Source: Stigmatella ashevillena (lineage in GTDB: Bacteria; Myxococcota; Myxococcia; Myxococcales; Myxococcaceae). Taken from it: a DNA stretch of 64,000 bases. The translations under genes were made by a program, and so were the position numbers. Position 1 is the first letter of the stretch. Each line of letters starts with the position of its first letter. The stretch is from contig NZ_JAQNDM010000002.1 in the NCBI RefSeq assembly GCF_028368975.1, positions 2,428,007-2,492,006 of the forward strand, in the 5' to 3' direction. Below the pieces are notes generated by a model that was given only the letters and a program-made list of their open reading frames with translations, did no database searches and was not told the origin of the DNA. This document shows, one piece after another, positions 1-64,000 of the stretch.

Positions 1-463
1 GGGCCGCTGCCGCGGTGCGCTCCGATGCCGCACGCCCCTTGGCCACCGCGCGGTAGCTCAGGAACACGCCCGCGGCGAAGGCCAGCAGGCGCAGCAGGGC
101 CGCCTCCCACCCGCTCCACAACCCCTCCAGGCCATCCCGCACGAAGTCGAGCGAGAGCACGAAGAACTCCCCAGACAGGGCAGCGCCCAGAGAGGTGCTC
201 AGAGGCTTCAATTCGAGAATGCGCGCGGCGCCGTAGCACAGCAGGGGCAGCACGCCGAGCACCCACAGGTTTTGCAGCGTGATGCCAATCAGCAAGCGTG
301 GCAGCTCGCCCGGCAGATCCTCGATGCGCGTGCTCAGCCTGAAGGCCAGGGAAACGCTCAGCATGGAGCCGGCCATCAACGCCAGGAAGCCGAGCCCCAG
401 AATGAACTGGAATCGGCGGAGACGGACACGCAGGGGTTCAAACCTTCCAGGGGGGGCGCTCAC
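1..463 (-). CDS. Integral membrane protein of unknown function (C-terminus off the window edge)
   Basis: The reading frame runs off the left edge, so only about 154 residues are visible. The start is taken as GTG at 463, the first start codon after the truA stop (in the same frame, 36 bases upstream). Visible hydrophobic stretches lie near residues 18-40, 63-85, 91-112 and 125-142, suggesting three or four membrane helices joined by short loops. No catalytic motif or named family is recognised. The position directly after truA suggests co-transcription with the minus-strand run that starts at 4899. The existence of the gene is well supported by hydrophobic periodicity and codon bias; its function is unknown. 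Confidence 0.6.
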   Translation of the reverse strand, partial: MSAPPGRFEPLRVRLRRFQFILGLGFLALMAGSMLSVSLAFRLSTRIEDLPGELPRLLIGITLQNLWVLGVLPLLCYGAARILELKPLSTSLGAALSGEFFVLSLDFVRDGLEGLWSGWEAALLRLLAFAAGVFLSYRAVAKGRAASERTAAAA

Positions 464-499
464 GCGGCGGGAGCCTACCGCAAGCCCACGCGGGTGGCC

Positions 500-1297
500 T
501 CAGGAGCCGTCTTCGAACACGTCCGCCGAGTCCCCTGCCTGGCGGGGAGGCGGACCCTCTCCATAGAAGACCTCTTCCAGCACCAGGCCGTGAGACGGGG
601 CGGTGGGGCCCGCCAAGGTCCGGTCTCCCGAGGCGAGCACTTCGGCCACCCAGGCTTCGGGCCGACGGCCCTTGCCCACCTCCACCAATGTGCCCACGAG
701 GTTGCGCACCATGTGCTTGAGGAAGGCCGTGCCCTCCACGACGAACGCCACGGCATCCCCGGCCGTGCCCTCCACGCTCAACCGGCGCACCTCCCGGACC
801 GCATGCGCCGCCTGGCAATCCGAGGCCCGGAAGGCGGAGTAGTCATGCCTGCCGAGCAGGGACGTGGCGGCGCGGGCCATGGCCTCCACCTGGAGGGGGG
901 CATAAATCTCCCAGTGGGTGTGGCGGCGCAGCGGCGAGCGCGAAGGCAGGTTGCTCACCCGGTAGCGGTAGCGCTTTCCCCGGGACCAGCGCCGGGGATC
1001 GAACGCCGCGGACACCTCCTCGGCGTGGACCACCGCGATGTCCTCGGGCAGCAGGCCGTTGAGCCCCCGGTGGTAGGCCTTGAGCGGCAGTTGGCGCTCC
1101 GTGTCGAAGCACACCACCTGTCCCGTGGCGTGGACGCCGGAGTCCGTCCGCCCCGCGGCCACCACCTCCACGGGCCCTCCGAGCAACCGGCCCAGCGCCT
1201 CGCCCAGCTCCGCCTGGACGGAGCGGCCGTTGCGCTGCACCTGCCACCCCACGTAGCGGGAGCCGTCGTATTCGATCGTCAGTTTCAGGCGAGGCAC
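500..1297 (-). CDS. truA: tRNA pseudouridine(38-40) synthase TruA
   Basis: TruA isomerises uridines 38-40 in the anticodon stem of many tRNAs in the cytoplasm. The 265-residue length is normal. The N-terminus has the family signature with YDGSRYVGWQ near residues 10-19, and the catalytic aspartate is Asp52 in AGRTDSGVHA. The C-terminal half holds the conserved FLKHMVRN stretch. The start is GTG at 1297, which places the first beta strand at residue 4 as usual. It lies 27 bases after the kinase gene on the same strand and is probably co-transcribed with it. Identification is secure. Confidence 0.96.
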   Translation of the reverse strand: MPRLKLTIEYDGSRYVGWQVQRNGRSVQAELGEALGRLLGGPVEVVAAGRTDSGVHATGQVVCFDTERQLPLKAYHRGLNGLLPEDIAVVHAEEVSAAFDPRRWSRGKRYRYRVSNLPSRSPLRRHTHWEIYAPLQVEAMARAATSLLGRHDYSAFRASDCQAAHAVREVRRLSVEGTAGDAVAFVVEGTAFLKHMVRNLVGTLVEVGKGRRPEAWVAEVLASGDRTLAGPTAPSHGLVLEEVFYGEGPPPRQAGDSADVFEDGS

Positions 1298-1324
1298 CGT
1301 CGGCAGCTCCAGGCGTCCCAGAAG

Positions 1325-2554
1325 TCAGCGGTACTTCAGCCAGGCCGCGAGAAGCTCCGCCACCATCTTGTTCACGGAGACGCCGTTGCGCTGGGCCACC
1401 GACTCCAGCGCGGCCATCTGCTCCGCAGGGAGGGGAACGCTCAGGAGCCGCTCGGAGAGGTTGCGCTTCTCGCGGGGCGGCGGCGGCGGGACAGCGACCG
1501 GTGCCCCGCTGGGGATCCCCGTGGGGGCGGCGGGATCGGACTTCGCCTCCTCCAGTTCCAGCACCTCCTCCAAGCCCGAGGTCTGCTGGACCAACCGGCC
1601 CTGCTCCGCCTGCATCTCGTCCAGGAAGAGCTGGCGCAAGAAGTTGGAGAGGTGGAGCTGGGTCGGGGTGAACTCGTAGGCGTTGAGGAAGGCGTCGATG
1701 GCCGCGCGCATCTCCGCCGCCGACTGGTAGCGGCGCTCCCGATCCTTGTCGAGCGCCTTCATCAGAATGGCCTCGACCGGCTCGGGAATGTCCGCCTTGA
1801 AATAGGAGGGCGCGTAGATCTTTCCCTCGGTGATGCTGCGCATCACCGCCACCTCGGACTCGCCCGTGAAGAGCTTGAAGCCGGTGAGCCACTCGTAGAG
1901 CGCCACCCCTACCGAGAAGATGTCGCTGCGGCAGTCCACGGCCTTGCCCTGGCACTGCTCGGGGCTCATGTAGCTGAGCTTCCCCTTGAGTTCTCCGGAG
2001 CGTGTCTCCTCCACCTGGTTGGTGGCCTTGGCGATGCCGAAGTCCAGCACCTTCACCATGCCGTCGAACGCCACGAAGATGTTCTCCGGCGTCACGTCCC
2101 GGTGAACGATGTTCAACGGATTGCCGTAGAGATCCACCTTGCGGTGCGCATAGTGCAACCCCGCGCACACGTCCGAGGCGATCTTCAGCGCGTACACCAG
2201 GGGGAATGGGATTCCCAGCTCCTCGGCCTTGGGGATGATGCGCCGCATGTCCCGGCCGAAGATGTACTCCATGGCGATGAAGTAGCTCTCGCCGATCTTC
2301 CCCAGATCATGGATCTGCACGATGTTGGGGTGGTTGAGCTGCGCGGCCAGCCGGGCCTCGTTGAGGAACATCTTCACGAAGCTGGCGTGCTTGGACAGGT
2401 GCGGGCGGATGCGCTTGATGACGACGGGCGTCTCCAGCCCCTCCCCATCCACCTGGTGTGCCAGGAAGATCTCCGCCATCCCCCCGACCGCGATGCGGTC
2501 GATGAGCTGGTACTTGCCGAACCGGCTGGTGTCTCGCGAGGCAAGGATGGACAT
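1325..2554 (-). CDS. Soluble Ser/Thr protein kinase with a ribbon-helix-helix-like C-terminal tail
   Basis: This 409-residue Hanks-type kinase has a catalytic domain at about residues 15-290: a degenerate glycine loop (IAVGGMAEIF), Lys47, HRD at 151-153, Asn158, DFG at 171-173 and an SPE in place of APE. All catalytic residues are present, so it should be active. There is no transmembrane segment, so it is cytoplasmic. A Pro-rich linker near 345-370 leads to the last 37 residues (LPAEQMAALE...GVSVNKMVAELL), which resemble a CopG/Arc-type ribbon-helix-helix fold. Myxobacteria carry many kinases of this class, but I cannot match this one to a named Pkn protein. It lies 42 bases after the methyltransferase gene and upstream of truA. 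Confidence 0.9.
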   Translation of the reverse strand: MSILASRDTSRFGKYQLIDRIAVGGMAEIFLAHQVDGEGLETPVVIKRIRPHLSKHASFVKMFLNEARLAAQLNHPNIVQIHDLGKIGESYFIAMEYIFGRDMRRIIPKAEELGIPFPLVYALKIASDVCAGLHYAHRKVDLYGNPLNIVHRDVTPENIFVAFDGMVKVLDFGIAKATNQVEETRSGELKGKLSYMSPEQCQGKAVDCRSDIFSVGVALYEWLTGFKLFTGESEVAVMRSITEGKIYAPSYFKADIPEPVEAILMKALDKDRERRYQSAAEMRAAIDAFLNAYEFTPTQLHLSNFLRQLFLDEMQAEQGRLVQQTSGLEEVLELEEAKSDPAAPTGIPSGAPVAVPPPPPREKRNLSERLLSVPLPAEQMAALESVAQRNGVSVNKMVAELLAAWLKYR

Positions 2555-2596
2555 CGGACCGCTACGATAGCCGATAACCGTGACAGAACCGCGAGA

Positions 2597-3574
2597 CTAA
2601 CGCAGTTGGACGACGTGGACCTTGAGCCCCGAGGGGGCCTCCGGGGAAGACGGGAAGTCGACCGGGGAGGGGCCGAGCGACGCCACAAAGCGGGCCTCCC
2701 GACCAGCCCGCGCCACCCCTTCGTCCACCAGCCCCTCGAAGCGCCGAGGCGTCAGGGGCGCCAGATTGCAGCACGCCACCAACCGCCCCCCGGGCGCCAC
2801 CACCCGCGCGGCGGCCTCGGCCAGCAGGGGGTAGTCCCGGGCCGCCGAGAAGCGCGTGGTGCGCGTGGTGGAGAACGAGGGCGGATCCGAGATGACGACA
2901 TCGAAGCGCTCGCCTTTCTTGGCCAGGCGCCCGAGCCAGTCGAAGACGTCCCCAGCGACATAGTCGTACCGGTCCACGGGCTGCCCGTTGAGGCGAGCGT
3001 TCTCCTCGCCCCAGTCCAGCACCCGCCGACTGGTGTCCACGTTGAGCACCCGCTTCGCCCCGCCCGCGGTGGCCACCACGCCGAAGGCACAGGTGTAGGA
3101 GAAGAGGTTGAGCACCGTGAGCCCCCTCACCTCCCCGCGCAACCAGCCCCGCGTCTCGCGCATGTCCAGGTACAGCCCCACCGAGAGCCCTTGCGCGGGG
3201 CGGATGAGGAAGCGCACGCCGTTCTCCAGCGCCTCCAGGGACTCCACCGGCTCGCCCCGCGCGGGCTGCTCGGGGGCCACCACTTCGCGGGCCACGTTGG
3301 CCAACACCCGGGCCTCCCGGGGACGGCGCTTGAGGTAGAGGCTGCGCGGCGCCCAGGCCTCCCAGGCCGCGTCCACCAGCGCCTGCTCTTCGGACGGCGT
3401 GAAGTCCCGGTACAGGCTGACCACGGGAACGCCCGAGAAGGTGTCCACGGTGACGTCGGGCACGCCGTCCGGAGCGCCATTCACCAGGCGGAAAGCGGTG
3501 GTGCGCGGGTCCGAGAGCAACGCGCCCCGCTGGGCCCGGGCCTCGCGGAGCCGTTCGGTAAGGGAAGCGCTCAT
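2597..3574 (-). CDS. Class I SAM-dependent rRNA methyltransferase, RlmI/RlmK-like
   Basis: This 325-residue protein resembles the RlmI family, which makes 5-methylcytosine in 23S rRNA. The N-terminal part carries the family stretch with DGVPDVTVD. The Rossmann domain shows LNLFSYTCAFG (SAM loop), the acidic strand VLNVDTS, and the DPPSFS motif expected of base methyltransferases. The N-terminal PUA domain of E. coli RlmI looks shortened or missing. A longer frame exists upstream, but the ATG at 3574 is preferred: it overlaps the stop of the amidohydrolase by four bases (ATGA), a translational-coupling arrangement. The exact target base is not deducible. Confidence 0.85.
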   Translation of the reverse strand: MSASLTERLREARAQRGALLSDPRTTAFRLVNGAPDGVPDVTVDTFSGVPVVSLYRDFTPSEEQALVDAAWEAWAPRSLYLKRRPREARVLANVAREVVAPEQPARGEPVESLEALENGVRFLIRPAQGLSVGLYLDMRETRGWLRGEVRGLTVLNLFSYTCAFGVVATAGGAKRVLNVDTSRRVLDWGEENARLNGQPVDRYDYVAGDVFDWLGRLAKKGERFDVVISDPPSFSTTRTTRFSAARDYPLLAEAAARVVAPGGRLVACCNLAPLTPRRFEGLVDEGVARAGREARFVASLGPSPVDFPSSPEAPSGLKVHVVQLR

Positions 3575-4899
3575 CCGGTAAGCCGGGCGCGGGTCCACAC
3601 ACTGGCGAGCGCGGCGGTGGCCTCCCGGGACAGCTCCACGAAGTCGCTGCCGAGCAACTGGCCCTCGCGCACGGTGACCCGGCCGTTCACGATGGTCCAG
3701 GCCACGCGCGAGCGGGCCAACTGCCCCACCAGGTCCGGCGAGTAGCCCGTCTCCGGATCCGCCGTGGGCACGTAGTCGTAGACCACCAGATCGGCCAGGA
3801 AGCCCTCCTCCAAGCTCCCCGAGGGCACGTTGAACAAGCGGGTGCACAGCTCGGCGGGACCGCTCACCAGGCATTGCGCCAGCGCGCCGTCCGGATCCGG
3901 CAAGCGGCCCGCGCGGGAGATGCGCAGCAGCGTCACGAAGGTGGCCAGGGCCTCGTCCCAGAGGGTTCCATGGCCACTGGTGCCCAGGCCCACCAAGTGC
4001 TGCCGCATGAGCACCGTCTCCAGGGACTCGCCGGTGCGCTCGCTGGTGAGATAGGAGCGGGGACTGATGGCCACGAAGGTTTGGGTGGCCACGAGCCGCG
4101 CGGACTCCGCCGTGTCGATGGTGCGCGCGTGCGCGGCGATCGAACGGCTCCCCAGCAGCCCCAGCTCCTCCAACCGGGGGACCACCCGCTTGCCGTGCCG
4201 CGCATACGTCACGGTGAGGTCCTCCTGCCCTTCGGAGAGGTGGAAGAGCAGGGGTGCCCCAGACGCCTCAGCCACGTCGCGGATGCGGCGCAGGAGCGCA
4301 TCATCGCAGGTGTGGGAAGACAGGAAGCCCACGGCGCCCCGCACCAAGGGGTGCTCGCGGCGGCGGCGCGCGAAGTCCGCGTTGGCCTCGAGCCAGGCCG
4401 CGGCGGCAGCATCTCCCTGGAGCTGATGGGTGAGGTGGCCCGACACCAGCCGGAGGCCGAGGTCCACCGCCGCGGAGGCTTGGGCCTCGAGCGCCCCGGC
4501 CACATCCCCGGGGGATTCCAGGTGCTCCACGGCCAGGGTGATGCCGTCCCGCAGCGCCCGGGCGATGGCGAACCGGGAGAGGGCCGCCACCTCTCCGGGG
4601 GTCAGCAGCGAGGCCACGTGCCTCCGCCGTTCCATGCGAGTGGAGGGCGAGCTCAGCAGGAAGTTGCCCGAAGGCGGAAGGAGCTGACCGCCCACCAGGT
4701 GCGTATGGCAATCCACCAGCCCCGGGGCCACCAACCGGCCCCGGCAGGCCACCTCCCAGTCCCCCGGCAGAACGGGGATCTCCTCATTGGGCGCCACGCG
4801 ACGAATGCGGCCCTCCTCGATCAGCAGGGCCATGCCCGTGCGGACCCGACCGTCCGCGCGGAACACGGCGCAGTTCTTGAGCAGAAGGCGGCCTTCCAT
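3571..4899 (-). CDS. SsnA-like amidohydrolase with a substituted metal-site aspartate
   Basis: This 442-residue protein belongs to the amidohydrolase superfamily, closest in feel to SsnA/chlorohydrolase-like cytoplasmic deaminases or hydrolases of C-N bonds. The N-terminal composite beta domain is followed by PGLVDCHTHL (His65, His67), then FHLSEG and AAHART, which supply the next metal or catalytic histidines. The position that normally reads GTDG, whose aspartate is essential, reads GTSGHGT (bases around 3970-3985). The enzyme may therefore be altered or inactive. It is the first gene of the leftward run and is divergent from the STT3-like gene. The substrate is unknown. Confidence 0.8.
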   Translation of the reverse strand: MEGRLLLKNCAVFRADGRVRTGMALLIEEGRIRRVAPNEEIPVLPGDWEVACRGRLVAPGLVDCHTHLVGGQLLPPSGNFLLSSPSTRMERRRHVASLLTPGEVAALSRFAIARALRDGITLAVEHLESPGDVAGALEAQASAAVDLGLRLVSGHLTHQLQGDAAAAAWLEANADFARRRREHPLVRGAVGFLSSHTCDDALLRRIRDVAEASGAPLLFHLSEGQEDLTVTYARHGKRVVPRLEELGLLGSRSIAAHARTIDTAESARLVATQTFVAISPRSYLTSERTGESLETVLMRQHLVGLGTSGHGTLWDEALATFVTLLRISRAGRLPDPDGALAQCLVSGPAELCTRLFNVPSGSLEEGFLADLVVYDYVPTADPETGYSPDLVGQLARSRVAWTIVNGRVTVREGQLLGSDFVELSREATAALASVWTRARLTG

Positions 4900-5005
4900 G
4901 GCTTTCTACTATGACCCGAGCCCCGCCCCTCGGGCCACCTTCCATTCGCGGCGGCGCCGTCTCTTGCCCTCCCCCTCCCGGACGAGCGCTAAGCTCCGGG
5001 CCTTC

Positions 5006-7147
5006 ATGATCCCCCGCCTCTGGCCCGCCTCCCGCCCCAGGCCTCTCGAGGAGGGCGCCGCAAGCGCTCCTTCGCAGACCTTCCAGGGGGCCTTCTGGCT
5101 CGGATGGGGAGCCCTGCTCACACTCGCCTTCCTCGCGCGGGTGGCGAACTGGCGCCACGTCTTCCTGGAAGGGGGCGTGGAGCTGATCCCCACCGACTCG
5201 TACTACTACGTCCGCTACGCCCTGCTGCAGCAGCACGCCTTCCCGTTCTTCCACCGGTTCGATCCCTACATCAGCTTCCCGAGCGGGGCCTTCATCATCT
5301 GGCCGCCGCTGCACACCTGGCTGGTGGCCTTGTTCCTCGCGCTCGGGCCTGCGGATCCCGAGCGCGCCGCGGCCTGGGTGGGCCCGGCGCTGGCGCTCGT
5401 GGAGTTGGGGCTGCTCACGCTCCTGGCCCGGCGCTGGCTGGGCGCAGGGGTGGCGCTGGGCGCGCTCGTGCTGATGGCGCTGGTGCCCGCAGCGGTCACC
5501 TCGGGATCGCTGGGCAATGCGGACCACCACGTCCACGAGCTGACCCTGTCCGCCCTCGCCGCGCTCTTGCTGGGCCGGGCCCTGCTCCAGGGCTCGCCCC
5601 GGCTGGGGGTGGCGGCGGGGGTGGCCCTGGGACTCGGGCGGATGTTCACCACCACGAGCTTCACGCTGGTGCCCGGCATGGCCGCCGCCATTCCCCTGGC
5701 GGCCCTGCTCACCCGAAGCGCTCCTGGGGCCGCCAGCCGCGTGGGACTGGCCGCCGGGGCGGGGCTCGCGCTGGCGCAGGGGCTGGCCGTGGTGTGGTTC
5801 GGCACCCCCACCTCCCTGGCCTATTACGACATCTCGCTCTTCCAACCCCTCTTTGGCCTGTGCCTGTTCTGGGCCGGGGCGGGAGGGGCCGCGTTCCTCG
5901 AGCGCCGCCCGAGGTGGTTCCTGCCCCTGGGCATCGCGGCCCTCTGTGCCCTGCCCCTTGCCGCGGAAGTCTCACGGGCCTTTGGACATCTGACGCACCA
6001 GGATCCCCTCCTCAACATCGTCTCCGAGTCCATCCCACTCTGGAGGGACTGGACCTTCGCGCGGCAACTGCTGGGCCCGGTGTGCCTGCTGCTGCCCCTC
6101 GGACTGGTAGCCGCCTCCGTCCTGGCCTGGCGCGAGCGCGACGTGATGACGGCCACCCTCGTAGCGGGAACCCTGCCCCTCATCGCGGCCTCGCTCCTTC
6201 AGGCCCGCTTCACGCAGCCCTTGCTGGGCAGCGGCGCGCTGCTCACCGCCGTGGGGCTGGGTGGGGCCTTGCACCAGGCCACCCCGCGCATCCGCCACGT
6301 GTCGTATGCCCTGCTCGGGCTGGTGGGGCTGTCCCTGCTGGCCTCCCTCGTCCCCCTGCGGCGGGCCAAGGCCCCCACGGACGAGGGCCTCATCCGCTCC
6401 ACCCTCACCTGGATGCGGGCGCACACCCCTCCCCCCTCGCCTGCCTGGGACACCCGGGTGCCTCCGGCCTATGGCGTGGTGGCCTACTTCAACCTGGGAC
6501 ACCTGCTGGCGCTCTGGGCCGAGCGCCCCGCGGTGGCCACCCCCTTTTCCCAGGTGCCCGAGCACATCCAGGCCAACCTCGCGGCCACCGAGGTGCTCAG
6601 CGCCGGGGAGGAGGAGGCCGCCTATGCGCGGGCCCAGGCCCTCTCCACGCGCTACGTGTTGCTCATCCCCATCGAGTACTTCCTCGGACGGCTGAAGGTG
6701 CCTCCGCGCCAGACGGTGCACGACTGGCTGCTGGAGCACGCGGGAATGGCCCAGGAGCACCGGCCGGCGAGCAGCCACTTCCGCCTCATCCACGAATCCG
6801 AGGAGCCCCGCCCCGGCAAGCCCCTCCTTCCTTACGCCCGCCTCTTCGAGCTCGTCCCCGGCGCGGAACTCCGGGGGCACTGCACCCCCGGCACCCCGGT
6901 GTCCGCGGCGCTGGCGCTGACCACCTCCCGGGGTACCACCCTGCACTACACCCCCCAGACCACCGCCGACGCCCGGGGGGACTTCTCGCTTCGCGTGGCC
7001 TATCCCACCGAAGGGGACCCGGCGGCGACAGAGGTCCGCGCCATGGCGCCCTACACGGTGTCATGCGACGGAGGCGGGGGAATGGCCTCCGTTTCCGAAG
7101 CCGCCGTGCGCAAGGGGACGGCGATCGCGCTCGACAGGCTCCCTTGA
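5006..7147 (+). CDS. STT3/AglB-like oligosaccharyltransferase-family membrane protein
   Basis: This 713-residue polytopic protein has about 11-13 membrane helices and a soluble C-terminal domain of roughly 200 residues. GT-C/STT3 hallmarks appear in order: an acidic first-loop motif (PTDSYYYVRY), then FDPYISFPSG and WPPLHTW, a second-loop DxE-like motif (GNADHHVHE), and NIVSESIPLW, which matches the SVSE/TIxE element carrying a metal-binding glutamate. The WWDYG sequon-binding motif is not intact; the aligned stretch reads AYFNLGHLL. Known family members transfer lipid-linked glycans to Asn in proteins. The acceptor here is unknown and may differ. The start at 5006 is preferred over upstream in-frame ATGs, which lie inside the divergent gene. 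Confidence 0.75.
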   Translation: MIPRLWPASRPRPLEEGAASAPSQTFQGAFWLGWGALLTLAFLARVANWRHVFLEGGVELIPTDSYYYVRYALLQQHAFPFFHRFDPYISFPSGAFIIWPPLHTWLVALFLALGPADPERAAAWVGPALALVELGLLTLLARRWLGAGVALGALVLMALVPAAVTSGSLGNADHHVHELTLSALAALLLGRALLQGSPRLGVAAGVALGLGRMFTTTSFTLVPGMAAAIPLAALLTRSAPGAASRVGLAAGAGLALAQGLAVVWFGTPTSLAYYDISLFQPLFGLCLFWAGAGGAAFLERRPRWFLPLGIAALCALPLAAEVSRAFGHLTHQDPLLNIVSESIPLWRDWTFARQLLGPVCLLLPLGLVAASVLAWRERDVMTATLVAGTLPLIAASLLQARFTQPLLGSGALLTAVGLGGALHQATPRIRHVSYALLGLVGLSLLASLVPLRRAKAPTDEGLIRSTLTWMRAHTPPPSPAWDTRVPPAYGVVAYFNLGHLLALWAERPAVATPFSQVPEHIQANLAATEVLSAGEEEAAYARAQALSTRYVLLIPIEYFLGRLKVPPRQTVHDWLLEHAGMAQEHRPASSHFRLIHESEEPRPGKPLLPYARLFELVPGAELRGHCTPGTPVSAALALTTSRGTTLHYTPQTTADARGDFSLRVAYPTEGDPAATEVRAMAPYTVSCDGGGGMASVSEAAVRKGTAIALDRLP

Positions 7148-7152
7148 AATGA

Positions 7153-7183
7153 AAAGAGCGGCCTCCCGAAGGAGCCGCTCTTT
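7153..7183. terminator. Bidirectional Rho-independent terminator
   Basis: The arms AAAGAGCGGC (7153-7162) and GCCGCTCTTT (7174-7183) pair, with an inner TCC/GGA pairing and a CGAA loop. The A-run on one side and T-run on the other allow termination in both directions. It separates the STT3-like gene (plus) from the pilin gene (minus). Confidence 0.88.
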
Positions 7184-7208
7184 CCCAGCAGGCGCTTGGC
7201 CCGACTCC

Positions 7209-7463
7209 TTAGTAGGAGTTCTCCTGGGCGAAGTTCTTGATGTTCTTGTTGTGCAGCGCGTTCGTGGTCTCCTGCGCGCCCGTCTCCACCGACTCATTGC
7301 CGGCCAGGGCGCTGGCCGAGGCGCCGAACAGCTTGCGAACGTTGTCGCCGAAGAGGGTGATGACGCCGATCGCCGCGATGGCAATCAGGGCAACGATGAT
7401 GATGTACTCCGTCATGCCCTGGCCACGGGCCTTGCGGAACTGCTTGCGGGTCATCGCCTTCAT
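7209..7463 (-). CDS. Flp-type (class IVb) prepilin
   Basis: This 84-residue protein has a short basic leader, the prepilin cleavage context GQGMTEYIIIVALIA (Gly before a hydrophobic helix with Glu at +5) and a single hydrophobic N-terminal helix. That is the hallmark of Flp/Fap pilins assembled by Tad secretion systems. The ATG at 7463 has AGGAG seven bases upstream; an alternative ATG nine bases downstream is possible. No tad/cpa assembly genes are in the window, so processing and export must rely on genes elsewhere. The C-terminal half is polar with several Asn residues. It is transcribed away from mrpA. The family call is firm; the role (adhesion, export or pseudopilin) is open. Confidence 0.88.
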   Translation of the reverse strand: MKAMTRKQFRKARGQGMTEYIIIVALIAIAAIGVITLFGDNVRKLFGASASALAGNESVETGAQETTNALHNKNIKNFAQENSY

Positions 7464-7624
7464 GGGGGACTCCTGGGGGTTGAATGGAAGTGGGGAAAAC
7501 GGCCCCGAGTGCTGCGAGGGTGTGCGCACAGTAGAAGGGTCATTCCCACAGGTCCATCCGTCATCGGGAGGATGCCCTGGAAAGGCAGGCAATTCCGAGA
7601 GCAGTGGGAAGCACGAAACAAGAT

Positions 7625-7649
7625 GTTCCAGGGTGCAACAGGTTCCAGG
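7625..7649 (+). repeat. Direct repeat GTTCCAGG, two copies 17 bases apart, upstream of mrpA
   Basis: Copies at 7625-7632 and 7642-7649 are identical. A near-inverted copy (CCTGGAAA) lies about 50 bases upstream. The pair is 48-72 bases before the mrpA start and could be a regulator site for mrpAB or for the divergent pilin gene. No regulator is known. Confidence 0.35.
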
Positions 7650-7696
7650 CAGGGGGACAGCAGGGAACTCCAATCGGTATGGTCCCCATCCGACCC

Positions 7697-8671
7697 ATGA
7701 ACGCTCTGCTCCTGCAAGCCGTGCAGCTCGCCTGGTCCCCTGGCCTGCGGGTGACCCGCGTCGAAGGGGACAGCGCCACCGTCCTCCGGCGTCCCGCGGC
7801 GGAGTTGCTGGATACCCCCCTCCACGTGGCGCTCGGCATCTCACCGGAGCGGGCCCGGGATTTGAACGCCCTGGCCCAGGAGGACCGCCACGCCGTGGAG
7901 TTCCTCTCCGCCCAGCTCGGCTCGGTGGAGCCCTCCTCGCTGCGGCTGGTGCTCGGCCTGAGCGAGGGCGCGCCCGCCGCCGCCATCCTGGATCTGAACG
8001 CCCTGCTCATCGGGGCCCCGCCCGTCCAGATTTCGGGCCTCTCGTCCTCGCTCAGCCATGAAATCCGCAACCCGCTCAGCTCCGTGAAGATGGCGGTGCA
8101 AACGCTCCAGCGGAACACCGGCCTGTCGGACCGGGACAAGCGCCGCCTGACGATCGCCAACCGGGAGATCCGCACCATGGAGCGGATGCTCTGGATGCTC
8201 TCCGAGTACGGCCGGGACAGCGTGCCCAACCTGGACTCCCACCCCCTGCGCTCCGTCCTCCAGGAAGCCCAGACCATGGTGGCCCCCGAGCTGGCCGAGC
8301 GCCGCATCGAGCTGAACATCGAGGAGGAGCCCGAGCTGCCCCGGGCCCGGGTGGACACCCTGCGCCTGAGGCCCGTGCTCGCCCAGTTGCTGCTCAACAT
8401 CGCCATGGGCCAGCCCGAGGGCTCCCAAGTCCAGGTGCACCTGCGCACAGGCCCCTCCGGCCAAGCCCAGCTCCTGCTGAAGGACCCCGTGGCGGCCCTG
8501 CCTCCGGAGGAGCGCGCCACCCTGTTCGAGCCCTTCGGCTCCCGGCTGGCACACGGGGCCGGCCTCTCCCTTGCCGCCCTCCGGCGTGTCATGCTCAACC
8601 AGGGGGGAACCGTGTCCGCCGAGGGAAGCGCCGAGCCCGGAATGGTGTTTACACTCACCTTCGCCGTGTGA
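7697..8671 (+). CDS. mrpA: Histidine kinase MrpA
   Basis: This 324-residue cytoplasmic sensor has no membrane segment. A small N-terminal domain (1-110) precedes the dimerisation helix with the phospho-acceptor in SHEIRNPLSS (His121). The ATP-binding domain keeps the N-box asparagine (LLLNIAM) and the second glycine motif (GAGLSLA), but the usual DxGxG reads DPVAALPPEE, without its glycines. That fits a protein acting more as a phosphatase than a kinase. The ATG at 7697 is chosen over an in-frame ATG at 7604 because the shorter form starts at the conserved domain. The stop overlaps the upstream part of mrpB. In M. xanthus MrpA and MrpB form a pair controlling mrpC. Confidence 0.88.
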   Translation: MNALLLQAVQLAWSPGLRVTRVEGDSATVLRRPAAELLDTPLHVALGISPERARDLNALAQEDRHAVEFLSAQLGSVEPSSLRLVLGLSEGAPAAAILDLNALLIGAPPVQISGLSSSLSHEIRNPLSSVKMAVQTLQRNTGLSDRDKRRLTIANREIRTMERMLWMLSEYGRDSVPNLDSHPLRSVLQEAQTMVAPELAERRIELNIEEEPELPRARVDTLRLRPVLAQLLLNIAMGQPEGSQVQVHLRTGPSGQAQLLLKDPVAALPPEERATLFEPFGSRLAHGAGLSLAALRRVMLNQGGTVSAEGSAEPGMVFTLTFAV

Positions 8672-8680
8672 GTGAGTCGC

Positions 8681-10120
8681 ATGGAGACCCTTCTCATCAT
8701 CGATGACGACGTGGGCCTCCTGGAGAACCTCCAGATGCACTTCGAGGAGATCCTCCAGGATGACGCGCCGCGCTATAACGTGGTGACGGCCACCAGCGCC
8801 GCCACGGGGCTGAAAGCCGCCCAGGAGGCCATGCCCAGCGTGGTCATCCTGGACATGATGCTGCCGGACCGCAGCGGCCTGGAAATCATCGAGGAGATGA
8901 AGACGCTGTGTGGGGACGCGCGCATCATCCTCGTCACCGCGCACCACGACATGGAGACGACGATCCGGGCCATGAAGGCCGGGGCGTTCGACTACATCCA
9001 CAAGCCCTTTCCGGACCCCGCGGCGTTGGATCTCGTGGTGGAGCGGGCGCTGGAGTACCGGCAGCTGTCACGCCGGGCCGCATCGGTGAATGTGGAGAAC
9101 GCGGCGGCGCGCCTGGGCGACATCGTCGGCACCAGCCCGCTGATGCAGCAGTTGGTGAAGGAGATCGGCAAGGTCACCAGCAGCCACGCCACGGTGCTCA
9201 TCAATGGCGAGAGCGGCACGGGCAAGGAGCTGTTCGCCCGCGTCATCCACAACTACTCCTATGACGAGGCCAAGCCGTTCATCGGCATCAACTGCTCGGC
9301 CATCGTGGACACGCTGCTGGAGAGCGAGCTGTTTGGCCACGAGAAGGGCTCGTTCACCGGCGCCACCAGCACCAAGCCGGGCAAGTTCGAGCTGGCCGAG
9401 GACGGCACCGTCTTCCTGGACGAGATCGGCGACATGTCGCTGATGCTCCAGTCCAAGCTCCTGCGTGTGCTCCAGGAGCGCGAGTTCGAGCGCGTGGGCG
9501 GCGTCAAGCGCATCAAGCTGCGCGCGCGCGTCATCGCCGCCACCCACCGCACCCTCTCCGAGGAGGTGTCCTCCGGCCGGTTCCGCGAGGACCTCTACCA
9601 ACGCCTCAAGGTCATCACCCTGCAGATTCCCCCCTTGCGGGAGCGGCGCGAGGACATCCCCCTGCTCGTGCACCACCTGCTGGAGCGCATCAACGAGAAG
9701 GTGCACAAGCGCGTGCTCCGGGTTCCTCCGGAGGTGCTGGAGCACCTGACCCGGCTGCCCTGGCGCGGCAACGTGCGCGAACTGGAGAATGTCCTCACCC
9801 GCGCCGTGGTGCTCGCCCCTGGAGAGGTGCTGCTGGGCGGGGACCTGCCCGCCCTCGAGCCCGGTCCCATTCCGGAGTCCGGACGGACCCAGCCCTCCCC
9901 GGGTCCTCTCTTCGCGGCCCCGCCCGTGGACGACGCCAGCCAGATTCCCACTTTGGAAGAAGCCGAACGCGTGCTCATCCAACGCGCCATGGCCGTCACC
10001 AAGGGGCACAAGGGCAAGACGTGCCAGATTCTGGGAATCAGCCGACCAACTCTTGAGAGAAAACTCCAGAAATACGCGCTTTCCCAGCCACTCGCCTCGT
10101 CCTTGGGTGGACAGGGCTAG
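8681..10120 (+). CDS. mrpB: NtrC-family sigma-54 activator MrpB
   Basis: This 479-residue response regulator has a receiver domain (1-125) with Asp58 in VVILDMMLPD, a AAA+ domain (about 145-375) with Walker A GESGTGKE, the sigma-54 loop as GSFTGA, FLDEIGDM and the R-finger region RFREDLYQRL, a Pro-rich linker, and a Fis-type helix-turn-helix ending near LGISRPTLERKLQKY. An in-frame GTG at 8672, directly after the mrpA stop, is an alternative start. The ATG at 8681 places the N-terminus at the first receiver strand. It is co-transcribed with mrpA. In M. xanthus this protein activates mrpC from a sigma-54 promoter, and a good match lies upstream of mrpC here. Confidence 0.93.
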   Translation: METLLIIDDDVGLLENLQMHFEEILQDDAPRYNVVTATSAATGLKAAQEAMPSVVILDMMLPDRSGLEIIEEMKTLCGDARIILVTAHHDMETTIRAMKAGAFDYIHKPFPDPAALDLVVERALEYRQLSRRAASVNVENAAARLGDIVGTSPLMQQLVKEIGKVTSSHATVLINGESGTGKELFARVIHNYSYDEAKPFIGINCSAIVDTLLESELFGHEKGSFTGATSTKPGKFELAEDGTVFLDEIGDMSLMLQSKLLRVLQEREFERVGGVKRIKLRARVIAATHRTLSEEVSSGRFREDLYQRLKVITLQIPPLRERREDIPLLVHHLLERINEKVHKRVLRVPPEVLEHLTRLPWRGNVRELENVLTRAVVLAPGEVLLGGDLPALEPGPIPESGRTQPSPGPLFAAPPVDDASQIPTLEEAERVLIQRAMAVTKGHKGKTCQILGISRPTLERKLQKYALSQPLASSLGGQG

Positions 10121-10170
10121 TGTCGGTTGCCGGACGCGTCCTCCTGCCGACAGTGTCCTCCCTGAAACAC
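10120..10170 (+). promoter_or_regulatory. Two MrpC-like palindromic sites in the mrpC upstream region
   Basis: The reported MrpC consensus is GTGTC-N8-GACAC. Two matches, each 9 of 10, are visible: GTGTC-N8-GACGC at 10120-10137, overlapping the mrpB stop codon, and GTGTC-N8-AACAC at 10153-10170. TGTCGG and CCGACA (10121-10126 and 10147-10152) also form a symmetric stem around GGACGCGTCC, so part of the region may double as a hairpin at the end of mrpB. The sites lie 156-206 bases upstream of the sigma-54 promoter and fit autoregulation of mrpC. Binding is inferred. Confidence 0.6.
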
Positions 10171-10185
10171 CCCCCCCCTGGAATT

Positions 10186-10233
10186 GAACGTTTTGTTCAC
10201 GTTGATCAGACTGTTTGAACGTTCCGTTTCAAG
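10186..10233 (+). promoter_or_regulatory. AT-richer palindrome cluster, possible MrpB/MrpC operator
   Basis: GAAC-N5-GTTC lies at 10186-10198, an 8-base palindrome GAACGTTC at 10217-10224, and GTTTCAA (matching another reported MrpC motif, A/GTTTC/TAA/G) at 10226-10232. The cluster sits about 95-140 bases upstream of the sigma-54 promoter, the usual distance for an enhancer-binding protein such as MrpB. Which protein binds is not visible from the sequence. Confidence 0.5.
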
Positions 10234-10325
10234 TTTTGGACAGAGCGCCGGAGGAGGCAACGCCCTCTAGCGCTAAGTTCCCAGCATTCTTGGGTTTGTT
10301 GCCCCCGGAGCATTTCATTCCCCTT

Positions 10326-10340
10326 TGGCACAATCCTTGG
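10326..10340 (+). promoter_or_regulatory. Sigma-54 promoter of mrpC
   Basis: TGGCAC (10326-10331) and TTGG (10337-10340) have exactly the -24/-12 spacing of the sigma-54 consensus TGGCACG-N4-TTGC, with one mismatch in the -12 element. The start codon of mrpC is 62 bases downstream. mrpC of M. xanthus is known to be sigma-54 dependent. Confidence 0.85.
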
Positions 10341-10401
10341 AGATGAGGTCCTGCGTTCGTTGCTCGGGATTCAGCCAACCCTCCGCTCGCAGGAGTCACT
10401 C

Positions 10402-11148
10402 ATGCACGGCTTCAACCGCCCCCTCGGCCCCATCGGTTCCAACGTTGTCGCTCCGCTGCAGACGACCAGCTCCGGCATGATGGTCACGGCCAACAAGATC
10501 GTTCCTGGCCAGGAATCGATCGACTTCAAGGGCTACTTCAAGGTTGAGTCCTTCCCCCACAACTCGGTCATCTACCGCTATGGGGACACGACCGACCGCG
10601 TGTACCTGCTCAAGTCGGGCCGCGTCCGGCTGATGCGCGTGGGCAAGAACGGCACCCGCTCGGTGGTGAGCATCCTGCGCCCCGGAGAGATTTTCGGCGA
10701 GGTGTTCCGTCCCGAGGGCACCACCATCGAGGAGATGGCGATCGCCTCCGGTGAGGCGGAAGTGTGGAGCATCGAGGGCCGTGACTTCCGCGCGCAGCTC
10801 GAGGCGCGGCCGGCGCTGGCGCTGGATGTGGTGCGCGCCTACGCCGAGCGCGTGCGTGCGCTGCGCAAGCGCGTGCTGGGCCTGACCTTCAAGGAAGTCC
10901 CCGCGCGGCTGGCGGACACCCTGCTGACGCTGGTCGAGGCGCATGGTGAGCGCTGCCCGCACGGCGGCGAGACGGATCTGCGCGGCATCACCCAGCAGGA
11001 TCTCGCGGACCTGGTGGGCGCCTCGCGCTCCTTCGTGTCCACGCTCATCAACGAGATGAAGCGCGATGGCGTGCTCGGCAACGTCGGTCGCATCCTCTGC
11101 GTGCGTGACCAGAAGGCCCTGCGGAAGATCGCAGGCAAGGAGAAGTAG
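10402..11148 (+). CDS. mrpC: CRP/FNR-family developmental regulator MrpC
   Basis: The protein has 248 residues: a 25-residue N-terminal extension, a cyclic-nucleotide-like beta roll (about 35-150), a dimerisation helix and a winged-helix DNA-binding domain with the recognition helix in GASRSFVSTLINEM. The extension keeps TTSS at residues 21-24, the motif linked to Pkn14-dependent phosphorylation and activity in M. xanthus, and Met26-Met27 where the shorter MrpC2 form would begin. The ATG at 10402 has AGGAG six bases upstream, so an in-frame upstream start at 10360 is unlikely. MrpC activates fruA and many developmental genes and represses itself. The identification is near certain. Confidence 0.97.
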   Translation: MHGFNRPLGPIGSNVVAPLQTTSSGMMVTANKIVPGQESIDFKGYFKVESFPHNSVIYRYGDTTDRVYLLKSGRVRLMRVGKNGTRSVVSILRPGEIFGEVFRPEGTTIEEMAIASGEAEVWSIEGRDFRAQLEARPALALDVVRAYAERVRALRKRVLGLTFKEVPARLADTLLTLVEAHGERCPHGGETDLRGITQQDLADLVGASRSFVSTLINEMKRDGVLGNVGRILCVRDQKALRKIAGKEK

Positions 11149-11178
11149 ACCCCCTCCTTCCGAGCGCAACGAACACTC

Positions 11179-11211
11179 ACGGGCTCGATCGCATGGTGCG
11201 GTCGGGCCCGT
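11179..11211 (+). terminator. mrpC terminator hairpin
   Basis: A 15-bp stem with two G-U pairs and a three-base loop starts with ACGGGC at 11179 and closes with GCCCGT at 11211. It is followed by a TGTGCGTTT tail, 31 bases after the mrpC stop codon. It isolates mrpC from the MutS-like gene. Confidence 0.75.
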
Positions 11212-11302
11212 TGTGCGTTTCACGGCCCGGCATTCCTTTCCCCGCCCCGTCCGGCGCGCCGCTATCCTCCCGCCTCGCCAAGCCACCCCGAACCCGGGCC
11301 CT

Positions 11303-13150
11303 ATGACCGTTCCAGCCGAGCCTTCTCCCCACCGCACGTACACCGAGCGCCGCGCCGCCGCCCAATCGAGACTCGCGGACTTGGATCGGCTCAACGCGCG
11401 CTACGCGAACCTGCGGGGACTGATCTTCGTGGCAGCGGCCCTGGTCGCGGGGCTGACCCTCTTCGGGCGGCTGCCCCGTGTCTATTGGTGGGCAGTCGCA
11501 GGCGCGGTGGCCCTCTACGCGGTGTTGGCCGTGCTGCACAACGCCGTCTTCCGCAAGGAAGCAAGGGAGCGGTTGTACGTTACGTTGAATGAGCGCGGGC
11601 TGGCCCGGCTGAGCGGCGCGTGGCGCGAGTTCACCGAGCGGGGGGAACGGTTCCTGGCCCCCGCACATCTGTACACCCCGGACCTGGATGTTTTCGGGCA
11701 GGCCAGCCTCTTCCAGCTCTTGAACGAAACGGCGACCCGGGCGGGAGAAGAGCGGCTCGCCTCCTGGCTGTCCGCCCCGGCCGAGGCCGACACCGTGGTG
11801 ACGCGGCAGGGGGCGGCCCGGGAGCTGTCGTCTCATGTCGCCTTCCGGCAGGACCTGTGCGTGGAGGCGCGCATGGTGTCTCGGGAAAAGGCGGATCCGC
11901 GCCTCTTCATTCAGTGGGCCGAGTCAGGCCCGTCGCTCCAGTCCATCCGCTGGTCCCGGCCTCTGGCCCTCCTTCTGCCGCCGATCACCCTGACGCTCTA
12001 CGTGCTCGGTCAGTTGTCCCTGGTGCCGGGGTGGTCCTGGTGGATCGGCCTGTTCGCGCAGCTCGGGGTGGTGCTGGCCACCCGGGGAGCCCTGCGGCAG
12101 ATGGAGGAGCGCCTGTCCGCGGGCGAGAATGGCTTCGCGCGCTATGCGCCCCTCTTCGCCCGGATCGAAGGGCAGCCTGTCCAACACCCGCTGCTCCAGC
12201 GGCTCCAAGCGGGGCTCCAGCGGCCGGGCGAGGCCCCCGTCTCCACGCACTTCCACCGCTTCAGCCGGCTCTATTCGTTCGTCGAGTTCAAGCGGCACCA
12301 GTTCCACCCGGTGGTGCACCTGTTCACCCTCTGGGACATCCACGCCCTGTTCCCGCTGGAGGCCTGGCGGGCGCAGCACGGCGCCCAGGTGCGGCACTGG
12401 TTCGAGGCGCTCGCGGAGTGGGAAGCGCTCTCGTGCCTCGCGGGCTTCGCGCACGACCGGCCGGACTTCACCTGGCCCACCTTGGTCCACGAGGGGCCCC
12501 GCGTGGAGGCCCAGGCGCTGGGGCACCCGCTGCTGGACAACCCCGTCCCCAACGATGTGTCCCTGCCAGGGCCGCGCCACGCGCTGCTCATCACCGGCTC
12601 CAACATGTCTGGGAAGACGACCCTGATGCGGGCGGTGGGCGCCAACGTGGTGCTGGCACTGGCCGGGGCGCCTGTCTGCGCGCGCACGTTCACCCTGTCC
12701 CCACTCCATGCACTCACCAGTATGCGCGTGAAGGACTCGCTGGAGCGCGGCGTGTCTTACTTCTATGCCGAGGTGCAGCGCATCAAGGCGGTGCTGGACG
12801 CGGCGGCGGCCGCCAAAGGTCAGGCGCTGTTCTTGCTCGATGAAATCCTGCTGGGCACGAACACGCGCGAGCGGCAGATCGCCTCCCGCGAGGTGCTGCG
12901 GTTGCTGCTGAGCACGGGAGCATGTGGCGCGGTGACGACACATGACTTGTCCCTGGCGGTGCTGGCGGACGAGCCCGGCGCCCACGTGGTGAACGTCCAC
13001 TTCCGAGACCACCTGGAGGACGGAAAAATGGTGTTTGATTACACCTTGCGTCAAGGCGTGGTGGACACCACCAACGCGCTCCGGGTGCTGCGCATGGCGG
13101 GCGTTCCGGTGACCGAGACGGAGGAGCCCTCTCCACCGCTCGGGGCCTGA
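11303..13150 (+). CDS. Membrane-anchored MutS-like ATPase
   Basis: This 615-residue protein has a C-terminal MutS ATPase domain: Walker A GSNMSGKTT near residue 432, Walker B LFLLDEIL and the conserved TTHD switch. The mismatch-recognition and connector domains of MutS1 are missing. Instead there are two hydrophobic helices near 32-80 and two more near 215-255, separated by soluble helical regions, so it should sit in the inner membrane with the ATPase in the cytoplasm. Such MutS-related proteins are widespread but have no settled function, and a role in post-replicative repair is unlikely. The start at 11303 is the last ATG before the conserved N-terminal helix. It has its own transcription unit after the mrpC terminator. 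Confidence 0.85.
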   Translation: MTVPAEPSPHRTYTERRAAAQSRLADLDRLNARYANLRGLIFVAAALVAGLTLFGRLPRVYWWAVAGAVALYAVLAVLHNAVFRKEARERLYVTLNERGLARLSGAWREFTERGERFLAPAHLYTPDLDVFGQASLFQLLNETATRAGEERLASWLSAPAEADTVVTRQGAARELSSHVAFRQDLCVEARMVSREKADPRLFIQWAESGPSLQSIRWSRPLALLLPPITLTLYVLGQLSLVPGWSWWIGLFAQLGVVLATRGALRQMEERLSAGENGFARYAPLFARIEGQPVQHPLLQRLQAGLQRPGEAPVSTHFHRFSRLYSFVEFKRHQFHPVVHLFTLWDIHALFPLEAWRAQHGAQVRHWFEALAEWEALSCLAGFAHDRPDFTWPTLVHEGPRVEAQALGHPLLDNPVPNDVSLPGPRHALLITGSNMSGKTTLMRAVGANVVLALAGAPVCARTFTLSPLHALTSMRVKDSLERGVSYFYAEVQRIKAVLDAAAAAKGQALFLLDEILLGTNTRERQIASREVLRLLLSTGACGAVTTHDLSLAVLADEPGAHVVNVHFRDHLEDGKMVFDYTLRQGVVDTTNALRVLRMAGVPVTETEEPSPPLGA

Positions 13151-13258
13151 GGTTCCGAGGCCATCTGGCGCAAACACCCAAGTCCTGGGAACATCTCCCT
13201 CTCGGGCTCCCGGGTCCTCCGTTTCTAGGACCTACGGGAGCCTGCCACGGGGGAAGCC

Positions 13259-14929
13259 ATGATTCAGAACATGACCATCGCGCGAAAGCTGCTGCTCGGA
13301 TTCGCCGCGATGGTGTTGATCCTGCTCGGTCTGGTCTGGTCTTCCTACGAGAGCTTCTCCCGGCTGCAAGCCGCCAGGCTCCTGGACGTGCATTCCTACG
13401 AAGTCCTGCTCGAAGCACGCTCGCTGATGAAGAGCGTGGTCGACATCGAGACGGGCAAGCGCGGATTCCTTCTCACCGGGGATGAGAAGTTCCTCGACTC
13501 ATTGATCCACGGGCGCTCGGCCTTCACCGAGCACATGGCGAAGTCCCTGGTGCTGGCCGCGGAGACGCCCTCGCAAAAGCAACGCCTCCAGAAATTCCAG
13601 GAGGCCTACCAGCAATGGCTGACCACCCATGTCGAGCCCATGCTCGCGATTCGCCGGGCCGTGACCCAGGGCCAGTTCGACTTCGGTGGGCTCGTGGACA
13701 AAGTGCGCGTCACCGAGGGCAAGCGGTTCGTGGACGACATGCGCGCCCTCAGCGCGGAGCTCGAGCAGGAAGAGTCCGCGCTGCTCCTCCAGCGCACCGC
13801 GACCAGCCAACTCCTGACGGAGAACATGTATCAGATGCTCCTGGGAGGCGGCTTGATGGGAGCCCTGCTGGCCACCCTGCTCATCACCTTCCTGTCACGG
13901 AGCATCATGCAGGGGCTCGAACAGACGCTGTCCGTCACCCGTCGGCTCGCCATGGGAGATCTGACGGTCTCCATCGAGACTCCTAACAGCGGCGAGGCGG
14001 GGCAGATGGTGGCGGGCCTCCAGGAAGTCATCCGCCGGCTCTCCGAGGTCATTGGAGAGGCGCGCTCGGCGACGTTCGCCCTCTCCTCGGCCGCGGAGCA
14101 GGTCTCCTCCGCCTCCCAGGCCCTGTCCTTGGGAACGAGCACCCAGGTGGCCGCCGTGGAGGAGACCACCACCCACTTGAATCAGTTCAATGTCTCCATC
14201 AACCAGAACGCGGAGCACAGCCGCCGGATGGAGCAGACGGCGCTCGAGGGGGCACTGCACGCCGAGGAGAGCGGCCAGGCGGTGAAGGAGACCGTGGCGG
14301 CGATGAACTCCATCGCGGAGAAAATCTCCATCGTGGAGGAGCTGGCCTACCAGACCAACCTCCTGGCGCTGAATGCCGCCGTGGAGGCCGCGCGCGCGGG
14401 AGACTCCGGCCGCGGGTTCGCCGTGGTGGCCACCGAGGTGCGCAAGCTCGCCGAGCGAAGCCGGACGGCGGCGCGGGAGATCGGCGTCCTGGCGAAATCC
14501 AGCGTGAAGGTGGCCAATCACTCCGGCGAGCTGTTGACGAGCCTGGTGCCCACCATCCGCAAGACCGCGTCGCTCGTGCAGGAAGTCTCCGCCGCGTGCA
14601 AAACCCAATCCGAGGGCGTCGGGGTGATCAGCCGGGCCATGCTCCGGGTGGATGAGATTACCCAGCGCAACTCCTCGGCGGCCGAGGAGCTCATCTCCAC
14701 GGCGGAGGAGTTGGCCGCGCAGGCCGAGGCGCTGCAACGGACGATGAACTTCTTCCAGGTCTCGGCGGAGTTCCATCCCCCCGCCGCGCCCCGGTTCTCC
14801 GGCCGCGCGGCCCGCTCCGCCACGAAAGCCTTGCAGACGACGGCCCAGGCGGCGGCACCGCTACCGCTCTCCCTTTCCCCTTCGGCCTCCCGTACCCTTT
14901 CCGAAGACAAGGACTTCAAGCGCTTCTAG
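13259..14929 (+). CDS. Methyl-accepting chemotaxis protein with a CHASE3-type sensor
   Basis: This 556-residue receptor has TM1 near 9-30, a periplasmic helical domain of about 160 residues containing [11 protein letters not shown], which is typical of CHASE3, TM2 near 195-220, a HAMP domain (about 220-275) and a long cytoplasmic signalling coiled coil. The hairpin tip reads [24 protein letters not shown], the canonical receptor tip for CheA/CheW contact. A Pro/Ala/Ser-rich tail follows. No che gene is adjacent, so it is an orphan receptor that must feed one of the organism's Che systems elsewhere. The ATG at 13259 precedes a normal N-terminal membrane anchor. Confidence 0.92.
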
Positions 14930-14940
14930 AGTGCAGGGCC

Positions 14941-15561
14941 ATGTTCCGCACCGAGGATCTCGGGGCTCGGACCGAGGAACTCATCCGGGCGGGCCGTTTC
15001 TTTTTCGAGCGAGGCTGGGTGCCTGCCACCGCGGGCAACTTCTCCGCGCGGCTGGATGAACGCCACCTGGTCATCACCGCCTCCGGCCGCCACAAGGGCG
15101 AGTTGGATGCCGAGGGCTTTCTCGTGGTGGGACAGGAGGGCGAGGTGCTCTCCCCGGGCCGCAAGCCCTCGGCCGAGACCGCGCTTCACGTGATGCTCTA
15201 CCGGCGGGAGCCGTCGCTCGGGGCCGTGCTGCACACCCACTCGCGCTCCGCCACCTTGCTGTCTCGGCTGAGCCCCGGCGGGGTGGTGCTGGAAGGCTAC
15301 GAGGTGCTCAAGGCCCTGCCGGGCGTGGACACCCACGCGGTGCGCCTGGAGGTTCCCGTCTTCCCCAACGACCAGGACATTCCCCGGCTCGCCGCCCACG
15401 TGGAGCATTATTTCCGCGAGCACCCCGAGCCCCGGGGTTACCTCATCGAGGGCCATGGCCTGTACACCTGGGGCCGCACGGTGGGGGATGCGCGGCGCCA
15501 CGTGGAAGCGTTCGAGTTTCTGTTCGAGTGTGAGCTGGAGCTGAGGAGGCTGACGAGATGA
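14941..15561 (+). CDS. mtnB: Methylthioribulose-1-phosphate dehydratase MtnB
   Basis: This 206-residue class II aldolase-fold enzyme dehydrates 5-methylthioribulose-1-phosphate to the diketone in the methionine salvage pathway. The zinc ligands are visible in VLHTHS and in the later EGHGLYTWG. Length is normal. It is the first gene of mtnB-mtnD-mtnC and overlaps mtnD by four bases (ATGA at 15558-15561). It starts only 11 bases after the chemoreceptor stop, so read-through from that gene is possible. Cytoplasmic. The identification is strong because of both motifs and context. Confidence 0.93.
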   Translation: MFRTEDLGARTEELIRAGRFFFERGWVPATAGNFSARLDERHLVITASGRHKGELDAEGFLVVGQEGEVLSPGRKPSAETALHVMLYRREPSLGAVLHTHSRSATLLSRLSPGGVVLEGYEVLKALPGVDTHAVRLEVPVFPNDQDIPRLAAHVEHYFREHPEPRGYLIEGHGLYTWGRTVGDARRHVEAFEFLFECELELRRLTR

Positions 15562-16100
15562 GCGAGCTGAGGGTCTTCGACGAGACAGATGGCGCCCACC
15601 CCCGCATCCACACCCGGGACTTCGACACCATCCGCAGGGAGCTCGACGCCGTGGGCATCCGCTTCGAACGCTGGGAGGCGCGCCAGCCCCTGGCCCCCGG
15701 GGCGAGCCAGGCCGACATCCTGGCGGCCTACCAGGACTCGGTCGATCGGCTGAAGCAGGAGCGGGGCCTCACGACGGCGGACGTGCTGAGCATGGTGCCG
15801 GACCATCCCGACAAGGTCTCGCTCCGCAAGAAGTTCCTCGATGAGCACACCCACAGCGAGGACGAGGTCCGCTTCTTCGTCGAGGGCCAGGGGCTCTTCA
15901 GCATTCACAAGGAAGGACGCATCTTCCACATCCTGTGCGAGAAGGGAGACCTGCTCAGCGTCCCCGACGGAACCCCCCACTGGTTCGACATGGGGCCCGC
16001 CCCGCACTTCACCGTCATCCGCCTCTTCACCCACACCGAAGGCTGGGTGGCCCGCATGACCGGAAGCGCGATTGCCTCGTCCTTTCCCCGCTTCGAGTGA
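15558..16100 (+). CDS. mtnD: Acireductone dioxygenase MtnD
   Basis: This 180-residue cupin enzyme oxidises the acireductone intermediate to the alpha-keto acid precursor of methionine (iron form) or an off-pathway product (nickel form). Metal ligands fit H-x-H...E...H: DEHTHSEDEVRFF supplies two His and Glu, and GTPHWFD the third His. Start ATG at 15558 is preceded by GAGGAGG and overlaps the mtnB stop, indicating translational coupling. Cytoplasmic. Confidence 0.95.
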   Translation: MSELRVFDETDGAHPRIHTRDFDTIRRELDAVGIRFERWEARQPLAPGASQADILAAYQDSVDRLKQERGLTTADVLSMVPDHPDKVSLRKKFLDEHTHSEDEVRFFVEGQGLFSIHKEGRIFHILCEKGDLLSVPDGTPHWFDMGPAPHFTVIRLFTHTEGWVARMTGSAIASSFPRFE

Positions 16101-16116
16101 CCCGCGGAGCGCGCCC

Positions 16117-16794
16117 ATGGTGCAGGCCATCGTCACCGACATCGAGGGGACCACCTCGAGCCTGTCCTTCGTGAAGGAGGTGCTCTTCCCCTATTCGGCG
16201 AGCCACCTGCGGGACTTCCTCCACACCCACGGACAGGAGCCCCCGGTGCGCCGCCTGCTGGACGAAGCGCGCCAGTTGGACGGAGACGCGCGGGAGGACG
16301 AACAGCTCGTGAACACCCTGCTGCGCTGGATTCGAGAAGACCGGAAGTTCGGGGCCCTCAAGGGCTTGCAGGGCCTGCTGTGGGAAGAGGGCTACCGCCG
16401 CGGCGATTTCCTGGGCCACGTCTACGAGGATGCCGCGCGCCGGCTGCGCGAATGGCACGGGCGGGGGATTCGCCTCTACGTCTACTCCTCGGGCTCGGTG
16501 CAGGCGCAGGTGTCGCTCTTCCGCCACACGGCCTTTGGCGACCTCACCCCGCTCTTCCACGGCTACTTCGACACCCGCGTGGGAGGAAAGAAGGAAGCCG
16601 CCTCGTACGAAGCCATTCGCCGGGAGCTGGGCCTGCCGCCCGCAGACATCCTCTTCCTCTCGGACGTGAGGGAGGAACTGGACGCGGCGTCCTCCGCGGG
16701 CCTGCGCACCGGGTGTCTGGCCCGGGGCGAGGGCCCTCCGGTCGATCCGGGGCCTCATCCTGTGGCCAGGAGCTTCGATGACGTGTCACTGTGA
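16117..16794 (+). CDS. mtnC: Enolase-phosphatase MtnC
   Basis: This 225-residue HAD-superfamily bifunctional enolase-phosphatase converts 2,3-diketo-5-methylthiopentyl-1-phosphate to acireductone. Motif I is DIEGTTSS (nucleophile Asp8 in IVTDIEGTT), motif II is in YSSGS, and motif III/IV in GGKKEAASY and LFLSDVREELDAA. An in-frame start at 16072 lies inside mtnD; the ATG at 16117, 16 bases after the mtnD stop, places motif I at the usual position. The salvage steps before mtnB (mtnN/mtnP, mtnK, mtnA) are not in this window. Confidence 0.94.
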   Translation: MVQAIVTDIEGTTSSLSFVKEVLFPYSASHLRDFLHTHGQEPPVRRLLDEARQLDGDAREDEQLVNTLLRWIREDRKFGALKGLQGLLWEEGYRRGDFLGHVYEDAARRLREWHGRGIRLYVYSSGSVQAQVSLFRHTAFGDLTPLFHGYFDTRVGGKKEAASYEAIRRELGLPPADILFLSDVREELDAASSAGLRTGCLARGEGPPVDPGPHPVARSFDDVSL

Positions 16795-16910
16795 GTTTTT
16801 CTTGTGCGAGCCAGCGGCTCGGCTAACCCGTCGCGAAGCTCTCCCGATTCACGATTCCAGATTTCGATTGTTCGAGGTCCCTGGGCTCACTAGGCCGGGG
16901 GGCGCCATCC

Positions 16911-18578
16911 ATGAGTAATCTCGACCCCTATCTCCTGTCCCTCGTGGTCTTCCTTCCCCTCTTCTTCGTGGGGATTCTGGCGTTCATCCCGGCCCAGGAA
17001 CACGGACCCATCCGGGTCTTGGCCCTGCTGGGACTGCTGGCGGACGGAGCGGTGAGCCTCTGGGCGTGGCTGCGCTTCCAGCCCGCGGGGCCCGAGTTCC
17101 AATTGGAGCACCGCGCGAGCTTTCTCGAACTCGGCGGGGTGTCCTACCACGTGGGCGTGGATGGGCTGGCCATCTCGCTGGTGATGCTCACGGCCCTGCT
17201 CGGGCCGGTGGTGGTGCTGGCCAGTTGGCGCTCGGTGCAGGAGCGGGTGAAGGAGTTCCACCTGGCCCTCCTCGTGCTCCAGGTCTTCACGATGGGGGCC
17301 CTGGTGTCCCTGGACCTGATGCTCTTCTACATCTTCTTCGAGGCCTCGCTGCTGCCCACGGGCCTGCTGGTGGGCGTGTGGGGCGGAGCGCTGCGCAACA
17401 AGGCCAGCGCGCGCTACTTCCTGGCCTCGTTCGCGGGCAGCGTGCTCATGCTCGTGTCGCTGCTGGCGGTGTACAGCGTGGCGCTGCCGGTCGGACAGCG
17501 GACGTTCGACTACGCGCTCGTCTCCAACACCTTGCAGGAGGCGCACCGGGAGCTGGCCGCCTGCCGCACGCCGGTGGCCGAGTGCGGCGCGCTCTCCCCG
17601 CTGGCCCAGTCGGTGGGCACCTGGGGCACGTGGATCTTCGCCGGATTCGCCCTGGCCTTCGCGGTGAAGTCGGCCCTCTTCCCCGTGCACCGGTGGCTGG
17701 CCGAGACGCAGTCCGAGGCGCCCCGGGCCGCCTCGGTGCTCCTGGCCATCAAGCTGGGCGCGTTCGGCTTCTGGCGCTTCGGCTTCCCGCTGTTTCCTGA
17801 CGCCAGCCAGCAGTTCCGAGGCCTGCTCACGGTGCTGGCCGTCATCAGCATCGTCTACGGGGCGCTCATGTGCCTGGCCCAGCGCGACATCCGCCGGTTC
17901 CTGGCCTACGCGACCATCAGCCACCTGGGCAGCATCCTGCTGGGCATGCTGACCCTCACCGAGGAGGGGGCCACCGGCAGCGCCTACCACATGATCAACC
18001 AGGGCCTCTCCACCGCGGCGATCTTCCTCCTGGTGGGCTTTCTTCAGGAGCAGCGCGGCAGCAAGCAGGTGCAGGACTACGGCGGGCTGGCCCGGACGAT
18101 GCCCCGCTTCGCCGCCTCCTTCGTGCTCATCACCTTCAGCCTCATCGGCCTTCCGGGCACCAATGGCTTCGTCAGCGAGTTCCTCGTGCTGCTGGGCGCC
18201 TTCAAGAGCAACCTGAGCCCGGCGGTGGGCGCGCTGGCGGCCACAGGCGTCGTCCTCAGCGCGGCGTACATGCTGTGGCTGGTGCAGAAGGTGCTGTTTG
18301 GACCGGTGCGGCACCCGGAGAACCAGTCCCTGCGCGACCTTCACGGGCGGGAGTGGGTGATGACGATTCCGTTCCTGGTGCTGGTGGTGGTGCTGGGCGT
18401 CAAGCCCCAGCCCATCCTCGACCGGCTCGAGCCCGCCAGCCGCCGCTTCGTGGCGCGCTCGAGCGTGGGCATGGAAGGGGCCAACCCTCCCGCGGAGCTG
18501 CTCCGGGTGACGTCCTCACCGCTGCCCGAGCAGGCCTCGCGAGAGCTCGCACCGGACTTCGCCCACCGCGTGCAGTAG
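16911..18578 (+). CDS. nuoM: NADH-quinone oxidoreductase chain M (NuoM), isolated copy
   Basis: This 555-residue antiporter-like subunit has about 14 membrane helices. The helix-5 glutamate is in FFEASLLP (about residue 143) and the helix-7 lysine in FAVKSALFPVHRWL (about residue 252), both needed for proton translocation in complex I. The segment normally reading AHTEAPTAGSV reads ETQSEAPRAASV. The gene stands alone: no other nuo genes flank it, and the next gene is a porin. It may be a spare chain M, part of an antiporter-like complex, or the remnant of a split operon. The ATG at 16911 gives a normal first helix. Inner membrane. Confidence 0.88.
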   Translation: MSNLDPYLLSLVVFLPLFFVGILAFIPAQEHGPIRVLALLGLLADGAVSLWAWLRFQPAGPEFQLEHRASFLELGGVSYHVGVDGLAISLVMLTALLGPVVVLASWRSVQERVKEFHLALLVLQVFTMGALVSLDLMLFYIFFEASLLPTGLLVGVWGGALRNKASARYFLASFAGSVLMLVSLLAVYSVALPVGQRTFDYALVSNTLQEAHRELAACRTPVAECGALSPLAQSVGTWGTWIFAGFALAFAVKSALFPVHRWLAETQSEAPRAASVLLAIKLGAFGFWRFGFPLFPDASQQFRGLLTVLAVISIVYGALMCLAQRDIRRFLAYATISHLGSILLGMLTLTEEGATGSAYHMINQGLSTAAIFLLVGFLQEQRGSKQVQDYGGLARTMPRFAASFVLITFSLIGLPGTNGFVSEFLVLLGAFKSNLSPAVGALAATGVVLSAAYMLWLVQKVLFGPVRHPENQSLRDLHGREWVMTIPFLVLVVVLGVKPQPILDRLEPASRRFVARSSVGMEGANPPAELLRVTSSPLPEQASRELAPDFAHRVQ

Positions 18579-18608
18579 CCCCCGCACCGGGGCGTTTCCG
18601 GGAGGGCA

Positions 18609-18667
18609 TCCGTTATAACGGACGCAAGCGCTTGTCTGGCCGCTTGGGCGTCCGTTATATTGGACGC
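18609..18667 (+). promoter_or_regulatory. Double palindromic operator and promoter of the porin gene
   Basis: TCCGTTATAACGGA (18609-18622) is a perfect palindrome within a 20-base unit. A second related unit, GCGTCC-N8-GGACGC, lies at 18648-18667, centred 42 bases (four helical turns) downstream. A sigma-70-like promoter TTGTCT (18632-18637), 17-base spacer, TTATAT (18655-18660) uses the second palindrome as its -10 region. This is the layout expected of a repressor site. Confidence 0.7.
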
Positions 18668-18671
18668 GGCC

Positions 18672-19976
18672 ATGACGAAGGCACGCTTGTCCCTGTTTCT
18701 CACCCTGTTGCTGGCAACCACGCTCCCCGCCTGGGGCCAGACCGTCTCCTCCCCTCCCGCTCCGGGGTCGCAAGAGCCCACCGCCTCGGCTCCCGCAGCC
18801 ACTGCGGAGCCGGTTCCAGCCCCCACTCCCACCCCACTTCCGGCCCCACCGCCGCCTCCGGCCAGCCCCGCGCCCACCATCACCGCGGAGCCCGGACGAG
18901 GCATCCTCGTGAAGGGGCCCGGTGACCGCTACTCCCTCGGAATCCGGGCGCGAATCCAGTTCCGGGACACATTCCTTCACTTCGACCAGAGCGATACCAA
19001 CGAGATCAACATCCGGACGCTCCGGCTCACCGTGCACGGCAACGTGCTGTCGCCGGACCTGCGCTACACCATCCAGTTGGCCTTCGGCGGCAATGACTTC
19101 GAGACGGGCAGCAGCTCTCCCATCTTCGATGCCTTCGTGGATTACACCCGGTACCGGGATCTCAACATCCGCGTGGGGCAGTTCTTCGTTCCCTTCGACC
19201 GGGCCCGGACCATCCGCGAGTTCGCGCTCCAGATGGTCGACCGGCAGCAGGTGGTGCGCGAGCTGACGCTCGACCGGGACGTGGGCGTGATGTTCTCGTC
19301 CACCAACCTCTTCGGGCTGCACGAGTGGCTCGGCTACAACCTCTTCATCGGCGGAGGAGATGGACGCAACCGCTTCACGGCGTACGAGGCAGGGCCGATC
19401 GCCGTTCTGCGGCTCACGCTGCGGCCCTTCGGCACCTTCGATGACGACCAAGAAGGAGACCTGACGCGCGCGGCAAGGCCCCGGCTGACGTTCGGTCTGG
19501 CGGGCGCCTACAACTACCGGACCTCGCGCCGCAACAGCACCTACGGCACCGCCTTCACCGCCGGCACGGTGAACTACACGAACCTGGCCGCGGACCTGGT
19601 GTTCAAGTACCGGGGCTTCTCCCTGCTCGCCGAGGGGCTGTGGCGAAAAGCCAGCGAGGATGTACTTGAGGGAACCGTCAATGGCACCGTCACGCGCGAG
19701 CCCACCCGCTCCGGGTATGGCTACTTCGTTCAGGGCGGCTTCCTGGTGAGCCCCACGGTGGAGCTGACCGCGCGCTGGGAGGAACTCTTCGCCCGGCATG
19801 GCACGGATCCGCAGTTGCATCAGCTCGTCCAGACACAAGGCAAGCAGGTCGGCGGCGGCGCCAACGTCTACCTGAACGGCCATGCCTTCAAGCTGCAAGG
19901 CGACTACTTCTACATCTTTGGTCCCGAGGGAGAGCCCCGCCACCTCGCCCGCATTCAGCTCGACGCGAGCTTCTGA
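18672..19976 (+). CDS. OprP/OprO-type (phosphate-selective family) outer-membrane porin
   Basis: The 434-residue precursor starts with a clear signal peptide cleaved after about residue 22 (LPAWGQ), then a Pro/Ala-rich linker to residue 75 and a beta-barrel of the Porin_O_P type. Features include GIRARIQFRDTF, alternating amphipathic strands and a C-terminal Phe. Such porins form trimers passing anions such as phosphate, but the substrate here is not deducible. The ATG at 18672 is fixed by the signal peptide, yet it is only four bases after an operator-like palindrome and has no clear ribosome site, so the mRNA may be nearly leaderless. No pst or pho gene is adjacent. Confidence 0.85.
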   Translation: MTKARLSLFLTLLLATTLPAWGQTVSSPPAPGSQEPTASAPAATAEPVPAPTPTPLPAPPPPPASPAPTITAEPGRGILVKGPGDRYSLGIRARIQFRDTFLHFDQSDTNEINIRTLRLTVHGNVLSPDLRYTIQLAFGGNDFETGSSSPIFDAFVDYTRYRDLNIRVGQFFVPFDRARTIREFALQMVDRQQVVRELTLDRDVGVMFSSTNLFGLHEWLGYNLFIGGGDGRNRFTAYEAGPIAVLRLTLRPFGTFDDDQEGDLTRAARPRLTFGLAGAYNYRTSRRNSTYGTAFTAGTVNYTNLAADLVFKYRGFSLLAEGLWRKASEDVLEGTVNGTVTREPTRSGYGYFVQGGFLVSPTVELTARWEELFARHGTDPQLHQLVQTQGKQVGGGANVYLNGHAFKLQGDYFYIFGPEGEPRHLARIQLDASF

Positions 19977-20000
19977 GCCCACCCGGCCGCGAAGGGGGGC

Positions 20001-20978
20001 CTACCCCTCCTTCGCCAGGCCTTGCTGGGCATATCTGCGCGCGAGCACGGCGCAGACCATCAACTGGATCTGGTGGAACAGCATCAACGGCAGCACGATG
20101 GCCCCGACCGACGAGACGGGAAACAACACGCTCGCCATGGGCACCCCGCTGGCCAGGCTCTTCTTCGAGCCACAGAAGACGAGGGTGATTTCATCCTGGC
20201 GCGAAAAGCCGAGCCCGCGGCTGGCCAGGGTGGTCAGGACCAGGATGGCCGCCAGCAGGGCCGCGGAGAGTCCTCCGAGCAGCACCACGTCCTTCAGCCC
20301 CAGTTGCTGCCAGAGCCCATTCACGACCGCCTCGCTGAAGGCGGTGTAGACCACCAGCAGGATGGAGCCCCGGTCCACGAGGCTGAGGAGCTTGCGCTGG
20401 CGCTCGATCCAGGCGCCCACCCAGGGGCGCACGAGGTGGCCGGCCAAGAACGGAATGAACAACTGAACGAAGATGGCGCCGACGGCCCGCCCCGAGACAC
20501 CCCCGCCTTGGAGGTGCATCAGCAAGCCCACGAGCACCGGCGTCAGCACCACCCCCAGCAGGTTCGAGAGGGACGCGCTGCAAATGGCCGCCACCACGTT
20601 TCCGCCCGCCATCGACGTGAAGGCGATGGAGGACTGAACCGTGGAGGGCAACAGGCACAGAAACAGGAAGCCCTGCAAGAGACCGGGCTCCATCCATCCT
20701 GCGAGCACGCCTCGCAGCCCCCACCCCAGGAGGGGAAAGAGCACGAAGGTGGAGGCCAGCACCGTGAGGTGAAGCCTCCAGTTCGTGAGGCCCGCGAGGA
20801 TCGCGCTTCGCGAGAGCCGCGCGCCGTGAAGGAAGAAGAGCAGCGCGATGGCCGCGTGGGTGGTGGCGCTGAAGAGAGAGACAGCCTCCCCCCGGCAGGG
20901 CAGCACGGTGGCCACCCCCACGGTGGCGATGAGCGTCAGGGTGAAGGCGTCAGGGCGAAGGCGGGACAGGCTCGGCAT
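20001..20978 (-). CDS. SBF-like (bile acid:sodium symporter family, YfeH type) transporter
   Basis: This 325-residue protein has about ten membrane helices and matches the SBF-like family related to bile-acid/sodium symporters. Recognisable are LPSTVQSSIAFTSMAGGN, the family's crossed-helix region, and FCGSKKSLASGVPMA near the C-terminus. The substrate is unknown; members of this branch are poorly characterised. It is convergent with the porin gene (24 bases between stops). No hairpin terminator is obvious between them. Confidence 0.85.
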   Translation of the reverse strand: MPSLSRLRPDAFTLTLIATVGVATVLPCRGEAVSLFSATTHAAIALLFFLHGARLSRSAILAGLTNWRLHLTVLASTFVLFPLLGWGLRGVLAGWMEPGLLQGFLFLCLLPSTVQSSIAFTSMAGGNVVAAICSASLSNLLGVVLTPVLVGLLMHLQGGGVSGRAVGAIFVQLFIPFLAGHLVRPWVGAWIERQRKLLSLVDRGSILLVVYTAFSEAVVNGLWQQLGLKDVVLLGGLSAALLAAILVLTTLASRGLGFSRQDEITLVFCGSKKSLASGVPMASVLFPVSSVGAIVLPLMLFHQIQLMVCAVLARRYAQQGLAKEG

Positions 20979-21007
20979 GGCGTTCCTGCCCGCAGCATAG
21001 GCGGCTT

Positions 21008-22864
21008 CTACTTCAGGGAATCCATGTACGGACGGTGACTGTTCGTGAACTCGAAGTTCGCGAACGCATCCCAGTTCACCGACCAGGACATCAGCCCCCG
21101 GAGGCCCTTGTTGTTGGCTGGATTGCTCCGCAACGTGTAGGACCCGATCGAGGTCCCCTTGACCAAGGCATTCACTGCCTTCTGCACCTCGGCCGGAGAG
21201 GTATAGCCGCCGCCCGCGTTCACGTTGGCCGGCAACCCGATCGCCACCTGATCCGGGCGCAGCGCGGGGAAGACGCTGTTGGGGTTCTTGGCGACCGGGA
21301 AGCCCGCCAGCAGCATGTCCGTCATCGCCACGTGGAAGTCCGCGGTCCCCATGTTGTGGTACTGATCATCCAGGCCGGTGATCGGCCCCGAGTTGTAATC
21401 CTGCACTTGCAGCCAGCTAAGGATGTCGCGCACCGCGTAGATGACCGGCAGGTAGGCCCCCGCCCGGTTGTCGCAGGAGATGCAGCTGCCGCCGTAGAAG
21501 GAGTAGCCCAGCTGGACGAAGAACGTCTCGGGCGCCATGGTGAGCAGGAACTTCGTGCCGAAGCGCTCCCGCAGGGCCCGGATGGCGGCGATGAGGTTGG
21601 TGACGACTGGCGTCCTCGGGTTCTTGAAATCCGCGTCCCCGGCATCGAGGGACAGGGAGTGGCCCTCGAAATCGATGTCCATGCCATCAAACCCATACTT
21701 CTCGATGATGGAGCCCATCGAGTTGACGAAAGCCGTCCGGGACGTGGCGTTCTCCAGGCGGACCTGTCCGTTGGCCCCTCCGATGGAGATGATCACCTTC
21801 TTGCCCAGGCTCTGAAGATAGGCAACGTCCGCCTTGAAGTCCGCGTCGGTGGCATTGTACGGCGTAAAGCCAATCGTCCCGCCCGTGGCGCCATTCGTCG
21901 GCTCGGCGAAAGAGACGTTGATGACATCCCACTTGGTCGACACATTGCGCAGGCGGATGACGCCCGAGCCATTGTCGAAGTTGTGCCAGTAGCCCACGAG
22001 GATCTTGCTGGGGACATCCCCCGAGGTGGCCGGCTGCGTCTTGACGCTGAGCGCGCTGCTGGCGGCGGAACGGTTCCCGGCCGCATCCCGGGCCTTCACC
22101 GTGAAGCTGTAGGTGGTGTTGGCGTTCAGCCCAGACACCGTCGCGCTCGTGGCGCCCGTGGTGGTGGCCGCCGCGGAGGCCGAACCATTGGTGAAAACCT
22201 CATAACCCGTCACCGCCGTGTTGTCCGTCGAGGCGTTCCACGCCAGCGACACACTGCTGCTGGTCGTCCCCGTGGAGCGCAGGCTCGCAGGGACCGTCGG
22301 CGCCTGCGTGTCCGTGCTGGGCGGATTCGTCGTCACGCTGAAGGCCGAGCTGGCGGCGGAACGGTTTCCGGCCGCGTCCCGAGCCTTCACTGTGAAGGTA
22401 TACGTGGCGTTGGCATTCAGCCCGGACACCGTCACGCCCGTGGCGCCCGAGGTGGTGGCCACCGCGGTGGCTGAAGCGCTGGTGAAGACCTCGTAACCCG
22501 TCACCCCCACGTTGTCCGTGGAGGCATTCCAAGTCAGCGAGACGCTGTTGGACGTCTTCCCCGAGGACGCCAGGCCCGTCGGCGCGGTGGGCGCCTGGAC
22601 ATCAACGGACCCCGTCTTCTCCAGCCACAAGGCAGGAACGTTGGGCGGCTCCCAGCCTGGCAGGGATTGGTGCGGCTGGCGGCAGTCGTATCCCTTACCG
22701 CCATACGTGACGCTGTCCCCCACCACGTAATTGACGTACGCCGCCCACGCGCCGCGGTCCGCCGCGAGCGCCAGCGAGGGGAGGAGACTCACCAGGAGGG
22801 CCAAGACCGCCACCCCTGCGAACAACTTCTGACCTTGCGTCCGGGCTACTCCGTGCTGGTTCAT
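21008..22864 (-). CDS. Secreted GH18 chitinase with chitin-binding and two FnIII domains
   Basis: The 618-residue precursor has a signal peptide to about residue 34 (LALAADRG), a CBM5/12-like chitin-binding domain (about 38-82), two fibronectin III repeats (about 92-178 and 186-272) and a GH18 barrel (290-618). The catalytic motif is FDGMDIDFEG, with the acid Glu near residue 400. The architecture resembles ChiD-like chitinases; it cleaves chitin outside the cell. A TTG three bases upstream could be used, but the ATG at 22864 has a well-spaced GGAG. A TTGACC box lies upstream on the minus strand, but I am unsure of the -10. Confidence 0.93.
   Translation of the reverse strand: MNQHGVARTQGQKLFAGVAVLALLVSLLPSLALAADRGAWAAYVNYVVGDSVTYGGKGYDCRQPHQSLPGWEPPNVPALWLEKTGSVDVQAPTAPTGLASSGKTSNSVSLTWNASTDNVGVTGYEVFTSASATAVATTSGATGVTVSGLNANATYTFTVKARDAAGNRSAASSAFSVTTNPPSTDTQAPTVPASLRSTGTTSSSVSLAWNASTDNTAVTGYEVFTNGSASAAATTTGATSATVSGLNANTTYSFTVKARDAAGNRSAASSALSVKTQPATSGDVPSKILVGYWHNFDNGSGVIRLRNVSTKWDVINVSFAEPTNGATGGTIGFTPYNATDADFKADVAYLQSLGKKVIISIGGANGQVRLENATSRTAFVNSMGSIIEKYGFDGMDIDFEGHSLSLDAGDADFKNPRTPVVTNLIAAIRALRERFGTKFLLTMAPETFFVQLGYSFYGGSCISCDNRAGAYLPVIYAVRDILSWLQVQDYNSGPITGLDDQYHNMGTADFHVAMTDMLLAGFPVAKNPNSVFPALRPDQVAIGLPANVNAGGGYTSPAEVQKAVNALVKGTSIGSYTLRSNPANNKGLRGLMSWSVNWDAFANFEFTNSHRPYMDSLK
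22050..22560 (-). repeat. Internal FnIII duplication in the chitinase gene
   Basis: Two units of about 280 bases encode fibronectin III domains that are near-identical over their second halves (the NRSAASSA and YTFTVKARDAAG stretches). The similarity extends to the DNA, so the duplication is recent or kept alike by recombination. Confidence 0.75.
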
Positions 22865-22952
22865 CAAGACTCCCTCGGGAAAGCCTTGATAGATGGAACA
22901 GCCTAATTTTTCGGGTCAACTCGGCTTACCGGGGGAATCTCTGTCGGGCTCT

Positions 22953-22968
22953 GTGTGCCTTGGCACAC
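22953..22968. promoter_or_regulatory. Perfect 16-base palindrome upstream of the chitinase gene
   Basis: GTGTGCCTTGGCACAC reads GTGTGC-N4-GCACAC. It lies 89 bases upstream of the chitinase start and 26 bases after the stop of the preceding gene. It may be an operator for the chitinase promoter or a weak terminator; there is no T-run on the minus strand. Confidence 0.4.
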
Positions 22969-22993
22969 CCTCCCGAGGGCCCGTGCCCTGTCC

Positions 22994-23992
22994 TCAAAAG
23001 AAGCGTGCGCCCAATCCGAGGGTGAGCTGCCTGCCCCCCTTCCACGGCGCTTCGAACTGGTGCCAGTGAAGCTCGAGCGCGAGCGCTGACCCAGGGGCAA
23101 TCCTCCAATCCAAACCTGCCCCCACGGAGTAGGTCCAGGTCTGCCCGAACGTATGGACGGAGAAACCCGCCTGGAGGGACGGCGTGAGGATGGCGGGGCG
23201 GGGCGAGGCACGCACCAGCACGCCGAACGAGACCATCGGAGAGTTCGGACCCGCGCTGTTCGCACTCTCGAACATGTGGTGAAAGGCCGCTTGGGGTCCT
23301 GCTGCCACATAGGGACCGATCTGCGCGAGCGCATTGAGGCGCATGCCCACGCCGAGGTAGTCCGAGGACTCGTCAGCGTCGATCAGCAAGAGATTGGAAG
23401 CGAACAGTCCCACCTGTCCGAGGCCCGGCCACGACTCCCGCCCGCCGGATTCCGCCCAGATCTCCTCCGAAGCCCGCTTCGAGGACAGGAGAAGGGGTCC
23501 ATCCAAGGCACGCTCATACACCCTGTCCCAATCCGGAATGAGGCTTCCGACGAACGCGCCCAGCCCGCCGATCACGAGGGCTCCCCCCGCACCGATTATC
23601 CCACTCCACGGGAGGCATCCCTGCGACGTGGCACCATCCGCGAACAGGCAGAAGAACATGCCCAGCAATGCGCCTGCGGACAGGCCCGCCGCGGACCCAA
23701 CGGCCGCCCCCATCCCCACCTGGCGTCCCTGGACATACACCTCCCGGACACCGGACAACTGAAACGAGTCTGAACTGAACTCGGACACGCCGATGTCGAG
23801 GGTGAGGGACTGGGCGCTCATCTCCAGCAACCGGCCCTCCATGAAACCATTCTCGCCCACCAGCAGGACGGGCTCTCCCAACGCGCCCTCCACGGCACGG
23901 GAGGCTTTAGAGGGCGCGTCCGCTGCCAAAGGCGGCTCAGCGCGCACCGCGGTCCCCATCAAGAGATAAACCAGCAAGGACGCAATACGCAT
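22994..23992 (-). CDS. Hypothetical envelope protein with glycine-zipper and barrel-like C-terminus
   Basis: The 332-residue precursor has a short signal peptide (cleavage after AVRA, about residue 18), a small beta-rich domain (35-90), a Gly/Ala-rich hydrophobic hairpin (about 92-150) of glycine-zipper type, and a C-terminal half of alternating strands ending in Phe-Phe, as in outer-membrane barrels. I do not recognise a family. The gene starts 12 bases after the upstream lipoprotein gene and is probably in the same operon. A role in the outer membrane is inferred only from composition. Confidence 0.65.
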   Translation of the reverse strand: MRIASLLVYLLMGTAVRAEPPLAADAPSKASRAVEGALGEPVLLVGENGFMEGRLLEMSAQSLTLDIGVSEFSSDSFQLSGVREVYVQGRQVGMGAAVGSAAGLSAGALLGMFFCLFADGATSQGCLPWSGIIGAGGALVIGGLGAFVGSLIPDWDRVYERALDGPLLLSSKRASEEIWAESGGRESWPGLGQVGLFASNLLLIDADESSDYLGVGMRLNALAQIGPYVAAGPQAAFHHMFESANSAGPNSPMVSFGVLVRASPRPAILTPSLQAGFSVHTFGQTWTYSVGAGLDWRIAPGSALALELHWHQFEAPWKGGRQLTLGLGARFF

Positions 23993-24004
23993 GGAGGGGA
24001 TGCC

Positions 24005-24499
24005 TCAGGGCTGGCAGTTGACGACGTTCACCGTGAGGGTGACTTCCTTGAGATGGTAGGCACTGTCAATCGCCAAGTAGCTCACGTAATACGTGCCCGC
24101 CACGGAGGCATCGGGCCCCGGACCGAAGTCATCCGGGTCCGTGCTGCCCGGAATCGAGTCTCCATCGTCATCCCCCGTGTTGAACTTGTTCACGGTCAGG
24201 GGGTTGCCACAGGCATCCTCCGCGGTCACGGAAGGGGGCTGCCAGGTGTCCACGCCACACTGAAGCGTGATGACGCTGTCGCTGATGTTGAAGGTGGGCG
24301 GGGGGCTGCTGTGGGTCACCGTGCACGGATCGCCGTCCAGCGCCACGTTCTGCGCCTGCTTCTCCATGTCACGGTCCTCCCCTGTTTCCAACCCGTCCGC
24401 CGGGTGGCCGCAGGCGCTGGCCGCGAGTGCAAGCGTGGCAAGTGCGCAGAAAAGCGAGGAGCGCTTCAGGGGCTGAGCATTGAGCAAGAGACGACTCAT
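24005..24499 (-). CDS. Putative lipoprotein with one Ig-like (DUF5011-type) domain
   Basis: This 164-residue protein has a signal peptide ending in a non-canonical lipobox (LAASAC, Cys about residue 30), a short linker and one immunoglobulin-like domain with GTYYVSYLAIDSAYHL, reminiscent of DUF5011/HYR repeats. The domain includes an acidic Gly/Asp-rich loop (DDDGDSIPGSTDPDD), which could bind calcium, and paired cysteines. ATG at 24499 has GGAGG eight bases upstream. A longer frame to 24694 is unlikely, since it would place the lipobox 95 residues in. It is the first gene of a leftward pair with the glycine-zipper protein. Confidence 0.7.
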   Translation of the reverse strand: MSRLLLNAQPLKRSSLFCALATLALAASACGHPADGLETGEDRDMEKQAQNVALDGDPCTVTHSSPPPTFNISDSVITLQCGVDTWQPPSVTAEDACGNPLTVNKFNTGDDDGDSIPGSTDPDDFGPGPDASVAGTYYVSYLAIDSAYHLKEVTLTVNVVNCQP

Positions 24500-24526
24500 G
24501 GTGCTGTCCTCCAAGGGGGTTATCTC

Positions 24527-24546
24527 CTCGGGCCAAAGGGCCCGAG
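24527..24546. other. Perfect 8-bp stem-loop in the lipoprotein leader
   Basis: CTCGGGCC-AAAG-GGCCCGAG lies 28 bases upstream of the start at 24499 and just before its GGAGG. As RNA it would form a very stable tetraloop hairpin next to the ribosome site. It may be an attenuator or a stabilising 5' cap structure. Confidence 0.45.
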
Positions 24547-24748
24547 CGAGTCCTGCGCAGAGCAGAACGGACGTCCTCGGAGATCTTCCCGGCCCGGAAG
24601 GCGATTTCATTCCCCCTCCTCTGTCCGCGCCTCCCTCCCCAACATTACCAAACCGTATAGTTCCCGAAAAAAACCAGCAATCCACGGTGTGCATGATGGA
24701 AGCTGTCCGGGCATGGCGCTCGGACGCTTCGCGGAGCTGGAGAGACCC

Positions 24749-25054
24749 ATGTCACGACTGCACAACGCCTTCGCCACCGTCGCCCTCTTGGCCGGATTTG
24801 CGGGGGGAACCGCACTCGCCTCGGATGCGGACGAAATCAAGATGCTCGCCCAGACGAAGATCACCTTGCAGCAGGCGATCGAGCTGGCCCAGCAGCATCA
24901 GGGTGGCCAGGCCTTCGAAGCCTCCATCGACGATGACAGCTTCAAGCCGGTCTACGAGGTCAGCGTCGTCAAGGACAACCGCGTCTATGACGTCTGGGTC
25001 GATGGGGTGGAGGGCAAGGTGCTGGGCGCCCGTGAGGACCGGAAGAAGGACTGA
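24749..25054 (+). CDS. Periplasmic PepSY-domain protein
   Basis: This 101-residue precursor has a signal peptide cleaved near ALASDA (about residue 25), then a single PepSY domain with ITLQQAIELAQQH and YEVSVVKDNRVYDVWVDGVEGKVL. It is the first gene of a PepSY/response regulator/histidine kinase operon. Small PepSY proteins often accompany OmpR-type systems and are thought to modulate the sensor in the periplasm. The ATG at 24749 is chosen because the signal peptide begins there and GGAGAG precedes it. Confidence 0.85.
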   Translation: MSRLHNAFATVALLAGFAGGTALASDADEIKMLAQTKITLQQAIELAQQHQGGQAFEASIDDDSFKPVYEVSVVKDNRVYDVWVDGVEGKVLGAREDRKKD

Positions 25055-25125
25055 GCCACCACGGTGCGCGGAGCCAGCGGGAAGCAGCCCCCGTCTGGCT
25101 CCCATGCCCCCCAGGGGAGGACTGC

Positions 25126-25803
25126 TTGCGCATTTTGCTGATCGAGGACGACGCGCAGACGGCGGAATACGTGCGCCGGGGACTGACCGAACTTGGGCAG
25201 CTCGTCGACCATGCGCAGGATGGCCAGGAGGGCCTCCTCATGGCGACCACCGGCCACTACGACGTGCTGGTCATCGACCGGATGCTGCCGAAACTCGATG
25301 GGCTGACCCTGCTGCGGATGCTGCGCGAAGGACACGTCCGGACGCCCACGCTGTTTCTCACCGCCATGGGCAGCATCGATGACCGGGTGAGGGGGCTGGA
25401 ATCCGGAGGGGACGATTATCTGGTGAAGCCCTTTGCCTTCTCCGAGCTCTACGCCCGCATCTGCTCCTTGGGCCGCCGTCCTCCCCTTCAAGACGTCCAG
25501 ACGGTCTTCACGCTCGCCGACTTGGAGATGGACCTCCTCAAGCGGACGGTGACGCGTTCCGGAAAACCCATCGAACTGCAACCCACGGAATTCCGGCTCC
25601 TGGAATACCTGCTGCGCCATGCCGGGCGTGCCGTCACACGCACGATGCTGCTGGAGCATGTCTGGAATTTTCATTTCGACCCGAAGACCAACATCGTCGA
25701 GACGCACATCAGCCGCTTGCGTGCCAAGCTGGACCGCGGCTTCAGCACGGAGCTGATCCACACGGTCCGTGGGGTGGGATACAAAATCGATGTGGCGCCC
25801 TAG
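25126..25803 (+). CDS. OmpR/PhoB-family response regulator
   Basis: This 225-residue regulator has a receiver domain (1-118) with acidic pocket EDD and phospho-acceptor Asp in VLVIDRMLP, conserved Thr and Lys (LTA, VKPF), and a winged-helix output domain (about 128-222) ending YKIDVAP. The start is TTG at 25126: it is backed by a strong AGGGGAGG six bases upstream and by the conserved first strand MRILLIEDD. The 3' end overlaps the kinase gene by 14 bases. Targets are unknown; autoregulation and control of the neighbouring Vps62 gene are plausible. Confidence 0.93.
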   Translation: MRILLIEDDAQTAEYVRRGLTELGQLVDHAQDGQEGLLMATTGHYDVLVIDRMLPKLDGLTLLRMLREGHVRTPTLFLTAMGSIDDRVRGLESGGDDYLVKPFAFSELYARICSLGRRPPLQDVQTVFTLADLEMDLLKRTVTRSGKPIELQPTEFRLLEYLLRHAGRAVTRTMLLEHVWNFHFDPKTNIVETHISRLRAKLDRGFSTELIHTVRGVGYKIDVAP

Positions 25804-27175
25804 AGTCCTGAGAACAGCGAACTTCCGCCTCGCCCTGAGCTATGCGGCCGCTTTCAGCCTGTCCGTCTTTCTCCTCGGAGTGATCGTCTTCTTCGGGGTC
25901 CGTTCGTCGCTCGAGCAGCAACTGCGCGGCCAGGTCGAGGCGGAACTCCACCAACTCCTGGTGGACTACCGGGACGACGGACTGGAAGAACTCCGGCACG
26001 ACATCCGCGAGCGCATCGAGGCCAATCCAGCAAGGCGGCTGTACTACGCCATGCAGAGCCCGGACGGCCGCGTGGTCTTCGACCGGCTGCTGTCCATTCC
26101 CACCCCCGACGGCTGGCACCGCGTCAGGGTCCCCTCCCGGGGAGAGAAAGACGCTGACACCCCTGCCCTGCTTCAGTCCCTCACGCTCGACGGTGGATAC
26201 AAGCTGGCGGTGGCCGCGGATCTGGGCCCACTCCACGAGGCGGAGCGGGCCATTTTCCATGCCTTCGGCTGGGCCTTCCTGTTCACCTTGATGGCGGGGG
26301 CCCTCGGCGGGCTGTGGATCGGCCAGCGCTTCCTCTCCCAGATCGACGCCATCACCCGGGTGGCGGACCGGATTGGCCAGGGAGACGTGAAGGAACGTCT
26401 CCCCTCTCGGGGAACAGGGGATGATCTGGACCAGCTCGCCGCGGTCATCAACCGCATGCTGGACCGCATTCAGCGGCTCTTGGAGAGCGTGCAGCAGGTG
26501 AGCACGAGCATCGCCCACGATCTGCGGACGCCGCTCGGGCACCTGCGACAGACATTGGAGGCGATGCGCAAAGAAACCGGGTCACCGGAGCGGATGAATG
26601 CGCTGCACGATGAAGCTTTGCAGCAACTGGATGCCACCTTGGAGACGTTCACCGCCTTGCTGCGCATCGCCGAGGTGGAATCAGGCTCACGAAAGGGGGG
26701 CTTCAAACTCCTTTGTCTCTCCGACGTGCTGAAAGCCGTCGCGGAGGCCTACCGGCCCGTCGCCGAAGACAATGGCCAGCGCTTGACGGAGAACATCACC
26801 CCTCGAATCCACCTCCAGGGTGACCGCAACCTGCTGACACAACTCTTCGCCAACCTGGTGGAGAATGCCTTGCACCACAGCGGCCGGGGCAGTGAGATCC
26901 ACCTGAGACTGGAAGAAGGAGCAGACGGACGTTTCACGGCCACCGTGTCCGACACAGGGCGGGGAATCCCAAGGGCGGAGCATGCGAATGTCTTCAAGCC
27001 CTTCTACCGGCTGGACAAAAGCCGCACAGGAGCAGGCAGTGGGCTGGGGATGAGCCTGGTGGCCGCCATCGCGGGGCTCCACACCCTCTCCATTACGCTC
27101 GAGGACAATGCTCCAGGCCTGAAGGTCCGCCTCCAGGGACAATTCAAACCTTCCCCTCAACCCAGGGTTGGTTGA
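25790..27175 (+). CDS. Membrane sensor histidine kinase paired with the OmpR-type regulator
   Basis: This 461-residue kinase has TM1 near 16-40, a periplasmic sensor of about 120 residues, TM2 near 155-180, a HAMP domain (180-235), the H-box SIAHDLRTPLGH, an N-box NLVENALHHS, G1 DTGRGIP, an F-box PFYRLDKSR and G2 GSGLGMSLV. All catalytic elements are intact. The start at 25790 overlaps the regulator gene. The general form resembles CusS/QseC-type sensors with a PepSY partner. The ligand is unknown; the periplasmic domain has no motif I recognise. Confidence 0.92.
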   Translation: MWRPRVLRTANFRLALSYAAAFSLSVFLLGVIVFFGVRSSLEQQLRGQVEAELHQLLVDYRDDGLEELRHDIRERIEANPARRLYYAMQSPDGRVVFDRLLSIPTPDGWHRVRVPSRGEKDADTPALLQSLTLDGGYKLAVAADLGPLHEAERAIFHAFGWAFLFTLMAGALGGLWIGQRFLSQIDAITRVADRIGQGDVKERLPSRGTGDDLDQLAAVINRMLDRIQRLLESVQQVSTSIAHDLRTPLGHLRQTLEAMRKETGSPERMNALHDEALQQLDATLETFTALLRIAEVESGSRKGGFKLLCLSDVLKAVAEAYRPVAEDNGQRLTENITPRIHLQGDRNLLTQLFANLVENALHHSGRGSEIHLRLEEGADGRFTATVSDTGRGIPRAEHANVFKPFYRLDKSRTGAGSGLGMSLVAAIAGLHTLSITLEDNAPGLKVRLQGQFKPSPQPRVG

Positions 27176-27189
27176 AGTAACCTGGAGCC

Positions 27190-29115
27190 ATGGTTGACCT
27201 GACGCATTCCCTTCGTCGTGTTTCCCCCCGTGAGCCGTGCCACCGCACGGGGGAACTCGCTGTGCTTTTCGCCAGCCTCGCCGCTCTTGCCGCAGGGTGT
27301 CAGGGCGACGGAGAGGAGGCACTGAGCGCGCTGCAGGCCGAAGGAATGACCGCCCAGTCCGCCGCCCTGGAGGATATCCGAGGCAATACCTTGTATGGGT
27401 CTTGGAGCAGTTCGGGGGGACCCGTCGCATCCAGCCCCGGCAACCGGCGGTTGCTCGTGGAGTACACGGGGGCAACAGGCCCGGTGACCTTCGAGCTCGA
27501 CTCGAGCGTCAACCCTTCACTCTACCTGCTGAATGCCACCGGTCAGGTGGTGCAGGAGGCCCACAGCGGACAGGGCACCCAGGCGCGCATCACCCGTTCC
27601 TTGGCTCCGGGAAACTACACGCTGGTGGCGGCGACCACGGTGGCGGGGCGAGCGGGGGAGTTCACGATCCGCTCGGACAAGGCCCTGCTGCGCTATCCGC
27701 AGCGCCTCTGGGTCCAAGCGGCCACCCAATTCCAGTGGATCTACGACGACGCCGGAACGGGCGCCGACAACGATGTCTCCATCTGGCGGCCCAATCTCAG
27801 TCAACTGCCCGGCTACTACTCCCTGGGGGATGTGGCCATGCCCTCCCATGGACAGGCTCCCCGAACGACGTTCGTGGTCTCTGGAGAAGGCGACCTGCTG
27901 GCACGCCCCACCGGCTACACCTGGGTCTGGAGCGATTGGGGCTCCGGGGGAACGCACGACGTCTCCTTCTGGGCGCCGGTGGCTCCCTCCGGATACACCT
28001 GCCTGGGCTCGGTCGCCGTGCAGGGCTACAGCGCGCCCTCCACGGAACTCATCCGGTGCGTCAAGAGTGAGTACGCGCTCCAGGCCGACAGTGGCTGGGT
28101 GTGGAACGACAGCGGCTCTGGCGCGGACTACGATCTTGCCCTCTGGCAGGCAAATCCGCGCGACCACCGGAGACTGGGCGCGTCTACCTTCGTCGCGCAG
28201 GGACACCATGGCAATCCGGAGAGCGGGCGCTTCTGGGCACTCAACAAGAGCGCGACCGCCAACCCAGAACTGCAAGGCACACCGGTCGATGCCACCACAG
28301 CGCTTCAGTACGCCCCCCGCATCTGGCTCCACCACGAGGAGTATTACTTTCCCTCCTCGGTCGAGTTCTTCCTCCCCAACGTGCACGAGGCCAATGGCCA
28401 CCTGGTGACAAACCAGCCTCTCGGCTGTGATTCATGCACGGATCCCGCGTTCCTCGATGGCCAGCGGCCTGATCAGACCCACGTGCCTGCGTATGCCCAG
28501 ATTGTCACCCGCACCCAGGGAGGCGTTCCCACGAACATCACGGACGTCATCTATTGGAGCTTCTACCCTTACAACAATGGCAAGCGGGTGTGCATCGGCT
28601 GGTACACGAGCCTGGGCTGCGTGGGCGCCTACTCCACCTTTGGAAACCATGTGGGCGACTGGGAGCACCTGACGGTGCGGTTCGTCGATGGCCGACCCTC
28701 TCAGGTGTACATGAGCCAGCATGCCAATGGACAGACCTTCACCTTCGGAGACAAGGCCGTGGCCCTCGTTGGCTGGCACCCCGAGGCCTACTCGGCGAAG
28801 GGCTCTCATGGGCTCTACCCGGACGCCGCGCGGCACACCTATGAGACAATCTTCAATGGTGACACCCTCAATGATGACACCAGCCGGGGCATTGCCTGGA
28901 ACACCTGGGACCGGCCGGTGATCTTCAACTGGCAGCCCCTGGGAACCTTCACCGGAAGCCTCTCCTGGCTCAACATCACGAGCGATTGGGGCAACGAGTC
29001 CGCAGGCTGCGACAACATCATCTCGCAACAGTCGGGAGAGTGCGTGCTCAACAGTGGCCCCACGGCGCCTCTGAAGAAAGGCTTTGCCAGCCCGAGCGCC
29101 ATGACGTTGGAGTGA
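27190..29115 (+). CDS. Vps62-family lipoprotein
   Basis: This 641-residue protein has a hydrophobic segment ending in the lipobox LAAGC (Cys about residue 37), preceded by an unusually long polar n-region. Next is a PPC-like beta domain (65-160), then a Vps62 domain (165-640) with repeated blocks such as YDDAGTGADNDVSIWRP, WSDWGSGGTHDVSFWAP and WNDSGSGADYDLALW, and a conserved core with HVGDWEHLTVRF. The Vps62 family is named from yeast vacuolar protein sorting but is widespread in bacteria and fungi with no clear biochemical role. It starts 14 bases after the histidine kinase and is probably its operon partner. A terminator follows. Confidence 0.85.
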   Translation: MVDLTHSLRRVSPREPCHRTGELAVLFASLAALAAGCQGDGEEALSALQAEGMTAQSAALEDIRGNTLYGSWSSSGGPVASSPGNRRLLVEYTGATGPVTFELDSSVNPSLYLLNATGQVVQEAHSGQGTQARITRSLAPGNYTLVAATTVAGRAGEFTIRSDKALLRYPQRLWVQAATQFQWIYDDAGTGADNDVSIWRPNLSQLPGYYSLGDVAMPSHGQAPRTTFVVSGEGDLLARPTGYTWVWSDWGSGGTHDVSFWAPVAPSGYTCLGSVAVQGYSAPSTELIRCVKSEYALQADSGWVWNDSGSGADYDLALWQANPRDHRRLGASTFVAQGHHGNPESGRFWALNKSATANPELQGTPVDATTALQYAPRIWLHHEEYYFPSSVEFFLPNVHEANGHLVTNQPLGCDSCTDPAFLDGQRPDQTHVPAYAQIVTRTQGGVPTNITDVIYWSFYPYNNGKRVCIGWYTSLGCVGAYSTFGNHVGDWEHLTVRFVDGRPSQVYMSQHANGQTFTFGDKAVALVGWHPEAYSAKGSHGLYPDAARHTYETIFNGDTLNDDTSRGIAWNTWDRPVIFNWQPLGTFTGSLSWLNITSDWGNESAGCDNIISQQSGECVLNSGPTAPLKKGFASPSAMTLE

Positions 29116-29128
29116 CTTCCATGAAAAA

Positions 29129-29153
29129 GGAGGCTGCCTTGTCGGCAGCCTCC
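29129..29153. terminator. Bidirectional terminator between the Vps62 gene and fadA
   Basis: GGAGGCTGCC (29129-29138) and GGCAGCCTCC (29144-29153) form a 10-bp stem with a TTGTC loop, flanked by AAAAA on the left and CTTTCC on the right, so it can serve both convergent genes. Confidence 0.88.
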
Positions 29154-29181
29154 CTTTCCCATCCCTGTCTGTCTTCTGGGA

Positions 29182-30354
29182 TTACTTCGCCAATTCGACG
29201 AGCGCCGCGGCGCCCATGCCGCCACCGATGCACATGCTGACGACGCCGTAACGGCCGTTGCGGCGCTTCAGCTCGTACAGGAGCGTGCCCACCATGCGCG
29301 CACCGGACACGCCCAGCGGGTGGCCCAGGGCGATGGCGCCCCCGTTCGGGTTCGCCTTGTCCAGCGGGATGCCCAGCTCACGCAGGCAGTACAGCGCCTG
29401 CGCCGCGAAGGCCTCGTTCAGCTCGAAGACGTCGATGTCCTCCACCTTGAGCTTGTTGCGCGCCAGCAGCTTCCTCACCGCCGGAACGGGGCCAATCCCC
29501 ATGATGTCCGGGGGCACGCCCGCCACCTGGAAGTCCAGGAAGTAGCCCAGCGGCTTCACCCCGAGCTCCTTCGCCTTCTCCTCGCTCATCACCACCGCGG
29601 CAGCCGCGCCGTCCGTCAGCGGCGAGGCGTTGCCCGCCGTCACCACGCCCTTGGCGTTGAACGCAGGCCGCAGCTTCGCCAGCCCCTCCGCTGTCGTCTC
29701 CGGGCGCAGGATGGTGTCGACCGTCACCGTTACCTGCTTCGCCGTGCCGTCCTCGTCGAAGTACGTGGTGGAAATCGGAAGGATCTCCTCCTTGAACTTC
29801 CCCTGCTCGCGGGCGGTGGCCGCGCGGCGCTGGGACTCGGCGGCGAACTTGTCCGCGTCCTCCCGGCTGACGCCGTAGCGGCTGGCGATGTTCTCCGCCG
29901 TGACACCCATGGAGGTGTAGACCTCCGGGTACTTCTCCATGATCTCCGGGTTGGCGCTCACCTTGTTGCCGCCCATGGGCACCATCGACATCGACTCGGT
30001 GCCCCCGGCGACCGCCACCTGGATCATCCCCGACTGGATGGCCTGCGCCGCCTGGGCGATGGACTGCGCTCCCGACGAACAGAAGCGGTTGATGGTCATC
30101 GCCGGCACCGTGTCCGGCAACCCACCGAGCAGCGACGCCTGGCGGGCGACGTTCATCCCCTGCTCGGCCTCCGGCATGGCACAGCCCAGGATGACGTCCT
30201 CCACATCCGAGGGCTTCAGGCCGGGCACCCGCGCCACCGCTTCCTTGATGACGTGGGCCGCGAGCGTATCCGGCCGGGTGTCCTTGAACTCTCCCTTGCT
30301 CGCGCGGGTGAACGGCGTGCGCACCGCGCTGGCAATCACGACTCGACTGGCCAT
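29182..30354 (-). CDS. fadA: Acetyl-CoA C-acyltransferase (3-ketoacyl-CoA thiolase) FadA
   Basis: This 390-residue thiolase cleaves 3-ketoacyl-CoA to acetyl-CoA in the last step of beta-oxidation. The nucleophilic Cys is in NRFCSSG, the catalytic His in GHPLGVSGAR and the second Cys in CIGGGMG. Length is normal. GAGGAG precedes the ATG at 30354. It is the downstream gene of the fadN-fadA operon (85 bases between), matching the alpha/beta subunit pairing seen in Bacillus fadN-fadA. Cytoplasmic. Confidence 0.95.
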   Translation of the reverse strand: MASRVVIASAVRTPFTRASKGEFKDTRPDTLAAHVIKEAVARVPGLKPSDVEDVILGCAMPEAEQGMNVARQASLLGGLPDTVPAMTINRFCSSGAQSIAQAAQAIQSGMIQVAVAGGTESMSMVPMGGNKVSANPEIMEKYPEVYTSMGVTAENIASRYGVSREDADKFAAESQRRAATAREQGKFKEEILPISTTYFDEDGTAKQVTVTVDTILRPETTAEGLAKLRPAFNAKGVVTAGNASPLTDGAAAAVVMSEEKAKELGVKPLGYFLDFQVAGVPPDIMGIGPVPAVRKLLARNKLKVEDIDVFELNEAFAAQALYCLRELGIPLDKANPNGGAIALGHPLGVSGARMVGTLLYELKRRNGRYGVVSMCIGGGMGAAALVELAK

Positions 30355-30439
30355 CTTCCGTCTCCTCGCCCGGACAGCGTCCAGGCACTCGAAGGTCTCT
30401 GTCTCAAACTGACTGGGGACAATGGATACAAACCACGCG

Positions 30440-32833
30440 CTAATTGCGCAGCGGCTTGCCCTTCTCCAACATGAACTGGAGCCGATCCTGGGTCTTCTCC
30501 TCGCCGCACAGGCTCAGGAAGGCCTCCAGCTCCAGCTCCAGCAGCCGCTCCTCGGTCAGCAGCACCGACGGGCTCGTGTCGCCGCCGGTGAGCACCCGCG
30601 CCAGCTTCTGGGCGATCTTCCGATCGTGGGCGGAGATCTGGTTGTTGAGCGACATGTCGTACAGCATCATGTCGATGGTGGCGAACCCGCTGGGCCCCGG
30701 CAGCCGGAAGCGGGTGGGCCGCGGCGCCCGGAAGCCCGCCTTCGCCATCCCCAGCACCCGCTGCTTGGCATCGTGCAGTTGGAAGTCGCGGTTGGCGCTG
30801 ATGCCATCGTTGGCGTTCAGGAAGCCGAACTCGCGCGCCTCCTCGGCGCTGGTGGCCACCTTCGCCGTGCCCACCGCCAGGAACACCTTCTTGATGAAGG
30901 GGAACGGATCAAAGTCCTTGTCCGCCGAGTAGGTGCCGTACACGTTGCGCAGAAGCTGCATCGTGCCGCCGCCGCCGGGGATGAGGCCCACGCCCACTTC
31001 CACCAGGCCCATGTACAGCTCCGCCGCCGCCTGGATGGCGTTGCCACCCATGGCCGCCTCGGCGCCGCCGCCCAGCGTCAGGTTGAAGGGCGCCGTCACC
31101 ACCGGCACCGGGCTGTAGCGCATGCGCTGGTTGGCTGCCTGGAAGGCCGCCGACATCTTCCGCAGCGTGTCGAACTCGCCGTTGCGGGCCGCCCACAGCA
31201 TCGCGAAGATGTTCGCGCCCGCCGAGAAGTTCGCCCCGTCGTTGCCCACCACCAGGCCCAGGTGGTTCTTCTCCGTCTCGTCCAGGGCCGTGCCCATCAT
31301 CGCGATGATGTCATCGTCGATGGAGTTCATCTTCGAGTGGAACTCCAGCAGCGTGACGCCGTCGCCCATGTCCCACAGGGTGGCGCTGCCGTTGCCGTCG
31401 ATCTTCTTGTTGCCGCGCTTGAGGTACTCCACCTTCGCGATGCGCGCGCTCTCCGGCACCGGCTTCACCGACTTGCTGGGGATGTCCCAGTAGGTGTCGC
31501 GGCCGTCCTGCACGCCGTAGAAGGACTCGCGCCCCGAGGCCAGCATCTGCTCCACCCACGCGGCCGGCTTGAGCCCCAGCTCCTTCATCCGCTCCACGCC
31601 CGCCTTCACACCGTAGGCATCCCACGTCTCGAAGGGGCCCACGTCCCAGCCGAAGCCCCAGCGCACGCCGCGGTCGATGTTGACGATGTCGTCGGCGATC
31701 TCGGGGATCCGGCGGCTGGAGTAGGCCAGCACATCCAGGGTGACGCGCTCGGCGAACTTCGCGGCCTTGTCCTGGCCCTTCATCACCGTGGCCACGCGCT
31801 CGCGCACGTCCTCCACGTCCTTGGCGGCGCCCAGCGACTCGTAGCGCACCTTGTTCTGCGGCCGGTAGTCCAGCGTCTTCAGGTCCAGCGCCAGGATTTC
31901 CTTGTCCCCGCCGCCGCCCTTGCCCTTCTTGTAGAAGCCCGAGCCACTCTTGTCGCCCAGCATCCCCTTCTCCACCATCTTCTGGAGGAAGTCCGGGGCC
32001 GCGAACGTCTGGCGCTCCTCATCCTGGGTGAGCGTGTCGAAGCAGTTCTTCGCCACGTGGGTGAAGGTGTCCAGGCCGACGATGTCCGCGGTGCGGAAGA
32101 CGGCGGACTTGGGGCGGCCCATGGCGGGGCCAAAAATCTTGTCCACCTCCTCGACCGTCAGCTCCGCCTTCTGCATCTCGGCGATGGTCCGCATCATTCC
32201 GTACACGCCGATGCGGTTGGCGATGAAGTTGGTGGTGTCCTTGCCGTAGACGATGCCCTTGCCAAGCACGCCCTCGCCGAAGGCGTGGATCGTCTTCACC
32301 GCGTCGGCGTCCGTCTCGGGACCCGCCACCAGCTCCAAGAGCTTCATGTAGCGCACGGGGTTGAAGAAGTGCGTCACCAGGAAGCGCTTGCGGAAGTCCG
32401 CGCCCCGGCCCTGGAGCATGCCCGCGATGGACAGGCCCGAGGTGTTGGAGCTGACGATGGCGTCCTTGCGCAGGTGCTTCTCCACCTTCTCGAAGAGCGC
32501 CTGCTTGACGGCCAGGTCCTCCTTCACCACTTCAATCACCCAGTCGCACTCGGCGATGCGGGCGATGTCGTCCTCCAGGTTGCCCACCTCGAGCGAGGCG
32601 AACACCTGCTCGGAGACGATGGGGCTGGGCTTCTGCTTGCGCAGGTTCGCCAGCGCGCCCAACACGAACTTGTTGCGGAAGGCCTTGGAGGAGGTGTCCT
32701 CGCCGGGGCCCGCCTTGGGGGGGACGATGTCCAGCAGCAGCGCGAGCACGCCCGAGTTTGCCAGGTGGGCGGCGATGCCGCTGCCCATCACTCCGGCGCC
32801 CAGCACAGCCACTTTGCGGATCCGCGTCGTCAT
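30440..32833 (-). CDS. fadN: Bifunctional 3-hydroxyacyl-CoA dehydrogenase / enoyl-CoA hydratase, FadN type
   Basis: This 797-residue enzyme has the dehydrogenase first (NAD-binding GAGVMGSG at residue 12, then the catalytic His in THFFNPVRYMKLLE) and the crotonase domain at the C-terminus (GANFSAGANIF, TLGGGAEAAMG). This is the order of Bacillus FadN, inverse to E. coli FadB. The C-terminal GKPLRN ending is typical. It performs hydration and oxidation in beta-oxidation and pairs with FadA downstream. A longer frame to 32968 exists, but the ATG at 32833 begins the Rossmann fold. It is divergent from the M1 peptidase with 116 bases between. Confidence 0.94.
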   Translation of the reverse strand: MTTRIRKVAVLGAGVMGSGIAAHLANSGVLALLLDIVPPKAGPGEDTSSKAFRNKFVLGALANLRKQKPSPIVSEQVFASLEVGNLEDDIARIAECDWVIEVVKEDLAVKQALFEKVEKHLRKDAIVSSNTSGLSIAGMLQGRGADFRKRFLVTHFFNPVRYMKLLELVAGPETDADAVKTIHAFGEGVLGKGIVYGKDTTNFIANRIGVYGMMRTIAEMQKAELTVEEVDKIFGPAMGRPKSAVFRTADIVGLDTFTHVAKNCFDTLTQDEERQTFAAPDFLQKMVEKGMLGDKSGSGFYKKGKGGGGDKEILALDLKTLDYRPQNKVRYESLGAAKDVEDVRERVATVMKGQDKAAKFAERVTLDVLAYSSRRIPEIADDIVNIDRGVRWGFGWDVGPFETWDAYGVKAGVERMKELGLKPAAWVEQMLASGRESFYGVQDGRDTYWDIPSKSVKPVPESARIAKVEYLKRGNKKIDGNGSATLWDMGDGVTLLEFHSKMNSIDDDIIAMMGTALDETEKNHLGLVVGNDGANFSAGANIFAMLWAARNGEFDTLRKMSAAFQAANQRMRYSPVPVVTAPFNLTLGGGAEAAMGGNAIQAAAELYMGLVEVGVGLIPGGGGTMQLLRNVYGTYSADKDFDPFPFIKKVFLAVGTAKVATSAEEAREFGFLNANDGISANRDFQLHDAKQRVLGMAKAGFRAPRPTRFRLPGPSGFATIDMMLYDMSLNNQISAHDRKIAQKLARVLTGGDTSPSVLLTEERLLELELEAFLSLCGEEKTQDRLQFMLEKGKPLRN

Positions 32834-32949
32834 TTGGAAAAGGCTCCCTTTCTGGGATGAGGGACTGCACAAATGTCGGCGATTGACCCAAAAGTCAATC
32901 GGGCTCTCTCGCCAGGGGGTCGTTCCTGGGACTACAACCCCCCGGAACC

Positions 32950-34704
32950 ATGGCCCGCCTCGACCCACACTCGTTCAACGACGACACCCAGCCCGCCACC
33001 GAATCCCTGGATTGGAAGGCGCGGGTGGACTTCCGGACCCGACGCCTCCACGCGGAGGTCACCCTCACCCTCCGGGAGGCCTCCGCAGGCCCGCTGGACC
33101 TGGATACCCGGGATCTCGACATTCGTGCGGTGGTGGACGCACAAGGCAGGCCCCTGCCCTACCTGCTGTCTCCCCCCGAGCCCATCCTGGGCAGCCGGCT
33201 GCGCGTGGAGCTGCCCGCGGGGCTGCGCCAGCTCACGGTGCGCTATCGCACCTCGCCCCAGTCCAGCGCCTTGCAGTGGCTGACGCCCTCCCAGACGGCA
33301 GGAGGCCTGCACCCCTTTCTGTTCAGCCAGTGCCAGGCCATCCACGCACGCTCCGTGGTGCCGCTCCAGGACACCCCGCGCATCCGCGTGCGCTACACGG
33401 CGGCGCTCACCCTGCCCAAGGCCCTCAAGGCGGTGATGGCGGCCGGATTCCTGCGCCGGGAGGAGCACGGCGTGGAGGCGGTGGAGCACTACGAAATGCC
33501 CCAGCCGATTCCGCCCTACCTGCTCGCCTTCGCGGTGGGGAGCCTCGCGCCCAAGGAGCTGGGGCCGCGCTCCCGCGTCTGGGCCGAGCCCGAGCTGCTC
33601 GAGGACGCGGCCGCCGAGTTCGAGGATGTGGATGCCATGCTGCGCGTGGCCGAGTCCCTCTTCGGACCGTATGACTGGGAGCGCTTCGATGTGCTCACCA
33701 TGCCGCCCTCGTTCCCCTACGGGGGCATGGAGAACCCGCGCCTCACCTTCCTGACCCCCACGCTGCTCGCGGGGGACAAGAGCCTGGTGAACGTGGTGGC
33801 GCACGAGCTGGCGCACTCCTGGACGGGCAACCTCGTCACCAATGCCTCCGCCGAGCACTTCTGGCTCAACGAGGGCTTCACCGTCTTCGCCGAGCGGCGG
33901 ATCCTCGAAGCGCTGGAGGGCGCCGAGGTGGCCGCGCTCCACGGGGCGCTGGGCCGCCGCTCGCTGGACACGGCGCTGGAGCACTTCCGGGCCCACCCGC
34001 ATCTGACCGTGCTGCGCACCCACCTCACCGGCGTGGATCCAGACGAGGTGTTCTCCCAGGTGCCCTATGAGAAGGGCTACCTGTTGCTGCGGGCCCTGGA
34101 GGATGCCGTGGGCCGGGAGACCTTCGACGGGTACCTGCGCCGCTACATCAGCACCCATCGCTTCCAGGCCCTCACCACCGAGGACTTCGTCGCCTTCACC
34201 GAGCGCGAGCTGCCCGGCGCCCTCGCGAAGGTGAATGGGGATGCCTACCTGCACCAGCCCGGCATCCCCGCCACCGCGCCCGCGCCCCATTCCCACCGCC
34301 TGGAGGAGCTGCGGCGCCTCCAGGGCTCGGTTCCTTCCCTCGAGGAGGCGAAGGCGTGGACGCCCACCGAGTGGCAGCTCTTCCTGGAGTCGCTCCCGCC
34401 CAACACCTCGCGCGAGGTGCTGAAGTCGCTGGATGAGCGCTTCCACTTCACCCAGAGCCGCAACTCGGAGGTGCTGGTGGCCTGGCTGGTGGCCGCGCTG
34501 AGGGGCCACTATGCCCCCGCGTTGGAGCGGACCGAGGCCTTCCTAGGCGAGGTGGGCCGCATGAAGTACCTCAAGCCCCTTTATCACGTGCTGGCGTCCA
34601 CCAAGGAGTACCGGGGCAAGGCGCGAGAGATCTTCAAGAAGCACGCGGAGCGCTACCACCCCATTGCCCGTCAAGGGGTGGAAAGCATCCTCTCCCGGGC
34701 TTGA
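32950..34704 (+). CDS. M1-family zinc metallopeptidase (aminopeptidase/LTA4 hydrolase-like)
   Basis: This 584-residue enzyme has the M1 signature: substrate motif YGGMENPRLTF and zinc motif HELAHSWTGN (first His near residue 284) with the third ligand Glu in HFWLNEGFTVF. A C-terminal helical repeat domain as in leukotriene-A4 hydrolase-like aminopeptidases follows. No signal peptide is visible, so it is likely cytoplasmic. It removes N-terminal residues from peptides. It is followed 51 bases later by the VIT lipoprotein gene and may share a transcript with it. Confidence 0.94.
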   Translation: MARLDPHSFNDDTQPATESLDWKARVDFRTRRLHAEVTLTLREASAGPLDLDTRDLDIRAVVDAQGRPLPYLLSPPEPILGSRLRVELPAGLRQLTVRYRTSPQSSALQWLTPSQTAGGLHPFLFSQCQAIHARSVVPLQDTPRIRVRYTAALTLPKALKAVMAAGFLRREEHGVEAVEHYEMPQPIPPYLLAFAVGSLAPKELGPRSRVWAEPELLEDAAAEFEDVDAMLRVAESLFGPYDWERFDVLTMPPSFPYGGMENPRLTFLTPTLLAGDKSLVNVVAHELAHSWTGNLVTNASAEHFWLNEGFTVFAERRILEALEGAEVAALHGALGRRSLDTALEHFRAHPHLTVLRTHLTGVDPDEVFSQVPYEKGYLLLRALEDAVGRETFDGYLRRYISTHRFQALTTEDFVAFTERELPGALAKVNGDAYLHQPGIPATAPAPHSHRLEELRRLQGSVPSLEEAKAWTPTEWQLFLESLPPNTSREVLKSLDERFHFTQSRNSEVLVAWLVAALRGHYAPALERTEAFLGEVGRMKYLKPLYHVLASTKEYRGKAREIFKKHAERYHPIARQGVESILSRA

Positions 34705-34755
34705 GCCAGCGGGGCAGGCGCGAGGCCCGGGGACAATGGGCTATCGTCCCCGGCC

Positions 34756-37700
34756 ATGCTCCTCACACGGCCCTTTACCGCCCTGCTGCTGATGGGGTTT
34801 CTGCTCGCGGGATGCGATCGCAACACGTCGAAGCCTCCCCCTTCGCCCCCGGCGCGCGTTCCCCCGGCCCCGAATCCCCTCGCCGAGACGTTCAAAAAGG
34901 CCGGGCTGGCGGCTCCCGTCACCGAGCTGGGGCATCCCGACACGGGGGAGGTGCGCCTCGACGAGCTCCGGGATTCCGTGGCGGATCCGCAGGAAATCAC
35001 CGAGGCCGAGCTGGCGAAATTCTCACCAGCGCAACAGCCCTCTCCCTCTGAAGAGTCAGAGGACGACGAGCGGGCCGCATCGCCTGCCCCCACCGGCGCG
35101 CGCCCACCCCCACCCCCGCCCCCTGCCCCAGAACCCATGCGCGAGGCCCCCGGAGAGGGTTTCGGAGCCGGTGGCGTGGCGGCGGCACCCGCCCCCTCCA
35201 GCGCCGCTGCGCCCGTGCTGGAGCAAAGGAGGCGCGAGGTCATCCAGGTCATCCGGGGCGGAGGTGGAGCTTCCCTGGGAGGGGCCGCTGCGCCTTCCCA
35301 GGACGAGGCCAGTCCCAAGAAAAAAGGAGAGGCCCAGGGGGCTGCGGCGCCCCCTCCCGTGCTGCCCAAGGTGGAGGCAGCGCCCCGGGCGGCCAAGGTG
35401 CTGGTCGCTGACGAGTCCGGCCGTTACCACCCGCTGAAGACTCGGGCGATCCGCGTGGTGACCTACATCCAGGGATCCCGGGCGCGCACGGTGGTGGACT
35501 CCCTCTTCGAGAATGACTCGGACCGCACCCTGGAGGGAACCTTCTACCACCCGCTGCCCGGCGGGGCGACGGTGGCGGGCTTCGCCATGTATTCGGGCGC
35601 GGTGGCGGTGGACACGCCCTCGCTCTTCCAGTCCGCGGAGCTGCTGCCGCCCTTGGGAGACGGCTCCGCCAAGGCGGAGAACCTGGGGGCCGCCGCGCCT
35701 CCGAGCCCACCGGGGGCCAAGCGCTCCTGGGGCGAGCGTCAGGAAGCCCGCGTCGTCGAGCAGAAACGCGCCCGTGAGGTGTACGAGGAAGTGGTGCGGC
35801 GCAACGTGGACCCCGCGCTGCTGGAGTGGGCAGGCGCTTCGACTTTCAGCGCACGCGTGTTCCCGCTTCCGCCCAAGTCCCTCAAGCGCGTGGTGATCGC
35901 CTACGAGCAGACGCTGCTCTTCGATGGGCAGCACCTGCGCTACACGTGGCCCCTGCCACCGGGCGCGGGCAAGGAACTGAAAGTGTCCGCCCGGGTGCAC
36001 GTGGATCCGCGCCACGCGGACAAGGTGAACCTCCAACCGGGTCAGGACCTCCGGCCGCGCCCCCTCGGCGACTGGCAGGCGTATGACTTCCCCGAGCTGA
36101 AGGGAGACGGAGCGCTGTCGGTGGCGCTCATCCCCCGGAGCCCCGAAGCGGACGTGCTGGTCGGCCGAGACGCCGCGGGACTTCCCGGCCAGGCTTTCCA
36201 CGCACGGGTCCGGCTGCCCGCGAAGCTGACCTCGGCCACCGAAGGCCCTCCCACCGGGCGCGCCGTGCTGGTGGTGGACACCTCGCTCTCCGTGGAGGAC
36301 GGCAACGCGTGGGCCCTCCAGGCCGCCACCTTGCGCGCGCTGCTGGAGAAGGACGAAACGCTGAAGGAGTACGCGGTGCTCCTCTTCGATGTGCGCCCTC
36401 GCTGGCTGCATGCCCCGGGCTGGCGCGCCAATGATGCCGCGCACCGCCAGGAGACCTTCGCCGAGTTGGAGCACCTGTTCCTGGAAGGGGCCTCGCACGT
36501 GGAGGGGGCCCTGGAGGAGCTGGATCGGGCCTCGCGCGAGTGGCTCAAGCCCGCGCAGCCCCAGGAGCGGGTGACGGCGTTCTTGCTGTCGGACGGAAAC
36601 GCCACCTGGGGCCAGAGCCGGGTGGATGCGTTGATCTCCCGCCACCCCAGCGCGGAGGGGCTGCGCTGGGTGACCTACCGCTTTGGCGAGTCCGCGGTGA
36701 ACACGGAGTTGTTCGACGCGTTGGCGCGCGCCAGTGGAGGCCGGGGGGTGACCGTGCTGTCCGGCTCCGAGGTGGATGCGGCGGCCAAGGCCCACCGGGC
36801 AGGCTCGGTGGTGCTGGCGCGCGTGGGGGTGAAGGGAGCGGAGGTGAAGGACCTGGTGGTGGCGGGCCAGCCGCACCTCCTCTTTCCCGGTCAGGAACTC
36901 CAGGTGGCGGGCAGGCTGCCCGCGGAGGGCCCAGCGGAGCTGGAGGTGGTGACCCGGGCCGGAGACCAGGAGCAGGTGCTGCGCATTCCGTTCCCCCGCA
37001 ACCAGGACAGCCTCTTCGCGCCGCGTGCCTGGGCGGAGCTGTTCGTGGCGCGGCTGGTGGCGCTCGACGATGAGCGCCTGGACCGGATGGTGGTGGCCCT
37101 CAGCCAGCACTACCGCCTGGCCCATGCGCGCGCCTCCATGCTCATCCTGGAATCCGAGGGGGACTACACGCGCTATGCGGTGCGCAACGAGCAGGTGGAC
37201 CTGGAGAACCTGGAGAACCTGCGGCGCCGCGAGGAGGATCAGCGCCGGGACAAGCTGCTGGGCATCGACCTGGAGGGCGTTCCTGACGACGGCCGCGCCG
37301 TGGTGAAGCAGCTGACGGGCCTCAAGACGGAGCTGACCGCCCTGCTGCGACGCCAGCCCCTGCGGGACGAGCCCTATGCGGGTGGGACGGAGCGGCTGGA
37401 CGCGGAGCTGCTCTACCGGAAGGCCCGGCGTGAGAACCGGGACGACGTGCTGATCTACGAGGCCATCTCCCGCAAGCGGGCCTTCGCGGGGGACACCTGG
37501 GGCGCGGTGCGCGCGCTCTCCTCCCCCGTGGAGCTGCGGCCGAAGGATCCCGAAGCCCTGCGGCTGGTTGGCTACGGAATGCTGGCGCTGGGCCAGTACC
37601 CGGCGGCGGCGGAGCTCTTCGAGCACGTGCGGCTGAACCGGCCCTTCGAGGGGCAGGCATTCCTCGAGGAAGCGCTCGCCCTGGATGCGGCGGGCCGCTA

Positions 37701-38301
37701 CGCGGAGGCCGCCCGAAACTACGAGATCGTCCTGGCACGCGCCTGGGCACGGCACGCCTCCCAGGTGAAGACGGTGGCGTCCTACCACTATGCCCGCATG
37801 CTCTCGGCCCTGGCGCGCCACCCGGGCGCGAAGCCCGTGGCGTCCCTGCTCCAGAACCGGCGGGAGGCCCTGAAGAAAGACACGGGCGCCGAAGAGTCCC
37901 TGGACTTCCAGCCCATCGGCTACCAGCTCACCACGCACTGGAACTCGGACAGCACGGACATCGATCTGTGGGTCATCGAGCCCAACGGCGAGCGCTGCTT
38001 CTACTCCCACAAAAACACGAGCCTGGGAGGACACCTCTTCTGGGACATCACGGACGGACTGGGGCCCGAGCTGTACCACGCGCGCAAGGTGGCCCCCGGG
38101 ACCTACCATGTGGTGGTGCACTACTACGGCAACAACTCGTCGCGGTACGTGGTGCCCACGTCCTTGCTGCTGGTGAGCGACCGCAACGTCTTCACCCCGG
38201 AGGACACGTACCAGCGCCGATTCCAGGTGCGCATCCTGCCCAACAAGAGCGCCCTGCTGCTCTTGCGCCGCGAGGAGCTGCTTCCCGTGAAGCAGCTCTG
38301 A
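34756..38301 (+). CDS. Large lipoprotein with VIT, VWA, TPR and DUF2135-like domains
   Basis: This 1181-residue protein has a signal peptide with lipobox LLAGC (Cys20), a long Pro/Ala-rich linker (residues 25-215), a VIT domain (about 220-370), a VWA domain with intact MIDAS DTSLS near residue 509, a helical region with TPR-like repeats (about 850-1030), and a C-terminal DUF2135-like domain ([24 protein letters not shown]). VIT-VWA proteins are known from inter-alpha-trypsin inhibitors and large bacterial adhesins. A role as a surface or periplasmic adhesion platform is inferred. It has no partner gene of the MoxR/chelatase type nearby. Confidence 0.85.
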
Positions 38302-38319
38302 GCCACCGGGGGACGCTCG

Positions 38320-39327
38320 CTATTTCTTGAGGGCGTCCTTCAAGGCACTGCTGGCCTGCTGGATGGCCGACTTGAAGGCGGACGTGTCCGAGACGGCGTT
38401 GAACATCATGAAGTCGTGGAAGGTGCCCAGGTAGCGGACGCCCGTGACGCTCACCCCTGCCTGGGCGAGCTTCCGGGCATACGCCTCCCCTTCATCGCGC
38501 AGCACGTCGTTCTCGCTGGTGATGACGAGCGCGGGGGGCAGGCCGCTCAGCTCTTCGAGCGAGGCGCGCAGTGGGGCCGCCAGGATGTTGACGCGGTCCG
38601 CGTCCGTGCGGACGTACTGCTGCCAGAACCACTCCATCGTGGGCTTGGTGAGCAGGGGGCCATTCTGGAACTCCAGATAGGAGCCGGTGGTGAACGTGGA
38701 GTCGGTCACCGGTGAGAAGAGCACCTGGTAGCGCAGCTTCGGTCCGCCGCGCTGCTTCGCCATGAGCGTTACCGCCGCGGTCATGTCCCCGCCCGCGCTG
38801 TCGCCCGCGATGGCCAGCCGCGAGCCGTCGAGCTTCGCCTTCTTTCCGTTCTCGGCCACCCACTTCGCGGTCGCGTAGGCCTGCTCGATGGCGACGGGAA
38901 AATGGGCCTCGGGAGAAGGGCTGTAATTGACGAAGACGATGGCGGCCTGGGTTCCCTGGGCGAGCTCCCGGATGAGGAGATCATGGGTGTCCTTGTCGCC
39001 CAGCACCCACCCTCCGCCGTGCAGGTAGATGACCGCGGGGAGCAGACCCGGCACGCCCTTGGGGCGCACGATGCGAACGGAGACCTCTCCAATGTCTCCC
39101 CCCGGAATGATCCGGTCCTCGATGTCCGCCGCGGGCTTCTTCACCTCCCCCGCTTGCGCCTTGCGAATGAACTCGCGGGATGCCGCAAGCGGCATCTGGT
39201 GGATGGGGGCTCCCCCCTCCTTGTCGAGCGCATCAATGACGGCTTGTGCCTTCGGCTCGAGCGAGGCGGCGAAAGCGCTCGCGGCCGGAACCGCCAGCAG
39301 TCCTGCAACCAGCAGATGGAATTTCAC
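38320..39327 (-). CDS. Secreted or periplasmic HSL-family alpha/beta-hydrolase (esterase)
   Basis: This 335-residue precursor begins at GTG 39327 with a signal peptide cleaved near SAFAASL (residue 20). It has the hormone-sensitive-lipase oxyanion motif YLHGGGWVLG, the nucleophile elbow AGDSAGG, the Asp in NDVLRDEG and the His in GTFHDFMMF, so a full catalytic triad is present. It should hydrolyse short acyl esters; the natural substrate is unknown. It follows the DNA methyltransferase by 20 bases on the same strand. A longer frame to 40236 merely reads through the methyltransferase in another frame. Confidence 0.88.
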   Translation of the reverse strand: MKFHLLVAGLLAVPAASAFAASLEPKAQAVIDALDKEGGAPIHQMPLAASREFIRKAQAGEVKKPAADIEDRIIPGGDIGEVSVRIVRPKGVPGLLPAVIYLHGGGWVLGDKDTHDLLIRELAQGTQAAIVFVNYSPSPEAHFPVAIEQAYATAKWVAENGKKAKLDGSRLAIAGDSAGGDMTAAVTLMAKQRGGPKLRYQVLFSPVTDSTFTTGSYLEFQNGPLLTKPTMEWFWQQYVRTDADRVNILAAPLRASLEELSGLPPALVITSENDVLRDEGEAYARKLAQAGVSVTGVRYLGTFHDFMMFNAVSDTSAFKSAIQQASSALKDALKK

Positions 39328-39347
39328 GGGGCGTCCCAGGTTATTGA

Positions 39348-40217
39348 TCAGCGCTTCAGTGCGTCCAGGCGCTTCTTCGTCAGGCTCAGGTAGTTGGCAT
39401 CGAGGTCGATGCCCGTGTAGCGGCGGCCCAGCTTCAGCGCCGCCACGCCCGTGGTGCCGCTGCCGTTGAACGGGTCCAGCACCGTCGCGTCCTCGGGCGT
39501 GCTGGCCTCGATGATGCGCTCCAGCAGCGCCACCGGCTTCTGCGTGGGGTGACTCCCCAGCGCCTTCTCCTCGCGGCGCGGCGCAATCTGCGTCCACATC
39601 CGCCCGGTGCCATCCGCCGTCAGCTCTTCCTCGCCGGTGCGCGGCAGGTTCCACACGTCGCGCATCTGCTTGCCGCCGTTCTCGGTCTTCATCCGCGCGT
39701 AGTTGAACGTGTGCTGCAACGTCTTCGCCGGCTTGGGCGAGGCCCAGATGAGCAGCTCGGTCGAGTGCGTGAAGTACCGGCACGACAGGTTCGGGCTGGC
39801 GTTCGGCTTGTACCAAGTGACGGTGTTCAGCAGCTTGAAGCCGAGCTTCTGCATCGCGAAGCCGACGTTGAAGATGACGTGCTGCGTGCCGCTCACCCAC
39901 AGCGTCCCCGTGGGCTTGAGCACCCGCTGGCACGCCTTGAGCCACTCGGTGGTGAAGCGGTGATCCTCCTCCACCCCGCGCGACACATCCCATGCCCCCT
40001 TCTGCACCGAGGCACGCTTGCCGCTCTTGCAGGTGAAGCCGCCGTTGGAGAGGAAATAGGGCGGATCCGCGAAGACCAGATCGAACTGCTGCTCGGGGAA
40101 CTGATTGAGCAGCTCCACGCTGTCGCCCTGATACAGCTTGTACGCATCCGACTTCGCGAACTCGCTCTGCTTCAGGGACTTCTCGACAGGCTTCAGCGCA
40201 GTGGCTTCCGCGGACAT
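39348..40217 (-). CDS. Orphan beta-class DNA methyltransferase (N6-adenine or N4-cytosine)
   Basis: This 289-residue enzyme has motif IV (DPPYF, residues 51-55) near the N-terminus and the SAM motif I (DPFNGSGTT) near residue 250, the order that defines beta-class amino-methyltransferases. HPTQKPVALLERI, preceding motif I, is also typical. DPPY fits N6-adenine methylation; N4-cytosine cannot be excluded. No restriction endonuclease or specificity subunit is adjacent, so it is solitary and more likely regulatory or housekeeping. The recognition sequence is unknown. Confidence 0.9.
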   Translation of the reverse strand: MSAEATALKPVEKSLKQSEFAKSDAYKLYQGDSVELLNQFPEQQFDLVFADPPYFLSNGGFTCKSGKRASVQKGAWDVSRGVEEDHRFTTEWLKACQRVLKPTGTLWVSGTQHVIFNVGFAMQKLGFKLLNTVTWYKPNASPNLSCRYFTHSTELLIWASPKPAKTLQHTFNYARMKTENGGKQMRDVWNLPRTGEEELTADGTGRMWTQIAPRREEKALGSHPTQKPVALLERIIEASTPEDATVLDPFNGSGTTGVAALKLGRRYTGIDLDANYLSLTKKRLDALKR

Positions 40218-40269
40218 CTCGCCTCCGTCTCGGCACTTCGTGGACGCGGCGGACTGTGCGGTCGCTTCG

Positions 40270-40299
40270 GTGCTACGTCTAATTTCTGGTCTGTAGCAC
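40270..40299. other. Inverted repeat upstream of the DNA methyltransferase gene
   Basis: GTGCTAC (40270-40276) and GTAGCAC (40293-40299) are perfect inverted repeats with a 16-base spacer containing two AGAC motifs on the minus strand. The repeat ends 53 bases upstream of the methyltransferase start, in the promoter or leader. It could be an operator. Confidence 0.45.
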
Positions 40300-40335
40300 T
40301 CGAAAACTTGACGGTGGCCCCCTCTGAAAACACTT

Positions 40336-40385
40336 CGAGCAGGGCGGGAGCGCCTCCGGAAAGAGGCCCTCCGTCACCCTGCTCG
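40336..40385 (-). terminator. rpmE terminator (long nested hairpin)
   Basis: CGAGCAGGG (40336-40344) and CCCTGCTCG (40377-40385) enclose an inner GCCTC/GAGGC hairpin. On the minus strand the structure is followed by AAGTGTTTTC. It lies 33 bases downstream of the rpmE stop. Confidence 0.7.
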
Positions 40386-40418
40386 ACGGATGCAGCGAAG
40401 GCTGGAGCGGCGGAGAAA

Positions 40419-40697
40419 CTACGCCTTGGCCTTGGCCTTCTTGGCACCCGCGGCCGGAGCGGCCTCGGCGCCCGCCGCGGCGGTCTCCTCCTTGGCGACG
40501 TTGCCCGCGTACTTCTTGCGGAACCGGTCGATGCGGCCCGCCGTGTCAACGAGCTTGTACTTGCCCGTGAAGAAGGGGTGGCAGTTCGAGCAGATTTCCA
40601 CCGAGAACGAGCCGCGCGTGGACTTGGTCTCGACGGTGTTGCCGCAGGCACAGGTGATGCGCGCAGGCGGGTAGACCGGGTGCATTTCGGGCTTCAT
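40419..40697 (-). CDS. rpmE: 50S ribosomal protein L31 (zinc-binding form)
   Basis: This 92-residue ribosomal protein has the C+ zinc-binding cysteines (CACG and CSNC, with HPFFTGK following) and the conserved [10 protein letters not shown] core. A C-terminal Ala/Lys/Glu-rich extension of about 25 residues is longer than in most L31 proteins and is likely disordered. The ATG at 40697 matches the family start ([11 protein letters not shown]), so a longer frame to 40727 is rejected. It has its own promoter and terminator. Confidence 0.96.
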
Positions 40698-40769
40698 GGT
40701 GACGTCTCCAGTGCGCCTTGCCCCCACCCGGAAGCGGGTAGGAGGTCCAGCGATTGAGGTAGCCGGCGC

Positions 40770-40797
40770 TTATAACGGCGCGCCGGGTGTTGCACAA
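40770..40797 (-). promoter_or_regulatory. Sigma-70-type promoter of rpmE
   Basis: On the minus strand TTGTGC (40797-40792), a 16-base spacer and TTATAA (40775-40770) form a good housekeeping promoter about 75 bases upstream of the rpmE start. A small ACCCG/CGGGT hairpin lies in the leader and could be an autoregulatory element. Confidence 0.65.
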
Positions 40798-40807
40798 GAC
40801 CGCCCAC

Positions 40808-41911
40808 CTACGGATGCGCCGAACCGGGGGGTTCGATGCGCTCCACCAACTTCTGGACGGCGGGATCGGACGGGACGTCCGTCCCCAACTGCTTGTACGA
40901 CAACAGATGCGTCCGGCGCGCTCCCGTTGCGCCGTCCTTGACCGATTGTTGCAAGGACGTCCGCCGGGTCTCGAAGGTGGCGATCGTCTCCTCCAGTGCC
41001 TTGCGGGCCGTCTCGTCCTTCGTCGCCGCGAGCCGCTCCCGCGTCCGGGTGAGGTTGGCCTCGATCATCTTGAGGCTCTCCTGGTCCCGCTGGACGATGG
41101 AGGCATCCACGAAGGGGCCTGCCCCGTCCACGGACAGCTCCAGGCGAGCAAGCTGGCGTCCGCGCCCTCCAGGGGGAATCAAGGTGGCGAGCCCCTCCCG
41201 CTGGGCGATGCCCGGCCCGCGCACATCGTGCGATTGGACGACGAAGTCGAGCCCCTCTCCCTGCTGGGCAAGCTGCCGACTCACGGCGTAGGGCACGGCC
41301 GCGAGCACCACCACCACATCGACCTTGTCCTTCTCGCGCAGCAGCTTGGCCTCGGCACGAACGGCGGGAAGGACCGGCTTGCCCTGGGCTGCCTGGAGGT
41401 CTCCCTCGGGGGAGGCCCCAATCACACCGACCTTCAGCCCGCCCACGGAAACCACCGTGGATGCCGGAAAGAGGGGCTTGCCCTCTTTACTTGTCAGGTT
41501 GGCCGACAGCAGCTTCATCTTCGTGCCCTGGGCCTTCTTCCGGAGCAGCTCCACCCCCAGGGACAAGTCGTTCGCTCCCACGGCCATGGCCGCGGTGCCC
41601 ATGGCATCCATCTGTTCCAACAACAGTTCCGCGCGCACCTTCTCGCCCGGGTCTCCGCTGCTGACGGGGCTCTTGAAGAGCGCATTGCCCGCATCCAACA
41701 CGAGCACCGGCGTGCCCTTCTCGCGCTCCTGCGAAATCACCGTCTTTCGCCGGGCCAAGCCGCCCGAGGGGTTGTGGCGGCAGCCACAGGGGGCAATTTC
41801 GCCCACATTGTCTCCGCTCAGGAGCAGCACCGCCTTCTTGGGCGCCGCGCCCGCCCCCCACGGGGCCAGCAGCAGCGCCAGCACAGCCAGCAACAGCGAG
41901 GACGGCCTCAC
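40808..41911 (-). CDS. Degenerate metallophosphatase / 5'-nucleotidase-like secreted protein
   Basis: This 367-residue precursor has a signal peptide (start GTG 41911, cleavage near WGAGA, residue 22), then a calcineurin-like fold related to UshA-type nucleotidases: SGDNVGEIAPCGCRHNPSGGLARR at the N-terminus and LVLDAGNALF next. The usual metal ligands look changed (GN for GD, ANDLS for NHEFD), while a CGC motif with a following His may provide a different metal site. A coiled-coil-like C-terminal segment (about 270-330) ends the protein. The start overlaps the stop of the TPR lipoprotein gene by four bases (GTGA), so the two are coupled. Activity is doubtful. Confidence 0.7.
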   Translation of the reverse strand: MRPSSLLLAVLALLLAPWGAGAAPKKAVLLLSGDNVGEIAPCGCRHNPSGGLARRKTVISQEREKGTPVLVLDAGNALFKSPVSSGDPGEKVRAELLLEQMDAMGTAAMAVGANDLSLGVELLRKKAQGTKMKLLSANLTSKEGKPLFPASTVVSVGGLKVGVIGASPEGDLQAAQGKPVLPAVRAEAKLLREKDKVDVVVVLAAVPYAVSRQLAQQGEGLDFVVQSHDVRGPGIAQREGLATLIPPGGRGRQLARLELSVDGAGPFVDASIVQRDQESLKMIEANLTRTRERLAATKDETARKALEETIATFETRRTSLQQSVKDGATGARRTHLLSYKQLGTDVPSDPAVQKLVERIEPPGSAHP

Positions 41912-42795
41912 TTGCTCACCTTTTTCGGGGCCGGGGTGGGGGCAGGCGCCGGCTTCTTCGCCTTGTCGAGCTCGGCGAGCTTGGCCTTCGCCTTCTTCGC
42001 CGCGTCGGTCTTGGGGTAGCTCTTGACGAGTTCCTCCAGGGCCAGCCTCGACTCGTCCTTCATCTTCAGCTTCGCGAAGCAGTCCGAGGAGCGCAGGTAG
42101 GCCTCCGGGGCGGAGGGGGTCTTCGCGTGGTCCTGAATCACCTTGCCGTACTCGAAGAGGGCCTCCCGGCACTTGTCCTCGCCGAAGTACGTCTCGCCCA
42201 GGCCGAAGTGCGCCTCGCCCGCCAGCGCATCCTTGGCCCACTTCTTCAGAAACTCCGAGAAGAGCTGACGGGCCACCAGCACCTCGCCCGCCTTGGCCTT
42301 CTCCTGCGCGAGCGTCAGGAACTCCTTTTTGTCCGTGGGCCGCTGGAGCGCCTCGGCCTGCTTCTTCGCCTCGGCCTCCTTCACGGCCGCCGAGCCCTGC
42401 AGCGCCAACAGCTTCTTCTCCGACTCCTCGGTGACGCGCGCCAGGGACGTCTCCAGCTCGGTGATTTTGTAGAGGTAGGTCTCCACCTGCCCGCGCAGCT
42501 GGGCCATGTCCTCCACCGTCTTCTGGAGCTGGATGCCGATGTCCGCGTCGTTGCGGCGGGAGGCCTTGTCCAGGCTCTCCAACGCCTGGGTCACCTCGGC
42601 CACCTTCTCGTCGATGCGGGGCAGCGTGGCGGAGAGCTGCTCACGGGCCTGCTTCAGCTCCTCCGTCATCCGGGTGTTGTCGGCCGTCAGCCGGTCCACC
42701 TTCGTCTCGAGCGCGCGGCCGCGATTGGCCGGGTAGAAGCAACCCGACAGGGTGACCAGCGCCAGCAAGGCAAGCCTTCTCATAGGGCGGCGCAT
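41908..42795 (-). CDS. CpoB/YbgF-like lipoprotein with coiled coil and TPR repeats
   Basis: This 295-residue protein has a lipobox TLSGC (Cys about 19), a long N-terminal coiled coil (30-145), and a C-terminal TPR domain (165-265) with repeat sequences such as KEFLTLAQEKAKAGEVLVARQLFSEF, followed by a Lys/Pro-rich tail. This is the layout of CpoB (YbgF), which links Tol-Pal and peptidoglycan synthesis. No tol genes are nearby, so the assignment is by similarity of architecture only. It lies 63 bases after the cheR gene on the same strand. The start may be the first or second ATG (42795 or 42783). Confidence 0.75.
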   Translation of the reverse strand: MRRPMRRLALLALVTLSGCFYPANRGRALETKVDRLTADNTRMTEELKQAREQLSATLPRIDEKVAEVTQALESLDKASRRNDADIGIQLQKTVEDMAQLRGQVETYLYKITELETSLARVTEESEKKLLALQGSAAVKEAEAKKQAEALQRPTDKKEFLTLAQEKAKAGEVLVARQLFSEFLKKWAKDALAGEAHFGLGETYFGEDKCREALFEYGKVIQDHAKTPSAPEAYLRSSDCFAKLKMKDESRLALEELVKSYPKTDAAKKAKAKLAELDKAKKPAPAPTPAPKKVSK

Positions 42796-42858
42796 CTTAT
42801 GAGCAAATCCTCCGGCCGTCCGGAACCTTCTCGGCGGGCACCTCGGCCGGCTGCTGCC

Positions 42859-44367
42859 TTAGCGGGATTTCCCCACTTCCATCCGCTCGACCGCCCGGGC
42901 ACACGCCACCTGGAGGCGGGCGGGGTTCAGGAAGAATGGCGTAGCGCGAGCCCTTCCCTCTTCCAGCGAGCGGAGCGCCCGGCGGTACTCCCCGGCGGCT
43001 TCCGGGAACTCCTCCCGCAGCTCCAGCATCATCCCCAGCAGGTACCGCGCCGCGGCCAGCTCCGGGTCCAGCGAGAGGCAGCGCCTCAGGTATTCCTCCT
43101 TCTGGACATCCGTCTCTCCCGCCCCCTCCAGGATCTGGGCAAACAGGGCGTCCGCCTCGGCGTGCATCAGTTCCAGCGAGGTCAGCGCCCCAGCCGGATC
43201 GAGGCCCCCTCCCCCCACGGACGGGAACCGCCCTGAATCGCGCAGGGCGACGGTGGCCAGAGAGGAAAAACGGCCCGAGTCCCGGGCGGGCACGGAGGGC
43301 ACGGCGGCGAAACGGCCCGAGTCCCGGGCAGGCACGGCCGACACCGTGGCGAAACGGCCCGAGTCCCGCCGGGAGTCGGCCATGGGCGCGGCGGAGGGGG
43401 CGACAGGCCCTCCCATATCCCGGGACCAGTCGCCCCCCAGAGCCGAAGGCGCCACGGTGGGAAAGACCCCCGAGTCTCGCCGCCGCTCGGAACGGGGCGG
43501 GGACGGCTCGGCCAGCAGGCTCCCGGAGGCAGGCAACCGCCGGGGCGGAGCCAGGTGAATGTCGAAGGTCCGGACGTAGAAGAACGCGTGCTCGCACCGG
43601 ATGATGCGCAAGCTCGGCGGGGCGTGGAGCAACGGCTCGGCGGCGGAGAGCACCAGGGTTCCCCCCGGCGCGAGCCGCTCGGCCAGTGCCTCCACCACGC
43701 GATCGAACGCCTCCGAGGTGAAGTAGATGAGGACGTTGCGGCAGAAGATGATGTCGAAGCCTTCCCCGTGGGCCGGGTAAGGCGCCTCCATCAGGTTGTG
43801 GAGCTGGAAGAGCGCGCGCCCGCGCAGCTCGGGCGCCAGGAAGGACCGGGCCCCCTCGGAGAGAAAGTAGCGATCGCGCACGGAGACCGGCAGCCGCCGC
43901 ACCTGCTCCGGATGGAAGGTCAGCGTCCGCGCACGGAGAAGGGCCTGCTCGGAGATGTCCGTCCCCAGCACCGAGCTGTTCGGATCCGCCCCCGCCTCAT
44001 CGAGCAGGATGAGCAGCGTGGCCACCTCCTCACCGGTGGCGCAGCCCGCGCTCCACACCCGCAGGGGCCGACCGGGGGAGCGGGCCACCAGCGGCTCCAG
44101 CACGTGCGTGCGGAAGGAGGCGAGCTGAACCTCGTCCCGGAAGAGATCCGTCTTGTGAACGGCGATGACGGAGATGAGGCTGGCCAGATCCGCGGCCCCC
44201 GAGGGGGACTGGAGGTGAAGCAGATATTGCTGCTCGGTGAGCGCGCCCCGGAGGACCGCCAGCCGCTCATCGAGCCGCCGACGTTGCGTGCCACTCAGCG
44301 CCATGCCCGACCGCGCGGAGATGAACGCGTGGAGGAGCGAGGCGGACTGAGAGGAGGGACCCTGCAT
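42859..44367 (-). CDS. cheR3: CheR-type chemoreceptor methyltransferase with repeat linker and TPR tail
   Basis: This 502-residue protein has a CheR domain (1-275), with the all-alpha N-terminal part, the SAM-binding motif VWSAGCATGEE, and FDIIFCRNVLIYF, all typical. It methylates glutamates on chemoreceptors. Next comes a linker (about 290-390) carrying five or more copies of a 14-residue unit with RDSGRF, then a C-terminal TPR-like segment (about 400-490). Start ATG at 44367 shares one base with the stop of cheB (TGATG). CheR proteins with C-terminal TPRs occur in other myxobacterial Che systems such as Frz. The symbol follows the Che3 context. Confidence 0.9.
   Translation of the reverse strand: MQGPSSQSASLLHAFISARSGMALSGTQRRRLDERLAVLRGALTEQQYLLHLQSPSGAADLASLISVIAVHKTDLFRDEVQLASFRTHVLEPLVARSPGRPLRVWSAGCATGEEVATLLILLDEAGADPNSSVLGTDISEQALLRARTLTFHPEQVRRLPVSVRDRYFLSEGARSFLAPELRGRALFQLHNLMEAPYPAHGEGFDIIFCRNVLIYFTSEAFDRVVEALAERLAPGGTLVLSAAEPLLHAPPSLRIIRCEHAFFYVRTFDIHLAPPRRLPASGSLLAEPSPPRSERRRDSGVFPTVAPSALGGDWSRDMGGPVAPSAAPMADSRRDSGRFATVSAVPARDSGRFAAVPSVPARDSGRFSSLATVALRDSGRFPSVGGGGLDPAGALTSLELMHAEADALFAQILEGAGETDVQKEEYLRRCLSLDPELAAARYLLGMMLELREEFPEAAGEYRRALRSLEEGRARATPFFLNPARLQVACARAVERMEVGKSR
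43230..43480 (-). repeat. 42-base tandem repeats encoding a 14-residue linker unit in cheR
   Basis: Units with CGGCCCGAGTCCCGGGC recur at a 42-base spacing within about 43265-43370; related, more diverged copies follow to 43480. Each codes for a 14-residue unit containing RDSGRF (or RDSGVF). This is a protein repeat, not a CRISPR array. Confidence 0.7.
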
Positions 44368-45419
44368 CAGCGCCCCACAGGGAGGGATTCGCCACGTGCC
44401 AGCTTCATCAACGAAGCGGCCACCTCGTCTCCGTGGATGAGGTAGTCCACCGCGTTGCGCTCCACGGCCGCGCCCGGCATGCCAAACACCACGCAGGACT
44501 CCTCGTTCTGGGCCACGGCGAGGCCGCCGGCCTGCTTGATGGCGTACATGCCCGCCGCCCCATCCTCGCCCATGCCGGTGAGGATGAGCCCCACCGCGCG
44601 CCGGCCGTAGGCCTTGGCCACGCTCTCCAGCAACACCGTGCCCGAGGGCATGTGCCCGTCGCGCTCTTCGCCTGGACGGAGCGCCACGCGCCCCCGGAAC
44701 GGGATGACCATGTGCGTGCCCGGCGGGGCGATCAGCACATGCCCCGGCATCAACAGCTCGCCATCCTGGGCCAGCCGCACCTTCAGGCGCGAGGCGTTGG
44801 ACAGCCAGCCCGCCAGGGACTCGGCGAAGGCGGCGTTGATGTGCTGGACGATGACGATGGGGGCGGGAAAGTCCGCGGGCAGCTCGGCCAGGAACCGGTG
44901 GAGGATTTGGGGCCCCCCCGTGGAGGCCGCCACCGCCACCACACCCATGTTCGCGGGGCCGACCGCAGGGCCCACGGGGCGCGAGGCGACCACCTTGCGC
45001 GAGCTGCGCACGTGGCGAATCACCCGCACCGAGGACAGCAGCTTCAGCTCCTTGGCCAGGTTCCAGGCTTCCAGCCCATCGTCGATGGAGGGCTTGACGC
45101 GCAACCCCAGCGCGCCCAGCTCCAGCGCCCGGCACGTCAGCTCGGGCGCCTGGTGCCGCGGGTCCGCCGTGAGCACCAGGATGGGCGTGGGGCACTCGGC
45201 CATGATGTGCTCGACCGCCGTGAGCCCGTCCATCACCGGCATGTCCACGTCCATGGTGACGACGTTGGGCCTCAGCTCCTTGACGCGGGCCACGGCCTCC
45301 TTCCCGTCAGCGCACATCCCGATGACCTGCAGGTCCGGGTCCTGGTTCAGTGCTTCGCTGATGAGCTGTCGGCAGATGAGTGAGTCATCGACCACCAGCA
45401 CCGACACTTTCTTGCCCAT
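44367..45419 (-). CDS. cheB3: CheB-type chemoreceptor methylesterase
   Basis: This 350-residue enzyme has a receiver domain (1-125, Asp in [13 protein letters not shown]) and a methylesterase domain with the catalytic Ser in AASTGGPQ, His in VQHINAAF and Asp in [10 protein letters not shown]. It removes methyl groups from chemoreceptors and also deamidates glutamines. The ATG at 45419 is preferred: it precedes the first receiver strand and gives the usual length. A TTG at 45461 with GAGGA upstream is a possible longer start. It ends in a TGATG junction with cheR. Confidence 0.9.
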
Positions 45420-45486
45420 TTCCTGTGCATACCCCGTGCGCGCTCCCAGGAGTATACCCAATGCTCGCGCTGTCCTCAGGTGACCT

Positions 45487-47907
45487 TCAACCCAATAGCC
45501 GCTTCACCACATCCACCAGGTCCTGACGGACCAAGTCGCCCTTGGTGATGTAGCCATCCGCCCCGGCCGCCAACCCCCTCTGCCGGTCCTCCTCACCTCC
45601 TCGGGTTGTGAGAATGATGACAGGCAGCCGGTTCAGGGTTTCGTGGCTCTTGAGCTGCCGGGTCAGTTCCAGCCCATCCAACCCAGGCATTTCCAGGTCC
45701 GTTACCACCAGATCCGCCGGAGAATGGGACAGGGTGTGCAGGGCCTCGGCGCCATCCGAGGCCGTGGTGATGTCATACCCGACCGCTTCCAGCAGGGCGG
45801 AGATGAGCTCCCGGGTCAGGGGTGAGTCATCCACGACCAGGATGCGACGGCGCTGGACATGGGGGGCGCGCGCCAGGGTGCGCTGCAACTTCAGGGCACC
45901 GGAGCCGTGGGCGCTGGCGGTCAGGTAGGCAGCCGACAGCACCATCGCCAGCTTGCCGTCCGCCAGGGTGGTGGCGCCGGAAAGGTGGGCAAACCGGCCC
46001 AGCAGGCCGCGCAGGGGCAGGATGGCCTGCACGCGCTCCTCGAGCACGCGCTCCACGGCCAGGGCGGCGGTCACCCCCTGGCTGCGCACCACGAGCACCA
46101 GTTCCCCGTCGTTCGGAGGCCGTTCCGGGGCCAGCCCCAGCACGGAGGAAAGGTGCGCGAAGGGCAGCACCCTCCCCTCCACATCGAGCGTGGGCCGTCC
46201 TGCGACCTCTCCCAGCGAGGCCAAGTCCAGCTTGAGCGCCTGGGAGACATGGGTGGCGCTCAGGGCCAACGTCTCCTCGCCCACCTTCACGAAGAGCAGG
46301 GGCGCCACGGTGAGGGACACGGGGACGCGCACCTCGAAGATGGTGCCCACCCCCACCGCGGAGGCCACGCTCGCATCCCCGCCCAGCCCCTGCACCGCGC
46401 TGCGCACGGCATCCAACCCGACCCCTCGGCCCGACAGGTCCGTGGCCACTTCCCGGGAGGAGAACCCGGAAAGGAAGACGAGATCCCTCGCCGCCGCGTC
46501 ACTGAGCGCGCTGGCGGCGGACTCGTCCAGGAAGCCCCGGCGCACCGCCACCCGGCGCAGCATGACCGGGTCCAGCCCCATGCCATCGTCCTCCACGCGC
46601 AGGACGATGCGGTTGCCCTCGCGTGCGGCGCGCAGCGTCAAACACCCCTTGGGCCGCTTTCCCGAGGCGACGCGGTCCACGCGCGTCTCCAGGCCGTGGT
46701 CCAGCGCGTTGCGAATCAGGTGGAGCAACGGCTCGCGGAGGGCCTCCACCACGGCCCGGTCGGCGCGCGTGTCCTCGCCATCCACCACCAACTCCACTTC
46801 CTTGCCCAGCTCGCGCGCCAGGTCTCTCACCACGCGGGGATAGGGCTCGAAGAGGACCGAGAGCGGCAACATGCGGATGCGGTGCACCTCCTCCACCGCC
46901 TGCCCCAGGTCGCGCAGCTCCTCGTTGGCCAGGAGCTTCGCCTCGCGGTGAAGCTCGGCGGCCAGCTCCTTGGCCCTGCCCAAACGTGCCGCCAGCGCGG
47001 CGCCCAGGGGGCCCATGTCCTCGGCCTCGCGCGCCATCAAGGTCAGCTCGCGGGTCAGTTGCAGCCTGCGGGCATTGGCCAACTCGCGCCTCCGGGCCAC
47101 ATGCGAGAGGTTGGTGGCCGCGCTGGTGAGCAGGTCCAGGCTCTGCGCATCGATGCGGATCGAACCATCCGCCCGGACATCCTGCGACCGGGGCGCCGGG
47201 GCCCGGGAAGCCGCCGGTTTCGTGGGGTCCGGCATTCGCGGGATGTTCTCCGCGACGAGGTGGGTGGCAGGCCCCGCGAGGCTGGCGCTCGCGGAAGGCT
47301 CCGGGACCTTCTCCCGGATCGGCAAGGGCACGGGCGTCCACAGGGCGGCCCCCGCGCCGGGCCCTCCCCGTGGCTCCAAGACCTTGTTCGTCACCAAGGC
47401 CCGGGGAGGAGGCACCGGGGCGGTGCTCCCAGGCGAGGGGGCCGGGGGACGCGAGGGGATGTCCGCGGGCAGCCGGACGGACTCGGTCGAGGCCTCCTCG
47501 GACCGGGGCGCCACCAGGAAGCGGCCCTGCTCCAGGCGGGTGCGCTCCCGGAGGACGGCCACCAGCTTCTCCACCTCGGGGAAGTCCTCGGAGGCCACCA
47601 TGCCCGACAGGGCGCTCACCGCGTCCGAGCACTTCAGGAGTGCGTCGGCGGACTCATGCGAGAAGGCGTACTGGACGGGCTCGATGGCGCGGACCAGCTC
47701 CTCCATCTCGTGCACCAGCGTGTTGATGCGATCGAAGCCCATCATCCGGGCCTCGCCCTTGAGGCCATGGAGATCCCGGAGCACCTTGCGCCCCGTCTCC
47801 ACATCGCCTCCGGACTCCAGCGTGAGGATGAAGGCGCTGATGCGCCCCAACCGCTCCTCCACCAGTTCCCGGAACTTCTTCAGCAGGCGGTCGCGCGGTG
47901 TCGTCAC
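45487..47907 (-). CDS. cheA3: Hybrid CheA histidine kinase with C-terminal receiver domain
   Basis: This 806-residue kinase has an HPt domain (His47 in [11 protein letters not shown]), a Pro/Ala-rich linker instead of a recognisable P2 (130-245), a dimerisation P3 domain, an ATPase domain (N-box [12 protein letters not shown]1 EDDGMGLD, G2 [11 protein letters not shown]), a CheW-like P5 domain (about 520-660) and a receiver domain (about 690-806) with [12 protein letters not shown]. The fused receiver replaces a separate CheY; no cheY is in this operon. In M. xanthus CheA3 modulates CrdA phosphorylation. The start is GTG at 47907, overlapping the MCP stop by four bases (GTGA). Confidence 0.9.
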
Positions 47908-49715
47908 CCGTCACCCCGCGGCGGAACCTGTCCAATCTGAAACCGCTCCACCACGGCCCGCAGGTCCAGCGCGAGGACGAGCAGATCCCCATTGGCGGTG
48001 CTCACCTGCTTGGTGGCGTTGAGGCTCTGCTGGGTGATGCGCAGAATGTCCGCCATGGTGTCGGCGAGCTGGTCGGTGCCCGTCTGCTGCTGCTGGGTCG
48101 CCAGGGAGATGGAGCGCACCGCATCCGACGTCTGACTGGCCAGCTCGACGATCTGCTTGAGCGACTCGGAGACATGCTGCGCCAGCAGGGTTCCCGTCTC
48201 CGTGGCGCGCACCCCTCCGTCCGTGGCCGCCACCGCCGCGCGGGAGGCCTCGCGAACCTCCTCGATGAGCCCTTCGATCTCCTTGGTGGACTCGAGCACG
48301 TTCTCGGCGAGCCGCCGCATCTCCGCGGCCACCAGCGAGAACCCCCGGCCCACCTCCCCCGCCTTCGTGCCCTCCAGCTCCGCGTTGAGCGCCAGCAGGT
48401 CCGACTTGTCGGCCACGCCGTTGATGAATTCGACGATCTTGCCGATCTGCTGCACCCGCTTGTTCAACCGGTTCACCGCCGAGGCGATGGCCTGGTTGTC
48501 GTTGCGCATGCGGCCCATGGAGGCCAGGAAGGCCTCGGCACTGCCCTGACCGGCCTCCGCCGCGGAGAGCGTGCGATGGGCGATCTCCGACACGGAGCCG
48601 GCGTTCTCGGCGATCTGCCGCGCGCTCCGAGCCAGCTCTTCCGTGGTGGCGCTCGTCTCGTCCAGGGAGCTGGCCTGCTCCGAGGCCCCAGCCTCATAGC
48701 GGCCCGAGGTGGCGAGGATCTCCTCGGTGGTGGAGCTGATCTGCGCCCCCGCCCGCTGGAGCTGCGACAGCACATCCGCCAGGTGCGCCCGCATCATCGC
48801 GAAGGCAGCGGAGACGGCCCACACCTCGTCCTCGGCGGGGATGAGGTGCGGGGCGGCCAGATCGCCCGCGGCGATGCGCCGCGCCTCGTCCGCCAACTGG
48901 CGGATGGGACGCCCCAGCAACGTGCCGCCCAGATACGCGGTGGTGAGCGCTAGCGCGAAGACGAGCAGGCACAGCACCCCGCCCGAAACGAAGGCATCCG
49001 CCTGCAGCGCCTGGGCACGCTCCGCCTGAAGCGACGCAGGGGAGGTGAGCACGCGCTCGTAGGCCTGATCCGCCAGGGCGGAGGCCAGCCGCGAACAGAA
49101 CACGGCGGGCGTCACCACGGAGATGACGGTGAAGAGCACCAACCGCCCGCGGATCTGCGCCCGCTGCGGCATGGCGGCGATCACCTGGGATTGGCTCAGG
49201 CCCAGGTCCGTCAGCCACAGCATCACCTGGCGCGCCCGCAAGGTCACCAAGCAGTGCACCAGCAACGAGGTGATGGGACCAAAGAGCACGCCCAGGCCGA
49301 CAATGCCCAGCCCGGCGCTCCAGCCGCCGCCCCCCACCATGCCCACCACCGCGCCCAGCAACACGGAGCACACCAACCAACTGAGGAGCGATTTGACGAA
49401 GGTGGCGTCCGCCACGCTGGTCGCCTCGACCATGGCCCGGGACAGACGCTCCTGGGACGGGGGCACCTCTCCCCGCTCCAGGCTGCGCAGGGCGCGCAGG
49501 CGCCGCAGCAGCATGGCGACCCCGGTCACCGTCGCAATGGCGCACAGCACCGTGCCCAGCCCCACGAACAGGTGGAACATGCCGATCAGCCGGTCGCCCA
49601 GCGTGAGCCAGGCGTAATGGCACGACAGCGCCACCCCAATGGCCGTGGCCAGGGGCACGGGGGCAATCAGGCGCAGACTGAAAGAGGCCCGCTGGCGGGC
49701 ACGGTGCTCGCTCAT
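47904..49715 (-). CDS. Six-TM methyl-accepting chemotaxis protein (Mcp3-type), distal copy
   Basis: This 603-residue receptor differs from classic MCPs: its N-terminus has six membrane helices (about 14-38, 45-70, 106-130, 133-158, 190-212, 242-268) with no large periplasmic domain, then a HAMP-like domain (270-325) and the cytoplasmic signalling coiled coil. The hairpin tip reads LLALNAELEGTKAGEVGRGFSLVA instead of the usual AVEAARAGE. It is a close paralogue of the next gene (49720-51519), and long parts of the tip region are almost identical in DNA. It lies four bases after the first MCP. Input probably comes from the membrane or from partner proteins. Confidence 0.88.
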   Translation of the reverse strand: MSEHRARQRASFSLRLIAPVPLATAIGVALSCHYAWLTLGDRLIGMFHLFVGLGTVLCAIATVTGVAMLLRRLRALRSLERGEVPPSQERLSRAMVEATSVADATFVKSLLSWLVCSVLLGAVVGMVGGGGWSAGLGIVGLGVLFGPITSLLVHCLVTLRARQVMLWLTDLGLSQSQVIAAMPQRAQIRGRLVLFTVISVVTPAVFCSRLASALADQAYERVLTSPASLQAERAQALQADAFVSGGVLCLLVFALALTTAYLGGTLLGRPIRQLADEARRIAAGDLAAPHLIPAEDEVWAVSAAFAMMRAHLADVLSQLQRAGAQISSTTEEILATSGRYEAGASEQASSLDETSATTEELARSARQIAENAGSVSEIAHRTLSAAEAGQGSAEAFLASMGRMRNDNQAIASAVNRLNKRVQQIGKIVEFINGVADKSDLLALNAELEGTKAGEVGRGFSLVAAEMRRLAENVLESTKEIEGLIEEVREASRAAVAATDGGVRATETGTLLAQHVSESLKQIVELASQTSDAVRSISLATQQQQTGTDQLADTMADILRITQQSLNATKQVSTANGDLLVLALDLRAVVERFQIGQVPPRGDG

Positions 49716-49719
49716 CGGC

Positions 49720-51519
49720 TCACCCTTCCCGTCCCGCGATGTGGAAGCGGTCCACCACGAGCTTCAAGTCCCTGGCCAGCGAGGACAGGTCGCTGTTGGC
49801 GGCCACCATCTGCTTGGTCGCCGCGGCGTTCTGCTCGGTGACCCGGAGGATGTCGCCCATGGCGGCGGCGAGCTGGTCGGTGCCCGTCTGCTGCTGCTGC
49901 GTTGCCAGGGAGATGGAGCGCACCGCGTGAGACGTCTGCCGCGCCAACTCCAGAATGAGGCTCAGGCTCTCATCCACCTGGGCCGCCAGCAGGGTGCCCG
50001 CGTCGGTCGTCTTCAGTCCTGCCTCCGTGGCCATCACCGCCGCATGGGTGGCGTCGCGAATCTCCTCGATGAGCTGCTCGATGGTCCTCGTGGAGCGGAT
50101 GACGTTCTCGGCGAGCCGTCGCATCTCCGCGGCCACCAGCGAGAACCCCCGGCCCACCTCTCCGGCCTTCGTGCCCTCCAGCTCCGCGTTGAGTGCCAGC
50201 AGGTCCGACTTGTCGGCGATTTCGTTGATGAACTCCACCACCTTGCCGATCTGCTGCACCCGCTTGTTGAGCCGCACCACCGCATCCGCGATGGACTGGT
50301 TGTCCTCTTTCATCCGCTGCATGGCGGTGAGGAAGGCGGCCGCGTTGCGCTGGCCTCCCTGGGCGGCGGCGAAGGTGCGCTCGGCGATACCGGCCACGGA
50401 CTCGGCGTTGCCGGCGATCTGCTGGGCGCTCCGGGCCAGCTCCTCCGTGGTGGCGCTCGTCTCGTTCAGGGAGCTGGCCTGCTCATCGGCGCCTGTCTCC
50501 TGCTCGCCGGAGGTGGCCACCAACTGCTCGGTGGTGCTGGAAATCTGCATGCCCGCCCGCCGCATCTGCGCCAGCGCCTGGCCCAACTGGGCCTGCATCT
50601 GCACGAAGGCGGCCGAGGCCGACCACATCTCATCCTCGGCGGGGATGACGCGCGGCGGGCGCAGGTCTCCCCGGGCAATGCGGGTGGCATCCTCGGTGAT
50701 GGCTTGCAGCGGCTCGGCCAGGACAGCGCCCCCCGCGTACGCCGTGCTCAACACCAGCAAGATGACGAGCGCCGACAGCAACCCCATGGCCAGTCCACTC
50801 TCGCCCCGCGACTGGGCAATCACCGCCGCCTGCGCCTGGGGATCCTGCACTTGAACCATCTGCTCCAGCACCCGCACCGAGCGGTGGATGGTCAGGTCCA
50901 GGATGAAGATGGAGGGGCTCAGCACGGCGATGGCGGTGAAGAGGACCAGCCGCTGACGGACCTTCTGCCTCCGGGGTGGCACCGCAGCGATGAACTCCAG
51001 CGCCGACAGCCCCTCGTCCGCGATGCGCTCGGCGGCCTTGCGGCTGCGGCGCACCACCAGCAGGTACACGAGCAGCGCGCTCAGGGGCGCCAGCGACATG
51101 CCCACCAGGGCGATGCGCAGGCCCACCCGCCACGCCGCATCCGCCAGGGGAGGAAAGAGCGCGGCCACCAGCAACACGCCCCCCATCCACCCTTGAAGCG
51201 TGAACCAGAAGCACCGCTCCGGAAGGGCCCGCGCCTCCTGAAGGGCCTCGCGCAGGTGCTGCTGCTGCTGAGGCAGGCGGCCCCGCTCCAGCGCCCACAG
51301 CACCTTCAAGGCACGGCGCTCCAGCGCCGCGACAAGCCCCAGGGCGAGCGCAACGGCCACCGCCACCAGCCCCAGGAAGGGTCCCCAGGCCGGGGGCGCG
51401 TCGATCGCGCTCGACAGCGGCCCATACACCAGCACGAGGACCAGGCCCAACCCTCCCGTCACCCAGGAGGGCTGCGCCATCCAGCGCGCCAGCCCCTTCA
51501 AACTCGACACGGAGCTCAT
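49720..51519 (-). CDS. Six-TM methyl-accepting chemotaxis protein (Mcp3-type), proximal copy
   Basis: This 599-residue receptor is a tandem paralogue of the downstream gene, with the same six-helix N-terminus, HAMP-like domain and tip sequence ELEGTKAGEVGRGF. The ATG at 51519 overlaps the stop of the short CheW-like gene (ATGA). Sequence conservation is highest in the tip and drops in the membrane part, so the two receptors probably have different inputs but the same CheA/CheW contacts. In M. xanthus the pair is called Mcp3A/Mcp3B; I cannot say which copy is which. Confidence 0.88.
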   Translation of the reverse strand: MSSVSSLKGLARWMAQPSWVTGGLGLVLVLVYGPLSSAIDAPPAWGPFLGLVAVAVALALGLVAALERRALKVLWALERGRLPQQQQHLREALQEARALPERCFWFTLQGWMGGVLLVAALFPPLADAAWRVGLRIALVGMSLAPLSALLVYLLVVRRSRKAAERIADEGLSALEFIAAVPPRRQKVRQRLVLFTAIAVLSPSIFILDLTIHRSVRVLEQMVQVQDPQAQAAVIAQSRGESGLAMGLLSALVILLVLSTAYAGGAVLAEPLQAITEDATRIARGDLRPPRVIPAEDEMWSASAAFVQMQAQLGQALAQMRRAGMQISSTTEQLVATSGEQETGADEQASSLNETSATTEELARSAQQIAGNAESVAGIAERTFAAAQGGQRNAAAFLTAMQRMKEDNQSIADAVVRLNKRVQQIGKVVEFINEIADKSDLLALNAELEGTKAGEVGRGFSLVAAEMRRLAENVIRSTRTIEQLIEEIRDATHAAVMATEAGLKTTDAGTLLAAQVDESLSLILELARQTSHAVRSISLATQQQQTGTDQLAAAMGDILRVTEQNAAATKQMVAANSDLSSLARDLKLVVDRFHIAGREG

Positions 51520-51890
51520 GCGGCCTCCCGAGGGGAACCCGCGAGAAAGTGCTCGAACTCCACCAGGCTCACCAGCGGCCAGAGCAGGCCCCGCACCAGG
51601 AGAAACCCCTTCAGGCTTCCTCCCGCGGCGCGGGAAAGCACGGCGGGCATGTCCAGGATCCGATGGACTTCGGTGTCGATCTCCAGCGTGTCCACGCCCA
51701 CCACCTCTCCCGAGCGGGAGAGGAGCACCCGAACCGGATTCGAGTTGCCCCCGAAGGCCAGGCCCGCGGACCGCGAGCGCCCGGCATGCATCGAGGGAAG
51801 ATCAATCACCGACACGTCCTGAGCCAGGAACGCGATGCGATCGGGACCGGCATGGCACAAGAGGATGCCGGAGACGCGCTGGGCCAACAT
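51516..51890 (-). CDS. Short CheW-like protein
   Basis: This 124-residue protein is shorter and more diverged than CheW. The C-terminal half is recognisable (VVGVDTLEIDTEV, GFLLVRGLLWPLVSL), matching the second barrel of a CheW fold; the first half is weak. It overlaps both its neighbours by one codon or less, so it is part of the operon. It may be an alternative coupling protein, a CheW-array interface modulator, or a decaying duplicate. Family membership is plausible but not certain. Confidence 0.7.
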   Translation of the reverse strand: MLAQRVSGILLCHAGPDRIAFLAQDVSVIDLPSMHAGRSRSAGLAFGGNSNPVRVLLSRSGEVVGVDTLEIDTEVHRILDMPAVLSRAAGGSLKGFLLVRGLLWPLVSLVEFEHFLAGSPREAA

Positions 51891-51893
51891 GGC

Positions 51894-52328
51894 TCACGCC
51901 CCCTGGCTGAGATAATCGAACAGCCCTTCGGGCTCGATGACCGCCACATCCCGCTGGGCCCCCTTGGCGGGGCCTCGCAGGTGGACGTGCACACCGCTGG
52001 CGCCCAGCGGCTCCAGGGAACCCGTCACCGGGGAGACCCCCGCGACGGTGCTGGCGGTCAGCGCCAGGGTGCCCCGCGGCAGGCGGACCAACACCGCCCG
52101 CCGCGTGGACTGGCTGCCCTTGCCCACCAGCAACCCGATGTCGACCACCGGGATGACCTCTCCCCGATGGGCAAACACCCCCAACAGGTGAGCGGGAGAG
52201 CCGGGTACCCGCGTCAGCTCCGGGAAGGTAACCACCTCCGCCGCGCTCTCCGCAGGCACCGCATACCAGCTGCTCCCACATGCAAATACAAGGTAGGACT
52301 GTCTCGCTTCAGGCTCGATGAGGCCCAT
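51894..52328 (-). CDS. cheW3: CheW chemotaxis coupling protein
   Basis: This 144-residue protein has the CheW fold: YLVFACGSSWYAVPAESAAEVV, then GVFAHRGEVIPVVDIGLLVG, which is the highly conserved receptor-binding turn. It couples receptors to CheA in the cytoplasmic array. ATG at 52328 lies 21 bases after the crdB stop. It is the second gene of the operon. The second CheW-like protein follows after three bases. Confidence 0.9.
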   Translation of the reverse strand: MGLIEPEARQSYLVFACGSSWYAVPAESAAEVVTFPELTRVPGSPAHLLGVFAHRGEVIPVVDIGLLVGKGSQSTRRAVLVRLPRGTLALTASTVAGVSPVTGSLEPLGASGVHVHLRGPAKGAQRDVAVIEPEGLFDYLSQGA

Positions 52329-52349
52329 CGCGCGACAGCCTACCTCAGA

Positions 52350-53099
52350 TCAGCGCTGGAACTCGACGCGGCGATTCTGGGCCCACGCCTCCTCGTCTGC
52401 CGCGCTGTTGAGCGGGCGCGTCTCGCCATAGCCCACCGTCGAGAGGCGGCTGGCCGGAACGCCCAGGTCGGTCAGGTAGCGCTTGACCGAGGCGGCGCGG
52501 CGGTTGGAGAGCTGGAGGTTGTACTCCTCGGTGCCGCGGTCATCGGCGTGGCCCTGCAGGGCGATGCGGCCCTTGGAGGCCTTGATGCAGTCGGCCAGCG
52601 AGGACAGCCGGCTCTGGGCCTCGGAGGACAGCGAGAACTCGTTGAAGCCAAAGCCCACCGGCTCCCAGTTGCACGCCTCGGCCTGCGCCGTCACGCACTT
52701 GCCGCTCTTGCACTCCTGGCCCTCACCGCAGTCGCTGCTGCTGGAGCAGGTGTCGGACGGAGCCTGGCACCGGCCGCGCTCGCACTTGCCGCCGCTGGGG
52801 CAGCCTTCATCCGACTTGCACTGGGCCTCGGTGCACTTGCCCACTTCGCAGATGCGTCCCGCGCCACACTGGGTATCGGTGGTGCACTCCGGGGGCTTGG
52901 GCACGCACTTGTTGGACTGGCAGGTGAAGCCCTCCTTGCAGTTGGCATCCGTGGCACATTCCTGGCACTGGCCTTGGACGCACACTTCGCCCTTCTCCTG
53001 GCACTGCTCATCCTTGTCGCAGTTGGGGTACGCCTTAGGACAGCCGGTGAGCACTGTTACGGCGAGGGCGAACCCCGCCACGATCGAGATCCGACGCAT
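52350..53099 (-). CDS. crdB: Cys-rich OmpA/Pal-like lipoprotein CrdB
   Basis: This 249-residue protein has a lipobox VLTGC (Cys about 20), about five repeats with spaced cysteines (for example CTTDTQCGAGRICEVGKC, CKSDEGCPSGGKCERGRC), like a disulphide-stabilised stalk, and a C-terminal OmpA-like domain with GHADDRGTEEYN and NRRVEFQR that should bind peptidoglycan. Two adjacent in-frame ATGs exist; the second (53099) is favoured by a GGAG six bases upstream. It is the first gene of the Che3-like operon; in M. xanthus CrdB is a lipoprotein needed for Che3 function. The stalk could present the OmpA domain to the wall. Confidence 0.85.
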   Translation of the reverse strand: MRRISIVAGFALAVTVLTGCPKAYPNCDKDEQCQEKGEVCVQGQCQECATDANCKEGFTCQSNKCVPKPPECTTDTQCGAGRICEVGKCTEAQCKSDEGCPSGGKCERGRCQAPSDTCSSSSDCGEGQECKSGKCVTAQAEACNWEPVGFGFNEFSLSSEAQSRLSSLADCIKASKGRIALQGHADDRGTEEYNLQLSNRRAASVKRYLTDLGVPASRLSTVGYGETRPLNSAADEEAWAQNRRVEFQR

Positions 53100-53155
53100 C
53101 ATTCACTCCAAAATCCGGTCAATGCCCGTCTCGTTCTGACGGGTTCCCCGGCTCG

Positions 53156-53184
53156 CGTGTAGTCGCAGCAAGCCACTGAGTCAA
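53156..53184 (-). promoter_or_regulatory. Candidate sigma-70-type promoter of the crdB-che operon
   Basis: On the minus strand TTGACT (53184-53179), a 17-base spacer and TACACG (53161-53156) form a plausible promoter about 57 bases upstream of crdB. The crdA gene is read the other way from the same 200-base region. Confidence 0.5.
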
Positions 53185-53304
53185 AGCAATTTGTCCCTGT
53201 CCAGGGTCTTCCCACCGGGAGCCATGGGAATCATTGAATCGCCAAACTGTTTCCCGGACAGTGTGGCGCGATGGCTACACCCCCAGCTATCGAGGTCTCC
53301 GCCC

Positions 53305-54804
<1,500 letters not shown>

Positions 54805-54833
54805 GCTCCGCCAGCGCCACGAGGAGACACGGA

Positions 54834-55226
54834 ATGCAGGGTCAGCGAGGGGTTGTGGGGTGGACGCTCGTGCGGATCGTCTTCGGGCTGTCACTCGCGC
54901 TGGGGCACGGGCTGCCGAAGGTGACGGGCAACATGGCGGGCTTCGCCGAGGGGGTGGCCAAGCTGGGCTTCCCCTTCCCGCTCTTCTTCGCGTGGGCCGC
55001 GGCGCTCTCGGAGCTGCTGGGCGGACTGCTGGTCGCGGTGGGCCTCTTCACGCGGCCCGCGGCCACGGTGGCGGCCTTCACCCTGGCGGTCGCGCTCTAC
55101 CGCCACCGCGTGGACCCCTTCGGCACGATGGAGAAGGCCCTGCTCTTCTTCGCGGTGATGGTGGCCGTGGTGCTGGCCGGTCCAGGGCCCTGGAGCCTGG
55201 ACGCCAAGGTGCGGCGCCGTCTCTAG
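54834..55226 (+). CDS. DoxX-family small membrane protein
   Basis: This 130-residue protein has four membrane helices and the DoxX family features (GHGLPKVTGNMAGF near the first loop, AAALSELLGGLLVAVGLFTRPAA). DoxX proteins are often linked to quinone or thiosulphate metabolism and redox stress, but no specific reaction can be assigned. It starts 29 bases after crdA and may be co-transcribed. Convergent with the SRAP gene (eight bases between stops). Confidence 0.85.
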   Translation: MQGQRGVVGWTLVRIVFGLSLALGHGLPKVTGNMAGFAEGVAKLGFPFPLFFAWAAALSELLGGLLVAVGLFTRPAATVAAFTLAVALYRHRVDPFGTMEKALLFFAVMVAVVLAGPGPWSLDAKVRRRL

Positions 55227-55234
55227 CGTCCGCC

Positions 55235-55909
55235 TCAGGCCGCCGCCCGCTCCAGGCAGGCCGGCACATCCTGGGTGGGCGAGTTCACGATACGTGAGAC
55301 TTCATAGGCCTCCAGGCTGTCCTCTTCGAAGGGCACGAGCAGCGGCTGGAGGGCCGCGTGCTCCATCGGCTCCGGGCGGAGCCACAACTCCTGCCCCGCG
55401 GAGGACAGGAGCACGGGCATGCGGTCATGGATGGGGGCCATCAAGGCATTGGGCCCCGTGGTGAGCAGGGTGCAGGAGCGCACCACCTCGCCCGTCTCGG
55501 GAGAGGTCCACTCCTCCCACAGGCCGGCCAGGGCCAGGGGCCGTCCATCCTTGCGGCGAAAGAGAAAAGGCGTCTTGGGCTTCGTGGACTGGCGCCATTC
55601 GAACCAGCCGTCGATGAGGGCCAGGCAGCGGCGGCGCTTGAAGGCAGCGCGAAAGCTCGGCTTCTCGGCCACCGTCTCGCACCGCGCGTTGATGAGCTTG
55701 TTGCCGATGGCGGCATCCTTGGCCCAAGACGGAATGAGTCCCCACCGGTACGCATCCAGCATCCGCTGGCCGTCGTTGGGCACCACGGCCATGAGCTGGG
55801 TGGGGGCAAGGTTGTACCGGGGCCGCTCGATGGCGGCGCGGACGCCCAGAAGGGCGAACTCCCGCGCAAGGTCCACGGCCGGTGTCTGGAGGGTCACGCG
55901 TCCACACAT
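55235..55909 (-). CDS. SRAP-domain (HMCES/YedK) DNA-protein crosslink protein
   Basis: This 224-residue protein has the catalytic Cys2 exposed after Met removal (MCGRVTL), the conserved LIDGWFEW with Glu and the PIHDRMP with His. SRAP proteins bind abasic sites in single-stranded DNA and form a covalent thiazolidine link, shielding the site during repair. The start at 55909 is fixed by the need for Cys2; the upstream in-frame Met at 55945 would bury it. Length is normal. It lies convergent to DoxX. Confidence 0.92.
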   Translation of the reverse strand: MCGRVTLQTPAVDLAREFALLGVRAAIERPRYNLAPTQLMAVVPNDGQRMLDAYRWGLIPSWAKDAAIGNKLINARCETVAEKPSFRAAFKRRRCLALIDGWFEWRQSTKPKTPFLFRRKDGRPLALAGLWEEWTSPETGEVVRSCTLLTTGPNALMAPIHDRMPVLLSSAGQELWLRPEPMEHAALQPLLVPFEEDSLEAYEVSRIVNSPTQDVPACLERAAA

Positions 55910-55967
55910 GGGGCCCAGTATCACCGCGCGGCGGCACGCCACCAACCCCTGAACTCAGGTGGGCTGC

Positions 55968-58259
55968 TCAGCGCTCGAGTGGCAGCACCACCGTGGCCAC
56001 CGCCCCCCCGCCCTCCCGCGGCCGGAGGGAAATGGTGCCGTTGTGGCGCCGGATGATCTCCCGCGAGACATAGAGCCCCACCCCCAGCCCGGAAATGTTC
56101 GCCACCTCCTGGCGCTCTCCCCGCTCGAAGCGCCCAAAGAGCTGCTCCCGGTCCTCCGCGCCCAGGCCGATGCCGCGATCGGCCACCTCGATCTCCGCCT
56201 CCTGCGCCGAGAGGCGCCGCACCCGCACCTCGATGGCCCCTCCCGAGGGGCTGTATTTGATGGCGTTGGCCACCAGGTTGTGCAGCACCTGCTCGATGCG
56301 CATCTCGTCGAACGCCCCCACCAGGGGAGCGGCCTCCAATTGGAGGGTATGGCGAGGCGAGGCCCCCACCAGCGACTCGGCGACCCGCCGGGCCACCTCC
56401 GCCAGATCGATCCGCGTGCACTGCAACGGCAACTTGCCGGAGCCCAGTTGCGAGGCATCCAGGAGCTGGTTCACCAACCGCGTCAGCCGGTCAATCTGCC
56501 GGTCGAAGAGATCCACCCGGGCCACCTGCGCCTCTCCCACCGAGCGCCGCAGCAGGGCCACCTGAACCTTGATCGCCGTGAGCGGCGTCCTCAGCTCATG
56601 GGAGGCGATGGACAGAAAGACATCCTTCTCCCGGCTCGACGCCTCGATGGTCTCCAACTGGCGGGAGAGCTGGGCCGCCATTTGATCGAACGTCCGGGCC
56701 AGCTCGTGCAGCTCACGGGGGGCATCCCGGGTGGCCTCCTCCGCGCGCGCCAGGCGATCTCCCGAGGCCAACCGGAGCGCGGCGTCCGCCACCCGCCGGA
56801 CCGGGGCGAGCACGGCCCGCGCCAGCAACAAGGACACGAGCAGGGTCACCATGACCGCCACCCCCACGGTGACGAGCAGCCCGGCGTAGCTCTGCTCGAC
56901 ATCGTGTTGCAGGAGCGCCGCCGATTGCTCGACGACGACCCGCCAGCCGACCTGCTCCACGCTCCTCACGCAGAACAGATGCGCCGAGCCGGTTCGGATG
57001 AGCAGGCGCCCGTCCGGACGGCGTTGGTAGCTCGACGCGCCCTCGCTTCCAACGGTGTCGAGTGCATCCGACAGGGGGGTGCCCTCGATGCTGAGCACGC
57101 GCCCAACGGTGTCCTCCTGGGTGTCGAAGACCACCCGCTTGCGCGCATCCAGCACCCGCACGCGCTGCTCCTGCGTATGGGATTGGGCACGGGCGTACGC
57201 CCGCATCTTCGGCAAGTCCAACGCGGCCAGCACGTAGCCCAGATACTGGTCCCCCTCACGGATGGGCCCTACCGCCGCCACCAGGGGCGCCTGTTCCCCC
57301 ACGCGGCCCAGGAAGACATCGCTGATCAGCGGGCCGCGGGACTGACGGACCTTCTTCACGTAGTCCCGATCCGAGAAGTCGGTGCCCGCCAGGGTCCTTC
57401 CCTCTGCGTCGCTGCGCGGAGAGAACGCCAGCGCCCGGCCTTCAGCGCTCCCCACATAGGCGTAGATGACCTCGGGCGAATAGGTCACGAGCGAGTCGAG
57501 CCCATCCTCCAAGAACACGGAATGGGGCAGCCCGCCCTGAGGCGACGAACGCTCGCCCAACAATCGGGACAGCTGGGCGACGGCATGAGAGGAGTGCTCG
57601 ATTCGGCGTTCGATCTCACGCACCACGGCGCGCGCGACCTGGAGGTTCTCCTCTTCCACATGCCGCACGGCGACGTCGTAGCGCGCGCGGCCCTCCACCA
57701 TGCCCACCACGAGCGTGGGAATGATGGCGCCCAGGGTGAAGGACAGGGCAAAGGCCCGCCCCATGGAAATGGCCGCCACGGGAGCGGGCAACCACGGGCC
57801 CAGGCGCCGGCGGATTCCAGGCACCAGCAGGGTCACTTGGACGGTCAGGGCCGCCAGCAGGCCATTCATGGCCTGCTTGATCCCCGAGACCACGGTGGCC
57901 TCGAAGGGAAGCCCGGCCATCAACCCGTAGGTCAACAGGAAGTAGACCGGGCTGAGCACCCAGAAGAGCCCATCCGACGAGATGGGCATGAGGCGCCGGC
58001 GCAACGCTCCGACGAAGAGCCCCTCCAGGGCCATGTTGAGCCATCCCCAGGGATGCCCCCACAGCCACAGGGTCCGGACACCGGCAATGGCTCCCGCCAA
58101 CCCTCCTGCGGCAGGGCCCAGCAGCACCGCCGCCATCAGGACCATCCACGGCCCGAGCAACAGGTGCACCCCCGGCAGGATTTCGACCTCCGCCAGGTTC
58201 AGCAGCAGCCCGCCCAGGCCCAGCAGGGCTCCACCTCCGATCCGCTTCCAGATACCCAT
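55968..58259 (-). CDS. Large sensor histidine kinase with multi-TM N-terminus and CACHE-like domain
   Basis: This 763-residue kinase starts with about five membrane helices (1-150) resembling 5TMR/ECF-S-like sensor modules, then a TM near 165-190, an extracytoplasmic double-CACHE-like domain (190-470), a TM near 475-500, HAMP (500-550), the H-box IASHELRTPLTA, N-box NLVANAIKYS, G1 DRGIGLG, and G2 GLGVGLYV. It has no receiver and no adjacent response regulator, so its partner is unknown. It could be the kinase of the nearby CrdA, but M. xanthus CrdS is encoded elsewhere and no evidence links them. The start follows a leader with two alternative hairpins. Confidence 0.85.
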   Translation of the reverse strand: MGIWKRIGGGALLGLGGLLLNLAEVEILPGVHLLLGPWMVLMAAVLLGPAAGGLAGAIAGVRTLWLWGHPWGWLNMALEGLFVGALRRRLMPISSDGLFWVLSPVYFLLTYGLMAGLPFEATVVSGIKQAMNGLLAALTVQVTLLVPGIRRRLGPWLPAPVAAISMGRAFALSFTLGAIIPTLVVGMVEGRARYDVAVRHVEEENLQVARAVVREIERRIEHSSHAVAQLSRLLGERSSPQGGLPHSVFLEDGLDSLVTYSPEVIYAYVGSAEGRALAFSPRSDAEGRTLAGTDFSDRDYVKKVRQSRGPLISDVFLGRVGEQAPLVAAVGPIREGDQYLGYVLAALDLPKMRAYARAQSHTQEQRVRVLDARKRVVFDTQEDTVGRVLSIEGTPLSDALDTVGSEGASSYQRRPDGRLLIRTGSAHLFCVRSVEQVGWRVVVEQSAALLQHDVEQSYAGLLVTVGVAVMVTLLVSLLLARAVLAPVRRVADAALRLASGDRLARAEEATRDAPRELHELARTFDQMAAQLSRQLETIEASSREKDVFLSIASHELRTPLTAIKVQVALLRRSVGEAQVARVDLFDRQIDRLTRLVNQLLDASQLGSGKLPLQCTRIDLAEVARRVAESLVGASPRHTLQLEAAPLVGAFDEMRIEQVLHNLVANAIKYSPSGGAIEVRVRRLSAQEAEIEVADRGIGLGAEDREQLFGRFERGERQEVANISGLGVGLYVSREIIRRHNGTISLRPREGGGAVATVVLPLER

Positions 58260-58264
58260 CCGGA

Positions 58265-58304
58265 GGCGGATTCAGCCACTTCCGCCACCCCTTCGGTGGC
58301 TTTT
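58265..58304. other. Two mutually exclusive hairpins in the sensor-kinase leader
   Basis: GGCGGA (58265-58270) pairs with TCCGCC (58281-58286), while GCCACC (58284-58289) pairs with GGTGGC (58295-58300), the latter followed by TTTT on the plus strand. The second is a plus-strand terminator candidate. The pairs overlap at 58284-58286, so only one forms at a time. Both lie just upstream of the kinase start. Confidence 0.4.
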
Positions 58305-58367
58305 CGGAGGCCTTTCGCTCAGCCCTTTACACCTGGAGCCCGGGCGGCTCCGGCCCGCGGGCGCCCC

Positions 58368-58412
58368 AAAAAACACCGGCGTGGGACCGGAGAAGCTCCG
58401 TGCCCACGCCGG
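58368..58412 (-). terminator. Rho-independent terminator of the S8 protease gene
   Basis: CCGGCGTGGG (58376-58385) and CCCACGCCGG (58403-58412) form a 10-bp stem. On the minus strand it is followed by TG then six Ts (complement of 58368-58373). It is 23 bases downstream of the protease stop. Confidence 0.92.
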
Positions 58413-58435
58413 GAATGAACCGCGCGCCGCTCAGA

Positions 58436-60442
58436 CTAGCGGGTGATGGTCAGCGCCGTGTCGTCGACGAAGAAGCTCGTCGACAGCGAGGCGTCCTCAA
58501 CGCCGTTGAAGTAGACGCGGATCGTCTGGCCCTTGTACGCCGACAGATCAAACGTCTTCAGCACATAGTCCGTCGACTTGTTCAGGTTGCTGTAGGTGGC
58601 CAGCGTCGCCTTCACCGCGTTGGCGCTGTCACGGACCTGAACGCTCAGCTTGTCGTAGGCCACGTTCTCGGTCTCCTTCGTGGTGATCTTCACCCAGAAC
58701 GACAGGTTGGCGGTGCACGCCGCCGCCGGGATGGAGACCTGCTGGTAGACGTAGTCCGTGCGGGCCGAGCCGTAGCCGTTCAGATAGGCCTTGTAGGTGC
58801 CCGTGCGCGGAGCGCTTCCGCTCGTCGAGCCGCTGATGACGCCCGAGGACGCCGTCCAGTTCGCGGTCCCCTCGAAGCCCGGGTTGAGGAGCAGCTGCTC
58901 GGAGGTGCTGCAGCTGCCCGTGGTGTTGCTCACCGTGACGGACACCGCGGCCGAGGCGGCCGAGTTGCCGGAAGTGTCCACGGCGGTGGACGTCAGCGAG
59001 TAGCTGCCGTTGGCCACGCTGGAGGTGTTCCAGCTGATGCTGTACGGCGCGCTGGTGTCGCTGCCGATGAGCACGCCGCTCGCGAAGAAGTCGACGCGGG
59101 CGACGCCCACGTTGTCGCTGGCATTGGCGCTGATGGTGGCCGAGCCGCTCAGCGAGGAGCCGCCCGCGGGGTCCGTGATGGAGGTGGTGGGAGGCGTGGT
59201 GTCGCCCGGGTTCGGCCCGCCACCGCCGATGAAGCCGGTGTAGAGCAGCACGTTCGGCGAGCCGGTGCCGGGGCTGGTGACCTTGCCCGTGGTGCCGTTG
59301 TTCACCAGCGCGTCACGCACCTGCTGCGGCGTGGCAGAGGGGTTGGCCGCCAGGTAGAGCGCCGCGGCGCCCGCCACGTGGGGGCTCGCCATCGAGGTGC
59401 CGCTGATGGTGTTGGTGGCCGTGGTGCTGGAGTACCAGGACGAGGTGATGCTGCTGCCCGGGGCGAAGATGTCCAGGCACGTGCCGTAGTTGGAGTAGCT
59501 GGCCCGGGCGTCGGTGCGCTCGGTGGCGCCCACGGTGATGGCGCTGGGGGTACGGGCCGGCGAGTAGTTGCAGGCGCTCGCGTTGTCATTGCCCGCGGCG
59601 ACGGCGAACACCACGCCCGCGGTGATGGCGTTGGCGACCGCGTCATCCAGCGTCTGGGAGGCGCCACCGCCGAGGCTCATGTTGGCCACGGCCGGCTTGA
59701 CGTGGTTGGTCTTCACCCAGTCCACGCCGGCGATCACGCCCGCGGTGGTGCCCGAGCCGTTGCAGTCCAGCACGCGCACCGGGTGGATGGTGACCTTCTT
59801 GGCCACGCCGTAGACGGTGCCGCCCACCGTGCCCGCCACGTGAGAGCCGTGGCCGTTGCAGTCCGTGGCCGCGCCGCCCGTGGTCACCGCGTCGTACCCG
59901 TTGCCGATGCGGCCGGTGAACTCAGTGTGGGTGGTCAGCACGCCGGTGTCGACGATATAGGCGTGAACGCCGGTGCCGTCGTTGTTGTAGTTGTAGGTGC
60001 TGTTGAGCGGCAGCGCGGCCTGGTCAATGCGGTCGATGCCCCAGGTGGCGCCCGTCTGCGTCCCAACGGCCTCCACGAAGCTGTCTTCCTCGATGTAGGC
60101 GACGCGCGGGTCGGCGAGCAGCTCACGGGCTTGCGTCTCGCTCATCCGGGCGGCAAAGCCGTTGATCGCGGAGGAGTAGGTGTGGAGCAGCTCGCCGCCC
60201 GTCTTGACGGTCATCTGCCGGGCAATTTCACCGTCGGCCGCCAGCGATACCGTCTTGAGGTCGCTCTTCAGCACGACGATGTAGCGGTTCGGAACGGCTC
60301 GCGAACTCCGCAGCAACTGGGCCATCTCGCCAAGCTTCTGCTTCGGCGGCAGGACATCGCCCTCCTGCTCACTCATCTCGGCACCACACGCACCGAGCAC
60401 CAGGAACGACGCAGTGCATGCAGCTTTCGTGATCCGCTTCAT
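58436..60442 (-). CDS. Secreted subtilisin-like serine protease (S8A, proteinase K type) with C-terminal Ig-like and jelly-roll-like domains
   Basis: This 668-residue precursor has a signal peptide with possible lipobox (VLGAC, Cys19), an inhibitor-I9 propeptide (about 50-125), a catalytic domain (135-405) with Asp in YIVDTGV, His in GHGSHVAG, oxyanion Asn in AAGNDN and Ser in [12 protein letters not shown], an Ig-like domain (about 420-510) and a C-terminal beta domain (about 520-668) probably binding the cell surface or carbohydrate. All catalytic residues are intact. It should be exported and autoprocessed. The region upstream is AT-rich, probably the promoter. A strong terminator follows. 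Confidence 0.94.
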
Positions 60443-60499
60443 AGGACCTCTTCTTCTTGTTGGGGGGATGGTTCTGCTTGCCTGTTTCAGGCAGCGGTA

Positions 60500-60640
60500 A
60501 AACTACTGGCCGTGATTCAGTACCGTCAATACGGATTATCAACTTCTCGGCGGGTTGACTTCAATTACACGAGTTTCAGCTTGTTTAATATTTTATAGCT
60601 AGACTGCATTTGATATGTCTTAGTCTTTGAGAATCACTCC
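60500..60640. promoter_or_regulatory. AT-rich intergenic region between the protease and OmpA-like genes
   Basis: The 220-base gap between divergent genes includes about 140 bases far richer in A and T than the rest, with TTGACT near 60550 and runs such as TTTAATATTTTATAG. It must hold the promoters of both genes, but no pair of boxes with normal spacing is convincing enough to mark. Confidence 0.4.
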
Positions 60641-60662
60641 TCACCTACTTCCGGAGGCATCC

Positions 60663-61181
60663 ATGCGCCTGAAGGCACTCTGCATGGCTGTATCGCTGTT
60701 GGCGGCACCTGGCGTGGCACTGGCGGCTCCAAGCCCGGTAGAGCAATTCAAGAAGGCCGCGGGCAACGCGAGCAAGTCCACGCTGGAAAAGAAGATCAAC
60801 ACGAAGCTGACGGAGGACGCGCGCAAGAACCAGTGCAGTTTCAAGACTGGCACGGACGTGCTGGAAGCCGGCTGTGACCAGAAGCTCAAGAACCTCACCG
60901 CCGCGCTCGTCGAAGCCAAGAAGCAACTCGATGCGGGCGGCGTGAAGAACTACAAGTTCGAGGTCTCCGGGCACACCGACTCCAGCGGGGATGCGGCGAA
61001 GAACAAGGCGCTGAGCGAGAAGCGCGCCGCCGTCATCGTGAAGGAGCTGGTGTCCCGCGGGGTGCCCCTGGCCGAGATTCTGGCGGTGGGGCGGGGCTCG
61101 GAACAGCCGCTGGTGAAGCCGGACAACACGGCCGCGAAGAAGGCGAAGAACCGGCGCTACGAAATCCAGGTAAGGCTCTGA
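60663..61181 (+). CDS. Periplasmic OmpA-like peptidoglycan-associated protein
   Basis: This 172-residue precursor has a signal peptide without lipobox (cleavage near VALAAPS, residue 22), a short helical region with a possible disulphide (Cys58 and Cys71), and an OmpA-like domain (about 95-172) with GHTDSSGDAAKN and the NRRYEIQV motif, as needed for diaminopimelate binding. The ATG at 60663 has GGAGG five bases upstream, so the in-frame ATG at 60627 is rejected. It is a soluble or loosely attached wall binder. It stands alone and is followed by a hairpin. Confidence 0.9.
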   Translation: MRLKALCMAVSLLAAPGVALAAPSPVEQFKKAAGNASKSTLEKKINTKLTEDARKNQCSFKTGTDVLEAGCDQKLKNLTAALVEAKKQLDAGGVKNYKFEVSGHTDSSGDAAKNKALSEKRAAVIVKELVSRGVPLAEILAVGRGSEQPLVKPDNTAAKKAKNRRYEIQVRL

Positions 61182-61213
61182 AAGGAAAGCTCTGAAAAGC
61201 CCGGGAGCGGCCG

Positions 61214-61237
61214 GGCCGGGTCACTTCGGTCCCGGCC
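61214..61237 (+). terminator. Probable terminator hairpin after the OmpA-like gene
   Basis: GGCCGGG (61214-61220) and CCCGGCC (61231-61237) form a 7-bp stem with an inner AC-TTCG-GT. There is only a short T tail (TTCCC), so efficiency is uncertain. Confidence 0.5.
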
Positions 61238-61310
61238 TTCCCGGCGGGTCCCCTTGGACTGATTGCGATTCAGGTCGCCTAAAGGGCCCGCATCCATAGA
61301 ATCGCGGCCC

Positions 61311-63707
61311 ATGCGTCTGGACCAGACCTCCATTGAACCCCACCGGCTGCATCTCTGGGGCCCCCACGCGGCGCTCGAGATCCGCTGCCCTTTGCCAGGA
61401 GTCCTGCGGCTCCGGCACATTCCCTCTTCCTTGACGGCGGGCTTCACACACCCCCGGCTCGCACCGAAGCAGCCCTTTGCCGTCGTCACCGACGAGGCCC
61501 GGCCCCTCCAGGCGCGCCGCGAGGGCGGCAGCCTTCACGTCACCGCGGAGGGTGTCAGCCTGGAGCTGACGCTGGAGACCGGGGCCTGGAGCTTCCGGAA
61601 CGAGGGCGGGCAGACGCTCGCGCGGTGCGAGTCGGTGTCGGGTGAGAGCGCGCCCAACATGCCGCTCAACCACCACCGCTCACGGCTCACACTGCACGCG
61701 CCCGAGGACGAGGCGTATCTGGGCTTCGGGGAGAAGGTCGGACCGTTGGACAAGCGCGGCATGCGCTTCGTGTTCTGGAACACGGACATCCAGCCGCACC
61801 ACCCGGACACGGATCCGCTCTACGTCTCCATTCCCTTCTCGATGGGGCTGCGCCAGGGCGTCGCCTGGGGCTTCTTCCTGGACGAGACCTGGCGCTCGGA
61901 AGTGGATGTCGCCTACGGCGATCCCGAGCGCGTGAAGTGGGAGACCTGGGGCCCCGAGCTGGACGTGTACCTCATCTCGGGCCCCCACCCCGCGGACGTG
62001 GTGAGCCGCTATGTGGCGCTCACCGGGAAGCCCCCGCTGCCGCCGCTGTGGAGCCTGGGAGCCCAACAATCGCGCTGGGGCTACGAGAGCGCGGAGGAGA
62101 TTCGCAGCGTCGTCCAGGCCTACCGTTCCCGAGGGCTGCCCCTGGATGTGGTGTACCTGGATATCGACTACCAGGATGCCTACAAGCTGTGGGAGTGGGA
62201 CCGCTCGCGGTATCCGGACCCCGCGGGGCTGGCGAGCGACATGGCGCGCGAGGGGGTGCGGCTGGTGCCCATCATCAACCCCAGCTTGAAGGCCGTGCCC
62301 GGCTACCGCCCCTATGAGGAAGCCAAGGAGCGGAACTATCTGGTCCGCGCCGACAGCGGCGATGTGCTGGTGGGCGAGGTCTGGGCCAAGCCCGCGACCT
62401 TTCCGGACTTCACCCGCGAAGAGGTGCAGCGCTGGTGGGGCGACTGGCACTCGGACTTCCTGAAGCAGGGCATGGCGGGCATCTGGAATGACATGAACGA
62501 GCCGGCGTGCTTCTCGCTGCTCGAGGCCACCGGGAGCGTGTCGGCGACGGGGGCGCGGATGAATGAAGAGGTGCAACGGACGGAGGGCAAGACGCTCCCG
62601 TTCGCGGCACGGCATGGCACGCGCCGCCACGTGGAGGTGCACAACATCTTCGGCATGGGGATGGTGAAGGCGGGATACGAGGGCTTCCGGCGCATTGTCC
62701 CTGACCGCCGCCCCTTCCTGCTGACGCGGGCCGGCTTCGCGGGCATCCAGCGGTACGCCTCAGTGTGGACGGGAGACAACTCGAGCCACTGGGAGCACCT
62801 GGAGCTGTCCATTCCCATGCTCCTGGGGTTGGGGTTGTCGGGCGTCGGGTTCACGGGCTCGGACATCCCCGGCTTCATCGGTCGGCCGACCCCGGAGATG
62901 TTCGCCCGCTGGACCCAGTTGGGCGTGTTCTACCCCCTGATGCGCAACCACGGCGCCAAGCCCATGCCCTTCCAGGAGCCCTGGCGCTTCGGAGAGCGGT
63001 ACCTGGCGCTGGCCAAGGCCGCGCTGGAGCGGCGCTACCGGCTCCTGCCCACGCTGTACTCGCTGATGCACGAGGCCTCGCAGAACGGGCTGCCCATCCT
63101 GCGCCCCCTGCTCATGCAGGATCCCTCGGACCCGCGGGCGCTCCGCGCGTACGATCAATTCCTCTTCGGAGGGGATCTCCTGGCGGCCCCCATCACGAAG
63201 CCCGGCCAGACCAAGCGCCTGGCCTATCTGCCGAAGGGGGAGTGGTTGGAGTGGTCCAACCTGGATAATCCGGGCGCCATCCTCCCGGGCGGCCAGTACG
63301 TCATCGCGGACGGCCCCCTGGACACCCTGCCGCTCTGGCTGCGCGCAGGCGGAGCCGTGGCGCTCACCCGGTCGGCCCCGCACACGACGACGGCGAACTG
63401 GGAACACCTCGAGTGGCACATCCACGCCGGCGAAGGCGTGAACGCGACGCTCTATGAGGACGCCGGGGATGGCTATGGAGAGTCGCGCACCACCACCCTC
63501 AAGGGGGGCTTCGAGCGGGGCCGCCTCGTGCTGGAGCGGCGTGTCCAGGGCAACCTGCCCCTGGCGCGCCAGACAGAGACCCTGCGCATCTACGGCCTCA
63601 AAGGCGTGCGCTCCATCACCGGAGCCCTGGAGCTGCGCGGCGTGGTCAATGGCGTGCTCGAAGTGCCCATGAGCGCCCAGTGGGACCGGCTCGTCGTGAC
63701 CTCCTGA
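61311..63707 (+). CDS. GH31 alpha-glucosidase-family glycoside hydrolase
   Basis: This 798-residue enzyme has the GH31 architecture: N-terminal beta-sandwich (1-220), a (beta/alpha)8 barrel with the signature GIWNDMNEP (nucleophile Asp near 394) and the acid/base Asp in the VWTGDNSSHW stretch, and C-terminal beta domains. It hydrolyses alpha-linked glucose (maltose/isomaltose-like) or related sugars; the exact linkage is not deducible. No signal peptide is seen, so it is cytoplasmic. The ATG at 61311 is preferred over an in-frame ATG at 61263 that lies between the upstream hairpin and the family start. No transporter is adjacent. Confidence 0.93.
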   Translation: MRLDQTSIEPHRLHLWGPHAALEIRCPLPGVLRLRHIPSSLTAGFTHPRLAPKQPFAVVTDEARPLQARREGGSLHVTAEGVSLELTLETGAWSFRNEGGQTLARCESVSGESAPNMPLNHHRSRLTLHAPEDEAYLGFGEKVGPLDKRGMRFVFWNTDIQPHHPDTDPLYVSIPFSMGLRQGVAWGFFLDETWRSEVDVAYGDPERVKWETWGPELDVYLISGPHPADVVSRYVALTGKPPLPPLWSLGAQQSRWGYESAEEIRSVVQAYRSRGLPLDVVYLDIDYQDAYKLWEWDRSRYPDPAGLASDMAREGVRLVPIINPSLKAVPGYRPYEEAKERNYLVRADSGDVLVGEVWAKPATFPDFTREEVQRWWGDWHSDFLKQGMAGIWNDMNEPACFSLLEATGSVSATGARMNEEVQRTEGKTLPFAARHGTRRHVEVHNIFGMGMVKAGYEGFRRIVPDRRPFLLTRAGFAGIQRYASVWTGDNSSHWEHLELSIPMLLGLGLSGVGFTGSDIPGFIGRPTPEMFARWTQLGVFYPLMRNHGAKPMPFQEPWRFGERYLALAKAALERRYRLLPTLYSLMHEASQNGLPILRPLLMQDPSDPRALRAYDQFLFGGDLLAAPITKPGQTKRLAYLPKGEWLEWSNLDNPGAILPGGQYVIADGPLDTLPLWLRAGGAVALTRSAPHTTTANWEHLEWHIHAGEGVNATLYEDAGDGYGESRTTTLKGGFERGRLVLERRVQGNLPLARQTETLRIYGLKGVRSITGALELRGVVNGVLEVPMSAQWDRLVVTS

Positions 63708-63743
63708 GCCCCTCTGCGCAAACCTCCGGAAGGCCGCGGCGCC

Positions 63744-64000
63744 TCAGCTCCCGGCGCTGACCTTCCGGGGCTGCGGCGTGCTCAGGAGGCCCTCCTGGGC
63801 GCCGGAGGGGAGGGCCTTCTTCGCAGGGATGAAGGCCATGGCCCGCTCCGCCAGCGCGGTGATGGTCAGGGACGGGTTGACGCCGGGATTCGCGGACACC
63901 GCCGCGCCATCCACCACGTAGAGCCCTTCGTGGCCAAACACCCGGTGCTGGGTGTCGATGACGCCCGTCTCGGCCGAGGTCCCCATGCAGCAGCCCCCGA
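63744..64000 (-). CDS. GMC-family oxidoreductase (C-terminal part only)
   Basis: The gene runs off the right edge; about 85 C-terminal residues are visible. They contain [17 protein letters not shown], then [15 protein letters not shown] and the diagnostic [13 protein letters not shown] motif of the glucose-methanol-choline oxidoreductase C-terminus, which carries catalytic Asn and FAD contacts. A short tail with Ser/Pro follows. The substrate could be an alcohol or sterol. It is convergent with the GH31 gene. Confidence 0.85.

Follow-up and report, generated by a model that had tools for sequence, protein, structure and literature searches.

The window, a stretch of 64,000 nucleotides from Stigmatella ashevillena, encodes a homologue of the archaeal oligosaccharyltransferase (OST) AglB that keeps the catalytic residues of its family, has lost the residues of the WWDYG motif and belongs to a group of proteins whose genes recurrently lie near pilin genes. 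The reading favoured here, to which we give a probability of about 0.48, is that the protein is a pilin-directed glycosyltransferase that uses AglB chemistry and does not follow the N-X-S/T rule. The adjacent pilin gene, which was absent from the initial annotation of this DNA, is the best clue to its function. The features discussed are listed in Table 1.

Table 1. Features of the OST locus, with positions counted from the first nucleotide of the window.
Feature	Position	Strand	Basis
AglB-like GT-C OST homologue, P0001	5006..7147	+	713 aa; ORF/translation, Pfam/NCBIfam, AfAglB profile match, AF2 model, PDB matches
D64 codon, first acidic motif (PTDS), aligned with metal ligand Asp47 of AfAglB	5195..5197	+	alignment; 17/17 close rows
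D173-H174-H175 codons, second motif (GNADHH), aligned with Asp161/His162/His163 of AfAglB	5522..5530	+	alignment
E341 codon, IVSE (TIXE/SVSE) motif, aligned with Glu360 of AfAglB	6026..6028	+	alignment
R401 codon, aligned with Arg426 of AfAglB near lipid phosphate	6206..6208	+	alignment
Y494-F495-N496-L497-G498 codons, place of WWDYG	6485..6499	+	alignments
AglB_L1 peripheral domain (PF18079), residues 619-707	6860..7126	+	Pfam
Putative stem-loop between convergent OST and Flp genes, possible shared terminator	7153..7183	.	fold -20.5 kcal/mol, z -3.5
Flp-type pilin, probable KilP orthologue, proposed acceptor	7209..7463	-	weak Flp_Fap, GQGMTEY processing site, family matches, KilP description
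Sensor kinase 7697-8671 and NtrC-type regulator 8681-10120	7697..10120	+	named by eye; synteny

The gene and its family

The OST reading frame opens with an ATG codon, and its start methionine is matched by a methionine at the equivalent aligned position of the nearest orthologue. Comparison with three genus-mates gave dN/dS values of 0.08-0.14 (YN00) or 0.28-0.37 (NG86), and because this is purifying selection, the frame is a real gene and not a chance ORF. A close OST was found in 18 of 96 family genomes, and three of the seven genus members are without one; a match of 104 residues in a further genome (G021, L020; E 3.7e-4) was not counted. The close rows of the alignments number 17 (P0001 and L022-L037), and the more remote sequence of G087 (L038) was counted in the 18 genomes and placed with the distant rows. 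A scan of named genomes (alignment A1) returned five loci, all from myxobacteria or Deltaproteobacteria and one of them from Archangium violaceum, and a scan of plasmid records returned one haloarchaeal record, which matched the C-terminal part only.

The complete list of Pfam matches of P0001 comprises AglB_L1, PMT_2, STT3 and AglB_core-like. The AglB_L1 domain was matched at E 1.2e-16 (61 bits against a cut-off of 23.6), STT3 at E 3.1e-8 in the membrane part and above its curated cut-off, and AglB_core-like at E 0.0026, under the Pfam cut-off. The NCBIfam family TIGR04154 (archaeosortase-associated STT3), which is matched by 32 of 32 aligned bacterial rows at E <=1e-5, matched P0001 at E 2e-59, yet with 201.8 bits against a curated cut-off of 450, and its name should therefore not be transferred. 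Furthermore, a profile of ten orthologues matched AglB of Archaeoglobus fulgidus (AfAglB) in the PDB over residues 37-552 and 609-710 with E 2.4e-22; no PglB chain was among the PDB sequence matches up to E 1, or up to E 10 with the profile.

An AlphaFold2 model built from 32 rows reached a pLDDT of 91.6 and a pTM of 0.90 and superseded a 10-row model with a pLDDT of 76 and active-site loops below 50. The top four Foldseek matches of the model were all AfAglB (E 1.9e-27 to 1.9e-25), and VIA alignment of residues 31-710 on 3waj gave Z 33.4 and an rmsd of 3.2 over 623 residues. By family, VIA Z scores were 26.6-33.4 for AfAglB entries, 25-32 for eukaryotic STT3, 24.4-25.2 for PglB, 22-23 for PMT and 19-20 for ArnT and DPY19. 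A GT-C membrane domain and an AglB-type C-terminal periplasmic domain were thus found by VIA, Foldseek and the profile. Judged by sequence comparison and predicted structure, the protein is a homologue of archaeal AglB, including the C-terminal AglB_L1 domain, and, being AglB-like by homology and fold, it probably works like an oligosaccharyltransferase. The initial annotation had called it STT3/AglB-like, and both the profile match and the predicted structure bear this out; in the structural comparison that it had proposed, AfAglB was the best match and no other GT-C family scored better.

Among STT3/AglB/PglB enzymes, the AglB-L of A. fulgidus (3waj, 5gmy, 7e9s) shares with P0001 the predicted fold and both acidic motifs, and in addition the TIXE glutamate, the phosphate-site Arg and the AglB_L1 domain. 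It differs in carrying WWDYG, where the OST has YFNLG, and a DK/MI signature, of which none was recognised at that place in the OST. Unlike AfAglB, the OST is bacterial, is the sole STT3 match of its genome and adjoins a Flp pilin gene. The fold is also common to PglB of Campylobacter (5ogl, 6gxc, 3rce), which carries the WWDYG and MI motifs according to PMC3703281.

Catalytic centre and WWDYG position

In PMC8342417, the metal ligands of AfAglB are given as Asp47, Asp161 and His163, with Glu360 of the TIXE motif contacting the metal through a water molecule and Arg426 lying near the phosphate site. The Asp of EL1 and the Asp and His of EL2 are all present in the OST when it is aligned with AfAglB, and every one of the 17 close rows, P0001 included, retains D64, D173, H175, E341 and R401. 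Among 32 diverse rows, invariance is confined to the columns of D64, D173, E341, R401 and G619. The glutamate at E341 is also found in 45 of 45 readable distant rows, and the EL2 histidine is replaced in part of them (H 33, D 9 and Y 1 at the H175 position). The statement of the initial annotation that the acidic loop motifs and the IVSE glutamate are kept agrees with the alignment with AfAglB.

The Trp-Trp-Asp of WWDYG forms, together with the DK/MI motif, the pocket for the +2 Ser/Thr of the acceptor (PMC8342417 and PMC3703281). YFNLG stands in its place in all four genus members that have the OST, and the other readable close relatives carry QYDMG, PYDMG, DHELG, SHDVG, HHDMG or SNDWG; since the four share the motif and the others vary as well, YFNLG is no sequencing slip. 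Neither the first nor the second Trp occurs in any of the 16 readable close rows (0/16 each), the second position being Y in 8, F in 4, H in 3 and N in 1. The Asp position holds D in 11, N in 4 and E in 1 of these rows, and the motif Gly and the His that follows it are present in all 16. In the 48 distant bacterial rows, some of which are fragments and many of which are related, no Trp was seen at the first position (0 of 46); the second position has Trp in 44 of 47 rows, and the Asp is found in 23 of 47. Rows left out of the motif table as duplicate or fragmentary were L064, L065, L066, L067, L070, L073, L074, L106, L131, L132 and L138. Altogether, the first Trp is absent from all 62 readable bacterial rows, close and distant, and these counts indicate that the bacterial rows examined lack the first Trp as a rule, that loss of the second marks the close family and that P0001 is the extreme of a trend and not a lone oddity.

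The loss of the motif that reads the +2 Ser/Thr, as described in the initial annotation, was therefore seen again and extends to all 16 readable close rows. The motif is indeed altered in P0001, as had been stated; however, its treatment as the feature of one protein did not hold, because the first Trp is lost throughout the bacterial rows. With regard to the second part of the pocket, the segment 554-562, which follows the strand 548-553 at the place of the AfAglB DK motif, held no conserved Lys, or Met with Ile, in ten rows when these were judged by eye, and residues 554-566 are not helical in the model. The aligned row of AfAglB spans residues 20-609 only, and the DK motif was judged from the ten-row alignment and the literature; a variant DK/MI motif is hard to locate by sequence, according to PMC3703281. 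Because YFNLG was found where sequon-reading N-oligosaccharyltransferases have WWDYG, the OST is not filed among them.

The adjacent Flp pilin gene

The end of the OST gene lies 61 bp from the end of a convergent gene for a Flp pilin of 84 aa, counted from the chosen start, with the processing site G/QGMTEY and a weak Flp_Fap match (Pfam, 2.1e-4, below the cut-off). PMC12075869 describes KilP (mxan_5121) as a Flp pilin of 97 aa that is conserved in Myxococcales, has Ala at 96 and is the major pilin of the Kil Tad pilus required for prey killing in Myxococcus; in the AlphaFold model presented there, the C-terminal part of KilP covers the pilus surface. Set beside this description only, the pilin of the window fits KilP in kind and is probably its orthologue. 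It ends in -NSY in the window species and in -AY in two genus-mates and many relatives; no tail residue peculiar to OST-bearing species was seen when the Flp sequences were compared by eye. A match to the Flp pilin, paralogues included, was found in 90 of 96 family genomes, and since a close OST is present in 18, the pilin does not need the OST.

The two genes directly adjoin each other in 7 of the 18 genomes with a close orthologue, namely in four genus members, in two Archangium-group genomes (L025 and L026), where they lie on the same strand, and in G043 (L035). They are about 6 kb apart in G006 (L028) and about 10 kb apart in G042 (L223). In the remaining nine genomes the best Flp match is far off or on another contig, and in three of these (G083, G048 and G087) other genes of the neighbourhood are still beside the OST. 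The linkage in the close family is most simply one ancestral arrangement that was broken several times, and it is modest evidence when taken alone.

Pilus genes near distant OSTs

Loci with AglB_L1 or STT3 matches were searched for prepilin ORFs with a fixed prepilin-site pattern and a reach of 5 kb. Of 44 distant AglB_L1-type OST entries, 25 had such an ORF within 5 kb; some of the 44 are fragments or weak matches, some genes were counted as two pieces (L195 and L172), and many of the contigs were short. The phylum of genome G312 accounts for 17 positives among its 18 entries, and the other groups for 8 among 26. In 12 of the 18 G312-phylum entries, the OST has a pilin with FTLMEIMVVIIV, or a sequence near it, at a distance of 150-400 bp. 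For comparison, 384,000 bases in 20 arbitrary stretches, taken from 13 such genomes, yielded one prepilin match, and because of that single match 2 of 76 overlapping control windows of the same size were positive.

By family searches, the neighbours of the distant OSTs include other pilus genes. A PilD-type peptidase and an ABC protein are encoded near the OST in L159 and L161, the former also with an N_methyl pilin and the latter with prepilin motifs; N_methyl pilins are encoded near the OST in L164, L168, L160 and L162, that of L162 beside PilM/PilN. In L168, a single strand encodes two pilins, one of them recognised only from its motif, together with the OST, WbqC and a family 2 glycosyltransferase. 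TadE/G-like and T2SSF genes neighbour the OST in L165, and a histidine kinase and a sigma-54 regulator flank it in L163 and L177. No pilin was recognised by the pattern in L165, L166 and L167, which have full flanks.

In a tree of 60 rows from which the motif columns were excluded, as were six further rows and every row shorter than 380 aa, pilin-adjacent rows fall in about six places, with nine changes as the fewest required. These places are the G312 phylum, L160/L195, L168, L175, the group of L159, L161 and L164, and the family of the window. A second set of 13 loci, 12 of them with an OST match, had a prepilin within 5 kb in 1 of 12 (L237, which also has PilD-, PilS- and ABC-like genes); most of its contigs ended near the gene, and a prepilin was found in one of the three loci that extended for 5 kb to either side. 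PilR-like genes were found in L229 and L231 of this set and an ABC-like gene in L233. In the distant counts, a single phylum contributes 17 of the 25 positives, and the remaining positives contain one split gene that enters the count twice.

Sequon counts in pilins

N-X-S/T sites were counted in the mature parts of type IV pilins encoded within 1.3 kb of an OST (n=21) and in 2000 shuffles of these parts. The 21 nearby pilins held 17 sites against 33.5 in shuffles, and 1 of 2000 shuffles was as low; 13 pilins encoded further from the OST held 17 against 13.5. It is the G312 phylum that causes the shortage in the nearby pilins (14 against 28.2); the five nearby pilins from outside it held 3 against 5.3, a value that 382 of 2000 shuffles equalled or undercut. 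In the nearby pilins the mirror pattern [ST]-x-N also falls somewhat below its shuffled count (26 against 33.6), and N-x-[DE] (42 against 23.2) and N-x-[VLI] (51 against 36.3) exceed theirs. Flp pilins encoded beside or near OSTs held 3 sites against 6.2 in shuffles, and those of 25 genomes without an OST held 25 against 19.9. Because shuffles ignore shared ancestry and position, these counts say only that there is no sign of N-X-S/T use on these pilins.

Of 16 pilins from the G312 phylum, 15 share one Asn, which stands in N-V-L or a close variant of it and may be either an acceptor or a residue of the fold. A conserved N-X-S/T target in the neighbouring Flp pilin was considered and rejected, such a site being present in three of eight sequences (the window species, G036 (L023) and G006 (L028)) and absent from the OST-bearing genus-mates L022 and L024 and from L025, L026 and L035. 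That the OST uses a different acceptor, as the initial annotation had proposed, is something we infer and regard as plausible from the loss of the pocket residues, the association with pilins and the lack of N-X-S/T enrichment.

Proposed function and alternative explanations

Under the favoured reading, the OST would be an inner-membrane GT-C enzyme of the STT3/AglB lineage that uses the ordinary AglB metal site (D64, D173 and H175) together with the E341 loop to take a glycan from a polyprenyl-linked donor, and transfers this glycan to a surface protein at a site not set by a +2 Ser/Thr. The likeliest acceptor would be a pilin, here the Flp pilin encoded next to it. Donor activation at the metal site with a polyprenyl-linked glycan is suggested because the AglB centre is conserved, attachment to a pilin because of the gene neighbourhood, and the absence of +2 Ser/Thr reading because the residues that form the pocket in structures of relatives are missing. 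Catalysis by the OST and the identity of the acceptor, of the linked residue and of the donor lipid are thus put forward as what we infer from these features.

Rather less probable is that the OST is an AglB-like enzyme that glycosylates proteins generally and not pilins in particular; its N-X-S/T acceptors would be relaxed or ordinary, residues other than WWDYG would read them, and the pilin neighbourhood would be historical. The retention of the catalytic residues and the AglB_L1 domain, the Asp or Asn at the motif position of most close rows and the nine of 18 close genomes in which the OST lies away from the best Flp match are all consistent with such an enzyme; however, both Trp residues are missing in every readable close row, pilus-gene neighbours recur across several lineages and the nearby pilins of the G312 phylum have fewer N-X-S/T sites than shuffles, all of which speaks against it.

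It is improbable that the AglB fold has been reused on lipid A, a wall polymer or a secreted polysaccharide, in the manner of ArnT or YfhO. The GT-C fold is common to ArnT and the arabinosyltransferases, and a YfhO-like gene, of a family that we take to have lipid or polysaccharide glycosyltransferase roles, adjoins the Flp gene in several relatives. Against this, the match to AfAglB is far above that to ArnT (Z 20.1 over 457 residues), and the E341 loop and the AglB_L1 domain are retained. A decaying or non-catalytic paralogue would account for the patchy distribution and for an identity among genus-mates (80-86%) that is below that of most neighbouring genes, but is very unlikely given a dN/dS well under 1 and the invariance of D64, D173, E341 and R401 in 32 rows.

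Known pilin O-oligosaccharyltransferases (PilO/TfpO, PglL and TfpW) glycosylate pilins, and their genes often adjoin the pilin gene; these enzymes are of the O-antigen-ligase type or are other GT-C proteins. The OST of the window would share the role of pilin glycosylation with them and differs in that its Pfam matches are those of the AglB type listed above and no others. Among the matches listed in a literature search of titles and abstract openings, with most subscription papers and preprints outside its scope, no AglB/STT3 protein was tied to bacterial pilins and none joined an oligosaccharyltransferase to myxobacteria; the combination with pilA and Deltaproteobacteria returned only O-glycosylation in Neisseria.

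N-glycosylation is usually described as the work of one enzyme family with one acceptor rule. A broader reading, doubtful when all of its parts are taken together, is that a separate bacterial branch of AglB_L1-type OSTs is devoted to pilins, both type IV and Tad/Flp, and has given up N-X-S/T for another rule, for example a conserved Asn with a hydrophobic +2 residue such as the N-V-L or near variant of the G312-phylum pilins. The Kil predation pilus of Stigmatella and Archangium relatives would then be coated with sugar, altering contact with prey, phage or kin. A bacterial branch of the AglB lineage that had kept the catalytic centre and lost the residues for reading the sequon would uncouple the chemistry from the choice of acceptor and might yield a glycosylation tool that works without N-X-S/T, and AglB chemistry would be linked to bacterial pili, including one that kills prey. 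The pilin neighbourhood makes the question of the acceptor testable on a small, purifiable protein.

Further context of the locus

No glycan-assembly genes were recognised in the window from a codon-bias gene list with the first 50 residues of each product, a weak negative because the family search covered the OST and the pilin only. Among the 39 close-family neighbours scanned, YfhO occurred in three members and each other family, among the 25 listed, in at most two. A consensus scan for terminators found none at the position of the putative stem-loop between the OST and Flp genes. The sensor kinase and NtrC-type regulator genes remain neighbours of the Flp gene whether or not a genome has the OST, and are context, not part of the enzyme.

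Neighbourhood of the Flp pilin gene

A gene for a YfhO-like membrane protein adjoins or lies close to the KilP-like Flp pilin gene at eight loci, both in genomes that carry the AglB-like oligosaccharyltransferase homologue (OST) and in genomes that lack it. The YfhO family includes lipid or wall glycosyltransferases; the Flp locus may therefore carry a second glycosylation gene. At five loci from relatives' genomes, a gene encoding a large protein is situated between the Flp gene and the sensor kinase gene, whereas in the window this interval is an intergenic gap only. A strong stem-loop (window 7153-7183) separates the convergent OST and pilin genes, and it was not called in the terminator scan of the window, the rule of which requires a T run.

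Features at loci from relatives' genomes
Feature	Locus	Coordinates	Domain or basis
YfhO-like gene	L025	9084-11273	Pfam PF09586
YfhO-like gene	L035	2954-5137	Pfam PF09586
YfhO-like gene	L218	4684-6957	Pfam PF09586
YfhO-like gene	L223	6850-9078	Pfam PF09586
YfhO-like gene	L026, L028, L221, L225		similarity to L025 gene
Large protein	L218	8417-11257	spermidine-synthase domain
Large protein	L219	4952-7804	
Large protein	L220	4941-7832	
Large protein	L223	3496-6333	
Large protein	L224	4961-7834	
Second AglB-like paralogue of G043 (remote)	L039	7022-9268	

AglB-like genes at other loci

G043, a close-family genome in which the OST adjoins the Flp gene, encodes a remote second AglB-like paralogue whose WWDYG position reads AWNFG; no prepilin motif was found in 15.8 kb around it. 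At L163 and L177, the AglB-like gene has a histidine kinase gene on one side and a sigma-54 regulator gene on the other, and the two products look PilS- and PilR-like. Among the pilins encoded near the OST in the G312 phylum of distant bacterial relatives (L162, L178-L194), 15 of 16 share a conserved Asn, set in N-V-L or a close variant of it.
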